Positions 1 to 64,000 of a stretch of DNA of 64,000 bases are shown here, piece after piece. The translations under genes were made by a program, and so were the position numbers. Every line of letters begins with the position of its first letter. Within the stretch, counting starts at the first letter, position 1. Below the pieces are notes generated by a model, which was not told the DNA's origin, did not search any database, and saw only the letters and a list, made by a program, of their open reading frames with translations. Source of the stretch: Sulfurimonas xiamenensis (GTDB lineage: Bacteria; Campylobacterota; Campylobacteria; Campylobacterales; Sulfurimonadaceae); assembly GCF_009258045.1 (NCBI RefSeq), contig NZ_CP041166.1:1116001-1180000 (forward strand), written 5' to 3'.

Positions 1-38
1 TTTATAAGATAATCAACCATCTCATTGTTTGAGTACAT
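1..38 (-). CDS. Start of an unidentified gene, cut by the window edge
   Basis: An ATG at 38-36 on the minus strand opens a frame reading MYSNNEMVDYLI before the window ends. It is preceded by a strong Shine-Dalgarno (AAGGAGGGAT) at normal spacing and lies 12 nt after the stop of alanine dehydrogenase, so it is probably the next gene of that operon. Twelve residues are too few to name a family. Confidence 0.6.
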   Translation of the reverse strand, partial: MYSNNEMVDYLI

Positions 39-50
39 AACTATCCCTCC

Positions 51-1160
51 TTACAAAAGTGATTCAAGAGCTTTAAACTCTAGATTGTGAGCCTCGGCAA
101 CAGCGCGATTTGTTAAAGCTCCATTAAAAACATTGACTCCCAAAGCCAATGATGCATCATTTTCAATAGTCTTAATCACTCCATCCTTTGCCAATTTTCT
201 CACATAAGAAATCGTTGCATTTGAGAGCGCTACGGTAGATGTTTTCGGATAGGCTCCTGGCATATTTGCCACACAGTAGTGTAATACTCCCTCTTCTATA
301 AAGGTGGGGTTTGTGTGAGTTGTAGGGCGAGAAGCTTCGGAAATACCTCCCTGGTCTATCGCTATATCCACAAGCACGGCTCCCTCTTTCATCTCTTTTA
401 ATATCTCGAGTGAAATAAGCTTCGGCGTCGCCGCTCCGCCATGAACGAGTACCGCACCGACAACCATATCTGAACTCTTTATAGCCTCTAAAAAAGCATT
501 TTTAGAGTACAAAAGAGTTTTTACATAAGGAAGCTGCTTTTTTAACTCCTCCAATTTTGGTGAGGTTCTATTGATAACCGTTACATCCGCTCCCATTCCT
601 AAAGCTATCTTAGCCGCGTTAAATCCGGCATTACCTGCGCCTACTACCAAAACTTTTGCCGCCTCTACCCCGTCTGAACCGCTTATTAAAACACCCTCAC
701 CGCCTTTATAACGGCTAAGATGATAGGCTCCGACAATCGGCGCCATAAAGCCTGCTATTTTACTCATTGGTTTTAAAAGAGGAAGTTCATTGTCTATTGT
801 AACCGTCTCATAAGCAATCGCGCAAACTCTCTTTTGCATTAAAACAAGAGTAAGTTCTTTTAAAGGAGCAAGATGCAGATAACAAAAGAGAGTATGCTTC
901 TCATTTAAAAAACCGTACTCTGAGGATTGCGGCTCTTTTACTTTTACTATTAATGTTGCTTCTTTATAAAGCTCTTTGGCGCTTATTGCTATTTTTGCAC
1001 CCGCTTTTATATAATCCTCATCAGTAAAACCGCTTCCGATTCCTGCACTGCTTTGAACAACTACTTTATGCCCCTCATCAACCAACAAGCCAATATTTGA
1101 AGGGGTTATTCCAACGCGAAACTCATCGGTTTTCACCTCTTTTGGAACTCCGATAATCAT
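51..1160 (-). CDS. ald: Alanine dehydrogenase
   Basis: Catalyses NAD-dependent reversible deamination of L-alanine to pyruvate and ammonia in the cytoplasm. The 369-residue length is usual for the family. The N-terminal domain carries the substrate residues expected from known AlaDH structures: Arg15 (FRVGI), Lys75 (VKVKEP) and His96 (YLHLAP). A Rossmann segment near residue 170 reads VLVVGAGNAG and ends in an NAD-type acidic/Asn-Arg turn, and VDIAIDQGG matches the catalytic Asp region. The ATG start has AAGGAG upstream. It is followed closely by another minus-strand gene at the window edge. The PntA transhydrogenase family is related but is longer and membrane-associated, so AlaDH is favoured. 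Confidence 0.95.
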   Translation of the reverse strand: MIIGVPKEVKTDEFRVGITPSNIGLLVDEGHKVVVQSSAGIGSGFTDEDYIKAGAKIAISAKELYKEATLIVKVKEPQSSEYGFLNEKHTLFCYLHLAPLKELTLVLMQKRVCAIAYETVTIDNELPLLKPMSKIAGFMAPIVGAYHLSRYKGGEGVLISGSDGVEAAKVLVVGAGNAGFNAAKIALGMGADVTVINRTSPKLEELKKQLPYVKTLLYSKNAFLEAIKSSDMVVGAVLVHGGAATPKLISLEILKEMKEGAVLVDIAIDQGGISEASRPTTHTNPTFIEEGVLHYCVANMPGAYPKTSTVALSNATISYVRKLAKDGVIKTIENDASLALGVNVFNGALTNRAVAEAHNLEFKALESLL

Positions 1161-1193
1161 ATCTTAACTCCTTAATTGTAATAAATTTATTGT

Positions 1194-1466
1194 CTAAAAA
1201 TCATAAAACCAATCTTTTGATTTTCTTGAAAAAGGGTACTGCTTATAAAACTCTTCTTCATCTAAAACAAATCTAAAATTTTGCATATACTTATTTATAA
1301 GCTTATAGGCTTCATTTATCTCTTTAAACTTTTTTGCATCACCCTGTGGCATATCAGGATGATATATTTTTGATAATTTAAGATACTTCTCTTTTAATTC
1401 AGCCTGTGTTATACGCGTCACTATATCTAAAGCTTCAAGAGCTTTTTCAAACTTTTCATAATTCAT
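1194..1466 (-). CDS. Short J-domain (DnaJ-like) protein
   Basis: A 90-residue protein made almost entirely of a J-domain. The HPD tripeptide that stimulates Hsp70 ATPase is at residues 36-38 (IYHPDMPQG), flanked by the expected amphipathic helices (EKYLKLSKIYHPD and FKEINEAYKLI). It lacks the Gly/Phe region, zinc fingers and C-terminal substrate domains of DnaJ, so it should act as a specialised DnaK co-chaperone. The C-terminal tail of about 25 residues is unrecognised. It sits 3 nt after the glycerophosphodiesterase stop and is probably cotranscribed with it. Confidence 0.85.
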   Translation of the reverse strand: MNYEKFEKALEALDIVTRITQAELKEKYLKLSKIYHPDMPQGDAKKFKEINEAYKLINKYMQNFRFVLDEEEFYKQYPFSRKSKDWFYDF

Positions 1467-1469
1467 AAA

Positions 1470-2252
1470 CTATATCACTTTTAATTTTTTATTTAAACAA
1501 TCACTAAATATGTAATTAACACCGATCTCAAAAAGCTCTTTTGCCAGCTGAGGATTATTTACTGTATAAACACCTACAAAAAAACCGGTTTCTCTTAACA
1601 TTTTAACTTTTGTTTTATCTACTAAGGCATTATCAATATGATAAGCATCTACCTTCAAACTCTTTAGATACTCAAGAAGATTATCAGGATCTCTTCCCTC
1701 AACCAAAGCTGCGCTGGGCACATTTGGCAGCTTTTCTTTAACTATTATTAAATATTCATGCCTAAACGATGAGATCAAAACACGCTCCTGCACTCCTGCC
1801 TCTTCTATCTCTTTTGCAATTGTTTCTATAACTATTCTATCCTCAAAACAGTTAGACATATCTTTAATTTCAATATTTATAAACAGACTATTCTCTTTTA
1901 TAAATTCTAATGCCCTCTTAAGAGTCAAAAGTGGCTCTTTATGATTTTTATATTTGTAAAACCAGCTTCCATAATCCAACATGCAAAGTTCTTCAAACAT
2001 AAAATCGCAAACTCTGTAGGGTTTTTTATCTCTAAAAGAGTCGATTTCGGCTATATTGGTAGTTCTTTGAAGCGTATTATCATGCATAACTATAACTGTC
2101 CTATCTTTGCTTAGCTGAACATCTATCTCTATAAAATCACACTTTCCTATGCTCTTTTTTAACGCCGAAAGAGTGTTTTCGGGTGCGATAGAGCGTGCAC
2201 CTCTGTGAGCGGCGACAAGACCCTTTTTCTTCATTAGTTCTAAAAATTTCAT
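1470..2252 (-). CDS. Glycerophosphodiester phosphodiesterase
   Basis: A GDPD-family TIM barrel of 260 residues that hydrolyses glycerophosphodiesters to glycerol 3-phosphate and an alcohol. The hallmark residues are visible: His16 in HRGAR, ENT at 25-27, EIDVQLS at 42-48 (metal ligands Glu42 and Asp44) and His57 in VMHDNTL. The C-terminal part has the usual GVYTVNN and FSD strands. There is no signal peptide, so a cytoplasmic UgpQ-type enzyme is more likely than periplasmic GlpQ. Gene start lies only about 78 nt from the start of the divergent MFS gene, so the two share a short promoter region. Confidence 0.93.
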   Translation of the reverse strand: MKFLELMKKKGLVAAHRGARSIAPENTLSALKKSIGKCDFIEIDVQLSKDRTVIVMHDNTLQRTTNIAEIDSFRDKKPYRVCDFMFEELCMLDYGSWFYKYKNHKEPLLTLKRALEFIKENSLFINIEIKDMSNCFEDRIVIETIAKEIEEAGVQERVLISSFRHEYLIIVKEKLPNVPSAALVEGRDPDNLLEYLKSLKVDAYHIDNALVDKTKVKMLRETGFFVGVYTVNNPQLAKELFEIGVNYIFSDCLNKKLKVI

Positions 2253-2329
2253 GCACTATTCTATCATTTATTTTATCCAATCTCATCTTTTGTGGTAAAA
2301 TTGGTGCGAAATTAAAAGAGGCGGCATCT

Positions 2330-3601
2330 ATGCAAGAGAGTAAAAAAACCATCTACTCGTGGGCACTTTACGACTGGGCGAACTCTGCATACGCAACAAC
2401 CGTTATGGCAGGCTTTTTCCCACTCTTTTTCAAATCATACTACAGTGCAGATGTAGCGGTTACCACTAGTACCGCCCATCTTGGGATTGCCAGCTCAATA
2501 TCGAGCCTTGTAATCGTGTTTATCGCTCCGCTCCTGGGCTCTATTGCGGATGTTCACTCTCTTAAAAAAAGATATCTTTTCCTATTTGCTTATCTCGGCA
2601 TATTGATGAGCGCAATGCTCTCTCTTGTTGGAGTAGGAGAGTGGCAGGCGGCACTTTTTATATATATTCTAGGCAATATAGGTTTTATGGGCTCAAACAT
2701 ATTTTATGACGGGCTTTTAAAATCCGTCTCAACCAAAAAAAGTGTCGATTTTGTCTCGGGGCTTGGCTTTTCGCTCGGCTATCTCGGCGGGGGAGTACTC
2801 TTTAGCATAAATGTCTGGATGTTTCAGGATTTTGAATTTTTTGGGTTTGAAAACCAAGCCGCTGCCATAAAAGCATCATTCGTAAGTGTCGCGCTCTGGT
2901 GGGCGTTCTTCTCCATCCCCCTCCTTCTGTTCGTAAAGGAGGACAAAAGCACCAACGCAGCTGCAACGACAAAACTAAAAGATGGATATTTACGACTAAA
3001 AAAAACTTTCTCTAAGATCAGGCAGCTTAGACATCTATCCCTCTTTTTAGTAGCCTACTGGCTCTACATAGACGGCGTAGATACAATTATCAGGATGGCG
3101 GTAGATTACGGAATGGCGCTTGGATTTGACTCTTCAAACCTTATTTTAGCTCTTTTACTTGTTCAGTTTGTCGGATTTCCCGCAACGCTTCTCTTTACTA
3201 AAATATCTGAGATCATGGGCACAAAGGGTGCGATTTATCTTGCCATCGCTATCTATCTATTTATAATTATATGGGCGGCTCAGATGATGGAGGTTTGGGA
3301 ATTTTATATGCTTGCAGTGATGATCGCTCTTGTTCAAGGCGGTATTCAGGCACTTAGCCGCTCATACTACTCAAGGATGATTCCAGAGGGATACTCCGCC
3401 GAGTTTTTCGGTTTTTACAACTTTATAGGCAAATTTGCGGCGATTTTCGGACCTCTTCTTATAGCCATTGTAGCACTTGTATCCCAAAACTCAAGAGTAT
3501 CTATCGCCTCTATCTCTATTTTGTTTATTATAGGCGCAATTCTGCTCTACTTCGTAGATGAGAAAAAAGGAGAAAAAGAGCTCAAAGATGCTCTTCTCTA
3601 G
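2330..3601 (+). CDS. MFS transporter, UMF1/ATG22-like family
   Basis: A membrane protein of 423 residues with about 12 hydrophobic segments. The N-terminal signature WALYDWANSAYATTV is characteristic of the UMF1/Atg22-like branch of the major facilitator superfamily, and the mid-protein RSYYSRMIPEG resembles the second-half MFS loop. The frame stays open upstream to 2195, but the ATG at 2330 is chosen because AGAGG lies before it, the signature begins a few residues later, and the upstream part runs into the divergent gene. Substrate unknown. Its 3' end overlaps the convergent acyltransferase gene by 20 nt. Confidence 0.9.
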   Translation: MQESKKTIYSWALYDWANSAYATTVMAGFFPLFFKSYYSADVAVTTSTAHLGIASSISSLVIVFIAPLLGSIADVHSLKKRYLFLFAYLGILMSAMLSLVGVGEWQAALFIYILGNIGFMGSNIFYDGLLKSVSTKKSVDFVSGLGFSLGYLGGGVLFSINVWMFQDFEFFGFENQAAAIKASFVSVALWWAFFSIPLLLFVKEDKSTNAAATTKLKDGYLRLKKTFSKIRQLRHLSLFLVAYWLYIDGVDTIIRMAVDYGMALGFDSSNLILALLLVQFVGFPATLLFTKISEIMGTKGAIYLAIAIYLFIIIWAAQMMEVWEFYMLAVMIALVQGGIQALSRSYYSRMIPEGYSAEFFGFYNFIGKFAAIFGPLLIAIVALVSQNSRVSIASISILFIIGAILLYFVDEKKGEKELKDALL

Positions 3602-4886
3602 AGCGTTTAAGCTCGCGCTCTATAGCATCTCTAACTCTCTTTACTATCTCGCCATACTCCATAGAGTGCGGCTCTATAGGCTCTAAAAATGTCACCCTTA
3701 TTTTTCTTGGTCTTGGGAAAAGCATTCCTGCTCTAAGTGCTTCAAAACTGCCGTCAATTACAACTGGGATGATGGGTGTCTTAAATGTTTTAGAGAGCAT
3801 AGCAAAGTATGGTCTAAACTCCAAAAGTTCTCTATCTCTTGTTCTAGCCCCCTCAGGAAAAATAACTAGATTATTTCCGCTTCTTATAGGAAGTGCGCAG
3901 TAGATCATCGTCTCTTTAAGGTTTTCGTTTGCATCTATCAAGATGGTCTGTCCATGTTTTGCAATAGGCTTTAAGAGTTTTGTACCAAAGACCTGTTTAT
4001 ATGCCAGAAAAAAGGTTTTTTTTAAAGTTTTGTACGGCAATGCGGACTCTATAAAAAATCCGTCAAGCATACTCTGATGTGAAGGCGCTATTATGCATGC
4101 CTTTGATGAAATATTTTCAATCCCTCTGACTTCAAAACGAAAATATAACCTAAAAAACGGATAAAGAAGAGTCTTATATAGAGACATAATAAAAGGAGAG
4201 TATACTAGTTTTTCACTGCTTTGCTCTCTTAGCAGTTCATCCCATTCTGGTTTGACAACTCCTATCTTTTTTGCATTGACTTTTATGTAACTATAGAGTG
4301 ACTCAAGTTTCATAATTTTTGAGAAAGCAGCTTCATCTATTTTTACTCCAAAACTCTCTTCAATAAAAACAAAAAGCTCTACATAATTAAGCGAATCAAG
4401 TTCAAGGTCAAGTTCGAGATGAGAAGATGGCAAGATCTCTTTTTTAGTCAAAGTTGCTATATATGATTTTAAAATTTTATATACCTCATCACTGGGTTCA
4501 TCTTGAGTTGAAATATTATCGTTTTTATCTGATACAAGAAATTCTTTAAGCACCGTCTTGTCAATCTCGCCTGATTTTGTCTTTACAAGCGGTTTTGTTA
4601 AAATTTTATAGCCCTTTACCTTCTCTTGCTCAAGAGCTTTCATATTGTAAAGCTCAATTGCATACCATTTTATCTCATCTTCTATATTTATAATTTTTGC
4701 TTCTTTTAAAGCATTAAAATCAGGATAAACAAATGCAAAAGGATAACCATTAAATATAATTACTCCAATCTCATCAATAAACGAAGTATAAGATAATATC
4801 TTCTCCTCTATTTTATGTAAATCCATCTTTTCTCTTAATTCTAAATTTTTAAATCTATAGTATCCAAGATGCAAATCTATTGTCAA
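3582..4886 (-). CDS. Composite protein: AMP-ligase C-terminal-like region, acyl carrier domain, PlsC acyltransferase
   Basis: A 434-residue, three-part protein. Residues 1 to about 115 resemble the C-terminal lid of acyl-CoA/AMP-forming ligases (KTKSGEIDKTVLKEFL looks like the conserved lid lysine loop), but no adenylation core precedes it. Residues about 130-210 look like an acyl carrier protein, with the phosphopantetheine serine in LELDSLNYVEL. Residues about 225-434 are a PlsC-type 1-acyl-glycerol-3-phosphate acyltransferase with HQSMLD (the HX4D motif) and FPEGARTR. An ACP-tethered acyl group might be handed to lysophosphatidic acid; this is inference. The full frame begins with TTG at 4886; an ATG at 4826 is an alternative start. 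It is divergent from pgsA, another phospholipid gene. Confidence 0.8.
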   Translation of the reverse strand: MTIDLHLGYYRFKNLELREKMDLHKIEEKILSYTSFIDEIGVIIFNGYPFAFVYPDFNALKEAKIINIEDEIKWYAIELYNMKALEQEKVKGYKILTKPLVKTKSGEIDKTVLKEFLVSDKNDNISTQDEPSDEVYKILKSYIATLTKKEILPSSHLELDLELDSLNYVELFVFIEESFGVKIDEAAFSKIMKLESLYSYIKVNAKKIGVVKPEWDELLREQSSEKLVYSPFIMSLYKTLLYPFFRLYFRFEVRGIENISSKACIIAPSHQSMLDGFFIESALPYKTLKKTFFLAYKQVFGTKLLKPIAKHGQTILIDANENLKETMIYCALPIRSGNNLVIFPEGARTRDRELLEFRPYFAMLSKTFKTPIIPVVIDGSFEALRAGMLFPRPRKIRVTFLEPIEPHSMEYGEIVKRVRDAIERELKRSREEHL

Positions 4887-4959
4887 GCATAATTATAATA
4901 TCAAGCCTAAATTAAGAGCCAAAAAGTTAAAATACACCAATAAATAAATAAGGTAATTT

Positions 4960-5511
4960 TTGTTAAATCTTCCTAATATACTAGCGTTTTCACGCATTTT
5001 TTTAGCACCGTTTATGTTTTGGGTTATTTTGAATCCCGACTATTTTACTGACAATGGTTACCATATAACATGGAACTACTACTTTGCTTCGCTTCTTTTT
5101 GTGCTGGCAAGTGTTACGGACTTTTTTGACGGTTACATCGCAAGAGAGTGGAACCAGATGACAATGCTTGGTGCCATTATTGATCCTCTTGCTGATAAGA
5201 TGCTTATAATTGCCGCATTTTTAGGGCTTATGATGATAGGAGAAGCAAATGCATGGGCTATCTACATTATCATCATCCGCGAGCTTTTTATAACCGGAAT
5301 CCGCACCGTAGCCGTAAGTGAGGGGTTAAGCGTAAAAGCATCATGGGCAGGAAAGGTAAAAACCGTTGTACAGATGATTGCCATCGGATTTTTGCTTATG
5401 CACTGGCCCCTTGGAAGTGAACTTCTCTGGTTGGCAGTCGTGCTCACGCTCTACTCAGGCTTTGAATATCTTTGGGAGTTTAGAAGAGCACTCTTGGGAG
5501 TTAAAAAGTAA
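4960..5511 (+). CDS. pgsA: CDP-diacylglycerol-glycerol-3-phosphate 3-phosphatidyltransferase
   Basis: Makes phosphatidylglycerol phosphate from CDP-diacylglycerol and glycerol 3-phosphate in the inner membrane. At 183 residues it has the usual size and about five membrane segments. The CDP-alcohol phosphotransferase signature is complete: D54..DG58..AR62 then G71, D75 and D79 (SVTDFFDGYIAREW and GAIIDPLADK). The start codon is TTG at 4960, supported by AAGG about 6 nt upstream and by alignment of the MLNLPNILAFSR start with the family. The stop codon overlaps the rseP ATG (TAATG), indicating translational coupling. Confidence 0.95.
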   Translation: MLNLPNILAFSRIFLAPFMFWVILNPDYFTDNGYHITWNYYFASLLFVLASVTDFFDGYIAREWNQMTMLGAIIDPLADKMLIIAAFLGLMMIGEANAWAIYIIIIRELFITGIRTVAVSEGLSVKASWAGKVKTVVQMIAIGFLLMHWPLGSELLWLAVVLTLYSGFEYLWEFRRALLGVKK

Positions 5512-6563
5512 TGAGTTTTATAGTATCTCTTTTAGTTCTATCTGCACTTATATTTTTTCATGAATTAGGACACTATTTTGCAGCCCGCGCGATGGGTGTT
5601 TATATTGAAACTTTCAGTATTGGTTTTGGACGAAAAATAGCTTCTTTTCATAAATGGGGCACTGAATGGAAATTAGCACTTTTTCCTCTTGGCGGTTATG
5701 TCAAAATGAAAGGACAAGATGATAGTGATCCCTCTAAAAAAAGTTATGATATAGACAGTTACAATGTAAAAACACCATCTCAAAAGATATTTATTCTTCT
5801 AGCAGGTCCTCTTGCAAACTTTGTTTTAGCATTTTTTCTCTACTTTATAATAGCTTTAGGCGGACCAAATATTCTTTCACCTGTAATTGGCGAAGTTGTA
5901 AAAGATTCTCCCGCTTTTGTTGCAGGATTAGAAACAAATGACACCATTCGTTCCATTAACGGCGTAGAAATCACTACATGGAAAGAGATGGCAGAAATTA
6001 TTGAAAAATCAGAAGGTTCTTTAAATATAGAACTTGAGAGAGCAGGATATATTCACTTTATAACACTTATGCCAAAAATCACGCAGACAACAAATATGTT
6101 TAACGAAGTGATTGAGAAGAAGATGATTGGAATCGGCAGTGCAGGAGTTTCTCATAAACTTGAATTGAACCCAGGCGAAACACTCTCCTATGCAACTGAT
6201 CAAACCATTCAAGCATCGACTCTTATTTTTACAGGACTTAAAAAACTCATTGTCGGAGAAGTGCCGGCAAAAGAGCTTGGAGGTGTTATATCTATAGTAA
6301 AACTTACTTCCGACGCGACAGATGCGGGCTGGATGAGTGTTCTTTTTTTTGCTGCTCTTATATCTGTAAATCTTGGCGTTTTAAATCTGCTTCCCATTCC
6401 GGCACTTGACGGCGGGCATATAATGTTTAATCTTTATGAGCTTATACTTAGAAGAGAGGTAAGCGAAGAGATTATGATAAAGCTGACTATTGCAGGATGG
6501 GTAATTCTCTTTTCACTTATGGGGCTTGGAATTTACAACGATATAAATAGACTAATAGGATAA
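5511..6563 (+). CDS. rseP: RseP-type site-2 zinc metalloprotease (M50)
   Basis: An intramembrane protease of 350 residues. The zinc motif HELGH is at residues 17-21 in the first membrane helix, and the second metal ligand region is the C-terminal LLPIPALDGGH. One PDZ-like domain lies at about residues 120-200, against two in E. coli RseP. The family cleaves membrane-anchored regulators or leftover signal peptides; the substrate here is unknown. Translationally coupled to pgsA through TAATG and followed 3 nt later by the YggS-family gene. Confidence 0.93.
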   Translation: MSFIVSLLVLSALIFFHELGHYFAARAMGVYIETFSIGFGRKIASFHKWGTEWKLALFPLGGYVKMKGQDDSDPSKKSYDIDSYNVKTPSQKIFILLAGPLANFVLAFFLYFIIALGGPNILSPVIGEVVKDSPAFVAGLETNDTIRSINGVEITTWKEMAEIIEKSEGSLNIELERAGYIHFITLMPKITQTTNMFNEVIEKKMIGIGSAGVSHKLELNPGETLSYATDQTIQASTLIFTGLKKLIVGEVPAKELGGVISIVKLTSDATDAGWMSVLFFAALISVNLGVLNLLPIPALDGGHIMFNLYELILRREVSEEIMIKLTIAGWVILFSLMGLGIYNDINRLIG

Positions 6564-6566
6564 AAA

Positions 6567-7241
6567 ATGAATGACGAAGAATACAAAATTTATATAGATG
6601 ATATTATCAGACGGGTTGAGTCTGCAAGAGTTAAATTTAGCGAATATCAGATTATTAAAATTGTTGCAATTAGCAAATACTCTACAACCAAAGAGATAGA
6701 AAAATTATATAGAATTGGTCAAAGAGCTTTTGGGGAGAACAAAGTTCAAGATCTAAGAGCAAAAAGCAGTGAGCTTGAAGACCTGCCGCTGGAGTGGCAC
6801 TTTGTAGGAAATCTGCAAAAAAACAAGATAAACAACCTTCTGGACATCAACCCTGCTCTTTTTCATGGACTTGATTCGCTAGAGCTTGCACATGAGCTGC
6901 AAAAGAAACTTGAAGCAAGAGAGATGACACTGGAGGCGCTTCTTCAGATAAACTCTGCAAAAGAGGAGTCCAAACACGGCGTAATACCAGAAGATGCGGT
7001 TGCAATTTACAACCAGATAAAAAAAGAGTGTCCAAATATCCACTTAAGAGGCGTTATGAGCATCGGCGCGCATAGTGATAACAGAGCGGTAGTTAAGAAG
7101 AGTTTTGAGACTACTTATGATATCTATAAGCAGTTAGATGGTGCTACGATCTGTTCTATGGGGATGAGCGGGGATTTTGAGCTGGCTATCGAGTGCGGGT
7201 CAAATATGGTTCGTCTCGGCTCAATAATGTTTAATAAGTAA
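6567..7241 (+). CDS. YggS/PLPBP family pyridoxal-phosphate homeostasis protein
   Basis: A single-domain PLP-binding protein of 224 residues. The PLP lysine is Lys37 in VAISKYS. Other family blocks are GENKVQD, WHFVGNLQKNK, and the C-terminal MGMSGDFELAIECGSNMVRLGS, which forms the phosphate-binding end of the barrel. The family buffers free PLP and influences amino acid pools; no enzymatic activity is known. Third gene of the pgsA-rseP-yggS run, with 3 nt spacing. Confidence 0.95.
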   Translation: MNDEEYKIYIDDIIRRVESARVKFSEYQIIKIVAISKYSTTKEIEKLYRIGQRAFGENKVQDLRAKSSELEDLPLEWHFVGNLQKNKINNLLDINPALFHGLDSLELAHELQKKLEAREMTLEALLQINSAKEESKHGVIPEDAVAIYNQIKKECPNIHLRGVMSIGAHSDNRAVVKKSFETTYDIYKQLDGATICSMGMSGDFELAIECGSNMVRLGSIMFNK

Positions 7242-7264
7242 CTCTCCCCCTTAAGAGGAGAGTT
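7240..7264. terminator. Hairpin between convergent genes
   Basis: An 8-bp perfect inverted repeat (AACTCTCC and GGAGAGTT, 9-nt loop) lies exactly between the convergent yggS-family and carbonic anhydrase genes. No T-run follows on either strand, so it may be an intrinsic terminator of weak type or only an mRNA-end stabiliser. Confidence 0.4.
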
Positions 7265-7272
7265 ATCAACTT

Positions 7273-8031
7273 CTACTCTATTACTTTTCTAGCGTTGATA
7301 GGCTGGATAGGTCTATTGTTAGCATGATGGAAAGTATCTAAAAACTCTTTTGTCTGCTCTTTAGAGATAGTCGAGTAGTTTTTAAGAACAAGCCATCTTA
7401 CACCCTCGCTGCACGGCGGAGTAGTTAATGAACCGTTAAATCTGTAGTAATCTTTATCTTCTGGCAAAAGCGCATTTACTTCATCCGCAGAGATACTCAA
7501 AGACTCTTTGCCACCAGCTTTCTTAGGCATTTTAGCCCACACTTTTTTTAGAAACGGATTTTCTGCTCCGTCTTCGAACATCAACCCTACAACCGCTAAA
7601 GAGCCATCTTTTGTTGCATGAACAAAGTGACCTTCAAGAGGGAACTCTTTGCCGTCTATCTGATTCTCACTTGGTGTGTGAAAATGGAACTGAATAAGCG
7701 GAAACTTGATACTATCTACAGTAATACTGCTTCCCGCATCAAAATTAACCTGAATAGTATGACCGTTGTTTATCACAGATGATATACCTGTCTTATAGTC
7801 AAACCCGATCTTCTGCATATTCTCTGCTTCAACTGTTACTTCTGAAGTAATATTGATAGGAGATTGGCTTTTACCATCTTTACACATACTGTAATCAGCA
7901 GAGAGAGTGCCCCAGTTCTCAGGACCTTCGTGTCCAGTATATCCCCAGTGAGCTGCTCCCTCTGATGCTAAAAGAGCTGTACTTAAAAGTAGAGCCGCTA
8001 TACTGCTTCCTAGAACTTTACATAGTTTCAT
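7273..8031 (-). CDS. Alpha-class carbonic anhydrase, exported
   Basis: Interconverts CO2 and bicarbonate in the periplasm. A 252-residue protein with an N-terminal signal peptide (basic start, then a hydrophobic run to about residue 22). The mature part starts with the alpha-CA signature HWGY..EGPENWG. The zinc histidines are in FHFHTPSEN (two) and EGHFVHA (one), and the substrate-pocket block SLTTPPCSEGVRWLVL is intact. QSPINI is also present. Exported alpha-CAs in autotrophs usually help supply or keep inorganic carbon; that role here is inference. Confidence 0.96.
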   Translation of the reverse strand: MKLCKVLGSSIAALLLSTALLASEGAAHWGYTGHEGPENWGTLSADYSMCKDGKSQSPINITSEVTVEAENMQKIGFDYKTGISSVINNGHTIQVNFDAGSSITVDSIKFPLIQFHFHTPSENQIDGKEFPLEGHFVHATKDGSLAVVGLMFEDGAENPFLKKVWAKMPKKAGGKESLSISADEVNALLPEDKDYYRFNGSLTTPPCSEGVRWLVLKNYSTISKEQTKEFLDTFHHANNRPIQPINARKVIE

Positions 8032-8097
8032 TTATGAACCTTTATTATAAGAAATTTTTATTTATAAATTATATCATTAAAATTTAAAACAATATAA

Positions 8098-8769
8098 TTA
8101 ATTAATATTTTTTTCTCTATATCTTACTGCATTTCTAAATGAATTTTCTATACACTCTATTTGATAATCAATCATTTTATAAAATGGATTTAAAAATTTA
8201 TCTAAATCATCTTTATGGAGACTCTCAATCTCCCATTTTTTCAAAAGTTCCAAAACTATTAAAGTTGACTCTATTGTTGATAAACAGTACTCAGCAGGCT
8301 GCTCTTTTATCTTAAACTGTGAAACTCTTGATGTTTCAAAACTTATATGTTTTATATTTTGCAAATTTTTAGACTCTCTTATCATCTTAAGCGAACATGC
8401 CCAAGTCGAATCTATAATAAATATTGCCATATCTTTTGTATTATCAATATTTTTTTCAAAATCTATGCTTTTCACACTTATATTAATGGCATCTTTTGAT
8501 GGATAAAGTATATAACTTTGATATGTTGAGATTATCTCATTTATAGCACCATTGTTTGTAAAATCAATGCCAACAAAAAGTTCTGAGTTTTTAAGAGACA
8601 GGTGAGTTAAATGCCCCGTACCGTTTTTTACTTTTTTAAACTCTTTTGGATGCATAAGTATTACAAACTTTGTCTTTGTCTCTATAGGATTAACATATCC
8701 GCACATGCATGAACTTTTGGGTCTGTAACAACTATAACACTTCTCTCTATCACCATAATATGTTTTCAT
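8098..8769 (-). CDS. DTW-domain protein, probable tRNA-uridine aminocarboxypropyltransferase (TapT-like)
   Basis: A 223-residue member of the DTW family, which transfers the 3-amino-3-carboxypropyl group of S-adenosylmethionine to tRNA uridine (acp3U). The N-terminal metal-type cluster C11-x2-C14-x6-C21-x-C23 is visible, and the name-giving motif appears as DSTW in IIDSTWACSLKM. Bacterial enzymes with this domain are TapT/YfiP; the exact tRNA position cannot be read from sequence. The ATG has no Shine-Dalgarno, while a TATAAT lies 7 nt upstream, so the mRNA may be leaderless. Confidence 0.85.
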   Translation of the reverse strand: MKTYYGDREKCYSCYRPKSSCMCGYVNPIETKTKFVILMHPKEFKKVKNGTGHLTHLSLKNSELFVGIDFTNNGAINEIISTYQSYILYPSKDAINISVKSIDFEKNIDNTKDMAIFIIDSTWACSLKMIRESKNLQNIKHISFETSRVSQFKIKEQPAEYCLSTIESTLIVLELLKKWEIESLHKDDLDKFLNPFYKMIDYQIECIENSFRNAVRYREKNIN

Positions 8770-8795
8770 AAAGCGAATTATACTAAAATTGCGCT
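8770..8795. promoter_or_regulatory. 26-bp divergent promoter with two -10 boxes, predicted leaderless on both sides
   Basis: The whole gap between two divergent start codons is 26 bp. On the plus strand TAAAAT at 8784-8789 ends 6 nt before the baiN-like ATG at 8796. On the minus strand TATAAT at 8782-8777 ends 7 nt before the DTW ATG at 8769. A start site about 7 nt past each -10 box would fall on, or within one nt of, each ATG, and neither gene has a Shine-Dalgarno. Confidence 0.55.
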
Positions 8796-10064
8796 ATGAA
8801 ATTAAAACAGAGATATGACCTTATAGTTGTCGGTGCCGGTGCGGCGGGAATAATTGCAGCAATAACTGCAGCAAGATTGAATGATAAAGTTTTACTTTTA
8901 GAAAAACTGCCCCAAATAGCCTCAAAACTAAAAGCTACAGGAGGCGGACGCTGTAACCTGACAAACACTCTGAACAATGAAGAGTTCATGTCAAAATTTG
9001 GGCGTAACGGCCGCTTTATGCAAGATGCTTTAAAAGAGTTTGATTATAAAACACTTATAAACTTTTTTAAAGAGATAGGAGTGGATACTCATGCGCCTGA
9101 TGGTTTTAGGGTTTTTCCAACCTCGCACAACTCATCAACAATCATATCTGCTCTTATAGATGAGATGCAAAGAGTCGGTGTAGAGGTTTTGGTATCGCAA
9201 AGAGTCGAAAAGCTTTTAGTTATAAATAATCAAATAAGCGGTATTCAAACTACAAATAATATTTTTAACACAAAAAGAGTCATTGTAGCAACTGGCGGGC
9301 TTGGATACCCTACTCTCGGAGCTGATGGAGATGGATATAAAATGGCACAAGAGCTTGGGCACAAAGTTACCCAGCTGTACCCGGCTATGATGCCGCTTTA
9401 TACAAAAGAGAAGTGGGTTAAAAATTGCAGAGCTGACACAATAGCCAAAGTTGAACTTAAAGTTGATATGAAAAAACAGAGCAAAATAAAGGTATACGGA
9501 GATCTTATTTTTACAAAAAACGGTATACGCGGTCCGGTCGTGCTTGACGCGGCAAGAGATTTAACCCCGCTTTTAGAAAAATACGGCGAAGTGCCAATTT
9601 TGCTAAACTTCACAAAAGGGATGAATGAAGAGCAAATAACAAAGTATTTAAAAGAACTGTTTTCAAAAGCTCCACACTTAACTATACTTGAACTTGTAAA
9701 CACTCTTCTCCCTCTTGAGCTTTCAAATGAAATCTGCAAACTGGCAGGAGTAGAAGCTCATTTATCATACAAAAAAATAGCAGGAGAACAAAGAGCAAAA
9801 CTTATAAATCTTCTTGCCTGGACACCGCTGACAGTTATAGGGCATGAAGGCTTTAAGATGGCTATGATAACCCGCGGCGGAGTTGATTTAAGAGAGATAA
9901 ACCCAAAAACAATGCAAAGCAAAATAGTAGATGGATTATACTTTTGCGGAGAAATCTTAAATCTTGACGGTCCATGTGGAGGCTATAATCTCCAATGGAG
10001 CTTTGCAAGCGGCTATCTTGCAGGTGCAAGTTTTAGTAAAAATACCTTTATTGAAAATATCTAA
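8796..10064 (+). CDS. BaiN/HI0933-family NAD(P)/FAD-dependent oxidoreductase
   Basis: A 422-residue flavoprotein of the HI0933/YhiN group. It opens with an FAD dinucleotide fold (DLIVVGAGAAGIIAA, about residues 8-22) followed by the family block TGGGRCNLTN. Later blocks are VATGGLGYPTLGADGDGY, FTKNGIRGPVVLDAAR and the C-terminal CGGYNLQWSFASGYLAG. The physiological substrate is unknown for most members; BaiN itself reduces bile acid intermediates in gut bacteria, which is not expected here. No ribosome site precedes the ATG. Its 3' end overlaps the convergent ThiE-like gene by 17 nt. Confidence 0.88.
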   Translation: MKLKQRYDLIVVGAGAAGIIAAITAARLNDKVLLLEKLPQIASKLKATGGGRCNLTNTLNNEEFMSKFGRNGRFMQDALKEFDYKTLINFFKEIGVDTHAPDGFRVFPTSHNSSTIISALIDEMQRVGVEVLVSQRVEKLLVINNQISGIQTTNNIFNTKRVIVATGGLGYPTLGADGDGYKMAQELGHKVTQLYPAMMPLYTKEKWVKNCRADTIAKVELKVDMKKQSKIKVYGDLIFTKNGIRGPVVLDAARDLTPLLEKYGEVPILLNFTKGMNEEQITKYLKELFSKAPHLTILELVNTLLPLELSNEICKLAGVEAHLSYKKIAGEQRAKLINLLAWTPLTVIGHEGFKMAMITRGGVDLREINPKTMQSKIVDGLYFCGEILNLDGPCGGYNLQWSFASGYLAGASFSKNTFIENI

Positions 10065-10599
10065 TTGAAGCAAAACCATACGCTTTTGTTTTGGCAATAA
10101 GATCTATTTGCGCCTTTTCTACAATACCTCCAAGGGCAAAAACTTTTATATCACATATATTTAAAAGCTTTTTTAAATCATCTATCCCTTTTGGTTCACC
10201 TTTTCCCGGAGAAGAAAATATAGGGCTGTATGTAACTGCATCAGCACCAAGTTTTTGAGCCTGTAAAACTTCCATATAAGTATGCGTGCTAACAATAACT
10301 TCCAGTCCCAATTCTTTAGCACTTTCAATCTCTTCAAACTGGGTAGAAGTAAGATGAATGCCTGTTGCATTTAACTCCTTTGCCAGTTTTGTATTTTGAT
10401 GTATAAAACTTTTAATATTTTCAAATTCTGAACAAGTTTTTACGAAATCCGCAGCCTGTTTGTCATAATTTTTATTTAGTTTATCTCTGTAAAGAGCATA
10501 ATGCGGCTTGTGTTTTTTAAACTGTTTTTGTAAAATTGAACAAAAACTTTCTGAATTATTTGTATAAAATTCTTTGGAAGTTATAAGATATTTTTTCAT
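10048..10599 (-). CDS. Thiamine phosphate synthase-like (ThiE/TenI fold) protein
   Basis: A 183-residue TIM-barrel protein from the ATG at 10599; GTG at 10632 and ATG at 10611 are alternative starts. Family blocks are GIHLTSTQ, VSTHTYMEVLQAQKLGADAVTYSPIF, SSPGKGEPKG (pyrophosphate loop), VFALGGI and a C-terminal GFASIRYF. True ThiE usually keeps a DDR/DVDLAHAGVHLGQ-type N-terminal pocket; here that part is divergent (ALYRDKLNKN), so it may be a second ThiE, a TenI-like accessory protein, or a distinct activity. It stands alone, without other thi genes nearby. Confidence 0.75.
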   Translation of the reverse strand: MKKYLITSKEFYTNNSESFCSILQKQFKKHKPHYALYRDKLNKNYDKQAADFVKTCSEFENIKSFIHQNTKLAKELNATGIHLTSTQFEEIESAKELGLEVIVSTHTYMEVLQAQKLGADAVTYSPIFSSPGKGEPKGIDDLKKLLNICDIKVFALGGIVEKAQIDLIAKTKAYGFASIRYFQ

Positions 10600-10695
10600 T
10601 GTTTCTCTCATATATTTTATAATTTTTATCACTGAAACAGTTATATCAAATTTTTAAAATTTTTTTACTTTTTTTACTATATTAAAATTATACCC

Positions 10696-10734
10696 TGTGA
10701 CAATTAATAGAGCTTTTAGTGACGCAAAAGTGAC
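10696..10734 (+). promoter_or_regulatory. Three phased GTGAC direct repeats upstream of nrdD
   Basis: GTGAC occurs at 10697, 10719 and 10730, that is, at 22- and 11-bp steps, on the same face of the helix, about 70-105 bp before the nrdD start. A 7-bp inverted repeat TTATAAG/CTTATAA follows at 10743-10771. These could be sites for a regulator of anaerobic dNTP synthesis. No match to a known NrdR box was seen. Confidence 0.3.
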
Positions 10735-10802
10735 ATATTTTATTATAAGTTTTTAACTTCTTATCTTATAAACTGCGTAAATTATTTTAAAGAGGAGCTA
10801 TC

Positions 10803-12899
10803 ATGGTTGAAAATATTTTAAAAAGAGATGGCACATATAAAGAATTTTTACCTTTTAAAATTGAAGATGCTGTCAAAAAAGCTTTCAAGTCTCAAAATAT
10901 TACTTATGATAGTTCTGTATTTTTCAATGTTCTTGACGACTTGAAGACAAGAAGAGTCGTTGCTGTTGAAGATGTACAAGATTTAATCGAAAAAGAGCTT
11001 TATAAAGCTAGATATTATGATGTTATGAAATCTTTTATGGTTTATCGCCATACTCATAAAATGCAAAGAGAGCATATGCTCGATGAAGATACGACATACA
11101 TCAGCTCTACTCAAACTATAGAAGAGTATATTGGCGGAACAGATTGGCGCATAAAGGCCAATTCAAACACCGGTTACTCTAATGCAGGTCTTGTCAATAA
11201 CACCGCAGGTAAAGTAATCGCAAACTACTGGCTTGATAAAATATATTCAAAAGAGGAAGGGTATGCTCATCGCAATGGTGACTACCATATCCACGACCTC
11301 GACTGTCTTACTGGATATTGTGCAGGCTGGAGTTTAAGAGTATTGCTTGATGAAGGTTTTAACGGAGTCAGAGGAAGAGTTGAAAGCGGTGCGCCTAAAC
11401 ATTTTCGTGAAGCACTGGGTCAAATGGCAAACTTCTTAGGTATCTTGCAAAGTGAATGGGCGGGTGCACAGGCATTTAGTTCTTTTGATACATATCTGGC
11501 ACCTTATGCATTTAAAGATAAACTCTCTTTTTATGACATTAAAAAAGCTGTTAGAAGTTTTGTGTACAACTTAAATGTACCTGCACGCTGGGGTCAATCG
11601 CCATTTACAAATATTACGATAGACTGGACAGTTCCTGCTGACTTAAAAGACCAAACACCGACATCAAATCAGCAGCATCTTTTTAAAGATCTTCTTGACA
11701 GCGAACTTGAAGAAGAGGCAAAACACAGAGGTGCAAAATCTCTTGAAGAGATGACATACAAACATTTTCAAACAGAGATGAATCTCATTAACAAAGCCTA
11801 CTACGAAATTATGACTGAGGGTGACTTGACAGGTCAGCCCTTTACATTTCCGATTCCGACAGTAAACATTACTGAGGACTTTGACTGGTATGGCGAAAAT
11901 ACAGATATTTTGTTTGAAAACACTGCAAAAGTAGGTTCGTCATACTTTCAAAATTTTATCGGTTCACAATTCAAAAGAGATGAGAATGGAAACTTAGTAG
12001 AGAATCCTGAAGCATACAAACCAGGGCATGTTCGTTCAATGTGCTGCCGCTTGCAGTTAGATTTGCGTGAGCTTCTCAAGCGTGGCGGCGGCTTATTCGG
12101 CTCAGCTGAGATGACTGGTTCAATCGGTGTTGTTACTATCAATATGGCCCGTTTAGGTTTTCTCTACAAAGGTGATAAAGAAGCTCTTTATAAACGCTTA
12201 GACGAACTTATGGAAATGGCAAAATCTACACTTGAGAAGAAGCGAGTATTTATCCAAGATATGTATGATAGAGGTCTTTTCCCATATACTAAACGCTACT
12301 TGCCAGGATTTAGAAATCACTTCTCAACCATTGGTGTTAATGGTATGAATGAGATGATTAGAAATTTCACAAGCGACAGCTATGATATAGCAGACAAGCG
12401 TGGAGAAGAGTTTGCTATTGAACTTCTTGAACATATCCGTGACAGAATGGTTGAATTTCAAGAAGAAACAGGAAATCTTTACAATCTAGAAGCAACTCCT
12501 GCTGAAGGAACAACTTATAGATTTGCTAAAGAGGATAAAAAACGATACGGGGATTCTATTATTCAAGCAGGCATGGGAGAAAACATCTACTATACAAACT
12601 CATCTCAAATTCCTGTTGATTTAACAGATGACCCGTTTAAAGCTTTGGATTTACAAGATGATTTACAGTGTAAATATACGGGAGGAACGGTACTTCACCT
12701 CTATATGAAAGAGGCTATAAGTTCAACAGAAGCTTGTAGAAAACTGGTTAAAAATGTAATTTCTAACTATAGACTGCCTTACATTACAGTAACTCCGTTA
12801 TTCTCTGTTTGTCCTAAACATGGATATATTCCAGGAGAACATGAGTATTGTCCGAAATGTGATGAAGAGCTTTTAAGCGAAATCACAGTCGCATCTTAA
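10803..12899 (+). CDS. nrdD: Anaerobic (class III) ribonucleoside-triphosphate reductase, catalytic chain lacking its glycyl-radical domain
   Basis: Reduces ribonucleotides to deoxyribonucleotides under anoxia. The 698-residue chain begins with an ATP-cone (about residues 1-90), the allosteric domain. The ten-stranded barrel core carries HIHDLDCLTGYCAGW and the finger-loop cysteines in MCCRLQLD. The C-terminal zinc site is intact: CPKH then CPKC (about residues 665-690). The chain then ends at SEITVAS with two consecutive TAA codons, where other NrdD proteins continue into a glycyl-radical segment (RVxGY). That segment is encoded by the next small ORF. AGAGGAG precedes the ATG. Followed by the radical peptide and nrdG in one operon. 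Confidence 0.95.
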   Translation: MVENILKRDGTYKEFLPFKIEDAVKKAFKSQNITYDSSVFFNVLDDLKTRRVVAVEDVQDLIEKELYKARYYDVMKSFMVYRHTHKMQREHMLDEDTTYISSTQTIEEYIGGTDWRIKANSNTGYSNAGLVNNTAGKVIANYWLDKIYSKEEGYAHRNGDYHIHDLDCLTGYCAGWSLRVLLDEGFNGVRGRVESGAPKHFREALGQMANFLGILQSEWAGAQAFSSFDTYLAPYAFKDKLSFYDIKKAVRSFVYNLNVPARWGQSPFTNITIDWTVPADLKDQTPTSNQQHLFKDLLDSELEEEAKHRGAKSLEEMTYKHFQTEMNLINKAYYEIMTEGDLTGQPFTFPIPTVNITEDFDWYGENTDILFENTAKVGSSYFQNFIGSQFKRDENGNLVENPEAYKPGHVRSMCCRLQLDLRELLKRGGGLFGSAEMTGSIGVVTINMARLGFLYKGDKEALYKRLDELMEMAKSTLEKKRVFIQDMYDRGLFPYTKRYLPGFRNHFSTIGVNGMNEMIRNFTSDSYDIADKRGEEFAIELLEHIRDRMVEFQEETGNLYNLEATPAEGTTYRFAKEDKKRYGDSIIQAGMGENIYYTNSSQIPVDLTDDPFKALDLQDDLQCKYTGGTVLHLYMKEAISSTEACRKLVKNVISNYRLPYITVTPLFSVCPKHGYIPGEHEYCPKCDEELLSEITVAS

Positions 12900-12917
12900 T
12901 AAAGGAGGTGAAAAAAA

Positions 12918-13070
12918 ATGAGTAAAAATGAAGCTTTAGCTATGTTAAAAGACAAAAGACAAAAGTGTATCGTTTACACAAGAGTTATGGGTTATCACAG
13001 ACCTGTTGAGAGTTTTAATGTAGGGAAAACTGGTGAGCACAAACAGAGAAAACAATTCGCTGAGTGCTAA
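12918..13070 (+). CDS. Free-standing glycyl-radical domain of class III ribonucleotide reductase (50 residues)
   Basis: A 50-residue ORF too short for routine calling. It matches the C-terminal end of NrdD proteins: CIVYTRVMGYHRPV, then FNVGK and EHKQR. Gly25 in RVMGY should be the radical glycine. The ATG is preceded by AGGAGGTG, among the best Shine-Dalgarno sites in the window, 8 nt away. It is in the same frame as the catalytic chain but separated from it by TAA, TAA and TGA, so a simple sequencing error or a single nonsense mutation does not explain it. It overlaps the nrdG start by 38 nt. The likely role is a second subunit that docks in the NrdD barrel and is activated by NrdG, comparable in principle to the YfiD spare part of pyruvate formate-lyase. 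Confidence 0.88.
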   Translation: MSKNEALAMLKDKRQKCIVYTRVMGYHRPVESFNVGKTGEHKQRKQFAEC

Positions 13071-13734
13071 GGTTATATATGATTTAACATCATTCACCCA
13101 CTTGGATTATCCAGACCACCTATCTTGTATAGTGTGGTTTAGTGGGTGTAATATGCGATGTGATTACTGCTACAACAAAGATATAGTTTTTGCCAAAAAC
13201 GGCAAGTACAGTTATGAAAATATCCTCGATTTTTTAAAAACAAGAGTTGGTCTGCTTGAAGCAGTTGTTTTATCTGGCGGTGAAGCCACAACACATGATT
13301 TAATCCCATTTTGCCGCAAGATAAAACAACTTGGATTTAAAATAAAATTAGATACTAACGGAACAAATTTTTTAATTGTAAAAGAGCTTGTTGCACTAAA
13401 TCTTTTGGATTATGTGGCACTTGACTACAAAGCTCCAGAAACAAAATTTACACAAATAACACACTCTAACAGATATGATGAATTTTCTAAAACTCTTGAT
13501 TTTTTGATAAAAAGCAAATTGCCATTTGAAGCCAGAACTACTATTCATAATGATTTATTAAATACTGATGATATTAATAAAATTATAGATGATTTAAAAA
13601 AACGCGGTTATAAAAACAGCTACTTTATTCAAGAATTTTTAGATACAGGTTCTAATATTGGAAATCTTCAAACTCCAAAATCTAAATTTGACAGATCACT
13701 TTTACAAAATGATATCAATATCGTTTATAGATAA
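13033..13734 (+). CDS. nrdG: Anaerobic ribonucleotide reductase activating enzyme (radical SAM)
   Basis: A radical SAM protein of 233 residues that uses S-adenosylmethionine and a [4Fe-4S] cluster to abstract hydrogen from the glycine of NrdD. The cluster motif CNMRCDYC (CX3CX2C) follows the typical activase opening of a LDYPDHLSCIVWFSG stretch, and SGGEATTH is the SAM-binding GGE block. The start taken is GTG at 13033, with AGGG upstream; this places the first 38 nt inside the radical peptide gene in another frame. CTG at 13060 is the only close alternative. The genetic position fits activation of the neighbouring 50-residue peptide. Confidence 0.93.
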   Translation: MSTNRENNSLSAKVIYDLTSFTHLDYPDHLSCIVWFSGCNMRCDYCYNKDIVFAKNGKYSYENILDFLKTRVGLLEAVVLSGGEATTHDLIPFCRKIKQLGFKIKLDTNGTNFLIVKELVALNLLDYVALDYKAPETKFTQITHSNRYDEFSKTLDFLIKSKLPFEARTTIHNDLLNTDDINKIIDDLKKRGYKNSYFIQEFLDTGSNIGNLQTPKSKFDRSLLQNDINIVYR

Positions 13735-13767
13735 TAAATATACATAGAATTTATTTTCATTATTAGC

Positions 13768-13773
13768 TAAAAT
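13768..13773 (+). promoter_or_regulatory. -10 box for a predicted leaderless reductase mRNA
   Basis: TAAAAT ends 6 nt before the ATG at 13780 and no Shine-Dalgarno lies between. A start site 7 nt after the box would be the A of the ATG. The layout is the same as at 8784-8796. Confidence 0.45.
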
Positions 13774-13779
13774 ACAGAT

Positions 13780-15483
13780 ATGGAAAATAAACTAAACAAG
13801 AGAGAGCGCTATAAAGCTCAATTAAAACCAATAGATTATTATAAAGATTTTGAAAATATAGATTTTGAAAATCTTGGAGAGGGAGATAGATTTTATCTTC
13901 AAGATTTCGGAATATTTAATACCGATTTTTTAGAAGATGAATTTACTCTGCGCATTCGTGTTCCAGGCGGCAGAATCAGCACTGAACAATTTCAAAAAAT
14001 AGCAGATATAGTAGAAGAGTATGATTTAACGATTATTTTAACTGCAAGAGGCGGAATACAGCTTCATGACATAGAAGCTGATAATGTTTTAGAAATTCAT
14101 AAACGCATAAATGCTCTTGGCGTTTCTACATGGCAGAGTTTTGGTGACAATGTTAGAAATATAGTGACAGACCCGTATGATGGCTGCGGGATATATTCTG
14201 AGATAGAAGTTTATCCTATTGTATTGCAAATGCAGGATTATATTGTAAAAAATCCTCGCTATGTAGGTATGCTTCCTCGCCGTATATCAGTAGGAATATC
14301 AGGCAATCGTGCAAATGTTACCTCTTTTTTTGCAAATGACATCTATTTTGCACTCGCAAAAAAAGAGAATCAGTTAGGTTTTAATGTCTATATGGGCGGT
14401 AAAAATACAGAAGTAGCACAAAGTGCCGATATCTTTTTGCAAAAAAATGAAGTATTTGATTTTTTTAAAGCTTTTATTGAAGCATTCTATCTTCACGGCT
14501 CCCGCTTTTCTAGAGCTAAAACCCGTATTTTTCATATGATTGAAGATATTGGAATGGATGGTTTGAAAGCTTTTATCCAAAAAGAGTACAAAAAAGATTT
14601 TCAGGGTGAAGGAGAACTTATACTAGAAAAAAAAGAGTTCTCTAAATTTCATAAACTCAAAGATAAAAGATTTGGCTTTTGCTATCAAACTGATTTTTCA
14701 AGACTTACAGCTGACGAGATAAAAGAGATTGCTCTATATGCAACAAAAAATAGTGCAGAAATTAGATTTGGTATAGATCAAAACATCTATATTATCGGTT
14801 TAAAAGAGCCCTCAACCACTCTTAACTCTCCTGCCCTTAGTGAAACCATAATTGCATGTGCGGGTAATCTTTGCCCCTACGCTGTTTGGAGTATCAAGGA
14901 TGAAACAAGCTATCTTCCCTTAGAAAAGATAAATAAATATCGCATACAAGTCGGCTTCTCTGGTTGTGCTAAAGGTTGCGGAAGACATAGACATACTGAT
15001 ATAGGTCTTATCGGATTAAAAACAAATAATTTCGGAGACACAGAAGGAGGAGCTAGAGTTTTTCTTGGAGCTCTGCATTCAGATGGAAAATCAGTCAGCA
15101 GGCAGCTCTTTTCAATGGTTCCTTTTGTTCATCTACATAAAGTACTCTCACTTATTATAGACCTTTTTGAAAAAAGTGGATATACAAATTTTGAAGAGTA
15201 TGCAAATGATATTTTAATTCACTACTCTGAAGATTTTTTATCTTTATGGATTCTTGCAAATCTTGAAACAAATAGCTATATATTACTGCCAAAACTAGAA
15301 AATATGCAAAATTTTGAATATGAAAAAAAGCTGCTTAAAGAAGAGTTTGAAGATTTGGATTTTTGGCAATATGTAGATAATAGTTTTTTTGACGCTGTTA
15401 GTTATTTATCTAAAAAACTTTGGACAGTAGAGGGAGAAGACCCTCACTACAAACCGAAAATTCAAAGAACTAATTTTCGCTAA
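13780..15483 (+). CDS. Siroheme-[4Fe-4S] nitrite/sulfite reductase
   Basis: A 567-residue assimilatory-type reductase of the ferredoxin-dependent NirA/Sir family, making six-electron reductions of sulfite to sulfide or nitrite to ammonia. N-terminal ferredoxin-like repeat (LRIRVPGGRIS) and TARGGIQLHDI are family blocks. The second cluster motif, GCAKGC with the following GRHRHTDIGL, fits the siroheme signature. The first motif reads CAGNLC, a CX4C where the family normally has CX5C (CTGxxxC). Which substrate is used cannot be told from sequence. It follows nrdG by 45 nt but has its own promoter-like box. Its end overlaps the response regulator gene by 14 nt. Confidence 0.88.
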   Translation: MENKLNKRERYKAQLKPIDYYKDFENIDFENLGEGDRFYLQDFGIFNTDFLEDEFTLRIRVPGGRISTEQFQKIADIVEEYDLTIILTARGGIQLHDIEADNVLEIHKRINALGVSTWQSFGDNVRNIVTDPYDGCGIYSEIEVYPIVLQMQDYIVKNPRYVGMLPRRISVGISGNRANVTSFFANDIYFALAKKENQLGFNVYMGGKNTEVAQSADIFLQKNEVFDFFKAFIEAFYLHGSRFSRAKTRIFHMIEDIGMDGLKAFIQKEYKKDFQGEGELILEKKEFSKFHKLKDKRFGFCYQTDFSRLTADEIKEIALYATKNSAEIRFGIDQNIYIIGLKEPSTTLNSPALSETIIACAGNLCPYAVWSIKDETSYLPLEKINKYRIQVGFSGCAKGCGRHRHTDIGLIGLKTNNFGDTEGGARVFLGALHSDGKSVSRQLFSMVPFVHLHKVLSLIIDLFEKSGYTNFEEYANDILIHYSEDFLSLWILANLETNSYILLPKLENMQNFEYEKKLLKEEFEDLDFWQYVDNSFFDAVSYLSKKLWTVEGEDPHYKPKIQRTNFR

Positions 15484-16147
15484 AAGAGAGTTGATAACCA
15501 ACTCCTTTTACATTTTTTATCAATTTTTTTGAGGTCTTTGCTCTAAAGCGTCTTATAAAAGTTCTTACTCTCTCATCACTGACATTTTCACCCCATAACT
15601 CTTCTTTGATTATACTGTCGTCTACTACTCTGTTTTGATTATCTAACAATAGCCATAAAAACTTTGTTTCATTTTTTGAAAGAGGAACGAATCTCTCATT
15701 TTTATAGAGAGAGTTTGTAGTTTTATTAAATACAAAACCTTCATTTAAATTTACCAGTTTAGTGCTAAGTCTTGGAGCAATGCTGCTGATATAATCTAGT
15801 AGTTCATCTATATCAAATGGCTTTAAAAAATATTTTGTAATTCCTATATCAATAGCACTAAATAACTTCTCTTTTTCACTAAAAGCACTAAGTATTATAA
15901 TGGGTATCTTTGGATTAATCCGTTTTAACTCTTTTGCCATGTCTAACCCCGAAAGGCGAGGCATCATAATATCTGTTATAACAATATCAGGCTTTGTTTT
16001 TTTAAAAAGCTCTATACCGTTAATGCCGTCTGTAGCGAGTATAAAACTATGAAAATTATCACCAATAGCCTCTTTTAAAAGCCTTGCAAGATTTTCCTCA
16101 TCTTCTACAAATAAAACTTTAATATCTTTTAGTGATCTGTTTTTCAT
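15470..16147 (-). CDS. OmpR/PhoB-type response regulator
   Basis: A 225-residue regulator. The receiver domain (about 1-125) has the acidic pair in FVEDEE, the phosphoacceptor Asp59 in VITDIMMP and the switch lysine in FLKPF. The C-terminal winged helix (about 140-225) includes SKNETKFLWLLL and VRTFIRRFRAKT, ending in the typical VKGVGYQL. It lies 1 nt after its partner kinase gene. Ligand and regulon unknown; a cotranscribed polA and membrane genes upstream do not reveal the signal. Confidence 0.93.
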   Translation of the reverse strand: MKNRSLKDIKVLFVEDEENLARLLKEAIGDNFHSFILATDGINGIELFKKTKPDIVITDIMMPRLSGLDMAKELKRINPKIPIIILSAFSEKEKLFSAIDIGITKYFLKPFDIDELLDYISSIAPRLSTKLVNLNEGFVFNKTTNSLYKNERFVPLSKNETKFLWLLLDNQNRVVDDSIIKEELWGENVSDERVRTFIRRFRAKTSKKLIKNVKGVGYQLSFSEN

Positions 16148-16148
16148 T

Positions 16149-17348
16149 TTAATCCAGTGGAATTTTTATGCTAAATGTTGTTGTATACTTTTTAGTTTTT
16201 ACATCAAGTGTGCCGTTTAATCCCTGCTCACAGATCATCCTTGACATAAACAACCCTAACCCGGTACCGCGGCTTTTATGTTTTGTAGTAAAATAGGGTT
16301 CAAAAATCTTTTCTAAATTCTCTTTTGCTATTCCGCCGGCATTATCCTGCACCTCTATTACTGCAAAATTATTCTCTTTTTTAGTAATTATACTTATTTC
16401 TCTTAAAAGAATACTATTGTATATAAATGCATCTTTTGAATTATTGACTAAATTTATTATGACTTGAGTAAGCTCATTTGTAATACCAAGAACTTCTATA
16501 TCTTCAAAATATGTTTTAACAGTTATCATCTCATCATCTATAATGCTTTCTAAAAGTACAAGAGACTCTCTTATGCTGTCACTAATATTAAAATAGTGTT
16601 TTTCTTTATGAGGATTAAAAAAGTTTGTAAAATCATCTATTGTTTCTGACATATTTCTAATAATATGTTTACTCTCAGTATAAAATTTTGACACACCGTC
16701 TTCACTATTATTTTGAAAAGCTTTTTTTATGTTAAACATTGCCAGACTAAGCTCAGTAAGCGGTTGTCTCCATTGATGAGCTATATTTGCAAGCATTTGA
16801 CCAAGACTTGCATGTCGTGATTGCCAAAACATAACACGCTGTCTCTCCTCATTTTTTGCTATTTCATCTTGTACACGCTCTTCAAGTGTCTGATTTAACT
16901 CTTTTAACTCTCTTGTCTTCTCTTCTACTATCTTTTCAAGACTCTTATTTAACTCTTCATACTCTATCTCTTTTTTTTGAAGTTCTTCTCTTAAAACTAT
17001 TTCTTTGGTTGTATCATAGCGTATTGCTACATATTCGATAATATTCTCATTTTTATCTAAAATAGGAATGATTGTAGTGTTTACATAAAATGTAGAGCCA
17101 TCTTTAGCTAAATTTTTCAGAGTATCTTTATATACTTTTTTATACTTTATTGTTTCCCATAAAAGTTTATATATTTTATCCTCAACATCTGGATGTCTGA
17201 TAATATTATGATTTTGTCCTATCAGTTCATTTTTTGTATAACCGCTTATATTGCAAAATTCATCATTGACAAAGGTTATAACTCCATTTATATCTGTCTT
17301 AGAAATAATATTGCTTTTTTCTATAGCTTCTTTATACTGTTTTAGCAT
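16149..17348 (-). CDS. PAS-domain sensor histidine kinase
   Basis: A soluble kinase of 399 residues with no membrane segment. A PAS domain spans about residues 10-115 (NGVITFVNDEFCNISGYT), followed by a long coiled coil (about 120-175). The phosphoacceptor His191 is in NIAHQWRQPLTE. The ATPase part has an N-box (NLVNNSKDAF), a G1 box (VQDNAGGI) and a G2 box (SRGTGLGLFMS). The HASLGQMLANIAHQWRQPL arrangement is typical of Campylobacterota PAS kinases. A cytoplasmic PAS suggests sensing of redox or energy state, which is inference. It pairs with the response regulator 1 nt downstream and follows polA by 6 nt. Confidence 0.93.
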   Translation of the reverse strand: MLKQYKEAIEKSNIISKTDINGVITFVNDEFCNISGYTKNELIGQNHNIIRHPDVEDKIYKLLWETIKYKKVYKDTLKNLAKDGSTFYVNTTIIPILDKNENIIEYVAIRYDTTKEIVLREELQKKEIEYEELNKSLEKIVEEKTRELKELNQTLEERVQDEIAKNEERQRVMFWQSRHASLGQMLANIAHQWRQPLTELSLAMFNIKKAFQNNSEDGVSKFYTESKHIIRNMSETIDDFTNFFNPHKEKHYFNISDSIRESLVLLESIIDDEMITVKTYFEDIEVLGITNELTQVIINLVNNSKDAFIYNSILLREISIITKKENNFAVIEVQDNAGGIAKENLEKIFEPYFTTKHKSRGTGLGLFMSRMICEQGLNGTLDVKTKKYTTTFSIKIPLD

Positions 17349-17354
17349 AGAACA

Positions 17355-20105
17355 CTACTTTAACTCACTCCAGTTGTCACCGATGTTTAAACTGGCTTTT
17401 AATGGAATTTTTAACTCAGTGATACTCTCCATTATCTCTTTAAATCTCTCTCCTAAAACTTCAGCTTCAGCTTCATCTACTTCAAAAATAAGTTCATCAT
17501 GAATTTGCAAAAGCATCTTAGCCTTTAAATCCTCATCTACAATTGTTTTATGGATTTTATTCATACTTAATTTTATAATATCAGAGACACTTCCTTGAAA
17601 TACACTGTTTACAGACTCTCTCTCATAAGCAGCTTTTAACATCTGGGAAGCATTTTCATAATCAAAATATCTACGGCGTTTTAATATTGTTTCAATATAT
17701 CCAAACTCTTTTGAAAAATCTACAATTGAGCGAAAATATGCTCTAACAGTAGGAAAACTGTTGAAATATTTTTCTATTATCTCTTTTGCTTCTTTTGTAG
17801 TTATACCAAGTGTATCTGATAGTTTTTTTTGCCCCATGCCATAAAGCAGACCAAAATTTACAGTTTTTGCAATATTTCTTTTCTCAGATGCCTCTTCTTC
17901 GCCAAATAGAGCTATCGCTGTCTGCATATGAATATCTCTGTCATGGTTAAATGCATCAATCAAAACTTTGTCCTGCGAAAAATGAGCCAATAGTCTAAGT
18001 TCTATCTGGGAGTAGTCTATCCCTATAAGTTTTTTACTTTTGCCTGCAACAAAAGCTTCTCTTATCTTTGTTCCGAGCTCTGTTCTTGTAGGTATATTTT
18101 GAAGATTTGGATTTTTTGAACTTAATCGTCCTGTCGCTGTTCCTGTTTGAACAAAAGATGTATGAATACGACTCTTTTTATCTTCATGGCTTAGTTTTAG
18201 CAAAGGCTCTATATATGTTGAAGAGAGCTTATAAACTTCACGATACTCTAAAAGATAAGAGATAATTTTATGTTCATCTTTTAAAGAGTTTAAAACCTGC
18301 TCATTTGTTGAGTAGCCTGTTTTTGTTTTTTTTCCAGTCGGAAGCTCAAGTTCTTCAAAAAGTATAACACCTAGCTGCTGTGTTGAATTGATGTTAAACT
18401 CTCTTCCTGCCAATTTATAAATATCTTTTGTTAAACGGTTTAAAGTATCTTTTACCTCAACAAGAAACTGCTCTAAAAAGGAGCTGTTTACCTCTATGCC
18501 CTCTTTCTCCATCTTTAGCAGTGTTTTTATAAAAGGAAATTCAACCTCTAGAGCCTCTTGAATAAGATGCGCAGCATTTTGAAGCTCTAACTCTTTTAAA
18601 AGCAGACGATAGAGTTTTAGCGTAACAATAGCATCCTCAGCAGCATACCTACATGCATCTTCAAGCTCAACCGCAGCAAAAGTTTCACCTTTTTTAACAG
18701 TATCTTTATAAGAAATCATTTTATGATTCAAAAGTTTATCCGCTAATTTATCAAGAGAGAGAGCGTTTTCAGGATTTACTAACCAAGCAAGTATCATAGA
18801 ATCGGCAAAGATAGATAAACTATCATCATTTAAAAATCTGCTTACAAAATGCAGATCAAATTTTATGTTATGTCCAACCACTTTTGAATCAAATATTTTT
18901 CTTATAGCTTTTGCAGCATCATCTCTGCTTATCTGTTCAGGTACGCCAAGATAAAAGTGAGCGACTGGAACATAATAGGATTCTGTATTGTTAAAACTGA
19001 AGCTAAAACCGACCAAAGAGTCATTTTCATAATCAAGACCCGTTGTTTCCGTATCAAAAGCAATAATTGTATCTTTGTCAATAAAACTCAAAATCCTATC
19101 TAACTCTTTTGCATTTGTTAATAGTATAGTTTTAAAATCTAGTTTTTTGGAGTTTTGTATCTCTTTTTCTATTTTTTTAACTGCTTCTTGATGTGTTTCA
19201 TGACTAACCATATTTTTAGCATGCAGAGTTCTTAAAATACCGTTTTGCTCATATTTTACAAGCTCATCATATATGTTTAAAAAAGGGTGTTCTACATCCA
19301 TTTTATACTCTTCAAAATCAAAATTCTCAAGAACATCGTGTTTAAGAGTTACAAGTTTTTTTGACATATATGCAGCATACTTAGATTCAATAAGTTTTTT
19401 TTGAAGACCTGGCGGTTTAATATTCTCTATGTTTGCGTAAATATTATCTAAGCTTCCATACTCCGCTAAAAGCTTCTGTGCTCCAATTTTTCCTATACCC
19501 TTGACACCAGGTATATTATCAGCCGAATCACCAAGAATTGCTTGATAATCTATAAATTGTTTGGGAGTGATGCCGTATTTATCTAAGCAGCCCTCCTCAT
19601 CCATAACCTTTTTCTTAATAGGATCTACTAAAACAACCTTGCCGTCATCTATAAGCTGAAAAAGATCTTTATCATGAGAAACTACTCTAACATTGTAGTT
19701 TTTCTCTTTAGCAAAGTGTACAATAGTTGCTATCATATCATCAGCTTCATATCCAACTTTACCAAGAGTTTTATACCCCATCTTATCTATCCACTCTATT
19801 GCGATTGGAAGCTGCATAGTCAACTCCTCAGGAGGAGCTTTACGATGTGCTTTATAATTTGAATCTATTTCATTTCTAAATGTCGGTCCTACAGAATCAA
19901 TGGCAAAAATCAGATAATCACTGTCATGCTGTTTTTGAAGCGTAGAGATAAAGTTTATAAAACCTGTTAAAAGTCCTGTTGGGAATCCATCTCTGTTTTT
20001 TAGATATTGCGGAAGTGCATAAAAACTACGAAAGAAAAAACCAAAAGTATCAATTACCGTAACTGTTTTACTTATTTTTTTATTATCAACTATTGAACTT
20101 TTCAA
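17355..20105 (-). CDS. polA: DNA polymerase I
   Basis: A 916-residue full-length Pol I. The 5'-3' exonuclease/flap domain (about 1-290) holds FAIDSVGPTFRNEI and YEADDMIAT, and ILGDSADNIPGVKGIG. The 3'-5' exonuclease domain is active-looking (FDTETTGLDY, then DLHF and a C-terminal YAAEDA). The polymerase domain has the A motif IDYSQIELRLLAHFS, the O-helix region RNIAKTVNFGLLYGM and the C motif LLQIHDELIFEV. It replaces RNA primers and fills repair gaps. The gene is inside a long minus-strand run: SafE-like gene upstream (47 nt), PAS kinase downstream. Confidence 0.97.
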   Translation of the reverse strand: MKSSIVDNKKISKTVTVIDTFGFFFRSFYALPQYLKNRDGFPTGLLTGFINFISTLQKQHDSDYLIFAIDSVGPTFRNEIDSNYKAHRKAPPEELTMQLPIAIEWIDKMGYKTLGKVGYEADDMIATIVHFAKEKNYNVRVVSHDKDLFQLIDDGKVVLVDPIKKKVMDEEGCLDKYGITPKQFIDYQAILGDSADNIPGVKGIGKIGAQKLLAEYGSLDNIYANIENIKPPGLQKKLIESKYAAYMSKKLVTLKHDVLENFDFEEYKMDVEHPFLNIYDELVKYEQNGILRTLHAKNMVSHETHQEAVKKIEKEIQNSKKLDFKTILLTNAKELDRILSFIDKDTIIAFDTETTGLDYENDSLVGFSFSFNNTESYYVPVAHFYLGVPEQISRDDAAKAIRKIFDSKVVGHNIKFDLHFVSRFLNDDSLSIFADSMILAWLVNPENALSLDKLADKLLNHKMISYKDTVKKGETFAAVELEDACRYAAEDAIVTLKLYRLLLKELELQNAAHLIQEALEVEFPFIKTLLKMEKEGIEVNSSFLEQFLVEVKDTLNRLTKDIYKLAGREFNINSTQQLGVILFEELELPTGKKTKTGYSTNEQVLNSLKDEHKIISYLLEYREVYKLSSTYIEPLLKLSHEDKKSRIHTSFVQTGTATGRLSSKNPNLQNIPTRTELGTKIREAFVAGKSKKLIGIDYSQIELRLLAHFSQDKVLIDAFNHDRDIHMQTAIALFGEEEASEKRNIAKTVNFGLLYGMGQKKLSDTLGITTKEAKEIIEKYFNSFPTVRAYFRSIVDFSKEFGYIETILKRRRYFDYENASQMLKAAYERESVNSVFQGSVSDIIKLSMNKIHKTIVDEDLKAKMLLQIHDELIFEVDEAEAEVLGERFKEIMESITELKIPLKASLNIGDNWSELK

Positions 20106-20152
20106 ACCTGATACCTTTTTTAACGCTTATTATAGCAAGATATACAAAAAGT

Positions 20153-20866
20153 TTATTGAGTGTGACACTCTGTCAATGTTTTATCTGCCCTGACTATATA
20201 ATCATATCCGTCATAAACCGTATATAAACCATAAAGAATAACCGCAAAAGAGGAGAGACTCATCATTATATTTCTAAAGTTTGTTGCACTTGAGAGAGAT
20301 GCCAAAAAACCAAGAGAAAACATAGCAGGAATAGTACTTAATCCAAATATAGCCATAACTAAAGCACCATAAAATGGATCTGCAGTACTTGCTGCAGTTA
20401 TAGCAAAAAAGTATACAAATCCGCATGGCAAAAGACCATTTAACATACCAAGAACAAAAAAACTAAAATTTGACTGGGAGCTTAACACCTTTTTAAATGC
20501 GTTTTTATAAATGGATGATGATGAAAATGAGTGTTCTACAAGTGTTAAAAATTTTATTTTTCCCATTAAAGATAACCCGGCAAGGATCATTGCAACTCCA
20601 GCGATTATAAGCATCATTCCATTTGCAGTGTTGTTAAATGTGACAACACCGCCCAATGCTCCAAATATTGCGCCAAGAACTGAATATGTAAAAACTCTGC
20701 CTAATGAGTAAAGAAGATGAGCTGTACTTTGTGAAACTTTAGAACTTTTTGGATCAATTTTAATTGTTGTATATGCTAAAACAATACCACCGCACATTCC
20801 AATACAATGACCAAAAGAGCCTAAAAATGCAATACTTATAATGCTCATAATATTTACTGTTTCCAT
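20153..20866 (-). CDS. SafE/DsbD_2-like membrane protein with GHCIGMCGG motif
   Basis: A 237-residue polytopic protein with about six membrane helices. The N-terminal helix carries GHCIGMCGG (Cys21 and Cys25), and a second-half helix has LNGLLPCGFVY. These paired conserved cysteine-containing helices are typical of the UreH-like/DsbD_2 transmembrane family, often annotated as sulfite exporter TauE/SafE. In Proteobacteria such proteins are found near metal transport and cytochrome oxidase assembly genes. The gene 9 nt upstream encodes a NosL-like protein, which favours a copper or heme-protein maturation role. That role is inference. Confidence 0.75.
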   Translation of the reverse strand: METVNIMSIISIAFLGSFGHCIGMCGGIVLAYTTIKIDPKSSKVSQSTAHLLYSLGRVFTYSVLGAIFGALGGVVTFNNTANGMMLIIAGVAMILAGLSLMGKIKFLTLVEHSFSSSSIYKNAFKKVLSSQSNFSFFVLGMLNGLLPCGFVYFFAITAASTADPFYGALVMAIFGLSTIPAMFSLGFLASLSSATNFRNIMMSLSSFAVILYGLYTVYDGYDYIVRADKTLTECHTQ

Positions 20867-20875
20867 ATTAAGTTG

Positions 20876-21382
20876 TCAATCTCCCAAAAGCTGTTTTTTT
20901 ATATGAGGATTACGCAAAGTTTCACCTCTTAGAACTCGTAAACGCATTGTATCAAAATTTATATATCCATCAACAGCTTTTTCATAAGCACCAAAGCCAT
21001 ATCCCATTGGTGTATCATCTGTTAGAGAAAAATAAGCTTTTCTTGCATCTACCCACTCTTTAGTGTCTCTGCTCATAACCCAAATTTTTGCACTATCTTT
21101 AAACTCTTTATCCTCTAGCCATTTTACAAATCCACCGTGATCATGAAAAAACCAACATTTGCCGTTTTTAATAACCACCTGTGAAGCATCGCGCAAATCT
21201 TCTATAACCATACCACATTCACTATCTTGATAAAACCCTTCTTGCATCTTGACTGGCAGCTGCTTTATATTTCCCTCATACACAACAATCATTCTTTTTG
21301 ATGATGCTAAAAATAAAAAGAGCGATACAATCAGTATAACTGCAACTATTACTATTAAAAAAGGAATAAATTTTTTTATCAT
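20876..21382 (-). CDS. NosL-like membrane-anchored protein
   Basis: A 168-residue protein starting at ATG 21382, preferred over 21427 because AAGG precedes it and the hydrophobic anchor then starts at once (residues about 5-27). The soluble part shows the NosL pattern: Cys56-Gly-Met58 in SECGMVI, DASQVV, a WFFHDHGGFVKWL block and MGYGFGAY. NosL family members bind Cu(I) and serve NosZ assembly in some bacteria. The lipoprotein cysteine of classical NosL is replaced here by a membrane helix. It precedes the SafE-like gene and is about 40 kb from nosZ in this window. Confidence 0.7.
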   Translation of the reverse strand: MIKKFIPFLIVIVAVILIVSLFLFLASSKRMIVVYEGNIKQLPVKMQEGFYQDSECGMVIEDLRDASQVVIKNGKCWFFHDHGGFVKWLEDKEFKDSAKIWVMSRDTKEWVDARKAYFSLTDDTPMGYGFGAYEKAVDGYINFDTMRLRVLRGETLRNPHIKKQLLGD

Positions 21383-21440
21383 TGTCTTAACCTTAAAATA
21401 AATTAAACTTAATGTTAATTTTGCCATATTTATGCTTAAA

Positions 21441-21914
21441 TTATCTTCTTTTCTTTCCTTTGCCTAAATCATCAAATTTGATAAATTTAGCTAAATCTTT
21501 TTTAATTTTTGGATTTAAAGAGTCCCATATCTTTTTTTTCTTTCTATATCTGGGCAAATCCTCTTTTTTGCTCTTTTGCAAATCCCTTATAAGATAGTGA
21601 TAACGAACTATAAGTTTAGTGTAATCACTGATAAAAAACCAATTTTTTATTATATTGTAACTTTTCTCTTCATGATCAGTAAAACTATATTCACCAAATT
21701 TTATATCCTCTTCATCTTTTTTATAAGCAACAAAAGGTTTTCCAATATCATGCAAAAGTCCGGCAGCAAAAAATTTAAAATTTCTAGTTTTTAATATATA
21801 GTATGTAACTCGAAGCGTATGAATCAAAACTCCATGTTGATGCCATTTATTTTGAACAAAGAAGAGTGATTCCAAAAATGCTCTGGAAAAAAAACTATTA
21901 TTTACTTTGTTCAT
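21441..21914 (-). CDS. HD-domain phosphohydrolase-like protein
   Basis: A 157-residue protein with the HD metal-site pattern: His32 (VLIHTLR), His55-Asp56 (LLHDIGKP), a later DHEEKS and VRYHYLI. This order (H...HD...H) fits metal-dependent phosphohydrolases, often acting on nucleotides or cyclic dinucleotides; the substrate is unknown. The C-terminus is strongly basic (KKKKIW and LGKGKKRR), which could bind RNA or DNA. The start at 21914 overlaps the recombinase stop in ATGA, favouring it over the upstream GTG/ATG frame start at 21941. Confidence 0.8.
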   Translation of the reverse strand: MNKVNNSFFSRAFLESLFFVQNKWHQHGVLIHTLRVTYYILKTRNFKFFAAGLLHDIGKPFVAYKKDEEDIKFGEYSFTDHEEKSYNIIKNWFFISDYTKLIVRYHYLIRDLQKSKKEDLPRYRKKKKIWDSLNPKIKKDLAKFIKFDDLGKGKKRR

Positions 21915-22738
21915 TTTTGCTCTTTTGACATAGGATGACAAACCTGAACCGTCTCTTTTAAATTCTGTTTTTGTATATGTGTGTAAATCTGTGTAGTCAA
22001 AAGAGATGCATGCCCCAACAGCTCTTGAACTACTCTCAAATCAGCTCCTCCGGTTATAAGCGATGTTGCATAAGAGTGACGCAGCACATGCGGAGATACT
22101 CCTAAATATTTTTGAGTTATTTTATATGCTGATATACGGCTAAGTTTCTCACCTTTATAATTAGACCAAATAAACAAAGTATCTTTTTTCTTCTCGTTTA
22201 AATAATTTTCTATAGCCATTATAGCGACTTTTGCTATTGGAACCATACGCTCTTTTTCGCCTTTAGCATGTCTTATATGAAGCCATTCACCATCAATATC
22301 TTCTCTTCTTAAAGCCAAACACTCACTTATTCTGGTTCCCGATGCATATAAAAAAAGTATCAGCGCGTAATCACGAAGACCTAAAAAAGTGCTTCTGTCT
22401 ATTTGGTTTAATGAATTTTGTATCTCTTCGTATGAAAGAAATTTTGGAAGAAGTTTTGGAATTTTTGAAAACTTAAATTTTGTTTTCTCTGTTGAAAATT
22501 GATTTTTATAACAAAAATCAAAAAAAGCATTTACAGAAGATAACTTTCTATTTAAAGTTCTTTTGTTTTTATAAATACTAAGAGCATTTAAAAGAGAATT
22601 TGAATCTAATGTTATAAGCGGCTTACGAAGAGTTTCTTCAAGAGCCATTAAATCACTTTTATATGCCCCAACACTTTTTTTGCTAAGAGCCTTTATGATA
22701 CTTACATACTCTATAAAAGCTTCCAGCTCATTTGACAT
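21911..22738 (-). CDS. Xer-type tyrosine recombinase
   Basis: A 275-residue tyrosine recombinase with an N-terminal SAM-like DNA-binding domain (about 1-95) and a catalytic domain. Catalytic residues are readable: Arg in ASGTRISE, Lys in AKGEKERMVP, HVLRHS (HxxR), LGHAS (second His) and the nucleophile Tyr in TTQIYTHI. It is the right size for XerC/XerD, shorter than the roughly 350-residue XerH described in Helicobacter and Campylobacter, so I leave the symbol empty. It lies in a housekeeping operon rather than in a mobile element, which suggests a chromosome-dimer or host role. Confidence 0.88.
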   Translation of the reverse strand: MSNELEAFIEYVSIIKALSKKSVGAYKSDLMALEETLRKPLITLDSNSLLNALSIYKNKRTLNRKLSSVNAFFDFCYKNQFSTEKTKFKFSKIPKLLPKFLSYEEIQNSLNQIDRSTFLGLRDYALILFLYASGTRISECLALRREDIDGEWLHIRHAKGEKERMVPIAKVAIMAIENYLNEKKKDTLFIWSNYKGEKLSRISAYKITQKYLGVSPHVLRHSYATSLITGGADLRVVQELLGHASLLTTQIYTHIQKQNLKETVQVCHPMSKEQK

Positions 22739-22740
22739 TA

Positions 22741-23736
22741 TTACTCTACCGAAATATATTTATTATCCACAAAAAATATTTTATCATCTATATAGACATA
22801 ACCGTCATCTATATCAACTTCGTATACTGTGTATTTTAATAAATCTTTTGTAATTTCAATAATATATCCCTCTTTTTCCAAAACATAGAGCTTGTCACCG
22901 CTTATTATCATCCCTAAAAAATGAGCAAACGGAAACTTTAATTTTGCGTTTTGCTGAAGATCTGAAGTTAATGAGATTATCTCCCCCTGTTTCGTAGCCA
23001 AATATATGCTTTTATCATCAGCTACAATATTTCTTATATCATAAGCCGATCTGATCTCTTTTTGTGACAATGAAAGTATTTTATGTCCTGTTGCCGCAAT
23101 AATTTTATTATCTATAAGATTAAAATATATAACATTATTAAAGTGCTTCTCACTACTGACTATTACACTTCTTAGTTTTTTCTTTTCTTTTGAGTTAATA
23201 ATAACTATTTTTCCATCAAGAGTTGAAAAAATAACCAAATCATCTTTAAAATAAGGTTTTACAATTTTTGAATTAACAACTATTGGTGCTTCACCCTGCT
23301 CTTTTAACAACAAAGACTTACTTGCTATAGAGTAAAGAGCCATCTCATTGTTTGAAAATAGTACAGCCAAAAGATCATTCTTTACGCTTGCCGTTGCTAT
23401 AGTTCTCTTTAGATCAAACTCTTCTGTCATATTTCTATCAGCAGCATATACAAGTGTTAAATTTCCATCAATGCTAGAACTAAGAATCCAGCCGTCACTG
23501 TAGCCTAAAAGTTTATGGGTTTTTGGAATCTTTATATCTATAACTTTTTTATCTACCAATACTTTGTGATTTTCTACCAATGCAGCATTAGCTGAAATAT
23601 CATTGATTGTTACATTACTATCCCCAAAGTGTTTCCAATCATCTTGAACAAAAACCGGCTTATATACCTCTTTAGAGCTGCATGCACTAAAAACAATAAC
23701 CGTAAAAAGTAATAAAATATAAAATAAAATTTTCAA
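22741..23736 (-). CDS. BamB-like beta-propeller lipoprotein
   Basis: A 331-residue lipoprotein. The signal peptide ends in a lipobox VFSAC with Cys19. The rest is a chain of short beta segments with repeated patterns such as GWILSSSIDGNLTL, LVIFSTLDGKIVI and SIYLATKQGEIISL, which suggests a six- to eight-bladed propeller. BamB of the outer-membrane beta-barrel assembly machine has this make-up, and the next gene upstream looks like YfgM, the gene that precedes bamB in E. coli. Sequence similarity to BamB is weak by eye, so the assignment rests on architecture plus order. Confidence 0.6.
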   Translation of the reverse strand: MKILFYILLLFTVIVFSACSSKEVYKPVFVQDDWKHFGDSNVTINDISANAALVENHKVLVDKKVIDIKIPKTHKLLGYSDGWILSSSIDGNLTLVYAADRNMTEEFDLKRTIATASVKNDLLAVLFSNNEMALYSIASKSLLLKEQGEAPIVVNSKIVKPYFKDDLVIFSTLDGKIVIINSKEKKKLRSVIVSSEKHFNNVIYFNLIDNKIIAATGHKILSLSQKEIRSAYDIRNIVADDKSIYLATKQGEIISLTSDLQQNAKLKFPFAHFLGMIISGDKLYVLEKEGYIIEITKDLLKYTVYEVDIDDGYVYIDDKIFFVDNKYISVE

Positions 23737-23740
23737 AGTA

Positions 23741-24328
23741 TCACTCTATTCCATAGTGCATAAGAGCTGCCACTATGTTTTTTAAAGAAGACTCTTTTGA
23801 AACTTTTAAGAGTTTGTTTTTAGCTTCATTGATTTTATTTTCCTTGATAAGCATCACGGCAGCCTGAACCAGTGCCAAATCTTTATATATAACATCTTGT
23901 TTTGAAGCATAATTTTCAAGAGAAGCAGGATCTTGCGCTAATTCATATTTTACCAAATCACTTACAATCAATGTTTTTGAATTTTTCAAACTTTTAATTG
24001 TTTGAAAATCTTTATTTGCAATTGCTTGAGAATAAATCCATACATCATGTAAATTTGGACTCAATTCTTTGAGTTCATTAAGTGCAGCACTATTGTTTGG
24101 ATCTGCTTGAAGATTAAAAAATGCAATATTAGCAGCTTCAATTTTACTCTCTTTATTAGCAGTATATGCTATATTTGCACCAACAATTACTACTACTGTA
24201 ATTACTGAAGCTATCATCAATTTTTTATATTTTTTAATAAATCTCTCAGTCATTACCGCTTTTTCAAAAAACTTTTCTTCAGAGTTTAATTCCTCTTTTA
24301 CCATCTTTATATTCTCTTGTAAGCTCAA
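23741..24328 (-). CDS. YfgM-like membrane-anchored TPR protein
   Basis: A 195-residue protein. After about 35 cytoplasmic residues comes a single membrane helix (KLMIASVITVVVIVGANIAY, about 36-56). The periplasmic part is helical with TPR-like repeats (ANIAFFNLQADP, LALVQAAVMLIKENKINEAKNKLLKVS). This matches the topology of YfgM, an ancillary SecYEG/periplasmic chaperone-network protein. The start is TTG at 24328 with AGAAGGA upstream. The BamB-like gene begins 4 nt after its stop, matching the yfgM-bamB order known from E. coli. Confidence 0.6.
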   Translation of the reverse strand: MSLQENIKMVKEELNSEEKFFEKAVMTERFIKKYKKLMIASVITVVVIVGANIAYTANKESKIEAANIAFFNLQADPNNSAALNELKELSPNLHDVWIYSQAIANKDFQTIKSLKNSKTLIVSDLVKYELAQDPASLENYASKQDVIYKDLALVQAAVMLIKENKINEAKNKLLKVSKESSLKNIVAALMHYGIE

Positions 24329-24419
24329 AAAAAATCCTTCTTTTACATAATTATTAAAAAGTTCAAAATAATATCGTATACTTTGTTAAAGTTTCATCAA
24401 ATAGATAGATTTTTTTTGC

Positions 24420-24425
24420 TACAAT
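24420..24425 (+). promoter_or_regulatory. -10 box upstream of gatC
   Basis: TACAAT follows a T-rich stretch, the usual promoter style of Campylobacterota. It lies 30 nt before the gatC ATG. An inverted repeat TTTGCA/TGCAAA (24427-24446) overlaps the expected start site. Confidence 0.5.
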
Positions 24426-24455
24426 ATTTGCAAATTAATATGCAAAGGTTGTTAT

Positions 24456-24746
24456 ATGCAAGTAGATGATGCACTATTAACAAGATTGGAAAAATTATCT
24501 TTTTTAAAAATTTCAGATGATAAAAGAGCTGAGATTGTAGAGCAGCTCTCTGAAATTGTGAGTTTTGTTGATAATTTAAGTGAGTTAAATACAGATAATG
24601 TTGATGATAAATTTGCTATGAATGATGAATCAACTTTTCTAAGAGAAGATATACCTTTATGCGATAAACAAGTAAATGATGCTATTCTTAAAAATGCACC
24701 TTTAAGTGCTGATCACTTTTTTATTGTTCCTAAGATAATTGAATAA
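24456..24746 (+). CDS. gatC: Aspartyl/glutamyl-tRNA amidotransferase subunit C
   Basis: A 96-residue GatC. It stabilises the GatAB amidase that converts misacylated Asp-tRNA(Asn) or Glu-tRNA(Gln) to the correct amide form. The helical N-terminus (LLTRLEKLSFLKISDDKR), the IVSFVDNLSELNTDNVD block and the C-terminal LREDIP...ILKNAPLSADHFFIVPKIIE are textbook GatC. gatA and gatB are not in the window. The next gene on the strand is pilT, 58 nt further on. Confidence 0.96.
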   Translation: MQVDDALLTRLEKLSFLKISDDKRAEIVEQLSEIVSFVDNLSELNTDNVDDKFAMNDESTFLREDIPLCDKQVNDAILKNAPLSADHFFIVPKIIE

Positions 24747-24804
24747 CAGTTTGTTGTATTGATAGTGTGTAATTTTAATTTAATAGAAAAAAGGAAATAT
24801 TGTT

Positions 24805-25887
24805 ATGGACAATGAAACAAATCAACAAATAGAGATAAAGAAACTGCTTAAGAGTGTTTTACATTTTGATTCTTCAGATTTACATCTTGTTCCTGGAAGT
24901 GAACCGCAAATCAGAATTGATAAATCGCTTAAACCTTTAAATCTTCCTGTATTAAGTGCTACTGAAATAGAAAAAATGGCTTATGCTCTTATAGAAGATA
25001 AACAAAAGAAAATTTTTGAAGAAAAAAATGAACTTGACTTCTCTTTTGAATTAGAAAATGTTGGCCGTTTTCGTGCAAATTATTATCAAACAATTGGTGG
25101 TATAGCTTGTGCGTTTCGTATGATTCCTTTAGATATACCGCCACTTGAAAAATTTAATAACAATCCGATTTTCAAAGAACTTGTTAAAAGAGAAAAAGGT
25201 TTAATTCTTGTAACAGGACCTACCGGCAGCGGTAAATCAACTACCTTGGCCTCAATGCTTCATGAAATCAATTTAACACAAAACAAACATATCATAACAA
25301 TTGAAGATCCTGTTGAATTTATGCATACAAATATAAAATCACTCTTTTCTCAACGAGAAGTCGGTCAAAATACAAACTCATTTGCAACAGCACTTAAATT
25401 TGCATTAAGACAAGATCCCGATGTTATTCTTATTGGGGAAATGAGGGATAAAGAGACAATCGCAGCTGCGCTAACTGCTGCTGAAACAGGTCATATTGTT
25501 TTTGCTACGCTTCATACAAACTCGGCCTCTTCAACAATTAACCGTATTATCGATGTTTTTCCATCCGGAGAACAAGCACAAGTAAGAGCGCAACTTGCAT
25601 CTTCTCTTATCTCTGTTATATCACAATCTCTTATGCCAAGAATAAGCGGCGGTATAGTTGCCACACAAGAAGTGCTTATATCAAATCCGGCTATTCAAAA
25701 TCTTATAAGAGAGGATAAAGTTCACCAAATCTATTCTCAAATGCAGCTAAATCAAACTGAAACAAATATGACTACACAAACTGACCAGCTCTTAAATCTT
25801 CTGCGTAAGAAAGTCATTACAAAAGAGACTGCAATCACAGCTTCAAACAGACCTGAAGAGTTTATAAAAATAATTAATAATATGTAA
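24805..25887 (+). CDS. pilT: PilT-type twitching ATPase
   Basis: A hexameric retraction ATPase of type IV pili, 360 residues, cytoplasmic. The N-terminal PAS-like domain (about 1-105) is followed by Walker A GPTGSGKST (about 138-146), the Asp box (IEDPVEFMH), Walker B (DVILIGEMRDKET) and the His box (TGHIVFATLHTNSASS). The AIRNLIRE motif of retraction ATPases appears as AIQNLIRE near residue 300, which supports PilT over the extension ATPase PilB. No other pilus genes are in the window. Confidence 0.94.
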   Translation: MDNETNQQIEIKKLLKSVLHFDSSDLHLVPGSEPQIRIDKSLKPLNLPVLSATEIEKMAYALIEDKQKKIFEEKNELDFSFELENVGRFRANYYQTIGGIACAFRMIPLDIPPLEKFNNNPIFKELVKREKGLILVTGPTGSGKSTTLASMLHEINLTQNKHIITIEDPVEFMHTNIKSLFSQREVGQNTNSFATALKFALRQDPDVILIGEMRDKETIAAALTAAETGHIVFATLHTNSASSTINRIIDVFPSGEQAQVRAQLASSLISVISQSLMPRISGGIVATQEVLISNPAIQNLIREDKVHQIYSQMQLNQTETNMTTQTDQLLNLLRKKVITKETAITASNRPEEFIKIINNM

Positions 25888-25889
25888 AA

Positions 25890-25929
25890 ATCTTTGACAT
25901 CTAAAACATGTCAAGGATCTACTTTTTTC
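25890..25929 (+). terminator. Rho-independent terminator of pilT
   Basis: An 11-bp stem with one G-T pair (arms 25890-25900 and 25908-25918, 7-nt loop) starts just after the pilT stop and is followed by a T6 run at 25923-25928. It overlaps the 3' end of the convergent methyltransferase gene. Confidence 0.8.
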
Positions 25930-26917
25930 TAAACCTTATCATTTTAAAGCGTTCGCCTAAAAAATTTGGCATTATCAATATTTTTACTTTTTCCAACTCT
26001 TGTTTATAGAGCTTCTCTTCTACATTTGCTTTTAGTATCTCAAGCAGTTCTAAAATACCCATCTCAACAAGGGCACTCATCTGAGCCTTCAGCTCTATAA
26101 ACTCTACGCCCGCCTCTTCATAAGCATCTTTTACATGAGCAAATGTGACATCATATGTTATATCAGATTTTGCAAAGAGCTCATCTCTTTTTATATTTTC
26201 ATCGAAAAACGGAATCACTTCATGTTTTGCATAAACTCTCAGCGAGAAATCAGGACGCGCCTGCATCTCTCCATAATCAAAACTCATAAACTCAAACTTC
26301 TTACATGCAGATACCATGCTTAAAGCAAACTCTTCATATCCGATAGCTATCTCGCCTCTATCTTTGTGATATTTCTGTGCCTTGTTTTTTACCCATTTGT
26401 CATCTAAATCAAAGATGACTTCATGTCCATCTACTCTTGCACTTTTTCCTTTATAATATAACTCACACGGAAATGCATCAAATATCTCGTTTGCTATAAA
26501 AAAAGCATTTTCACACTTTAATTCACTCAGGGATTTATAGTGTGTAAGAGAGACAACATTACCAAAACTCTCTTTAAAATAATTCTTCTGAAACTCCTGA
26601 AGTGCATCAAATCTCTCTATAATAACAAACTTCAGACTCTCTAAAAGCTTTGGTCTCAGAGTATATATAAACTCTATAATATCTGCTAAAAAATAACCGT
26701 GATGCGCACCGATTTCACAAACAACGCCATCCTCTTTTAAAAACCCTTCATCAACCAAAGAGATAATATGTTTTGCAATGGTACCGCCAAAAAATTTACT
26801 CGTACTGACTGCCGTGTAAAAATCTCCGCTTTTGCCTATCTCTTTGTAAGTAGCATAGTATCCATCTTTTCCATAGAGCCAATCACTCATATAATCGCTA
26901 AATTTACGACTCGCCAT
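25919..26917 (-). CDS. MidA/NDUFAF7-like SAM-dependent methyltransferase
   Basis: A 332-residue class I methyltransferase. The opening FSDYMSDWLYGKDGYYAT..GKSGDFYTAVSTSKFFG is the signature of the MidA/NDUFAF7 family, and VVCEIGAHHGYFLADII is the SAM-binding glycine loop. NDUFAF7 methylates an arginine of a complex I subunit in mitochondria; the target in Campylobacterota is unknown. The ATG is preceded by AAGGCGG. It stands between convergent pilT and the TolC gene. Confidence 0.85.
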   Translation of the reverse strand: MASRKFSDYMSDWLYGKDGYYATYKEIGKSGDFYTAVSTSKFFGGTIAKHIISLVDEGFLKEDGVVCEIGAHHGYFLADIIEFIYTLRPKLLESLKFVIIERFDALQEFQKNYFKESFGNVVSLTHYKSLSELKCENAFFIANEIFDAFPCELYYKGKSARVDGHEVIFDLDDKWVKNKAQKYHKDRGEIAIGYEEFALSMVSACKKFEFMSFDYGEMQARPDFSLRVYAKHEVIPFFDENIKRDELFAKSDITYDVTFAHVKDAYEEAGVEFIELKAQMSALVEMGILELLEILKANVEEKLYKQELEKVKILIMPNFLGERFKMIRFRKK

Positions 26918-26946
26918 TTACCGCCTTAGTGCATTTACATTTACGC

Positions 26947-28149
26947 CTAATCATTTTTATACATCTCATAAAGCGTTAATAGCTCTAGCTGCTTGTCAAG
27001 TTCGTATATCTTTACATCGCTTTTTTGAATTGCAACAGAATTTTGCAGCAACTCTACATCATATTGTGTTTTATAACCCGCCTGATAAAGCTCTTTTGTA
27101 TCTGATAATAACTTTTCATAAAGTTCCATATTTTCAACGCTAAGCTGTTTTTTTCTCTCAAAGTTTTCTATATTCTGCATTACCTGCTCAAAGATTGCTT
27201 TTAACTCTCTCATCTTGTCTTCAACAAGCAGTTGTGATTTAAGATAATCAATTTTTGAAGACTCTATATCTCTGAAGGTGTTGATATCCAAAGGCAGATT
27301 TACTTTAAACCCAAAGTTATAATAATCTTTCTCTTTTGCTGAACCAAACTGATATATGCTGTCACTCTTATCCCAGTTGTATCCTGCAGTTATATTCACC
27401 TTTGGAAGGTATTGTGCCACCGTTACATCTTTGGCATATCTGTTTTTAACGATCTCGCTCTCAGACATACCTAAAACTATATTATGCTTTAAAAATTGCT
27501 CTTGTGTTAAAATATTTAAATTTGGTACAAACGCATTTTTATAATTCATATCGCTTATAGCATTAAACTTTGAGATCAATCTCTCTTTGTTTGTTTCTAA
27601 ATCATAAAGTGCTTGAATCAAAATATTTCTATCAATAATAGCACTGTCTAAAAAGCCAGAATCAAGCTGACCGTTTAAATAATCCTCTTTTTTTTGTGCA
27701 AGATTTATCTCAGAATTTTCAATTTGAAGTTTTTGCTTGCTGACTTTTAGATCAATCTGCTTAATCTGCATCAACAAAGAGACAGCATCTTTTACCAACT
27801 TTCTTTTTGCAACATCTATAGAATAATCAGAGTAAATTCTAGAAGCCTCGGCGAACTTAATTCCATAGTAGATACCGCCGCTTTGAAAAATCGGCTGATC
27901 CATTTTTATAGAAGCGCTCTCAGAAGTTTGCTGCTCACCGTAAGGATCACTTTTTGAGTGCGTATAGTTTAAATTAAGAGGAGCAATCCATGAATCTCGA
28001 AGCTTTGAACTCTCAGCTTCATTTTTTTCATAATCATAAATAAACTGCTCTTTTTTGTTTTGCGAAATATAGCTGTCTAACTCTTCATCGCTAAAGAGCA
28101 GTGAACTACAAAGAAGTGACAGCGCTATTGAGAGATTTAAAACCTTCAT
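26947..28149 (-). CDS. TolC-family outer membrane efflux protein
   Basis: A 400-residue outer membrane channel subunit. It has a signal peptide (about 20 residues, LLCSSLLFS) followed by two long helical repeats rich in Gln/Asn/Lys, with the beta-barrel part in between (NINAGYNWDKSD and FGFKVNLPL). TolC proteins trimerise and dock with periplasmic adaptors; an adaptor is encoded three genes upstream in the same operon. The gene starts 44 nt before the argD stop, preceded by GGAAG, so it is translated from inside argD. Only adaptor and channel are present; no inner-membrane pump is in the window. Confidence 0.85.
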   Translation of the reverse strand: MKVLNLSIALSLLCSSLLFSDEELDSYISQNKKEQFIYDYEKNEAESSKLRDSWIAPLNLNYTHSKSDPYGEQQTSESASIKMDQPIFQSGGIYYGIKFAEASRIYSDYSIDVAKRKLVKDAVSLLMQIKQIDLKVSKQKLQIENSEINLAQKKEDYLNGQLDSGFLDSAIIDRNILIQALYDLETNKERLISKFNAISDMNYKNAFVPNLNILTQEQFLKHNIVLGMSESEIVKNRYAKDVTVAQYLPKVNITAGYNWDKSDSIYQFGSAKEKDYYNFGFKVNLPLDINTFRDIESSKIDYLKSQLLVEDKMRELKAIFEQVMQNIENFERKKQLSVENMELYEKLLSDTKELYQAGYKTQYDVELLQNSVAIQKSDVKIYELDKQLELLTLYEMYKND

Positions 28150-29290
28150 CTACTTCCTTTTTCGTAATTGTTAAAGCCGGTAATAGCCTAAGCGTATCTT
28201 TTCCGGCTCTTAAAACTATCACGCCCTCTTCTCTTGCGTTAGAGATTATTTTTGCAAGTGTTTCACCATCTTTTACACGAAGTCCGCACATCATTCCGAT
28301 TCCGACTTTGGAAGTAAATATATCTTTATGGGCATTATAAAATTTTTCCAGCTCACTATCAAAATACTCTATATTTTTTTGAAGTTCACCGCTCTCATTC
28401 ATCTCGTTTAATATATCTACAACTTCACATGCTGCTGCCGTACTTAAAAAGTTTCCGCCAAATGTTGAGCCGTGGTCTCCTGCGCTAAAAATATCTTTTA
28501 AGGTAGTCATAACGACACCGATTGGAACACCGCCGCCAAGGCCCTTTGCAAGAGTTACAACATCAGGCTCTATATCATAATAGTTTGATGCTAAAAATTT
28601 TCCTGTTCTGTAAACTCCGGTTTGCACTTCATCGACAATAAGCAATACATCTTTTGATTTTAAAAATTTTGCCAGCTTTTGAACCGCTTCTTTATCTAGC
28701 GGCTGCACACCACCCTCACCTTGAACAAGTTCTATCATAACTGCACAAGTATGCGCATCAACCAAACTCTCAACATGTTCTATGTTTTCTGCATAAACAA
28801 ATCCATCAGGGTATGGACCAAAATAATTATGCATATAAGCTTGACCTGTAGCCTTTACTGTAGTAATAGTTCTGCCGTGAAAAGAGTGTTGCAGCGTTAT
28901 CACTTTATATCTTTTTATCTCTCCATCTTTTTCGCCAAATTTTCTTGCTATCTTTATGGCTCCTTCATTTGCTTCCGCTCCGCTGTTTCCGAAAAAACAC
29001 TTCATATCATAACCGCTAGCCTCTACTATTTTTTGCGCTGCTCTAGCTTGTGGCGCGATATAGTAAAGATTTGAAGTATGTGTAATATTTGAAAGTTGTT
29101 TACAAATAGCATCATTTACTCTTTTATTTGCATGTCCAACACTTACAACTGCAATGCCCGAAGCAAAATCAATATATTTTTTACCATTTGCATCAACCAA
29201 TCTTGCATTATCACCACTTACAAACTCTACATCTGCTCTTGCATATGTAGGTAAAACATATTTTTTATCTAAATCTATAATATTATTCAT
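28106..29290 (-). CDS. argD: Acetylornithine aminotransferase
   Basis: A PLP-dependent class III aminotransferase of 394 residues that converts N-acetylglutamate semialdehyde to N-acetylornithine in arginine synthesis and may also serve lysine synthesis. Family blocks are YIDFASGIAVVSVGH, FFGNSGAEANEGAIK, HSFHGRT, LIVDEVQTGVYRTGK and the PLP lysine in TLAKGLGGGVP. Length and motifs are normal. It overlaps the molybdopterin enzyme gene by 4 nt (ATGA) and is itself overlapped by the TolC gene. No other arg genes are near. Confidence 0.94.
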   Translation of the reverse strand: MNNIIDLDKKYVLPTYARADVEFVSGDNARLVDANGKKYIDFASGIAVVSVGHANKRVNDAICKQLSNITHTSNLYYIAPQARAAQKIVEASGYDMKCFFGNSGAEANEGAIKIARKFGEKDGEIKRYKVITLQHSFHGRTITTVKATGQAYMHNYFGPYPDGFVYAENIEHVESLVDAHTCAVMIELVQGEGGVQPLDKEAVQKLAKFLKSKDVLLIVDEVQTGVYRTGKFLASNYYDIEPDVVTLAKGLGGGVPIGVVMTTLKDIFSAGDHGSTFGGNFLSTAAACEVVDILNEMNESGELQKNIEYFDSELEKFYNAHKDIFTSKVGIGMMCGLRVKDGETLAKIISNAREEGVIVLRAGKDTLRLLPALTITKKEVDEGFKSLNSAVTSL

Positions 29291-31023
29291 TTGTTGATTT
29301 CTACCTTATTTTCTTGAAATATTGCACTTTTTGTATAAAGAGCATGCTTTGATGTTGTCAAATTATTAACACCTTTTGTGCCGCTATAGATTAAAACACA
29401 ATCCTTTCGCAAATCATCATTGTGCTTCACCTTTAACTCGACACTGCCTGAAACCGAAGAGACTGTAACTATCTCATCCTCTGAAAATCCCAAAGAACTA
29501 TGCAGATATACACTATCATCACGATGAAATTGAGAATTTAAACTTACAGGACTCTTGCATGTTATAAGATACATCCCGCTCTCTTCTTCATCTATTTTTG
29601 AATCTAATTCATCCAAAAAAACAAATTGAGCATCATCCGTATCAAAACCATCTCTGTAAGGAACTGTTTCTCTATCTTCAACATACCAAAAACCATCTAT
29701 CTTCTGAACCGCAAATTTTTTAAAATACTTAAGATAAAACTCTTCACTCTCTAACGAAATTCCATACTCTTTGCATAAATAAGCGCTCAAATCATATTCA
29801 CTGATTCCAACATCACTAGAGATAACTTTAGGCATAAAAGAGATTTTGTTGTGCGAGTATGATGTCCTTATGTCGTTTTTATATAAAAAACTCTTCGCCG
29901 GAATAATCAAATGTGCAACTTCACTTGTCTCATTCTCATAAAGTCCAAAATAAACAATATTTTTTACTTTGCTTATAGACTCTTTTACTCTTGTAGTGTC
30001 TGGCATTTGAGAAAGCGGATTTGCTCCTTGAATAAATAGAGTTTTAAAATTGCCAAACTCTGTATCTACTTTAGAAACTTTTTTTGATTTTGTAAAAAAA
30101 GGAGAAGTTATTCCATCTCTTGATGCACCAAGATAACTTACACCGCAGCCCTCTTTTCCAAAAAGCCCCAGTATTGCAGCAAAAGCATCGATAGCTCTCA
30201 TAATATCAGCACCGTCACTATATTTTTGTATACCGACGCCGCAAACAATTGCAACTTTTTTATCTTTTATAACTCTAAGAATATCCCCAAGATCACCAAG
30301 CGAGACATCTATCTCTTCTAAAACAGCTTTGATTCTTATGTTTTGTGTTAATTCATAATAATCTTCATATTCACTTGCATATTTATCCAAAAACTCTTCA
30401 TTACACTCATCTTCAATATAGAGAAAACGACTAAGCAACATTGCTAAAAAAATATCAGTATGAGGTTTTAACTGAATGTGGATATCAGCAATCTTAGCGA
30501 TTTTTGTCTTTACAGGGTCGATAACAATAACAGTTTTATTTTTTATAAGTGGCAAAATATGACTGGATGTCGTATGCGGATTTCTTCCCCAAAATATAAC
30601 TACATCAGATTTTACAATCTCAGTAATTGGCATATTTTTATTGCTGCCTCTTCCCTCTACTATTCCGGCCTCCCCTGCTCCGTCACAAAGGGTTCCTTCA
30701 GTCAGTACCGCACCATAAGAAGCAAAAAAGTGATCTGTCACCTCTTGCATCAAAGCAAAATTTGCATTTCCTCTATAGTGCAAAATCTCATCTTTTTCAC
30801 TCTCTTCTATCATCTCTTTAAGAGTTTGCAATGCTTCAGACATAGAGATCTCTTTGCCATTATATCGCGGTTTTTCTATAAATTTATTTTTATGAAAATG
30901 ATTTAAATGCGGGCACAAAAAACCTTGCGTATAACCATTTTTTAAACCTTTTAATTTACCATTTTCGTAAACAATTTCACATGCATCATAACAATCTAAT
31001 GGACATGCGGTAATACTACTCAT
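29287..31023 (-). CDS. Molybdopterin-dependent oxidoreductase, small type
   Basis: A 578-residue member of the Mo/W-bisPGD (DMSO reductase) superfamily. It starts with an Fe-S motif CPLDCYDAC...C (Cys7, Cys11, Cys15, Cys37). GTLCDGAGEAG and DVVIFWGRNPHTTSSH are cofactor-region blocks, and IQGANPLSQMPDT is in the second half. The C-terminal 100 residues form a molydop-binding domain with SQFHRDD. There is no Tat signal, so it is cytoplasmic. The substrate cannot be told: the position that normally holds the Mo-ligating Ser, Cys or Sec is not clear. Overlapping the adaptor gene by 8 nt and argD by 4 nt ties it into an odd operon. Confidence 0.8.
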   Translation of the reverse strand: MSSITACPLDCYDACEIVYENGKLKGLKNGYTQGFLCPHLNHFHKNKFIEKPRYNGKEISMSEALQTLKEMIEESEKDEILHYRGNANFALMQEVTDHFFASYGAVLTEGTLCDGAGEAGIVEGRGSNKNMPITEIVKSDVVIFWGRNPHTTSSHILPLIKNKTVIVIDPVKTKIAKIADIHIQLKPHTDIFLAMLLSRFLYIEDECNEEFLDKYASEYEDYYELTQNIRIKAVLEEIDVSLGDLGDILRVIKDKKVAIVCGVGIQKYSDGADIMRAIDAFAAILGLFGKEGCGVSYLGASRDGITSPFFTKSKKVSKVDTEFGNFKTLFIQGANPLSQMPDTTRVKESISKVKNIVYFGLYENETSEVAHLIIPAKSFLYKNDIRTSYSHNKISFMPKVISSDVGISEYDLSAYLCKEYGISLESEEFYLKYFKKFAVQKIDGFWYVEDRETVPYRDGFDTDDAQFVFLDELDSKIDEEESGMYLITCKSPVSLNSQFHRDDSVYLHSSLGFSEDEIVTVSSVSGSVELKVKHNDDLRKDCVLIYSGTKGVNNLTTSKHALYTKSAIFQENKVEINK

Positions 31024-31813
31024 CTCTTAGTTCTACTTTAACAAGTTTTGAAAATAACTTTGGTGATTTTATAATAATCTGAGCCATATATTTGGATATA
31101 TTTTTACTATCTGCAATATTTAAAAGTCTTGAAATGTTATATGATGTTTTTTTATCATCTATATAGATAACTTTTTCTTTTGAATTGATTACATCAGGTT
31201 CATCTAGATATATTGTAAGCAGTGCTTTTGAAACATCAGCTACTTTTGCCAAAGGAGCTGCTACACTGACAACTTGACCCGGTTTTACAAGCATTTCATA
31301 GAGCACAAAATTCTCTGCAACTAAATTTTTATCTTTAATACTTCTCTCAAGCTGCGCTATTCTTAATTTTAAATCTGAAATTTGAACTTTTAAATTTTGA
31401 ATCTCTTTTTTTGTATTTAAGTATAGGTTTTCACTTGTTATCAAATCATAAAATTCTTTATCTTTTTCAACAGATGATTTAAATTTCAAAGGCTCTATTT
31501 TTCTATAATTTTCTCTTTTTTTCACAAGAGAATCTTCAAGGTTTACTAAAACAGCTTCGTTTATCTCTAAACTGTTTTTTGTATACATTAATTTTTCTTT
31601 TGTTAATTTAAGTTCTTTTTCATCAATTTCAGAATCTATTTTAATATATGGCTCAGCAGAAAGTTTTTTGCCTATTAAATTTTCATCAGCATAAACAATT
31701 AATCCAGATACATTTGAAGATATACTTCTCATTTCAAATGGTTCAACCTTGGCATAATAAACTTTAGCATATGAGAAACTAAACAGTAAAAAAAGTAGAG
31801 CAAATATTTTCAT
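31016..31813 (-). CDS. HlyD-like periplasmic adaptor protein
   Basis: A 265-residue protein from ATG 31813; a GTG at 31822 is a poorer start, since AAAGGTG sits right before the ATG. A signal peptide (about 17 residues, ALLFLLFSFSYA) is followed by a biotinyl-lipoyl half-motif (SSNVSGLIVYADENLIGKKL), a long coiled coil (about 65-165) and the second half-motif (VLYEMLVKPGQVVSVAAPLAKVAD). The architecture is that of membrane fusion proteins. It would bridge an inner-membrane pump and the TolC-family channel of the same operon, but the C-terminal barrel is short and the pump is not encoded here. Confidence 0.8.
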   Translation of the reverse strand: MKIFALLFLLFSFSYAKVYYAKVEPFEMRSISSNVSGLIVYADENLIGKKLSAEPYIKIDSEIDEKELKLTKEKLMYTKNSLEINEAVLVNLEDSLVKKRENYRKIEPLKFKSSVEKDKEFYDLITSENLYLNTKKEIQNLKVQISDLKLRIAQLERSIKDKNLVAENFVLYEMLVKPGQVVSVAAPLAKVADVSKALLTIYLDEPDVINSKEKVIYIDDKKTSYNISRLLNIADSKNISKYMAQIIIKSPKLFSKLVKVELRDE

Positions 31814-31850
31814 TATAAACACCTTTTATATTTTTATAAGGTTACCCGTA

Positions 31851-31882
31851 AACATGTAATATTTTTTTTAATATTACATGTT
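31851..31882. repeat. Perfect 13-bp palindrome between oadB and the adaptor gene
   Basis: AACATGTAATATT and its exact reverse complement are separated by six T. On the coding (minus) strand no T-run follows, so it is not a typical terminator. It lies about 38-69 bp upstream of the adaptor ATG and 14 bp after the oadB stop, a fitting place for an operator or an intercistronic hairpin. Confidence 0.6.
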
Positions 31883-31895
31883 ATCGAAAGTTTAA

Positions 31896-33227
31896 TTACT
31901 GAAACAGTGAAATAAGAACACCAGCTGCAACAGCTGAACCGATAACACCGGCAACATTTGGGCCCATCGCATGCATTAGAAGCATATTTGAGCGATCATA
32001 TTCCATACCAACTTTGTTAGATACGCGAGCCGCCATAGGAACAGCAGAAACACCTGCAGAACCAATAAGCGGATTTATCTTGTTTCCAGGAAAGAGATTC
32101 ATAATCTTAGCCATAATAACACCCGCAGCTGTTCCTGCAGAAAATGCCACTATACCAAGCGCTAATATAGCTAAAGTATCTGCAACTAAAAACTGATCTG
32201 CGGCTAGTTTTGAACCAACGGCTAGTCCTAAAAAGATAGTAACTATATTGATAAGCGCATTTTGCATTGTATCTGAGAGTCTGTCAACAACACCGCTCTC
32301 TTTAAGGAAGTTACCAAACATAAACGCACCAATAAGAGGCGTTGCATCAGGAAGAACTAAGATAGCAAGCACTAAAACCATAATAGGAAAAACCAATTTC
32401 TCTAAACGAGATACATGACGCATGGTACTCATCTTGATTCTTCTCTCAGCATCTGTTGTAAGTGCCTTCATAATAGGAGGTTGAATAATCGGAACCATTG
32501 CCATATATGAGTAGGAAGCAACCGCAATAGCTCCTAAAAGTTCGGGAGCGAGTTTTGTCGCTATAAATATAGAGGTCGGACCGTCAGCTCCTCCGATAAT
32601 CGAAATTGCAGAAGCCTGTTGAAGCGTAAAGTCAAAAAGAGGCGTATACTGAGCAAGAGCAACAGCTCCGACAAGTGTTCCAAAGATACCAAACTGTGCA
32701 GCACCACCAAGAAGTGCAGTCTTAGGGTTTGAGAGAAGTGGACCGAAGTCGGTCATGGCACCTACTCCCATAAATATCAAAATAGGAAAAAACTGATTTG
32801 CCAAACCCATCTCATACATAATACCCAAGAAACCGTCATGTCCTGCAATTCCTGCAATAGGAATGTTTGCCAAAAGTCCGCCAAAACCTATTGGAAGAAG
32901 AAGAAGAGGCTCAAAACCTTTTGCTATTGCAAGATAAAAGAGTAAAAATGTTATTAAAATCATAATAATTCTACCCCATGATTTATGAAAATCGCTCATT
33001 GTCTCCCCATGAGAGCTTAATTCATTTGGATTTGGATTTACAAGAGCACTCACTCCTGTAGATTCTAAAAATCCATCAATCATTTCTAGAAAAGGCTTGG
33101 CATGATAAGTTTCGTTTTTAGTAGCCGTTGCATCAACTAATGTATCAGCTGAAATCGTAGAAGCAAAAACAGTGTTAAAACTAAAAAGCAAAAACAGCGT
33201 GACAATTTTTATTACATTTTTTTTCAT
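31896..33227 (-). CDS. oadB: Oxaloacetate decarboxylase beta subunit (Na+-translocating)
   Basis: A 443-residue membrane protein with about ten to eleven helices. It carries out the carboxybiotin decarboxylation that is coupled to Na+ export. Family blocks include [27 protein letters not shown] (Na+ and substrate site) and [19 protein letters not shown] near the C-terminus. It starts with a signal-like hydrophobic stretch and a hydrophilic loop to about residue 85, longer than the shortest homologues. It lies 10 nt after oadA in the order oadG-oadA-oadB. Confidence 0.95.
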
Positions 33228-33237
33228 TTATATTATC

Positions 33238-35037
33238 CTAGCCTAGCACTGCTACGACTTGACCTTCTACTACTTTATCATTTGTAGCAACATTGATTGT
33301 TTTAACGACACCACCTTTAGGTGCTACAACATCAATCTCCATTTTCATAGATTCTAAAATCATAATAACATCTCCTTCATTTACACTTTGTCCCGGATTT
33401 GCAACAATTTTCCAAACATTTCCTGGTAGTAATGCTTTAATATCTAAACTATTGCCTGATGATGGAGCAGCTTTTGGCTTTGGAGGCTCTATGCTCTCTC
33501 CATCTACCGCTGTAACTTGAATATCTGCATCACCCTCTGCAACTTGAACACTAAATTTTTGACCATCTACTACTACTGTATAACTTCCACTACCCATTTT
33601 TGAACTTCCTTCTTCTTCTTTTTTCATATTTGATTTTTTACGAACATTTAGTTCACCTTCTCCTTTTAAGAAGGTGATACCCTTGTCTTGACAAGCTGCT
33701 GCAATAAAAATATTTTCTTCGGTTATCTCAATATTTTCTTCTTTTAATTTGTTTATCCATGTATTTAATGACTTACTTTCATCAGCATTTGCCAAATCTA
33801 TAGCTTTTTCAGTTGTAGGCGGCAAGCCTAACTTCTCAGAAGCTATCTTAACAATTTCAGGATCAGGCGCAACTGGAGTTTTGCCAAAATATCCAAGCAC
33901 CATTTTTCCATATCCAGGAGCTATTGCATTCCATGGACCTTGCATAACATTATTAAGTGCTTGTTGAAAATAAAATTGTGACACAGGAGTTACAGATGTC
34001 CCATATCCCCCTTTTTCTACAACTTCAGTCATTGCAGCAATAACTTCCGGAAATTTATCCAACATACCGTTATCGCGCATCATTTGAGTATTCGCTGTAA
34101 GCGCACCGCCCGGCATTGGAGAGAATGGAATAATAGGAGAAACCATTGTTGCTTCAGGAGGCATAAAATAATCAGACAAACAGTTTTGAAGCTCTTTTTC
34201 ATAGGTAAGAATTTTACTGATTTCTAATCCGCCAAGATCATAATCCATACCTTTAGTAGCATGAAGCATTGTTAAAATATCTGGTTGACTTGTTCCGCCG
34301 CTTACAGGTGCTGCAGCCATATCTATTCCATCAACACCTGCCTCTAAAGCAGCCATATACGCTGCAACTGACACTCCAGCCGTTTCATGTGTATGAAGTC
34401 TTAAGTGTGTTCCCTCAGGTATTAATTGTCTTGCCATTTGTATAGTTTCAAAAACTTTTTGTGGATTTGAAGTACCTGATGCATCTTTAAAACAGATGCT
34501 GTCATAAGGTATTCCGCTATCTAATATTTCTCTAAGTGTTTTTTCATAAAATTCTACAGTATGCGCACCATAACATCCCGGAGGCAAATCCATCATAGTT
34601 ACTACTACTTCATGCTTTAAACCATGATGCGTAATTCTTTGAGCTGAATATTTCAAATTTTCTACATCATTTAAAGCATCAAAATTTCTAATAGTTGTTG
34701 TACCATGCTTTTTAAACATTTTTGCATGTAAGTCTATTAATTCTTTAGAACCAGTATCCAACATTACAGTATTAACACCACGAGCTAAAGTTTGAAGATT
34801 TGCATCAGGTCCTACAATCTCACGAAATCTGTCCATCATTTCAAATGCATCTTCTCTTAAATAGAAATACAAAGACTGAAATCTCGCACCACCCCCAAAT
34901 TCGAAATGGTTGATTCCGGCAGTTTTCGCAGCTTCTACAGCCGGAAAAAAATCATTCATCAATACACGACCACCGAACACTGACTGGAAACCATCTCTAA
35001 AAGTTGTGTCCATTATATCTATAAATTTTTTAGCCAT
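33238..35037 (-). CDS. oadA: Oxaloacetate decarboxylase alpha subunit (carboxyltransferase plus biotin carrier)
   Basis: A 599-residue protein. The carboxyltransferase TIM barrel (about 1-290) starts with DTTFRDGFQS, followed by the conserved PYC/OADA domain (about 290-470). The C-terminal biotinyl domain has the biotin lysine in ESMKMEID. It moves CO2 from oxaloacetate to biotin; OadB then releases it while exporting Na+. Homologous chains serve as pyruvate carboxylase subunit B in other bacteria; the neighbouring oadB and oadG favour the decarboxylase. A linker near residue 480 is rich in Lys and Glu (KKEEEGSSKMGSG). Confidence 0.94.
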   Translation of the reverse strand: MAKKFIDIMDTTFRDGFQSVFGGRVLMNDFFPAVEAAKTAGINHFEFGGGARFQSLYFYLREDAFEMMDRFREIVGPDANLQTLARGVNTVMLDTGSKELIDLHAKMFKKHGTTTIRNFDALNDVENLKYSAQRITHHGLKHEVVVTMMDLPPGCYGAHTVEFYEKTLREILDSGIPYDSICFKDASGTSNPQKVFETIQMARQLIPEGTHLRLHTHETAGVSVAAYMAALEAGVDGIDMAAAPVSGGTSQPDILTMLHATKGMDYDLGGLEISKILTYEKELQNCLSDYFMPPEATMVSPIIPFSPMPGGALTANTQMMRDNGMLDKFPEVIAAMTEVVEKGGYGTSVTPVSQFYFQQALNNVMQGPWNAIAPGYGKMVLGYFGKTPVAPDPEIVKIASEKLGLPPTTEKAIDLANADESKSLNTWINKLKEENIEITEENIFIAAACQDKGITFLKGEGELNVRKKSNMKKEEEGSSKMGSGSYTVVVDGQKFSVQVAEGDADIQVTAVDGESIEPPKPKAAPSSGNSLDIKALLPGNVWKIVANPGQSVNEGDVIMILESMKMEIDVVAPKGGVVKTINVATNDKVVEGQVVAVLG

Positions 35038-35045
35038 ACTAATCC

Positions 35046-35285
35046 TTAACTTTCTCTATGAAATTTAATTGCTGCTGTTATAGCTGCAACGATTTTTTTT
35101 TGCTTATCTTGAAGACTTGATTCTGAATTACTATTGCTTGGTTGAACTTCGGGAAAATATCTATGTATAATTTTTGACATCATAGCTATCAAAAATATTA
35201 GGATTGCAAGAAACAAAAATACTGCTCCCATCCCTACACCCATAAATTTTAAACCCTCTAATACAAGGTTAGTATCCATATTCAT
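35046..35285 (-). CDS. oadG: Oxaloacetate decarboxylase gamma subunit
   Basis: A 79-residue protein with one N-terminal membrane helix (GVGMGAVFLFLAILIFLIAM) and a short soluble tail. The family assembles the alpha subunit onto the membrane beta subunit. The C-terminus ends with VAAITAAIKFHRES, a pattern common in gamma subunits. It is first in oadGAB, 8 nt before oadA. Confidence 0.88.
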   Translation of the reverse strand: MNMDTNLVLEGLKFMGVGMGAVFLFLAILIFLIAMMSKIIHRYFPEVQPSNSNSESSLQDKQKKIVAAITAAIKFHRES

Positions 35286-35426
35286 ATACCTTTTCTTTCA
35301 TATTTCGCGCATATTGTATTATATTAATGTTTAAAAAGGCTTGTTGCTCTTTTTTAAATTATGACAAAGAGCTAAATTGTTACTTTTTGATTATATAATT
35401 CATAAAAAATTTCTATAGGACAAGCT

Positions 35427-35717
35427 GTGAAAAATGAAAATGTAGTAAAATTTGGGCGGATAAATACAATAGAAGGATACTCCTATTTAGCACTCGTTTT
35501 TATAGCAATGCCGATGAAATACTTTATGGATATACCTCTGGCAGTAAAAGTAGTAGGCATGATTCACGGAATACTTTTTATACTTTTTTGTATCCTTTTA
35601 GTAAGAGCATGGTATGAAGCAAAATGGCCATTTAAAAAAAATATACTGTTTTTTATAGCCTCTCTTGTACCGTTTGGAACTTTTTTTACAAAAGCTACAA
35701 TAAAAACTTATGAATAA
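35427..35717 (+). CDS. DUF3817-family small membrane protein
   Basis: A 96-residue protein with about three membrane helices. The block FGRINTIEGYSYLALVFIA followed by MPMKYFMD and MIHGILFILF is the signature of the DUF3817 family of unknown function. GTG is the start, with TAGGA upstream and a TATATAAT box before it. It lies divergent from oadGAB and precedes another small membrane gene on the same strand. Confidence 0.8.
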   Translation: MKNENVVKFGRINTIEGYSYLALVFIAMPMKYFMDIPLAVKVVGMIHGILFILFCILLVRAWYEAKWPFKKNILFFIASLVPFGTFFTKATIKTYE

Positions 35718-35767
35718 AAAAGTTTTTTTGCGTTAAAATAATTGGATTAAATAAGAGAGGAATTTTT

Positions 35768-36073
35768 ATGATTGCCGGAATAAATGAACAAGATTTTATC
35801 GCATATATTATATTTGGTCTTATGATGAATTTTGTTTTTTCTATAATATTTGGTGTTTATCTTAGTAAAAATATAGGCATGCAGGAGATGATTAGAAACA
35901 AGGGTAATAAAGAGCAACCATTACTTGTTAGTCTTAGTCTTTTTATTCCATATGCAAAAATGCTAATTACTCTTTACAGAGTTGCAGTATTACAAATATT
36001 CTTTTTAAACAAAGGCTATACACATAAAGATTTTTGGATTTATATGACTACAGATCGATTAAACAAATTATAA
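35768..36073 (+). CDS. Hypothetical small membrane protein
   Basis: A 101-residue protein I cannot place in a family. One clear membrane helix lies at about residues 11-32 (IAYIIFGLMMNFVFSIIFGVYL), and a weaker hydrophobic stretch at about 52-80 may be a second. The C-terminus (THKDFWIYMTTDRLNKL) is soluble. The ATG has AGAGGAA upstream. It lies 50 nt after the DUF3817 gene and overlaps the convergent helical protein gene by 6 nt. Confidence 0.65.
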   Translation: MIAGINEQDFIAYIIFGLMMNFVFSIIFGVYLSKNIGMQEMIRNKGNKEQPLLVSLSLFIPYAKMLITLYRVAVLQIFFLNKGYTHKDFWIYMTTDRLNKL

Positions 36074-36565
36074 AAAATTTTTAGCTTTAATCAAATTTAG
36101 TGTTTCATAAGCACATAGCGGATTTAATTTAATTGCAGTTATTTCTAAAGCTTTAATATATATCTCTAAAGATTCTAAGTCATTTTCATTCATTATTAAT
36201 TTCAATAATTTTTCCGCATCTTTGATATGAAGGTTTCTAGCAACACCTAAATTTTTATGGGCTAAATTTCGAATATTTATATAATTTAAAGGTCTGTTTT
36301 CTAGTTTATTTTTTTTAAGTTCTTGAATATGTTTATAAAAAAATATTGTTGATTTTAAAATTTGTATAACATAATCTTCAATAAGTTCATTAATAATCTC
36401 CTCTTCTAAAGAGAGCTCATTAACCGCTTCGTTAATCTGGTAACAATAGCTAGATATTTTCAAATCTGAAAGATTTTTTTCAAGAAAAGAGTCACCTTCA
36501 CTTAACAATTTATCAATATTATTGCAAAGCTGAGTATCTTGTATGTTTTTTAAACTATTATTCAT
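36068..36565 (-). CDS. Hypothetical all-helical protein
   Basis: A 165-residue protein with no signal or membrane segment. The sequence is almost entirely predicted helix, Leu/Ile/Asn/Glu-rich (LSLEEEIINELIEDYVIQIL, EKLLKLIMNENDLESLEIYI). I recognise no motif. A scaffold or four-helix-bundle function is possible but not supported. Confidence 0.6.
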   Translation of the reverse strand: MNNSLKNIQDTQLCNNIDKLLSEGDSFLEKNLSDLKISSYCYQINEAVNELSLEEEIINELIEDYVIQILKSTIFFYKHIQELKKNKLENRPLNYINIRNLAHKNLGVARNLHIKDAEKLLKLIMNENDLESLEIYIKALEITAIKLNPLCAYETLNLIKAKNFL

Positions 36566-36631
36566 AACAATAAAATATCATAATTTTGTTTTATTATTTT
36601 AACCATTAATAAAAAAATATTTAAACAAATC

Positions 36632-36654
36632 ATGAGTGCTACAAATGCACTCAT
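36632..36654 (-). terminator. Terminator of htpG
   Basis: A perfect 8-bp stem (ATGAGTGC/GCACTCAT, 7-nt loop) lies 6 nt after the htpG stop. On the minus strand a T-rich run follows (including seven T in a row about 15 nt on), typical of an intrinsic terminator. Confidence 0.65.
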
Positions 36655-36659
36655 AATGA

Positions 36660-38552
36660 TTATATTGCTTTTGAAATAATTCTATTTAATCTTAAAATAA
36701 AATCTGCAGTATCCTCAAGTTCCACTCCGTCAAAAAGTTTTGCTTGATCAAGCAATACATGAGCAGCATCATGAATAAGATTTTGATCTGCAGAATCTTT
36801 TAATTTTATAATTAACTCATGCTTTGGATTTATCTGTAAGATCGGAGCCGGAGCCGGGGCTCCTGTATCTTGTCCCATCTGTTTCATCATTTTAGCCATC
36901 ATATAGGCTGGATCTTCTTTATCTTCTTTTAATTTTACTGGGGAATCAACTAAATCAAAAGTTGTTTCGACAGATTTTACATTATCACCTAAAATGTCTT
37001 TAAGCTCTTTAGTCAATCCCTCAAAAGTTTTAGATGTCTCCTCTTCAGCTTTTTTCTCCTCTTCACTCTCTTCAAATTTTGCGTCACTAACATGTACAAA
37101 TTTATACTCTTTATACTCCGTTATCATCGGGAAAATAATGGTATCAACCTCTTCATTTAAAATTAATACATCGATGTTGCGAGACTTAAATCTCTCAAGC
37201 GCCGGAGAATTTTTAAGCATTGAGAGTGAAGTTTTGCCTGTAATATAGTAGATCTCTTTTTTCTCTTCATCCACATTTTTCAAAAAATCCTCAAACATTA
37301 CCATCTCATTAGATTCAAGCGTATTAAATTTCATCAGTTCGAGGATTTTTTCACGATTGCCGTAATCGCTGTAGAGCCCCTCTTTTAAAACATTTCCAAA
37401 CTCTTTAAAAAATGTACTGTATTTTTCTTTATCGTTTTTAGCAATCTTTGCAAGTTCTGAGAGCACTTTTTTCACTGAAGCATTTCTAATCTTTGCCATT
37501 ACAGCATTTGATTGTAAAATCTCTCTTGAAACATTAAGAGGCAGATCTTTCGAGTCAATCACACCGCGCAGAAATCTCATATATGTCGGCATAAGCTCTT
37601 TTTCATCATCTGTAATAAAAACGCGATTTATATAAAGTTTGATACCTGTTTGATAATCCACTCTGTAGAGATCCATAGGCGCTTTAGATGGAATGTAAAA
37701 AAGTGTTGTATACTCTATAGCACCCTCTGCTTTATTATGCATCCAGGCAAGAGGCTCTTCTGAAGAGTGTGCAATTGTGCTATAAAAATCTTTATACTCC
37801 TCATCTTTTATCTCACTTTTTGAGATTGTCCAAAGAGCATTTGCACGATTGATTTGAACATTTTCTATCTCATTTTTTGATGGTTCTATCTCATTGCCCT
37901 CATCATCTTTTTTTGCAGGAATATACTTCTCTTTATCCATAAAGATAGGAAATGGAATGTGATTTGAATACTTTTTAATGATATTTTCGATTCTATAGCT
38001 ATCTAAAAACTCTTCATCATCTTCATTTAGATACATAACGATTTGAGTACCGTGACCCTCCATAGAAGCATCTTCTATATCAAATTCGCCATCACCTTTG
38101 CTTGTCCACAAATATGCCTTATCTTCACCCGCTTTTTTTGTCGTAACCTCTACTTTATGCGCAACCATAAAACAAGCATAAAAACCGACACCAAACTGAC
38201 CTATAAGATTAGAATCTTTTTTTTGATCCCCTGTAAGATTTTCTAAAAAGGCTTTTGTTCCTGATTTTGCGATTGTACCTAAGTTGTTCATTAGGTCTTC
38301 TTCATTCATACCGATACCGCTGTCTTTTATTGTTAGTGTTTTTGTTTCTTTATCTACAACAATATCGATACGAGGTGAAAAAGCAATCCCTTTGTATGCA
38401 TCATCTGTTAAAACAAGCATATTTAACTTATCAAGTGCATCTGACGCATTTGAGATCAATTCACGAATAAATATCTCTTTGTTTGAGTAGAGTGAATGTA
38501 TCATAAGATTTAATATTTGATTTGCTTCTGTTTGAAATTGATGTTTTGCCAT
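36660..38552 (-). CDS. htpG: Hsp90 chaperone HtpG
   Basis: A 630-residue Hsp90. The N-terminal ATPase carries FIRELISNASDALDKL, DSGIGMN and GQFGVGFYACFMVA (ATP lid region). The middle domain has LYINRVFITDDEKELMP and the arginine-containing NVSREILQ. The C-terminal dimerisation domain is complete. The linker near residue 490-520 is charged (ESEEEKKAEEE), as usual. It folds or remodels client proteins under stress. Its promoter region faces the Usp gene across a 236-bp gap. Confidence 0.97.
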   Translation of the reverse strand: MAKHQFQTEANQILNLMIHSLYSNKEIFIRELISNASDALDKLNMLVLTDDAYKGIAFSPRIDIVVDKETKTLTIKDSGIGMNEEDLMNNLGTIAKSGTKAFLENLTGDQKKDSNLIGQFGVGFYACFMVAHKVEVTTKKAGEDKAYLWTSKGDGEFDIEDASMEGHGTQIVMYLNEDDEEFLDSYRIENIIKKYSNHIPFPIFMDKEKYIPAKKDDEGNEIEPSKNEIENVQINRANALWTISKSEIKDEEYKDFYSTIAHSSEEPLAWMHNKAEGAIEYTTLFYIPSKAPMDLYRVDYQTGIKLYINRVFITDDEKELMPTYMRFLRGVIDSKDLPLNVSREILQSNAVMAKIRNASVKKVLSELAKIAKNDKEKYSTFFKEFGNVLKEGLYSDYGNREKILELMKFNTLESNEMVMFEDFLKNVDEEKKEIYYITGKTSLSMLKNSPALERFKSRNIDVLILNEEVDTIIFPMITEYKEYKFVHVSDAKFEESEEEKKAEEETSKTFEGLTKELKDILGDNVKSVETTFDLVDSPVKLKEDKEDPAYMMAKMMKQMGQDTGAPAPAPILQINPKHELIIKLKDSADQNLIHDAAHVLLDQAKLFDGVELEDTADFILRLNRIISKAI

Positions 38553-38630
38553 CTTTTTTATCCTTTAAGTTAAATAATTTTCATGATTTTAACAAAAAAA
38601 AGTTAATAGTTACAAATCAAATCAATATTA

Positions 38631-38667
38631 TTTAGTCCGGTAGACTAAAGTTATTTTAGTCTGATTT
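38631..38667. promoter_or_regulatory. Three-arm TTTAGTC repeat ending in a T-run
   Basis: TTTAGTC (38631-38637), GACTAAA (38643-38649) and TTTAGTC (38655-38661) are spaced by exactly 5 nt each. The middle arm can pair with either neighbour, giving two mutually exclusive 7-bp hairpins; the second is followed by a T6 run. The first two arms also form a 19-bp palindrome TTTAGTCCGGTAGACTAAA, like a dimeric repressor site. It lies in the htpG-usp gap, about 120 bp before the usp ATG. Confidence 0.6.
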
Positions 38668-38737
38668 TTTATTTACCCAAACAAAAACAAATTTAATTTT
38701 ATTTATTAATATAACTAAAATTTTGATAGAAATTAGT

Positions 38738-38743
38738 TATAAT
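38738..38743 (+). promoter_or_regulatory. -10 box of the universal stress gene
   Basis: TATAAT lies 45 nt upstream of the usp ATG in an AT-rich setting, with GAAGAG as the ribosome site further down. No convincing -35 box is seen, as is usual in this group. Confidence 0.45.
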
Positions 38744-38788
38744 TATCATGAAAACAGCTATAAAAATTATTTAAAATGAAGAGTTAAT

Positions 38789-39619
38789 ATGAAAAAATTC
38801 ATAATATTGGTACCCATTGATTTTTCAAAAAGTAGTTATGTAGTTTTAAAAAAAACACTTAATTTTGCTAAAAAAAAAGATGCAGATATTCATATAGTTC
38901 ATGTAGTTGAAAATCCGTTATTTTTAAAACAGATAGATTTAGATTCTATCAAAGAGAGTACTTTTAGAGAGTTAAGCAAAGATTTTCCTCTCTTAAAAAA
39001 AGAGAATTATCATTGTATAAGCGGTAAAATAAAAGTTGAGATAAACAACACGGCAAAAATATTGGATGCTGATATGATTATCATGGGCAAAAGCGGTGAA
39101 ACTCATTTTCTTAATGAACTTTTTATGGGTTCAAGTACAAAAGAGATAGTCAATTACGCACAAATTCCTGTTTTAGTTGTAAAAAGTGATCATAATCTTG
39201 AATATCAAAATATTTTAGTATTGACAGACTTATCAAATGATTCTGCAAAAGCCATAAGAGAAATTATCAAAATTTTTTCAAATTCACATATAAAACTTTT
39301 GAATCTTTTTTCTCCTCCTCTTGACAATAAAATAGACATATATGGGTTTAATGAAGAAGATCTTCTTCAATATCAATCTGATCTAGAAAAAAAATCTCAA
39401 AAAAAAATAGATGCATTTTTAGACTCTTTAGCGTTACCAAAAAATATAAACATTTCAGCATCTGCTAAAAAAAGTTCTTTAAGCCCTAAATCTTTTAAAG
39501 AAGAGATGGCTGATATTAATTTTGACTTGATAGCAATCCATGCAGTACAAAATAATGTAAGCTTTTTTGCTTTTGATATTTTAGAACACTCAGATGTTGA
39601 TGTTTTTATTGTAAAATAA
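38789..39619 (+). CDS. Tandem universal stress protein
   Basis: A 276-residue protein of two UspA-like domains. The first (about 1-140) has the ATP-binding pattern IIMGKSGETHFLNELFMGSSTKEIV (G-2x-G-9x-G-S/T). The second (about 145-276) starts with NILVLTDLSNDSAKA but lacks the clear GxxG-9x-GS loop, so it may not bind nucleotide. Family members respond to starvation and oxidative stress. A small membrane protein gene starts 5 nt after the stop, so the two are probably coexpressed. Confidence 0.85.
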   Translation: MKKFIILVPIDFSKSSYVVLKKTLNFAKKKDADIHIVHVVENPLFLKQIDLDSIKESTFRELSKDFPLLKKENYHCISGKIKVEINNTAKILDADMIIMGKSGETHFLNELFMGSSTKEIVNYAQIPVLVVKSDHNLEYQNILVLTDLSNDSAKAIREIIKIFSNSHIKLLNLFSPPLDNKIDIYGFNEEDLLQYQSDLEKKSQKKIDAFLDSLALPKNINISASAKKSSLSPKSFKEEMADINFDLIAIHAVQNNVSFFAFDILEHSDVDVFIVK

Positions 39620-39624
39620 AAAAA

Positions 39625-39933
39625 ATGCAAGAAGAATTTATAGAATTAATAGAATCAACACCAAAACTTTACTCAAAAAAATGCAAATTGATCTCTTTTA
39701 TGTTGAGACTTTTTTTACAATATACAATATTTTTATCAGCTTTAACAGCATGGTATCTTTATGACTTTTTTTTAGCTTTGCTGACATTAGTTTTAACTTT
39801 TATTATTATAGGCATCATCCGTTCAAAATTGAGAAACAGTGCTATCCCTTTCTCTCAGCGAGAGTACCATTACAGCGATAAAGAGATAGCTGATTGGTAC
39901 AGCGCCAAAGAGCTATGCTATGAAGCCCGTTAA
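39625..39933 (+). CDS. Small membrane protein downstream of usp
   Basis: A 102-residue protein with two close membrane helices (about residues 26-62; LRLFLQYTIFLSALTAWYLY and FFLALLTLVLTFIIIGII) and a soluble C-terminus (REYHYSDKEIADWYSAKEL). No family recognised. The ATG lies 5 nt after the usp stop. Its last 4 nt overlap the end of the convergent MBL gene. Confidence 0.7.
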   Translation: MQEEFIELIESTPKLYSKKCKLISFMLRLFLQYTIFLSALTAWYLYDFFLALLTLVLTFIIIGIIRSKLRNSAIPFSQREYHYSDKEIADWYSAKELCYEAR

Positions 39934-41327
39934 AGAGTTACCGGAACTCCTGTTTTCATTATATGACTATCATATCCCAACTCATTTTTTATAGCATCTG
40001 CAAAAATCTCCATTTTATCACTCTCACCGTGAATCAAGTAGATATTTTTTAAATTTTTAACAGGTCTGATCCAGTCAATAAGATCACTTTGATCTGCATG
40101 AGCCGAGAAACCGTTAATTGTATAGATTTTTGCTTTTGAAACAATATCTTCTCCATAAATTTTAACCATTTTTTGACCATCTACAATGCTTCTTCCCAAT
40201 GTTCCTTCAACTTGAAATCCAACAAAAATAACTGCATTTTTTGAATTCCAAAGTCTATGTTTAAGATGATGCATAATACGCCCACCTGTACACATACCAC
40301 TTCCCGCAATTATTATAGAGCGCTCTTTTACTTTATTTATTGCCATAGATTGATCTCTTGTAGTAGTAGATTCAAGCCAAGCAAATGAAAATGGATCATT
40401 GCCATTTCCGGAGGAATACTCAAGCTCATCACTTAAATGGCCAGGATACTTATTGTAAAGTTTTGTTGCTTTTATAGCAAGCGGGCTGTCTAAAAAAACG
40501 CGGCATTTTGGCAGTTCACCGTTGTCATGCATTTCATGAAGCAGCCACAATATTTCCTGTGTTCTTTCTAAAGCAAAAGATGGGATAAGAATATTGCCTT
40601 TTTGTTTAAGCGTTGTAATAACTGCCTCTTTAAACTCAGTTACGCTCTGTTCTAAAGGTTTATGCTTACGATCTCCGTATGTAGACTCTATAAAAAGAGA
40701 ATCTGCTTCATCAATTTTATTGTGTTCATCAATTATAAGTCTCTCTGCAGAACCGATATCTCCTGAAAACACCACACGCTTATGCTGATTTTCTTCTTGA
40801 TAATCAATCATAACGAAGGCGCTGCCCATAATATGTCCGGCATTGCCCAAGGATACTCTTATATGTTGTTTTAATTTGTGCTCTTCAAAATAATTCAGCG
40901 TACACCATTTCTTAGCAAAAACTTCTTTTACATCATCTTTAGTGTAAAGAGGTTCCATTACACTCTCCTCTTCTCCGCGTCTGCGTGCTTTTTTGCTTAT
41001 TGTTTTAAACTCTTCATATAATATACCCGCACTATCAAGAAGCATTATTTTTGCAATATCACGAGTAGCTTTTGTTGCTATTATCCTTCCTCTAAATCCA
41101 TCTTTGAAAAGTTTTGGCACTCTTCCGATATGATCAAGATGCGCATGTGTTAAAATAAGATAATTTATTTTTGAAGGTTCAAACCCAAAAGGCTCATAAT
41201 TTCTCTTACTGCCTCCATCTCCTTGAAACATACCACAATCAATTAAAATATTTATAGAGCCTATTTTTAACAAATGACAAGAACCCGTCACCGTTTGCGC
41301 CGCCCCATATGATGTTACTTTTGCCAT
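39930..41327 (-). CDS. MBL-fold/beta-CASP ribonuclease-like protein
   Basis: A 465-residue metallo-beta-lactamase-fold hydrolase of the CPSF/Ysh1-like mRNA 3'-processing group. The metal motif HAHLDHIGR is at residues 61-69, with a second-site GNAGHIMGSAF and FSGDIG. The beta-CASP insertion includes ILIPSFALERTQEILWLL and SPLAIKA, then SGMCTGGR; the C-terminal motif is FSAHADQSDLIDW. Bacterial members cleave RNA in vitro; a precise substrate is not known. It is divergent from an ABC-F gene. Confidence 0.88.
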   Translation of the reverse strand: MAKVTSYGAAQTVTGSCHLLKIGSINILIDCGMFQGDGGSKRNYEPFGFEPSKINYLILTHAHLDHIGRVPKLFKDGFRGRIIATKATRDIAKIMLLDSAGILYEEFKTISKKARRRGEEESVMEPLYTKDDVKEVFAKKWCTLNYFEEHKLKQHIRVSLGNAGHIMGSAFVMIDYQEENQHKRVVFSGDIGSAERLIIDEHNKIDEADSLFIESTYGDRKHKPLEQSVTEFKEAVITTLKQKGNILIPSFALERTQEILWLLHEMHDNGELPKCRVFLDSPLAIKATKLYNKYPGHLSDELEYSSGNGNDPFSFAWLESTTTRDQSMAINKVKERSIIIAGSGMCTGGRIMHHLKHRLWNSKNAVIFVGFQVEGTLGRSIVDGQKMVKIYGEDIVSKAKIYTINGFSAHADQSDLIDWIRPVKNLKNIYLIHGESDKMEIFADAIKNELGYDSHIMKTGVPVTL

Positions 41328-41486
41328 AATTAATCCTTTTATAACTGCAATTATTTGATTATATTTTAAATTTGTAAATTTTGTGGTTAATATTGTTTTT
41401 TATTGGCAAAAAACCAACTATAATGAAACTTATACTATAATTCATTTTATTATAAAACTAACTAACAGGAAAAATAAAAAATATAA

Positions 41487-43424
41487 ATGGCACTTATTGA
41501 TCTACTAAACATATCAAAACATTATGAAGCACAAAAAATTTTAACTGATATAAATTTTCATATAGATGAAGGGGAGAGAGTTGTAATAATCGGTAAAAAC
41601 GGAAGCGGAAAATCCACTCTTATGAAGATTATTAACGGAACTCTTGAACAAGACGCCGGTGAGAGAATTATCAGACAAAATTTAGAGGTTAAAATGCTCG
41701 CGCAAAAACCTCATTTTAAAGAGACAGACACTGTAAGAGAGGCTGTTGAAGCGGGTTTGGATGAATTAAACAGGGCAAAAGAGAAATATAATGAACTCTC
41801 TCTGCTTTTAGCTGATGATTTTGAGAATAGACTTCTTATTGATGAACATGAAAAACTCTCCCGCTACATTGAACATCATAATGCTTGGAATTTAGATGAT
41901 AAAATAGAGAGAATAATCCAACATTTTGATCTTAAACAGTATGAACATAAACTTGTTACTATGCTAAGCGGCGGGGAACAAAGAAGAGTTGCTCTTGCTT
42001 CGCTGCTTCTTCAAAAACCAGATATTTTACTCCTAGATGAGCCTACAAATCATCTTGATGTATATATGGTTGAATTTTTAGAAGATTTGCTTTTAAAAGA
42101 GAGATTTACCCTTGTTTTTATCTCGCATGACAGATATTTTATAGACAAAATAGCCACAAAAAGTGTTGAAGTTGAAGATTGCTCCTTAAGAGAATATAGC
42201 GGAGGATACAGCAACTACTTAACACAAAAAGAAGAGTATATGCGAACTCTGCAAAAACAGCATGAAAATCTTTTGGATATACTCAAAAGAGAAAATGAGT
42301 GGTTTGCAAGAGGCGTAAGAGCTAGACTTAAAAGAAATGAAGGTCGTAAAGAGAGACTTATGGCTCTAAGAGAAGAAGCAAAAACGAATCCTTCTAAGAT
42401 TCGAAAAATGTCTCTTGAACTAGAGCGTGAAGCAAAACATTTCAATCGCGACAAAAGCGTAAACAGACAAAAGATGCTCTTTGAAGTGGAAAATCTTGGA
42501 ATCAAACTTGGAGATAAAAAGCTTTTAAAAAATTTCAGTACTAGAATTCTTCAAAAAGATGTTATAGCTATCGTCGGACCAAACGGAAGCGGAAAATCAA
42601 CGCTTTTAAAAGTTCTTTTAGGAAGAATCAAGCCGACAAGCGGAATTATAAAAAGAGGCGAATTCAAGATAGGCTATTTTGATCAACACCGCGAAATGCT
42701 CGACGATGATAAAAACCTTATAGAAACTTTTTGTCCGCATGGCGGTGATCGTGTAAATGTCCGCGGTCGTGATATGCATGTATTTGGATATCTAAAAAAC
42801 TTTCTCTTTCCACGGGAGTTTTTAGATAAAAAGATAGGCGTGTTAAGCGGAGGAGAAAAAAATCGTATAGCGCTCGCCCTGCTCTTTACAAAAGATGTCG
42901 ATATTCTTATCCTGGATGAGCCGACAAATGATCTGGATATTCCGACTATCAATATTTTAGAAGAGCAGCTTACTCACTTTAGCGGAGCTGTTATTATCGT
43001 TAGTCACGATAGATATTTTGTAGACAAAATTGCAAAAAAACTCTTTATTTTTAAAAACGACAAGCATATAGAGGAGAGTTACCAAAACTATTCAGAGTAT
43101 TTAGAGCTAGAAAAAGAGCTAAAAGAACTCGACGAAATGGAAAAAGAGAGTAAAAAAATAGAACCTAAAACAAAAGAGAGTAAGCCAAAAGAGCTAAAAC
43201 TTACTTTTAAAGAAAAGATTGCATTAGAAAAACTGCCCGAAGAGATAGAGTCTATTGAGGCACAAATAGAAGAAAAAAACAGCTGCTTGGCAGATCCTTT
43301 ATGTTATCAGGATATAGGCATAACACAACTTGCAAAAGAGCTAGAAGAGCTTAAAAACATCTATGAAAAAAAAGTTGAAGAGCTTTTAAATATTCAAGAA
43401 AAAGAGGAAAAGATAAATAGCTAA
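41487..43424 (+). CDS. ABC-F family ATPase
   Basis: A 645-residue cytoplasmic protein with two ABC domains and no membrane part. Walker A boxes are GKNGSGKST and GPNGSGKST, signatures LSGGEQRR and LSGGEKNR, and Walker B LLLDEPTNHLD and LILDEPTNDLD. The linker between domains is highly charged. The C-terminus (about 555-645) is a coiled coil rich in Lys and Glu, as in Uup. ABC-F proteins act on the ribosome to ease stalled translation; the particular subtype (Uup-like) is inferred from the C-terminal coil. Confidence 0.92.
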   Translation: MALIDLLNISKHYEAQKILTDINFHIDEGERVVIIGKNGSGKSTLMKIINGTLEQDAGERIIRQNLEVKMLAQKPHFKETDTVREAVEAGLDELNRAKEKYNELSLLLADDFENRLLIDEHEKLSRYIEHHNAWNLDDKIERIIQHFDLKQYEHKLVTMLSGGEQRRVALASLLLQKPDILLLDEPTNHLDVYMVEFLEDLLLKERFTLVFISHDRYFIDKIATKSVEVEDCSLREYSGGYSNYLTQKEEYMRTLQKQHENLLDILKRENEWFARGVRARLKRNEGRKERLMALREEAKTNPSKIRKMSLELEREAKHFNRDKSVNRQKMLFEVENLGIKLGDKKLLKNFSTRILQKDVIAIVGPNGSGKSTLLKVLLGRIKPTSGIIKRGEFKIGYFDQHREMLDDDKNLIETFCPHGGDRVNVRGRDMHVFGYLKNFLFPREFLDKKIGVLSGGEKNRIALALLFTKDVDILILDEPTNDLDIPTINILEEQLTHFSGAVIIVSHDRYFVDKIAKKLFIFKNDKHIEESYQNYSEYLELEKELKELDEMEKESKKIEPKTKESKPKELKLTFKEKIALEKLPEEIESIEAQIEEKNSCLADPLCYQDIGITQLAKELEELKNIYEKKVEELLNIQEKEEKINS

Positions 43425-43447
43425 CGCATTATGCATTAGCTATTTTT
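43416..43447. terminator. Bidirectional terminator between ABC-F and DAHP synthase genes
   Basis: A 14-nt inverted repeat (arms 43416-43429 and 43431-43444, one C-A mismatch) includes the stop codons of both convergent genes. A T5 run follows on the plus strand, and a T-rich stretch on the minus strand. Confidence 0.8.
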
Positions 43448-44789
43448 GAGCTTCTTTAAGAGTATCGGCAATTAAAAAAGCCAACTCTAAAGCTTGATTT
43501 GCATTTAAACGAGGGTCGCAGTGCGTGTGATAACGAGAAGATAAATCCTCTTCAGTTACAATAAATGAGCCGCCTATACACTCAGTTACATTTTTGCCCG
43601 TCATTTCCAAATGAACACCACCGGCAAATGTACCCTCAGCTTTATGAACTTGAAAGAACTGTTTCATCTCTCTAAGAATAGCATCAACAGGACGCGTTTT
43701 AAAGTTATTTGATGATTTGATTGTATTTCCATGCATCGGATCACAACTCCAGAGAACTTTTTTACCTTCTCTCTCAACAGCACGGATAAGTTTTGGCATG
43801 CCCTCAGCAACTTTATCCGCTCCCATTCTTACAATAACATTTAAGCGTCCTGCCTCATTATTTGGGTTTAAAATATCGCAAAGTCTTACCAAATCTTCAG
43901 GGTTCATTGTCGGTCCCGCTTTCACACCTATAGGATTATGAATTCCTCTCATATACTCTATATGTGCACCATCAAGTTGACGGGTTCTATCGCCTATCCA
44001 CAACATATGAGCGGAAGTATCATACCAATCTCCCGTAATAGAATCTTTTCTTGTAAATGCCTCTTCATACGGTAATAAAAGTGCTTCATGAGAGGTGTAA
44101 AAATCAGTTTCACGCAAAGTTCTCTGCGTTTTAGATGTAATTCCGCATGCTTCCATAAACTTTAAAGATTTACTAATCTCTTCAGCTAAATCTTCATATT
44201 TTTTATTTATTTCACTTTGATGAGCAAAATCCAAATTCCATTGATGCACTTTATGCAAATCAGCCATACCGCCTGAAGCAAATGCGCGAACTAAATTGAG
44301 CGTTGCCGCTGATTGATTATAAGCTTTAATCATTCTTTGAGGATCTGGAGTTCGTGCTTCTGGTGTAAAATCAACGCCATTTATAATATCACCGCGATAA
44401 GAGTCCAGCGTTACACCATTGATAGTTTCAGTATCGCTAGAGCGTGGTTTTGCGAACTGACCACCTAAGCGTCCAACCTTAACTACAGGAAGACCCCCTG
44501 CATAAGTCATAACCACTGCCATTTGCAAAACTGCTTTAAATGTATCACGAATACCGTCTGCATGAAATTCGCTAAAACTCTCAGCACAATCACCGCCTTG
44601 AAGTAAAAAAGCATTCCCCTCAACAACATTAGCCAATTGACTTTTAAGCGAGCGTGCTTCACCTGCAAAAACAAGCGGCGGATAATTTTTTAATTCAGCT
44701 AAAACATCGCTTAATTCATCCATGTTTGGATAAGTCGGCTGTTGCATAATAGACTTTTGTCTCCAGCTAGAAGGGGTCCAAATACTCAT
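43440..44789 (-). CDS. aroF: Class II 3-deoxy-D-arabino-heptulosonate 7-phosphate synthase
   Basis: Makes DAHP from phosphoenolpyruvate and erythrose 4-phosphate, the first step of the shikimate pathway. At 449 residues it is the long, plant-like class II form usual in Campylobacterota. Blocks: [63 protein letters not shown] and [18 protein letters not shown]. aroE and trpE are encoded a few kb away on the other strand. Confidence 0.96.
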
Positions 44790-45162
44790 AATAAAACCTT
44801 TTTTTTAAAATACAACTCAATAATTTTTTTGTTATTTTACCTTATAATACCTAAAATAGCACTGATTAGAATTTTTTGATTACCATAAAAGCTTTTTTTT
44901 ATGGTTAAAAATGTATAATGCACTACATTTTTTTATGGATTTAACAGCATCCAAAAAAATTTAAATATATAAACAGCAAAACTGAAACAGTTTAATAGAC
45001 AAACATTACAAAAATATAACAAAAAGATATAAACTTGAAAACTTTAACTGCTAATTTTCTTAAAAATACCAAATTCGAAAACTTATTTATTTCAACAATC
45101 AACAAAACTTTGTTCACTTTCAAAAACAGTAATCAAAACACTATCTTTAAGGTGATAAAATA
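44790..45162 (+). other. 373-bp AT-rich gap with hairpins, promoter and a possible small ORF
   Basis: Between divergent DAHP synthase and cvpA. It holds a 24-nt hairpin ACCATAAAA/TTTTATGGT (44882-44905), then a 9-bp inverted repeat (AAAAATGTA/TACATTTTT) around 44907-44932 that encloses an extended -10 box TGTATAAT (TATAAT at 44914-44919), and about 240 bp of A-rich leader before cvpA. The last 129 bp are an open frame reported separately. No RNA gene was recognised. Confidence 0.5.
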
Positions 45163-45163
45163 A
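45035..45163 (+). CDS. Possible 42-residue leader ORF coupled to cvpA
   Basis: A TTG-started frame of 42 codons whose TAA overlaps the cvpA ATG as TAATG, the same coupling seen at pgsA/rseP and trpE/aroE. It would encode a Lys/Asn/Thr/Phe-rich peptide. The ribosome site is weak (AAAAAGAT) and the base composition is low in complexity, so it may be chance. No similarity recognised. Confidence 0.3.
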   Translation: MKTLTANFLKNTKFENLFISTINKTLFTFKNSNQNTIFKVIK

Positions 45164-45813
45164 TGGAATTTAGTTATTTTGATATTATCGTTTCAATTGT
45201 TGTTCTTTTCTTAGGACTTAAAGGAATCATAAACGGATTTTTTAAAGAGTTATTCGGTCTTTTAGGCATTATAGGAGGTATATTTGTAGCTTCTCGTGTT
45301 GGAGATAAAGCAGGCCAGCTTATAAGTGATTCTATTTTTAAATTTGAAAACAGCGCAGCTATTAATTTTACAGGTTTTTTAGTTACGCTTTTTCTATTCT
45401 GGCTCTTTATGATTGGAGTAGGATTAATATTTAAAAAATTAAGTTCACTGAGCGGACTTGGAATTTTTGATAAAATTTTAGGTTTTTTATTTAGTGTAAG
45501 TAAATTTTTTCTTATTGCCGCAGTCATAGCTTATGCTGCTTATAACATTAAAGCTATAAAAACAAATCTTGACTCTATTATGCAAAAGAGTGTGATTTTT
45601 CCGATATTAATCAAAACGGGCAGCGTTATTATGAAAATAGATCCTGTGAAAATTTCTAAAGATATAAATAAAACCATAGATAAGGGTACAGATATAATGC
45701 AAAACAGTATTGATGAAACTCTACAAAATTCTACATTGGAAATTTTAGAAGATACAAAGAAAAAATTAGATAAAAATGAAGAACAAAATTTATCTGAAGA
45801 AGAGAATAAATAA
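45163..45813 (+). CDS. cvpA: CvpA family membrane protein
   Basis: A 216-residue protein with four membrane helices in the first 130 residues. The opening SYFDIIVSIVVLFLGLKGIINGFFKE and the third-helix region LSGLGIFDKILGFLFSV match the CvpA (colicin V production) family; its role in other bacteria touches envelope integrity and biofilm. The C-terminal 75 residues are a Lys/Glu-rich tail not present in short homologues. It begins the cvpA-fur-lysS-glyA run. Confidence 0.85.
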   Translation: MEFSYFDIIVSIVVLFLGLKGIINGFFKELFGLLGIIGGIFVASRVGDKAGQLISDSIFKFENSAAINFTGFLVTLFLFWLFMIGVGLIFKKLSSLSGLGIFDKILGFLFSVSKFFLIAAVIAYAAYNIKAIKTNLDSIMQKSVIFPILIKTGSVIMKIDPVKISKDINKTIDKGTDIMQNSIDETLQNSTLEILEDTKKKLDKNEEQNLSEEENK

Positions 45814-45814
45814 C

Positions 45815-46303
45815 ATGTCTGAAATAACAACCGATTTTAACGATAAAACAGTTGCGTACAAACAGTTACTTAGTGATTTTAAAGCGTTGCTTAAAAAAAA
45901 TAATCTAAAATTTACAATTCAAAGAGAAGTAATTCTTGAAACTCTATACAACTCTGATGAACATCTTACACCAGAATCACTTCATAATCTAATACAGGAA
46001 AAATTTCCAAATTTAAAAACAGGAATTGCTACTGTATATAGAACATTATCACTTCTAGAAGAGTCAGACATGGTTACATCTCTCTCTTTTGGCGCACAAG
46101 GAAAAAAATATGAACTTGGCGCTAAACATCATCATGATCACTTTATCTGCAAAATGTGTGGGAGCATTATTGAGTTTGTAGATGAAAAAATAGAAGAGAG
46201 ACAGCGCAAAATAGCTGATGAACTTGGTTTCGATATGCAGGACCATTCTATGCAAATTTATGGAATCTGCAAAGAGTGCCAAAAAAAAATAAAGGAAAAA
46301 TGA
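45815..46303 (+). CDS. fur: Ferric uptake regulator
   Basis: A 162-residue Fur protein that represses iron-uptake genes when bound to Fe(II). The winged helix (about 15-95) includes NLKFTIQREVILETLY and TGIATVYRTLSLLEE. Metal sites are in AKHHHDHFICKMCG and a C-terminal CKECQ (two CX2C for structural zinc). The start is ATG 45815, not the open frame upstream, because it begins just after the cvpA stop (1 nt gap). The TGA is directly followed by the lysS TTG start. Confidence 0.93.
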   Translation: MSEITTDFNDKTVAYKQLLSDFKALLKKNNLKFTIQREVILETLYNSDEHLTPESLHNLIQEKFPNLKTGIATVYRTLSLLEESDMVTSLSFGAQGKKYELGAKHHHDHFICKMCGSIIEFVDEKIEERQRKIADELGFDMQDHSMQIYGICKECQKKIKEK

Positions 46304-47821
46304 TTGGTTTTTAATAACAAATTTATACAACAAAGAATTGAAAAAGCAGAATTTCTTAGAAAACAGGGGATTAACCCATATTCTAATGAGTCTAGAAAAA
46401 ACACATCTATTGAAAAATTTTTAAATGTAAATTCTGATATTGTTCACAAAGAAAATAAAAGAGATGAAAATAGAGAGTATACAGTTAGTGGACGCATAAA
46501 ATTATTTAGAATTATGGGGAAAGCAAGTTTTATCAAAATTGAAGATGAAAGCAGTTCTCTTCAAATTTATGTAGCCAGAGACAATCTTCCCGAAGGCTTT
46601 TATAATGATATTTTTAAAAAACTTATAGAAGTCGGTGATATTGTAGAGGTTACAGGATATCCTTTCGTAACAGGTCAAGGAGAGCTTTCGCTTCATGCAG
46701 ACAATCTAAAACTTTTAACAAAAGCCATCTCTCCTCTTCCTGAAAAATTTCACGGTATCACAGATAAAGAGGTGCGATACAGAAAAAGATATCTTGACCT
46801 TATTATGAATTCAGATGTTAGAAAAACATTTAAGATTCGTTCAAAAGTCATCTCTCTAACTAGACGCTTTTTTGAAGAAAAAGGTTTTTTAGAAGTTGAA
46901 ACTCCGATGATGCATCCTATTGCAGGCGGAGCAAATGCAAAACCTTTTGTTACACATCACAATGCTCTTGGAGTAGACAGATATCTAAGAATTGCTCCTG
47001 AACTCTATTTAAAAAGGCTTATTGTCGGCGGATTTGAAGCTGTATTTGAAATTAATAGAAACTTTAGAAATGAGGGAATGGATGCAACACACAATCCTGA
47101 ATTCACATCCATAGAGTTTTATTGGGCGTACAAAACATATAAAGATCTTATAGAAATCACAAAAGAGTATTTCACATATCTTTTTGATCATCTAAATCTT
47201 CCAACACAGCTTCCTTATGGAGATTTAGAAATTGATTTTAGCAAATTTAGTGAAGTTCCTCTTATTGAATCACTTTACACGATAGGAGGAGTTCCTAAAG
47301 ATATAGTAAATGATAAAGAAAAAATAGTTGCATTTTTAAAGAGTAAAAATATTGATGTAAAAGAAAACATGAGTTTAGGTCAGCTTCAAGGAGAACTTTT
47401 TGACGAGTTTGTAGAAGCAAAACTTATCAACCCGACATTTATCACAGAGTATCCTGTTGCCATCTCTCCACTTGCAAGAAGAAGCGATGAAAACCATGAA
47501 ATAACAGAACGGTTTGAGCTCTTTATTGCAGGACGGGAGATTGCAAATGCTTTTAGTGAATTAAACGACCCAGTAGACCAGCTTCATAGATTTGAAGCAC
47601 AAGGTGCAGCAAAAGAGAGCGGAGATGATGAAGCACATGAGATGGATATCGACTTTGTTGAGGCACTAAGTTACGGAATGGCACCTACTGCCGGACAAGG
47701 AATAGGTATTGACAGACTTGTTATGCTTCTTACAAATGAACACTCCATTAGAGATGTTCTGTTGTTTCCTGCAATGAAACCAATAAATTTAGAAGAAAAA
47801 AATCAAAATGAAGAGGAATAA
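46304..47821 (+). CDS. lysS: Lysyl-tRNA synthetase, class II
   Basis: A 505-residue class II LysRS. The anticodon-binding OB fold (about 60-160) has [19 protein letters not shown]. Class II motif 1 lies around [19 protein letters not shown], motif 2 is [23 protein letters not shown] and motif 3 is [11 protein letters not shown]. The start is TTG directly after the fur TGA, with AAGGA about 8 nt upstream. Followed by glyA, 6 nt downstream. Confidence 0.96.
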
Positions 47822-47827
47822 ACAAAA

Positions 47828-49075
47828 ATGAGTTTTTTAAAAGAGTATGATAAAGAGATATTTGATCTATGTGAAAAAGAGCTAGAGAGACAAACAAATC
47901 ATTTAGAGATGATTGCATCTGAAAACTTTACACTTCCTGCCGTTATGGAAACTATGGGAAGCGTATTTACAAATAAATATGCAGAGGGTTATCCGGGTAA
48001 GCGTTACTATGGCGGTTGTGAATATGCAGATGGCGTTGAGCAGTTAGCAATTGACAGAGCATGCAAACTCTTTGGATGTAGCTATGCAAATGTTCAACCG
48101 CACTCCGGAAGCCAGGCAAATGCAGCCGTTTATGCAGCACTTTTAAATGCGGGTGATAAACTTCTAGGTATGGATTTAAGCCATGGCGGACATTTAACAC
48201 ACGGAAGCAAACCAAGTTTTTCGGGTAAAAACTACCACTCTTTTACATATGGCGTAGAGCTTGACGGCCGTATGAATTATGATAAAATTATGGAAATAGC
48301 AAAAACAGTACAGCCAAAAATCATTGTTTGCGGCGCATCTGCTTATGCAAGAGAGATAGATTTTGCAAAATTTCGTGAAATTGCTGATGCTGTTGGAGCT
48401 ATTTTATTTGCAGATATTGCCCATGTTGCAGGTCTTGTTGCAGCGGGTGAACACCCTAGCCCGTTCCCTCATGCACATGTTGTAACAACTACTACACATA
48501 AAACTCTTGCCGGACCAAGAGGCGGTATGATTATGACAAATGATGAAGAAATAGCTAAAAAAGTTAACTCTGCAATCTTTCCGGGTATTCAAGGCGGACC
48601 GCTTGTACATGTAATCGCTGCTAAAGCGGTTGGATTTAAATATAACCTCTCTCCAGAGTGGAAAGAGTATGCTGCGCAGGTCAAAGCAAACGCAAAAATT
48701 TTAGGTGAAGTTCTTATAAAAAGAGGATATGAGCTTGTAAGCGGTGGAACTGATAATCATCTTGTACTGCTCTCTTTTATAAATCGTGATTTCTCTGGTA
48801 AAGATGCTGATATCGCTCTTGGAAATGCGGGTATTACAGTAAACAAAAATACTGTTCCGGGTGAGACAAGAAGCCCTTTTGTAACTTCAGGTATCCGCAT
48901 AGGTTCACCTGCTCTAACTTCAAGAGGAATGAAAGAGAAAGAGTTTGAATTTATTGCAAATAAAATCGCAGATGTTCTTGATGATATTAACAATACTGAG
49001 CTTCAAGAAAATATTAAAAAAGAGTTAAAAACATTAGCTCAAAATTTTGTAGTTTATAATCAACCGACTTACTAG
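47828..49075 (+). CDS. glyA: Serine hydroxymethyltransferase
   Basis: A 415-residue PLP enzyme making glycine and 5,10-methylene-THF from serine and THF. Blocks: LIASENF as [33 protein letters not shown] and the PLP lysine segment [16 protein letters not shown]. Length and motifs are normal for the family. It sits at the end of the lysS-glyA pair; a gap of 127 bp follows. Confidence 0.97.
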
Positions 49076-49202
49076 GATCGTTGCTTAATAAAAGATAAAA
49101 TTGATACTTTTTTGTCAATCGTGTATGGCTTTATTTAAATATATCCAATATAAACAAGTTTTGGGTATCATTATAAATTAGATAATAAAGGAGGGGGAAG
49201 TT

Positions 49203-49880
49203 ATGGATGAAAAAAATGAGTTAAATGATATTATCTTAAACAAAGGTAACTCATCTACAGGAAATAAAAAAATTTTATTAGCTGTTGCTGCGTTAGGTAT
49301 TATTTTAATTGTTGTTGTAATGCTGATGAATACTCTTACATCAAGCGGCACTGACAATCTACCTCAAGCAGCTCTTCCTCCTGAGACGCAGGAGCAAACT
49401 TCAACACAAGTTGATGACTCCTTTTTTGAAAAAGTTGATGTTGTAAAAGAGGATAAAGAAGATGAAGAGAGTGTTTCTTTAGATGCAATTGCACAAAAAC
49501 TCAAAGAAGAAAATATAATAGAAGAGACTCAAGCAGCGACACAAGAGAGTGTTAAAGCAAACACAGATGAAACAAAAAAAGTACAAACAAAAGAAGAAGT
49601 AGTTGAAAGTGTAGCTATACAGCCTCAGGCAGAGAGTACAAATTTATCAAATGCTTACTATATTCAAGTTGGCTCTTTTGCAAAATACGAACCTAATAAA
49701 AAATTTTTAGATTCAATTTTAAAATTGGGATACAAATATAAATTTCACAAAGTAACTATTGATTCTAGAACATTTAACAAAGTTTTAGTAGGTCCATTTA
49801 ACAGTGAAGCAGAAGCAAGAGAAGCTCTGGCTCCTATTAAAAAATCTATTGAAGCAGGTGCTTTTTTAATTAAAATATAA
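49203..49880 (+). CDS. SPOR-domain membrane protein
   Basis: A 225-residue protein with a cytoplasmic N-terminus of about 22 residues, one membrane helix (KILLAVAALGIILIVVVMLM), a long Gln/Glu/Thr-rich linker (about 45-150) and a C-terminal SPOR domain (about 152-225: AYYIQVGSFAKYEPNKKFL...VLVGPFNSEAEAREAL). SPOR domains bind denuded septal peptidoglycan, so a role in cell division is expected. A strong ribosome site (AAAGGAGGGGG) precedes the ATG. Followed 18 nt later by trpE. Confidence 0.9.
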   Translation: MDEKNELNDIILNKGNSSTGNKKILLAVAALGIILIVVVMLMNTLTSSGTDNLPQAALPPETQEQTSTQVDDSFFEKVDVVKEDKEDEESVSLDAIAQKLKEENIIEETQAATQESVKANTDETKKVQTKEEVVESVAIQPQAESTNLSNAYYIQVGSFAKYEPNKKFLDSILKLGYKYKFHKVTIDSRTFNKVLVGPFNSEAEAREALAPIKKSIEAGAFLIKI

Positions 49881-49898
49881 CTATACCAAGGTACTTAT

Positions 49899-51302
49899 TT
49901 GATTTATTCTAAACAATTTATACAGGATCAACTAGCTCCTATTGCAGTATATGCAAAGCTAAAATCAATCTTTAAAAATGAAATCTCATATCTTTTAGAG
50001 AGCGCAGGACAAAGCAGTGGAAATTATAGCTTTGTCTGCATCGGCGCAAGAGAGAGAATTCAATATATAGATAATCAGACAATATATACAGATGCAAACG
50101 GCATTAAGCATATAAAAGATGAATCTCCTTTTATATTTTTAAAAAATTATTACAAAAATATAGACACATCAATATACAAAGAAGCAACAACTAAACTAAA
50201 AGTTGGGTATGTAGATGGTTTTATAGGTTATATCGGCTATGACATGGTGAAAGTATTTGAACCAAAACTTCATTCTGTTATGGATAACTTAAAAGATGAA
50301 ATCAATGCCCCCGATTTAGATTTGATACTTCCAAAAATAATCTTGGTTTACTCTCACAAAGATCACCAATTAACTCTTATTAGCACATTAAAAGAGATGA
50401 GTGATAAGTTTGAAATGATTGAAAACGAGCTAAAAGGCACATATACATATATTCATATGAAAAAAAACAGCGGGAATGACAAAGGCACTTTTGCATTCTC
50501 AAAAGAGCAGTTTTTTAAAATGGTTGATAACTCAAAAAAGATGATAAAAAGTGGAGATGTTTTCCAAATTCTAATAACAAACCGTTTTACTAGAAAGATA
50601 AAAGTTGATCCTTTTAGTTTTTACAGAATATTAAGAACCAAAAATCCATCTCCCTATATGTTTTTAATGGAGTATGAAGATTTTAATATTGTTGGGAGTT
50701 CTCCTGAAGTCATGGTAAGACTTCAAAATGGAAAAATTCTGCTTCGCCCAATTGCAGGAACTCGTAAAAGAGGCAATACAAAAGAGAGAGATAAGGAGCT
50801 TGAAGAAGAACTTTTAGCTGATCCAAAAGAGCTCTCTGAACATCTTATGCTTATAGATTTAGGCAGAAATGATGTGAGCAGAGTTGCAAAAACCGGAAGT
50901 GTTAAAGTTGAAGATATGATGCATATAGAGCGTTTTTCACATGTTATGCATATAGTTTCTGATGTCACTGGTGAGCTTGATGAAAACAAAGATATGTTTG
51001 ATCTGTTTATGGCAACTTTTACGGCAGGAACTATGACAGGTGCACCAAAGATAAGAGCAATGGAGCTTATTGCTGAATTTGAAGGATTAAAAAGAGGCTT
51101 TTACAGTGGAAGTGTTGGTTATTTTGGATTTGACGGCAATATGGATAACGCCATAACTATCAGAACTGCTATGGTTAAAAAAGACAAAGTGATTCTTCAG
51201 GCCGGAGCCGGTGTTGTTGCTGATAGCATAAATGAGCTGGAGTATCTCGAAGTTAAAAATAAACTTGGTGCTCTTGTCGCTTCACTGGAAGATTTGGACT
51301 AA
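49899..51302 (+). CDS. trpE: Anthranilate synthase component I
   Basis: A 467-residue chorismate-using enzyme. The N-terminal tryptophan feedback motif LLES is in SYLLESAGQSSGNYSF. Catalytic blocks include GSSPEVMVRL, RPIAGTRKRGNT, LIDLGRNDVSRV, TFTAGTMTGAPKIRAMELI and a C-terminal AGAGVVADS. The LLES motif favours TrpE over PabB. The start is TTG at 49899 with AAGG upstream. Its stop overlaps the aroE ATG (TAATG). Confidence 0.92.
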   Translation: MIYSKQFIQDQLAPIAVYAKLKSIFKNEISYLLESAGQSSGNYSFVCIGARERIQYIDNQTIYTDANGIKHIKDESPFIFLKNYYKNIDTSIYKEATTKLKVGYVDGFIGYIGYDMVKVFEPKLHSVMDNLKDEINAPDLDLILPKIILVYSHKDHQLTLISTLKEMSDKFEMIENELKGTYTYIHMKKNSGNDKGTFAFSKEQFFKMVDNSKKMIKSGDVFQILITNRFTRKIKVDPFSFYRILRTKNPSPYMFLMEYEDFNIVGSSPEVMVRLQNGKILLRPIAGTRKRGNTKERDKELEEELLADPKELSEHLMLIDLGRNDVSRVAKTGSVKVEDMMHIERFSHVMHIVSDVTGELDENKDMFDLFMATFTAGTMTGAPKIRAMELIAEFEGLKRGFYSGSVGYFGFDGNMDNAITIRTAMVKKDKVILQAGAGVVADSINELEYLEVKNKLGALVASLEDLD

Positions 51303-52093
51303 TGAAACTCTTTGCCGTCTTTGGCGACCCTGTTGCGCACTCCCGCTCTCCGCTTATGCACAATAGCGTATTTAAACATCTAAACTACAATGCATGTTAC
51401 ACTAGAGTCCATCTAAATGATGGCTCAAAACTAAAAGAGACTTTTTTCTCTCTAGGTCTTAGCGGAGCAAATATTACCGTTCCACATAAAGAGGCGGCGT
51501 ATGAGGCTTGCGATGAAGTAAGAGGCTTTGCCGAAAAAATAGGTGTTGTAAATACCCTTATCAATGAAAATGGCAGATTAATCGGATACAATACCGATGC
51601 AGACGGTTTTTTATTTGCTATAAAAGAGTTTAAAAATATTAAAAATATTTTAGTTCTTGGAGCAGGCGGAACGGCAAAAGCATTAACTTCCAGATTTATA
51701 CAAGAGAATATAAAAGTAACTGTTTTAAACAGAAGCAATTCAAGACTACAATACTTTAAAGAGTTAAATTGCAGCTGTTATTCATGGAGTGACTTTAAAA
51801 TAAGTAAATATGATTTAGTTGTAAACACTACAAGTGCCGGGCTTAAAGATGAAGAACTACCTGCTCCAAAAGAGATGATCGAAAAAATACTAAACAGTAC
51901 ATTTTACGCAGCAGACGCAATCTATGGAAAGATGACACCTTTTTTAAAACTGGCAAAAAACAAAAATATAACTTACAAAGACGGTGCAGATATGCTTTTA
52001 GGTCAAGGTCTTTTGGCAAATGAACTCTTTGTTAATTATGAACTAAAAACAGAAGATATAAAAAAATTTATGTCAAAGAGTTTTGAACTTTAA
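51302..52093 (+). CDS. aroE: Shikimate dehydrogenase
   Basis: Reduces 3-dehydroshikimate to shikimate with NADPH. The 263-residue protein has the substrate block DPVAHSRSPLMHN, GANITVPHKEAAYEACDE (catalytic Lys), NTDADGF and a nucleotide fold LVLGAGGTAKAL followed by LNRSNSR, an NADP-type turn. It is translationally coupled to trpE. The trpE-aroE pairing places two chorismate-pathway genes together. Confidence 0.96.
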   Translation: MKLFAVFGDPVAHSRSPLMHNSVFKHLNYNACYTRVHLNDGSKLKETFFSLGLSGANITVPHKEAAYEACDEVRGFAEKIGVVNTLINENGRLIGYNTDADGFLFAIKEFKNIKNILVLGAGGTAKALTSRFIQENIKVTVLNRSNSRLQYFKELNCSCYSWSDFKISKYDLVVNTTSAGLKDEELPAPKEMIEKILNSTFYAADAIYGKMTPFLKLAKNKNITYKDGADMLLGQGLLANELFVNYELKTEDIKKFMSKSFEL

Positions 52094-52110
52094 AGCAACA
52101 GCTATTGCTT
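52093..52110. terminator. Small hairpin between aroE and norF
   Basis: AAGCAA and TTGCTT with a 6-nt loop start at the last base of the aroE stop codon, between the two convergent genes. No T-run; a weak candidate. Confidence 0.25.
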
Positions 52111-52131
52111 GACCTCTGCCAATATCTCCTA

Positions 52132-52374
52132 TTAGATTAAGAGTGCAATCAGCGATATAACAACAGCCAGCCATATAGTTGGTATAAGTCTATATTTTAG
52201 TTGAACATTTTTCAAACCCATAAAGTGGTCAATAACCAGTTGTCCTTTTATAAATGTACTTATAAGTAAAATCGCGACAAGATAAGTCGGTATAAATTTT
52301 AAATGTCCAAGCACAAAAGCAAAGATTGTGAGAATAACCAAAACTATCCATACAAATTCTAGAATTTTTTTCAT
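52132..52374 (-). CDS. norF: NorF-like (cytochrome c oxidase subunit IV-type) protein
   Basis: An 80-residue protein with three membrane helices, of the small COX4-like family (FIKGQLVIDHFMGLKNVQLKYRL is the conserved loop). In nor clusters such a gene follows norE and aids full NO reductase activity. It is the last gene of norCBDQEF, 13 nt after norE. Confidence 0.8.
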   Translation of the reverse strand: MKKILEFVWIVLVILTIFAFVLGHLKFIPTYLVAILLISTFIKGQLVIDHFMGLKNVQLKYRLIPTIWLAVVISLIALLI

Positions 52375-52387
52375 TTTTTACCTTGTA

Positions 52388-52984
52388 TCATAATATATAA
52401 ACTAATGGGAAAAGCACAATCCACAACAAATCTACCATATGCCAGTAAGATGCACCCGTTTCCATCCCGCTGCAATCATCCGGAGTGTACCCTTGTGCTT
52501 TTGTTTTTTTATGAAGATTAAACAGGATTATTAAACCCAAAAGAACATGCATAAAATGAAAAACAGTTAAAAATATGTAAAACATAAAAAATTTATTGGT
52601 ACTAAGCGTAATTCCTTCTCCAAATATATGAGAAAATTCTAATATTTTTATAAATAAAAAAGCAACTCCGAGCATCATTGCAGACAAAAGCCATTTTGAT
52701 GCTGCACTACTTGACTTTTGCAAGCTATCTCTTGTCATATTTTTAATAGCATAAACAGCCTTTACAACAAAGTAACTGCTTGTAATTAAAAGAAAAGTAT
52801 TGATAAAACCTGATGTTTGGCTAACTACAAGCTGAGACTGACTAAAAAGCTCTATATCTGCTCTTCTTGAAACAGCATAACCTATAAACAATAGTCCAAA
52901 TGTAATTAATTCAACATAAATAATGATCCAAATTGCAAAATCCCCAGGAGGATGAGGCTCTTTCAAAGCACTATTTTTTAACAT
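52388..52984 (-). CDS. norE: NorE-like (cytochrome c oxidase subunit III-type) protein
   Basis: A 198-residue protein with five membrane helices and the subunit III-type motif HPPGDFAIWIIIYVEL near the N-terminus and WHMVDLLWIVLFPLVY at the C-terminus. The ATG at 52984 has AAGGAG at 6 nt and is preferred to 53023, which would extend deeper into norQ. It overlaps norQ by 14 nt. Members of this family in nor clusters help assembly or activity of NO reductase. Confidence 0.85.
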   Translation of the reverse strand: MLKNSALKEPHPPGDFAIWIIIYVELITFGLLFIGYAVSRRADIELFSQSQLVVSQTSGFINTFLLITSSYFVVKAVYAIKNMTRDSLQKSSSAASKWLLSAMMLGVAFLFIKILEFSHIFGEGITLSTNKFFMFYIFLTVFHFMHVLLGLIILFNLHKKTKAQGYTPDDCSGMETGASYWHMVDLLWIVLFPLVYIL

Positions 52985-53768
52985 TTGAACTCCTTGGGAA
53001 ATATAAAGATACAAGTTTTTCAAGAACTTTTAAAACTTCATCTTCATCACTGAGTGATTCAACTATAGAGTGCATACATGCCTGATATGGATCAAAATCT
53101 TTTGTAATCAACTTCCCTGCATAAATAAGCAGTCTTGTTGAAACTGCTTCTTGAATATCAACATCAGTGAGTTGTCTCACTTCTTTAGCGATATCTACAA
53201 GTTTTTGTGCTATATCTTCATCAACTCCACTCTCTTTTTTGATAATCTCTTTTTCAATTTCTGATTTTGGATAATCAAAACTAAGAGAAATAAATCTCTG
53301 TTTTGTACTTGGCTTCATCCCTTTTAAAACATTTTGATAACCTGGATTATAAGATACTACAAGCATAAAATCAGGATGAGCTTCTATGGTTTCACCTGTT
53401 CTGTCTATCGACAAAACTCTACGATAATCCGCTAGAGAGTGAAGTACCACTGTAGTATCTTTTCTAGCTTCGATTATCTCATCAAGATAGCATATACCGC
53501 CATTTCTTACCGCTTTAGTCAAAGGACCGTCTTGCCAATATGTACCGTTTTCATCTATAAGATGGCGGCCAATCAGGTCTGCAGCACTCAAATCATCATG
53601 GCAAACAACCGTATAAACATCTCGTCCAAGCTCTTCGCCCATAGATTCTATAAACCTTGTTTTTCCACACCCTGTCGGTCCTTTGATTAAAACAGGCAGA
53701 TTCATCTGCGCAGCAGTTTTAAAAAGCTCTACTTCATTTGATTGAGGTAAATAGTAGTTTTTTGACAT
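52971..53768 (-). CDS. norQ: NorQ MoxR-type AAA+ ATPase
   Basis: A 265-residue AAA+ protein. Walker A is GPTGCGKTRF (about residues 29-38), Walker B is ICYLDEIIEAR, and sensor 1 lies in LVVSYNPGYQ. With NorD (the next upstream gene) it is thought to insert the non-heme iron of NorB. It lies 13 nt after norD. Confidence 0.93.
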   Translation of the reverse strand: MSKNYYLPQSNEVELFKTAAQMNLPVLIKGPTGCGKTRFIESMGEELGRDVYTVVCHDDLSAADLIGRHLIDENGTYWQDGPLTKAVRNGGICYLDEIIEARKDTTVVLHSLADYRRVLSIDRTGETIEAHPDFMLVVSYNPGYQNVLKGMKPSTKQRFISLSFDYPKSEIEKEIIKKESGVDEDIAQKLVDIAKEVRQLTDVDIQEAVSTRLLIYAGKLITKDFDPYQACMHSIVESLSDEDEVLKVLEKLVSLYFPRSSNVKK

Positions 53769-53781
53769 TTTTTTCCTTTTT

Positions 53782-55581
53782 TTATTTCGTTAGATTTATA
53801 TAAACTTCAGTTAACACTTTTGGCAATTTCTGTCCATCTCTTACAACCGCATAACCGTTTCTTCCAAACAGATACCCCAAATACTCTTTTGCATCAAGAT
53901 CTACTGTAATACAAAAAGGCGTAATACCTTTTTTCTTAACCTCTTCAAGAGCTTTTTTTGTATCTTCTATGCCATATCTTCCATCATATCTATCTTCATC
54001 ATTCGGTTTACCGTCACTTATGATTAACAGCAGTTTATTGACACTTTGCTGCTTATCTAAAATCTTTGCCGATTCTCTTATAGCTGCACCCATCCTTGTA
54101 TAATACTCTGGTTTTATAGTATCAATTCTTCCACGAATCAAATCATTGTATTTGTCTTTAAAATTTTTTATAATGCTAAAATAGACTTTTTTATTTTGCA
54201 GTGATGAGAAAGTGTATATGGCAAATTTATCTTGAAGTTTTTCCAAAGCTTCACTAAATACCGTAAGAGAGTCTTTAATTACATCAATTATTCGTACTTC
54301 TTGTGTAATGCCGCCCTCTGTAGAGAGTGAAACATCTGCTAATATAAGCGTAGCCATATCTCTTGTTTTTTTCTCAAAAGTTGTGTAAAATTTTTGATGA
54401 TGCATAGATTTATTTTGATGCCCGCAATATTCAATCCAAGTATCAATATTTATCTCATCACCATAAGGAAGATTGTCATTTTTAACACGATCAAGTTCGA
54501 GCAGATCTAACTCTTGCTGAATTTTTCGTACGGTTTTTTTTAGTCGTTCTGGCAACTCTATAGGTATTACATTCATTGGTACTTGAGGTAAAATACGAAC
54601 AAAATTTATCAAATATTCACCTTTTAGATAATCCCACTCATCAATAAAGTGACCTTTCCCCAGTGGATATTTAACGGTAGTATCAGGCTTTAATTCCAAG
54701 TCCATTTTTATTCGTGATGATAAATTTGCCTGCTTTTGTCCTATAGTTATCTCATCTAAGTCCTCGGCATGATAGAGTGCATCTTCATCAAAAGTATCAT
54801 CTTCACATCTATCTACATTGACCTGTTCAAAAATACTCATTAAAGATTCTGGTAAAAAAGCCAAAAAGCCATCTGTTTCATGCTTGTCGTCTGTTTGATT
54901 AGCCTGCTTTTTCATGTTAAGAGTATCTGTTTTATCTTGACTCTCTTCTCTTGTAGGATCTTGCTCTTCATCATCTGTTTTTTTAGTTTTATTGATAGTT
55001 AGAGGCGATGGGTATATCCACATAGGGTTTGGATAATCATTTACTAAATCTTTATCTGTTTGATTATCTAAAGATTTAATAAATGACAATTGTTCATATT
55101 TATCAATCAAATATTCACTGGCAATATTGTAGAATTGTTTAAAACCATCATATTTATTGATAAGGTAAAGCTCTGTAGCATGATTTTTATCGATTATATT
55201 TTCATCTGTAATATTATTAACTCTAGTTGCCATAGCAATAAGCCAATAATAAAGCATTTCATTAAGTTCTTTTGTAGGAAAATAAGCAGATGACGCCGGT
55301 AGATAGATAGAGTCTTCATCCTGCCATGCAAGATGAAACTCCTTACCCAAGAATGCTATTTTTTGTAAAAAAGTTCTTGATGTATTAAGATATCTTTTAT
55401 CCGTAATTTGTAAATCTTTACCTTTTTCACCACCCATAAGGTGATGAAAAATTTTTAATGATTTTGAGATATCAGCAAAATAGACTCTTTCATTTTCATG
55501 AAATTTGTATACTTTTTTATTGAGATATTTATCCCAAACTTTACCAATACTCTCTTCAAATTCAAGATAATAGTGAAGCAT
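53782..55581 (-). CDS. norD: NorD von Willebrand A-domain protein
   Basis: A 599-residue cytoplasmic protein. The C-terminal VWA domain (about 395-599) has the MIDAS motif DVSLST and later ISDGKPNDEDRYDGRYG. The middle is acidic (about 190-280), and the N-terminal 180 residues are helical. It partners NorQ in maturation of cNOR. It starts 21 nt after the norB stop. Confidence 0.9.
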   Translation of the reverse strand: MLHYYLEFEESIGKVWDKYLNKKVYKFHENERVYFADISKSLKIFHHLMGGEKGKDLQITDKRYLNTSRTFLQKIAFLGKEFHLAWQDEDSIYLPASSAYFPTKELNEMLYYWLIAMATRVNNITDENIIDKNHATELYLINKYDGFKQFYNIASEYLIDKYEQLSFIKSLDNQTDKDLVNDYPNPMWIYPSPLTINKTKKTDDEEQDPTREESQDKTDTLNMKKQANQTDDKHETDGFLAFLPESLMSIFEQVNVDRCEDDTFDEDALYHAEDLDEITIGQKQANLSSRIKMDLELKPDTTVKYPLGKGHFIDEWDYLKGEYLINFVRILPQVPMNVIPIELPERLKKTVRKIQQELDLLELDRVKNDNLPYGDEINIDTWIEYCGHQNKSMHHQKFYTTFEKKTRDMATLILADVSLSTEGGITQEVRIIDVIKDSLTVFSEALEKLQDKFAIYTFSSLQNKKVYFSIIKNFKDKYNDLIRGRIDTIKPEYYTRMGAAIRESAKILDKQQSVNKLLLIISDGKPNDEDRYDGRYGIEDTKKALEEVKKKGITPFCITVDLDAKEYLGYLFGRNGYAVVRDGQKLPKVLTEVYINLTK

Positions 55582-55602
55582 TTTTCTCTATCTTTAACAC
55601 TA

Positions 55603-57425
<1,823 letters not shown>

Positions 57426-57509
57426 TAAAAGTCCTTTTTCTAATTCTACCTGCTAGTAGTAATTGAAATCTTAGCAAAATATTATTAATTTTTCCTTATT
57501 TTTATTTTA

Positions 57510-57618
57510 AAGATGCATTATAAGTTTTTTATCTAGTATATTAATTATTTTTGTATTTTTTTAATTAATACTTTAGATATTATTATTATAATTCTTTCTA
57601 AAGTATAATTCTAGAAAG
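57510..57618. promoter_or_regulatory. Operator-rich region between norC and the Rrf2 regulator
   Basis: Readable elements: AAGATGCATT at 57510-57519, identical to half of the E. coli NsrR consensus; an 8-bp inverted repeat TACTTTAG/CTAAAGTA (57569-57605); a CTTTCTA-N11-TAGAAAG palindrome (57594-57618); and two TATAATTCT direct repeats (57587 and 57604). TATAAT at 57604-57609 is the likely -10 of the regulator and lies inside the palindrome, as expected for autoregulation. Confidence 0.5.
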
Positions 57619-57628
57619 GGAATCTCAA

Positions 57629-58042
57629 ATGCAACTAAGCAAAACATCACAATACGCCATAAGAATTCTAGCTTATATGGCAGATAAAAAAGATTCTCAA
57701 CTCATAACTGCAACTGATTTAGCTGAAACACTTTCCATCCCTTATAAATTTTTAACCAAAATTATGACAGAACTTGTTAAAGTTGACCTGGTAATATCCA
57801 TAAGAGGAAGAGAAGGTGGATATAAACTGAAAAAAAAGACATCAGAGATAATGGTTAATGATATTTTAGATATTTTTAACGATTCTATAAAAGATGATCA
57901 ATGTGTTTTAGGCATAGGATTTTGTAACGGTTTATGTAAATGCGCTCTGCATGATGAATGGATAGAACCTAAAATTTTACTCCAAAAAATGTTTAAAGAA
58001 TCAAGTTTAGAAGATATTGCCGGGCGCGGATGTAAAATATAG
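57629..58042 (+). CDS. Rrf2-family regulator (NsrR-like)
   Basis: A 137-residue protein. The winged helix (about 1-65) has the Rrf2 opening MQLSKTSQYAIRILAYMA and the wing RGREGGYKL. The [Fe-S] cysteines are Cys92, Cys99 and Cys105, compared with Cys92-98-104 in IscR, so the first loop is one residue longer; Cys103 is an extra. Position next to norC makes a NO sensor of NsrR type the simplest reading. IscR-like or RsrR-like roles are alternatives. Confidence 0.85.
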   Translation: MQLSKTSQYAIRILAYMADKKDSQLITATDLAETLSIPYKFLTKIMTELVKVDLVISIRGREGGYKLKKKTSEIMVNDILDIFNDSIKDDQCVLGIGFCNGLCKCALHDEWIEPKILLQKMFKESSLEDIAGRGCKI

Positions 58043-58083
58043 TGTCTATAAATCTAAAAACAACTCTATCAAACTTTAAAAAA

Positions 58084-58761
58084 TTATAAACTTTTTTTTA
58101 ATTTTTTATATATTTTTTGATTTTGATTCTGTGTATACTTCTCTATTTTTTTGTATACTTTTGATTTTATATCATAAGAACGAAGTCTCTTTAAAGCATT
58201 ATAGTTATCATTTATAGTGCCTAAAGCATCTTTTATATTAGTTAAAGTCTTTATTTTTTTATCATCTCTATCAAAACTATTTTTTTCAATATAAAGTCTT
58301 TTTTTGATATAAATTCTATACTTGTGAAGTTTTTTTCTTTTTAGCTCAGGAAATTCCATAAAAACTAAATTTTGCGCAAAATGCTCTTCTTCTTTATTTG
58401 CCACACTCTTTGGCACTTTTAAAATTTTTAGATATTTATAAAGTTTTTTTATCTTCTTTTTTCTTTCTCTTTCATTATTTTTTAAAAAAATCTCCCGCTC
58501 TACTTCTTTTTTATATTTTGTTGGCAGATTTTTAAGATATTCGTTAAAAAAAACATCAATATCTCTAATATCGTTACTAAAAGAAATTATTTTTTTTATA
58601 TCTTTAGCCAGATTATCATTATCGTTTAACAAAGAGAAGAGTTCTCTACACTTTATCCGAAGAGCATGAATATCATCAGTACTATCAAGTGAATTTTTTA
58701 TAAAATGCTTTATAAGTTTTTTAAACTCTTTAAGTTTTTTGGTTATTTGCTCATTCTTCAT
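58084..58761 (-). CDS. CHAD-domain protein
   Basis: A 225-residue helical and strongly basic protein. CHAD (conserved histidine alpha-helical domain) blocks are DDIHALRIKCRELFSLL, IRDIDVF, LHKYRIYIKKRLY and IKDALGTINDNYNAL. CHAD domains bind polyphosphate and are often paired with phosphohydrolases. Here it follows a SixA phosphatase gene by 50 nt. The charged inserts (ERERKKKIKK) are Lys-rich, agreeing with binding to a polyanion. Confidence 0.8.
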   Translation of the reverse strand: MKNEQITKKLKEFKKLIKHFIKNSLDSTDDIHALRIKCRELFSLLNDNDNLAKDIKKIISFSNDIRDIDVFFNEYLKNLPTKYKKEVEREIFLKNNERERKKKIKKLYKYLKILKVPKSVANKEEEHFAQNLVFMEFPELKRKKLHKYRIYIKKRLYIEKNSFDRDDKKIKTLTNIKDALGTINDNYNALKRLRSYDIKSKVYKKIEKYTQNQNQKIYKKLKKSL

Positions 58762-58811
58762 TATTTCACCATCATTTTAGAGTTTTTAGTGCTAACTTTT
58801 ATTTTAAAATA

Positions 58812-59312
58812 TTATATGAAATCAGACATCACTTTTTTTGGATAATCAAATGATAAAAATTTTGCATTATTTGGATCTATATCTGTCCATCTTTTACATG
58901 CAAACGCAATCTCAACGATTCCGCATGTAGGAATATTTGCATCAAAATCTAAAAAATATTTTGCCAGTTCGTTAAGAGAAGGATTATGTCCTACCAAAAA
59001 GAGAGTTTTATATCTATTGTCCACTTTTGTTATAATTTTACGAAGATCATCAGCACTTGCTTCATAAATATTTGAATCAAATAATATTTTTTTATTATAA
59101 CTTATCTCTTTAGCAATCATTTTTGCTGTACTTTTTGCTCTTTTAGCAGGACTTGAGAGGATAATATCAGGCTTCACCCCTTTTGCTCTAAGTCTGCTTC
59201 CCATAAATGGAGCATTTTGCTTGCCCCTTTTATTTAAAGGTCTATTAAAATCATCAAGTGCTGCATCTTTCGAGCTTGATTTTGCATGTCTTATAATGTA
59301 GAGTTTTTTCAT
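58812..59312 (-). CDS. sixA: SixA-type phosphohistidine phosphatase
   Basis: A 166-residue histidine phosphatase-superfamily protein. The RHG-like motif is RHAKSS at residues 8-13, with LNKRGKQNAP, SSPAKRAKST and VGHNPSLNELA (second catalytic His). SixA removes phosphate from phosphohistidine of HPt domains or PTS proteins. It follows nosZ by 48 nt and precedes the CHAD gene. Confidence 0.9.
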   Translation of the reverse strand: MKKLYIIRHAKSSSKDAALDDFNRPLNKRGKQNAPFMGSRLRAKGVKPDIILSSPAKRAKSTAKMIAKEISYNKKILFDSNIYEASADDLRKIITKVDNRYKTLFLVGHNPSLNELAKYFLDFDANIPTCGIVEIAFACKRWTDIDPNNAKFLSFDYPKKVMSDFI

Positions 59313-59360
59313 AATGTTCTGTTTAAAAACCCTTTCTATTGTTTTAAATTTTTCTATACA

Positions 59361-61961
59361 TCAAAATAGATCTGCATTCTCATCTATCCATTTAAAATAT
59401 TCTACGATATTTTTAATCTCTTCATCACTCATATTTTGATTTGGCATTTTAAGATTAAAAAATTCAATCATTTTCTTCATAAAAGGTTCGTTAAACTTAC
59501 TTTGAGGGTTTTTAACATACTCTGCAACCCATTGTTCAGCATTTCTATGTCGCTTAAGAACACCTATCAGATCTGGACCGGAACTGATTTTACCGATAAC
59601 ATGACATCCAGAACAGCCTCCTTCACGAAATGCTATTTCACCTTTTTTAGCACTTTCAGATTTTGGTGTAGCTATGTTATTTATAAGAAGATCTTTAGCT
59701 CTTATTGCAGAATCAGCAGTTTTAATCATATACTGCCATATCATATTTTCAAATAATATAGCATTATTTATATCATTTTTCTGATATGCTTTTGCTGACT
59801 TTTCTCTCTCTAAATCAATCTTGGCATATTGATCTTTCGCATCATCGACTAAATTTTTTACCGTTGTATATTTAGTATAATTTTTTTCCTCTAAAAAGAA
59901 AAATAGAGATTGGATAACTTCATCAGTCGCTTTATTACTAGCTCTAATTTTCTTATATTCCATCTGTAGTTCTTCAGGAGACAAGCTTTGCATTTTCGTT
60001 TTTTGAATCCACTCATAATTTTTATTTGGATCTTTAACTAAAAGATAACCCATCATTTCTATATGTAATGCGGAACAAAATTCTGTACAATAGTAAGGAA
60101 AAACACCCTCAATATCTGCAATAAAATCGATTTGAGTCGTCTCTCCCGGCTCAAGTGAAGTATGCACATTATAGTGATCTATTGTAAAGCCATGAGTTTC
60201 ATCCTGAGCACGCTCAACATTGGTTATATACATCGTAACATGGTCACCTTTGTTTACTGTAACTCGCTCCGGATTAATATGAGATCGTACTACTGTTGCA
60301 TAAATGGAAACATGATTTCCCTTTCTCTCAATTTTTTCTTGACCGGCAAGAGTTTTTCCAACATGAGGCTTGCCTGTTCTAGAATTGGTTCCCATTATAA
60401 ATCGAACTTCCGGACGAATTTTACTTGCTCTAATTGATGCACCTTGATGCGGTTCTCCAAGCGGTATAGGCATATCCAAAAGAAGTTTCATCTTTTTTCC
60501 GCCAATATCTATAAGCTGATTATTCTGCGGATGCAAAGGCCCAACCGGCAAAAATCTATCGATTGCAAGCTTATTAATAGCAATAAGATACTCTCCCTGT
60601 GGATCTGCGGATTTACCCTCCATTGCCTCAAGGTGTCCAACATTATAATGAATACCAATCTTATCTATAACTTTAAGTTCTTTATAGTTCCATTTTACAA
60701 CCTGTGAATCAACATACATAGAACTATAAATTGTGCCATCTTCCTTGCCAAAAGTGTTATGCAAATGACCTAAACCAACTTCAACTTGTCCATAGAGTGA
60801 TTTTTTCATATCTAATATCGGTATTCCATAAGAATCTTTTCCTTCAAAATCTCTATTTTGAATCAGTTTCATAATCTTGTTAAAATCATAAACAGATGCA
60901 TGCGTGTCAAGTTTGCCAGAAACAATAATATGCCGACCATCCGGACTTACATCTACACCATGAGGAGATTTATTTTCAGGAACTAAAAAAAGAACACTAT
61001 TTTTTACAGCCACATCAATAGGGATAACTCTATGTCCATTAATTATTTTAATATTTTTATCATCCTTTGCAAGTTGTGCTAATTTTTTCCAATTATAAAT
61101 ATGTAAAAAATCCGTATCATTACGACTGCAACCAGCTTCAAAAGGAGGAAGACCCTTTTCAATGCCTCCAGTGTATAGTTCTGAGTTAATAGAATTTGTA
61201 AATGCCCAACCTTCAGAGACACCTTTACCCAGATCAGTTAAATCCTGCATATATGGCGGAAACTCTAAACTAAATGACTCTTTTTGTTGAATCTTTCCTT
61301 TTTGTCTGTCAAACTTCCAAAATGTCACCCCTCCTCTATAAACATCCTGATATGCTTCTATAGGATAATAATCATTTGTCAAAGGTGCTGCATATTGACA
61401 TGTATCAAGAACATACTCCGTATTTGGAGTAACAAACGCTCCTCCGTGAGTTGATTTAAAGATAGGATTAACTACAATTTGAGAAGTTTCAAAATATTTT
61501 AAGTCAATTACTGCAATTCTGGTATTTGCTTTATCATTGATAAAAAGATACTCACCATCATACTTTCCATCTGTTTCTGAGAGCGCAGGATGATGTGTAT
61601 CTCCCCAGTTAATCTCTCTTCCTCTAACATTTCCCTGTCTCAAAACTTCTTTTGAATCTGTATCAAAGCCGTATCCCTGCCAAGGCTCAGGAGTAAATAC
61701 TCCAATATATTTTAATGGTCTCATAGATGGAACTCCATAAACCAAAACTTGCCCTGACTGACCACCGCCCACAAAAACATAATATTCATCATGTTTTCCG
61801 CTAGGATTATAAACTTTTAGTGCAGCAATAGCATCCTCTTCAGTTAGTCCGCGTTTTTTCATTATTTCTTGAAATTGAGACTCAGCCAAAACAGTTTGTG
61901 TTACAAATAAAAACCCGAGCGTCACATAACACATAATGTGTAAATATTTTTTTATCATCAT
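59361..61961 (-). CDS. nosZ: Nitrous oxide reductase, clade II, with C-terminal cytochrome c domain
   Basis: An 866-residue periplasmic copper enzyme reducing N2O to N2. The N-terminus is a Sec signal peptide (KKYLHIMCYVTLGFLFV, cleavage after LAES) with no twin arginine, which marks clade II. The beta-propeller around CuZ covers about residues 60-560 and includes GGGQSGQVLVYG and FKSTHGGAFVTP. The CuA domain has CTEFCSALHIEMMGYLLV (CX3CX3HX2M). A further domain (about 770-866) has a heme site CSGCH and an axial Met in LKMPNQN. An acidic linker joins the two. GGGAGA precedes the start. It follows the NosB-like gene by 16 nt. Confidence 0.96.
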   Translation of the reverse strand: MMIKKYLHIMCYVTLGFLFVTQTVLAESQFQEIMKKRGLTEEDAIAALKVYNPSGKHDEYYVFVGGGQSGQVLVYGVPSMRPLKYIGVFTPEPWQGYGFDTDSKEVLRQGNVRGREINWGDTHHPALSETDGKYDGEYLFINDKANTRIAVIDLKYFETSQIVVNPIFKSTHGGAFVTPNTEYVLDTCQYAAPLTNDYYPIEAYQDVYRGGVTFWKFDRQKGKIQQKESFSLEFPPYMQDLTDLGKGVSEGWAFTNSINSELYTGGIEKGLPPFEAGCSRNDTDFLHIYNWKKLAQLAKDDKNIKIINGHRVIPIDVAVKNSVLFLVPENKSPHGVDVSPDGRHIIVSGKLDTHASVYDFNKIMKLIQNRDFEGKDSYGIPILDMKKSLYGQVEVGLGHLHNTFGKEDGTIYSSMYVDSQVVKWNYKELKVIDKIGIHYNVGHLEAMEGKSADPQGEYLIAINKLAIDRFLPVGPLHPQNNQLIDIGGKKMKLLLDMPIPLGEPHQGASIRASKIRPEVRFIMGTNSRTGKPHVGKTLAGQEKIERKGNHVSIYATVVRSHINPERVTVNKGDHVTMYITNVERAQDETHGFTIDHYNVHTSLEPGETTQIDFIADIEGVFPYYCTEFCSALHIEMMGYLLVKDPNKNYEWIQKTKMQSLSPEELQMEYKKIRASNKATDEVIQSLFFFLEEKNYTKYTTVKNLVDDAKDQYAKIDLEREKSAKAYQKNDINNAILFENMIWQYMIKTADSAIRAKDLLINNIATPKSESAKKGEIAFREGGCSGCHVIGKISSGPDLIGVLKRHRNAEQWVAEYVKNPQSKFNEPFMKKMIEFFNLKMPNQNMSDEEIKNIVEYFKWIDENADLF

Positions 61962-61977
61962 TATCTCCCTGTTTTTT

Positions 61978-63261
61978 TTATTGATCTTTAAATTGAGAAA
62001 TCTCTTCAGTTAACTGTTTGATATCCTCTTCTGATAGGTTTTTTATTGTTTCAACATGTATAGCTTCTTCATTTGTTTTATACTCAAGTAATTTTTTCAG
62101 TATATACTCTTCGCTTAATCCGATAAGTTTTGATCCGAAGTTACCTTCTCCGCTTGCCCCGTGACATGGAGCACAATTGCTTTTATACATTTTAGTGACT
62201 TTGAATCTTCCAAGAGATCCGGCTCTCTCTTCTAGAGCTTTTATCTGTAACTCCTGCTCTTTTCTTTGCTCATCTCTCTCTTCTTGCATCTCTTCTTTCT
62301 CTATTTCAGAAGGCTCAGACATCTCTGTTTTTATCGGGGTTTCTACTCTAGGTGAATAGACAAGTTTGTCAAGTTTTTCCAATTTATTTACTTCTATATC
62401 TGTTTTAATCAAATAAGCAATTCCTGCCACACCTATCAATAAAGAAACTAACATTAAGAAATGATGCAGAGGCGTTACTCTGTTTATCGGATGTTCTTTG
62501 AGTCCTCTTTTTTTCAGCCACCATGCAAAGAAAGAAAATATACTAATAGCCACAAGTGCCCAAAAACCGACAGTTGGATATGCGTGCGTAGTAAATTGTG
62601 CTACTTTGCCATCTCCTAGTAAAACAGGCATAAAAGGGTCTATCGTAATAGCTCCTCTATGAAGATTATGTCCAAACCAGTAAAGCCAGTAAGCATAAAA
62701 ACCGACAAAAATAAAAGGCAGAACCATAGGAATAAACATCAACCTATCTATCCATTTATTGTTGTAAAGAATAAAAAAAACAAATAACAGAGCAAGTATA
62801 ATAAGCGCATAAGGAGTAAGAGCCCTCTCATACGGTCCGCCGCTCTCCATAGGAGGCATACCTACATAATGATTGATTGTATTCATCTCATGAACTTCAC
62901 CGCTAAGTCCGTCAAAATGGATAAATACTGGAAGTCCCTGCGGAAAAGCCTCTTTTGGATAGTTTGGTGCTTCTAATGAAAAATTCCATACAGGCATAGA
63001 AGGAACACCAATCTCCTCAGAAAATTCAATCATTTTTTTTAGATTATATTTTGATTCTTCTGGACTATTTACACCAAAATATCTACCTTTTTGATAATAG
63101 TTCCAAAGAGGATAAACATATGAGGGTATATTTTCAACTTTGTCATCTTGTATGCGCTCTAATGTTCCATGAAAACCAACAGATGGAACAATAAAACCAT
63201 ATAACAAAATAGCAAGAGCAACAACAGCAAAAGATCTCGCTGTAACAAAATAAATATTCAT
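61978..63261 (-). CDS. NosB-like membrane protein fused to a cytochrome c domain
   Basis: A 427-residue protein. An N-terminal helix (about 8-30) is followed by a periplasmic part (about 30-145), then about four helices (LIILALLFVFFILY, LMFIPMVLPFIFVGFYAYW, VGFWALVAISIFSFFAWW, FLMLVSLLIGVAGIAYL). A Glu-rich coiled coil (about 315-350) leads to a c-type heme site CAPCH near residue 365. No Met appears at the usual sixth-ligand position; IHVET may supply a His. In clade II nos clusters the polytopic NosB lies next to nosZ; this protein adds a heme. It probably passes electrons from quinol or a bc1 complex toward NosZ. Confidence 0.7.
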   Translation of the reverse strand: MNIYFVTARSFAVVALAILLYGFIVPSVGFHGTLERIQDDKVENIPSYVYPLWNYYQKGRYFGVNSPEESKYNLKKMIEFSEEIGVPSMPVWNFSLEAPNYPKEAFPQGLPVFIHFDGLSGEVHEMNTINHYVGMPPMESGGPYERALTPYALIILALLFVFFILYNNKWIDRLMFIPMVLPFIFVGFYAYWLYWFGHNLHRGAITIDPFMPVLLGDGKVAQFTTHAYPTVGFWALVAISIFSFFAWWLKKRGLKEHPINRVTPLHHFLMLVSLLIGVAGIAYLIKTDIEVNKLEKLDKLVYSPRVETPIKTEMSEPSEIEKEEMQEERDEQRKEQELQIKALEERAGSLGRFKVTKMYKSNCAPCHGASGEGNFGSKLIGLSEEYILKKLLEYKTNEEAIHVETIKNLSEEDIKQLTEEISQFKDQ

Positions 63262-63316
63262 AACACATTCCTTACAATTTATTTTGTAAAATGACTCTGT
63301 GTTTCAGCGCCATTGG

Positions 63317-63331
63317 TTGATTGTACATCAA
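63317..63331 (-). promoter_or_regulatory. FNR/CRP-like palindrome before the nosB-nosZ operon
   Basis: TTGAT-N5-ATCAA lies 56-70 bp upstream of the NosB-like start. The FNR/DNR consensus is TTGAT-N4-ATCAA, so the spacer is one base too long. The position suits activation of the operon. Confidence 0.4.
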
Positions 63332-63420
63332 AAGATATTATCTTCTACTTAATTTTCACTTATTAAAAATGAACAATAACTTTTTTTGTTTATGACAGGA
63401 TCTTGAATAAAATTATACTC

Positions 63421-63605
63421 TTACCGGTTAAAGTTTATTAGCTTATTTACTATAACATCAAAATCAAGGGTCTTTTTTTTAACAATCTGTTCTGCACTAC
63501 TTCGCTAAGTTCAATTAGCACTTTGAAGAGAATCTCGTAAATTATACCCGCTTCATCATCGCAAAAAAGAATGTTTCCGACACCTATAACTGCAATTTTT
63601 TTCAT
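63421..63605 (-). pseudogene. Broken hydrogenase maturation protease gene
   Basis: ATG 63605 overlaps the stop of the hydrogenase large subunit (ATGA). The first 19 residues, MKKIAVIGVGNILFCDDE, are the N-terminus of HupD/HyaD maturation proteases (GNILFCDD). After that the sequence no longer matches, and the 51-codon frame stops at 63450 after an A8 run at 63480-63473. With nine A instead of eight, the frame would run on to TAA at 63423-63421 (KTLDFDVIVNKLINFNR). It looks like a deletion that fused the protease start to the tail of another gene, with a homopolymer shift on top. Confidence 0.6.
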
Positions 63606-64000
63606 AAAGTTCTTATCTTGTAGCGACTCAGCTCTTTGCCTTTTGTGTCTATGACATGCACCGCACATGCAAGGCAGGGGTCAAAGGAGTGGATGACTCT
63701 GAGGACTTCAAGCGGTTTTGTAGCATCTTCTATCTTGATGCCGATAAGCGCCTCTTCATACGCTCCTCTTTTGCCCTCTCTATCTTTTGGCGAGGCGTTC
63801 CATGTGGTCGGAGCTATGACGGAGTAGTTTTGTATCTTTTGCTCTTTTATGCTTACAAAATGGGACAAAACACCGCGCGGGACTTCAAGAAAGGCTCTCC
63901 CTTTTGCCTCTTTTGGAAGCTTTTCAAAATCATATTTCGCCCATGTATCGGTGTTGTAGTATTTGATGTTTTGCACAAGGCGTGAGACAAGCTTAAAGAT
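63602..64000 (-). CDS. NiFe hydrogenase large subunit, C-terminal part
   Basis: The frame enters from beyond 64000, so only 132 C-terminal residues are seen. They hold the family block LEVPRGVLSHFVSI, NYSVIAPTTWNASPKD and the second Ni-binding motif DPCLACAVHVI. A peptide of about 17 residues follows the His, the usual site cut by the maturation protease. The GTG at 63976 is internal, not a start. Type (uptake or sensing) cannot be judged from this part; the next gene is a maturation protease remnant. Confidence 0.95.
   Translation of the reverse strand: MFKLVSRLVQNIKYYNTDTWAKYDFEKLPKEAKGRAFLEVPRGVLSHFVSIKEQKIQNYSVIAPTTWNASPKDREGKRGAYEEALIGIKIEDATKPLEVLRVIHSFDPCLACAVHVIDTKGKELSRYKIRTL

Follow-up and report, generated by a model that had tools for sequence, protein, structure and literature searches.

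Escherichia coli reacylates lysophospholipids by means of Aas, a 2-acyl-GPE acyltransferase/acyl-ACP synthetase, together with LplT (PMC11416262). A second route is described from Staphylococcus aureus, where the GDPD enzyme LpgD converts lysophosphatidylglycerol to lysophosphatidic acid (LPA), PlsC acylates the LPA with acyl-ACP from type II fatty-acid synthesis (FASII), and a PgsA-dependent step returns the product to phosphatidylglycerol (PG) (PMC10404611). The locus considered here lies in a window of 64,000 nucleotides of Sulfurimonas xiamenensis DNA (the whole stretch that was analysed). A preliminary description of this DNA had recognized a protein composed of a ligase lid, an acyl carrier protein (ACP) domain and a PlsC domain, in that order, and had related it to Aas-type ligase-acyltransferases. 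Both points hold; PP-binding and PF01553 domains are found by Pfam and the lid by homology. In the open-licence literature we found no description of either a core-lid-ACP-PlsC or a lid-ACP-PlsC protein.

The gene and its carrier and acyltransferase domains

The open reading frame at 3582-4886 on the minus strand is real, and encodes 434 aa if read from the TTG at 4886. The start first proposed needs correction. Translation most likely begins at the ATG at 4826 (414 aa), because nearly all homologues begin at that methionine, AAGAG stands immediately before it, and the TTG falls within a -35-like TTGACA. Residues are numbered from this ATG unless marked 'of 434'. A short divergent promoter shared with pgsA had also been suggested; the divergent layout stands (Table 1), and the promoter itself comes down to weak consensus matches near the gene (6 found versus 2.5 expected, all on the minus strand). 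The genome that carries the window is complete (1.92 Mb); those of its near relatives that bear a name are Sulfurimonas MAGs.

Table 1. Features of the locus and its full-length relatives; positions are those of the window.
Feature	Position	Strand	Details
GDPD-family glycerophosphodiester phosphodiesterase	1470..2252	-	downstream same-strand neighbour; PF03009, E 1.9e-40
Atg22-type MFS transporter	2333..3601	+	convergent, 3' ends overlap by ~20 bp; PF11700, E 2.5e-60
CDS of lid-ACP-PlsC protein	3582..4826	-	414 aa from ATG 4826 (likeliest start), stop codon 3582-3584; basis: homologue starts, AAGAG upstream
PlsC (LPLAT) acyltransferase domain	3756..4139	-	residues 230-357 (250-377 of 434); PF01553, E 1.3e-23
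Acyl carrier (PP-binding) domain	4284..4472	-	residues 119-181 (139-201 of 434); PF00550, E 5.9e-5
Ser145 of DSL motif	4392..4394	-	predicted 4'-phosphopantetheine site
A10 motif relic (VKTKSGEIDKT...)	4533..4589	-	residues 80-98; catalytic Lys to Glu; dN/dS 0.50
ANL ligase C-terminal (lid) domain, remnant	4590..4826	-	residues 1-79; E 1.4e-23 to lid of 808-aa fusion; hhalign 99.3%; dN/dS 0.154
Promoter-like TTGACA-18-TACTAT (also TTGACA-16-GATACT)	4857..4886	-	consensus match only
pgsA (CDP-diacylglycerol--glycerol-3-phosphate 3-phosphatidyltransferase)	4960..5511	+	divergent; TIGR00560, E 9.3e-46, over cut-off
Full-length fusions annotated 'AMP-binding protein'			Ilyobacter WP_013388596.1; Fusobacterium animalis WP_339072680.1; Rubrobacter WP_084264133.1; Campylobacterales G040

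The carrier domain scores above the PF00550 cut-off (23.7 versus 20.8 bits), and none of the 40 readable sequences departs from the serine of its DSL motif. AcpS is encoded in the same genome, and helix II of the domain (DSLNYVELFVFIEESF) resembles that of the genome's own AcpP (DSLDVVELVMALEEKF). In the PlsC domain the HX4D (H250-D255) and FPEGAR (323-328) motifs are invariant, so that the HX4D and EGxR signatures of the PlsC-type domain of Aas are both present. Three other PF01553 proteins, one of them of PlsC size (233 aa), occur in the genome, and the lid-ACP-PlsC protein is therefore probably not the housekeeping LPA acyltransferase.

Related proteins of other build are also encoded there. 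A 608-aa MFS-PlsC fusion lacks a ligase (G000 C1 around 889600; L003:208-2034) and has MFS-PlsC-ligase relatives of 1147-1174 aa in a Sulfurimonas genome with the core-less form (G110) and in other families, which makes it a second Aas-type protein in this genome without its ligase. In a 571-aa protein (L004:376-2091), a PlsC-like domain is followed by a long region that is acetyltransferase-like by eye. A second stand-alone ACP (80 aa) is encoded in the pyruvate dehydrogenase operon (G000 C1:1034118-1039090; L120:4119-9091), between the E2 gene and a lipoate-ligase-like/lipoyl-synthase-like pair (gene names by eye), a position that suggests a carrier dedicated to lipoylation.

Origin and state of the N-terminal lid

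Pfam gave no match at E<=1 for residues 1-130 (of 434). With BLASTP, the first 110 residues matched the lid (residues 412-513) of a full-length fusion of 808 aa from another Campylobacterales family (G040; E 1.4e-23). Four domains make up this fusion: an AMP-binding core, AMP-binding_C_3, PP-binding and Acyltransferase. Its C-terminal half is 40% identical to the window protein in the alignment of the two. The lid of the fusion matches AMP-binding_C_3 with an E of 2.5e-5, and one lid from a core-less protein matches the same model directly (E 2.8e-5). Profile-profile comparison (hhalign) of 36 core-less lids with the lids of complete ligases gave 99.3% probability (E 4e-20). Homology, rather than Pfam, thus places the lid in the ANL superfamily and indicates that residues 1-110 derive from the lid of an AMP ligase; the preliminary description had allowed that residues 1-120 might prove unrelated to such enzymes.

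Against unfused FadD-like or Acs proteins the lid profile was not significant, so the nearest kin of the lid are the full-length fusions only. A profile search of solved structures with the lid alignment returned only chance-like matches (Rai1, E 0.004). AlphaFold models made from a three-sequence alignment, which was too shallow, reached a pLDDT of 37 for the whole protein and 55 for the lid, too poor to judge the lid fold or a lid-ACP contact. A fold search with this lid model found no match below E 0.66; the order of its predicted elements, helix-strand-strand-helix-helix-strand, would be in keeping with an ANL lid.

Full-length relatives with the order core-lid-ACP-PlsC (808-911 aa) are present in the other Campylobacterales family, in Fusobacteriota and in Rubrobacter. 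Outside Campylobacterota, the search took in collections of plasmids and viruses as well as genome contigs, the latter scanned with one narrow pattern; the viral contigs yielded no relatives. A plasmid of Ilyobacter polytropus carries two such full-length genes in tandem (L088:2111-7278).

In the alignment, core-less proteins start just past the hinge, at the 'GKNINPxEIE' position of the full-length proteins. Residues A31, P35, F37, I45, W54, Y55, E58, Y60 and N61 are invariant among them, and the conserved W-Y-x-x-E-L-Y-N helix is kept. The fate of the A10 motif is different. Its catalytic lysine, found in all four full-length proteins, occurs in none of the 37 core-less ones (it is Glu in the window protein and falls in a gap in 21), and the whole segment is deleted in 22 of the 36 core-less relatives, with ~7 changes between the kept and deleted states on the tree. 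With the lysine lost and the segment repeatedly deleted, the lid cannot serve adenylation. Erosion of A10 beside these invariant lid residues means that selection dropped the catalytic part and kept the remainder, and this pattern indicates a domain retained in a structural or perhaps a docking role and no longer as part of an active ligase.

Distribution and selection of the core-less form

The core-less form occurs in 43 of 135 Sulfurimonas genomes, in a sister genus of the same family (G258) and in another family (G354). Its open frames span 366-437 aa and none is longer, leaving out fragments, mostly at contig ends; one frame of 138 aa (G096) falls outside this range. The core-less proteins occupy one side of a branch in a 41-sequence tree, with support of 96/99 (100/99 without the A10 columns), so a single loss of the core suffices. 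The tree and the alignment together show that the adenylation core was lost once, by one ancestral deletion of exactly the core.

The protein contains no PF00501 domain, and hence not the complete ligase that characterizes Aas, and the upstream region 4827-4960 holds no relic of a core. The core noted as missing is indeed missing, and it is not encoded just upstream in the core-less family; only in the full-length relatives is it present, fused in frame.

Pooled pairwise dN/dS values for 15 pairs were 0.154 for the lid, 0.496 for the A10 segment, 0.103 for the ACP, 0.148 for the linker and 0.091 for PlsC (Nei-Gojobori-type estimates with dS of about 0.5-0.8, indicative values since the pairs share sequences). 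The lid is under purifying selection. As the form is also conserved in many species, the core-less protein is a remodelled enzyme and not a product of local decay. The 'decayed ligase' of the preliminary description is thereby set aside in favour of its other thought, a real stand-alone protein.

ANL lids are usually regarded as one of the two halves of a ligase. In this case the catalytic core is gone and the lid persists, across one genus and further afield, and the order of events can be read: the core was lost once, the catalytic lysine disappeared, the A10 segment was deleted repeatedly, and the rest of the lid was preserved. Because the lid survives without the core, its part in carrier-protein handling can be tested apart from adenylation.

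Gene neighbourhood

At no fewer than 29 of 37 core-less loci there is a GDPD gene downstream of the acyltransferase gene and in the same orientation. It abuts that gene in 12 cases, stands 109 bp away in one, and in 16 is separated from it, as in the window, by a convergent Atg22-type MFS gene. An MFS gene of this type occurs at 22 loci or more and a divergent pgsA at 17 or more; all these counts are lower bounds, as flanks of ~1.5 kb were available. Relatedness inflates them, and the locus with the 109-bp spacing (G354) comes from another family. In four Sulfurimonas genomes that keep the MFS gene without the acyltransferase gene, neither GDPD nor pgsA lies beside it, and no GDPD gene was found beside the full-length fusion loci examined. 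The GDPD of the window belongs to its family by PF03009; its NCBIfam matches are all below cut-off, including that to the lysophosphatidylglycerol phospholipase D model NF053857 (83.1 bits against a cut-off of 450).

Source of the acyl chain

The best reading, to which we give an even chance, is an acyltransferase that recycles lysophospholipids and has a tethered ACP supplied with acyl chains by fatty-acid synthesis. The ancestral core-lid-ACP-PlsC fusion would have taken free fatty acids, activated them onto the ACP domain that it carried and handed them to PlsC. After the loss of the core, the lid would most likely have come to dock or position the holo-ACP next to it. AcpS would phosphopantetheinylate the ACP domain, which may then carry an acyl chain from FASII, a source arrived at by exclusion of the other charging routes. 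The PlsC domain would move this chain to LPA, or directly to a lysophospholipid; in the former case the linked GDPD enzyme could supply LPA from a lysophospholipid. CdsA and PgsA would return the product to PG, completing a putative recycling module with a built-in donor carrier. More tentatively, we see here a new, self-carrying acyltransferase architecture, in which a dead ANL lid was exapted to dock or gate a tethered, FASII-charged ACP that feeds lysophospholipid recycling by an operonic GDPD-acyltransferase pair. Such a history suggests that a fatty-acid scavenging enzyme turned into one fed by the cell's own fatty-acid synthesis.

Several points count against the best reading: stand-alone AcpP could donate directly to PlsC while the ACP domain does something else, a separate 233-aa PlsC is present in the genome, which makes a need for this enzyme less evident, some core-less genomes encode FadD-like ligases (34-36% identity), and the NCBIfam scores of the GDPD enzyme fall short of their cut-offs. 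The strongest of the competing explanations is that PlsC uses soluble acyl-AcpP or acyl-CoA in the ordinary way, the lid and the ACP being carried along as structural baggage or serving as an anchor to membrane or partner. PlsC is the most conserved domain, and PlsC enzymes otherwise work without a tethered ACP. We nevertheless consider this explanation unlikely, since the DSL serine is invariant and the dN/dS of the ACP is close to that of PlsC; a carrier site out of use ought to have drifted in the way that the A10 segment has.

The FadD-like ligases bear on a further possibility, the adaptor of the preliminary description, in which acyl-AMP or acyl-ACP comes from a separate ligase that docks on the lid and loads the ACP. 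The lid has stayed adjacent to the ACP, and four genomes with the core-less form (G110, G066, G157 and G067) do encode such ligases. However, FadD-like ligases possess C-terminal lids of their own, as seen in four Sulfurimonas, and the A10 lysine is lost in all core-less proteins. The core of the 808-aa fusion was searched at a threshold of E 1e-5 against 14 other genomes, 13 of them with the core-less form; 7 of these 13, including one complete genome (G065), gave no match. Nor does the complete genome of the window hold an ancestor-like core. Its three PF00501 proteins are Acs, an Acs-like protein whose gene adjoins those of pyruvate dehydrogenase, and a PaaK-like protein, each with its own C-terminal domain. 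The search for a stand-alone adenylation partner thus speaks against loading in trans, which we hold to be quite improbable.

Slimmer still is the prospect of a regulatory variant, in which PlsC is gated by a holo- or acyl-ACP that acts as a sensor of acyl supply, the lid being the hinge and the ACP not a donor. ANL lids swing, and lid and ACP are co-conserved; given the full-length relatives, a donor role is simpler. That the gene is a ligase in decay, expressed only for its PlsC half, is very improbable: erosion is seen in the A10 segment (dN/dS 0.5, ~7 kept/deleted changes), but lid residues 1-79 are under purifying selection across the genus, W54, Y55, E58, Y60 and N61 are invariant, and the core-less form reaches another family.

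Comparison with known systems

GDPD, acyltransferase and pgsA together make up a candidate recycling pathway that is absent from the papers found in the open-licence literature. The GDPD, lid-ACP-PlsC and pgsA genes of the window would fit an LpgD-type cycle. As in S. aureus, a GDPD, an LPA-type acyltransferase and PgsA would be involved, their genes being neighbours in the window; PlsC of S. aureus takes soluble FASII acyl-ACP, whereas the acyltransferase of the window bears its own ACP (PMC10404611).

Aas likewise couples a PlsC-type domain to acyl-ACP chemistry. Its PlsC domain comes first, followed by a complete ligase that uses soluble ACP, whereas the window protein has an ACP of its own and has lost the ligase core; scores against the Aas equivalogs PRK08043, PRK08633 and PRK06814 are 34-63 bits, below cut-offs of 886-1349. 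LplT, the partner of Aas, moves lysophospholipids; at the core-less loci an Atg22-type MFS transporter is a recurrent neighbour of the acyltransferase. With PlsC/1-acylglycerol-3-phosphate acyltransferase the protein shares PF01553 with the HX4D and EGAR motifs, and differs in its additional N-terminal lid and ACP; it scores 59.9 bits against TIGR00530 (cut-off 103).

The closest likeness is to the full-length fusions, which have the same domain order, are collinear with the window protein over lid, ACP and PlsC at 25-40% identity, and differ in retaining the adenylation core, the hinge motif and the A10 lysine.
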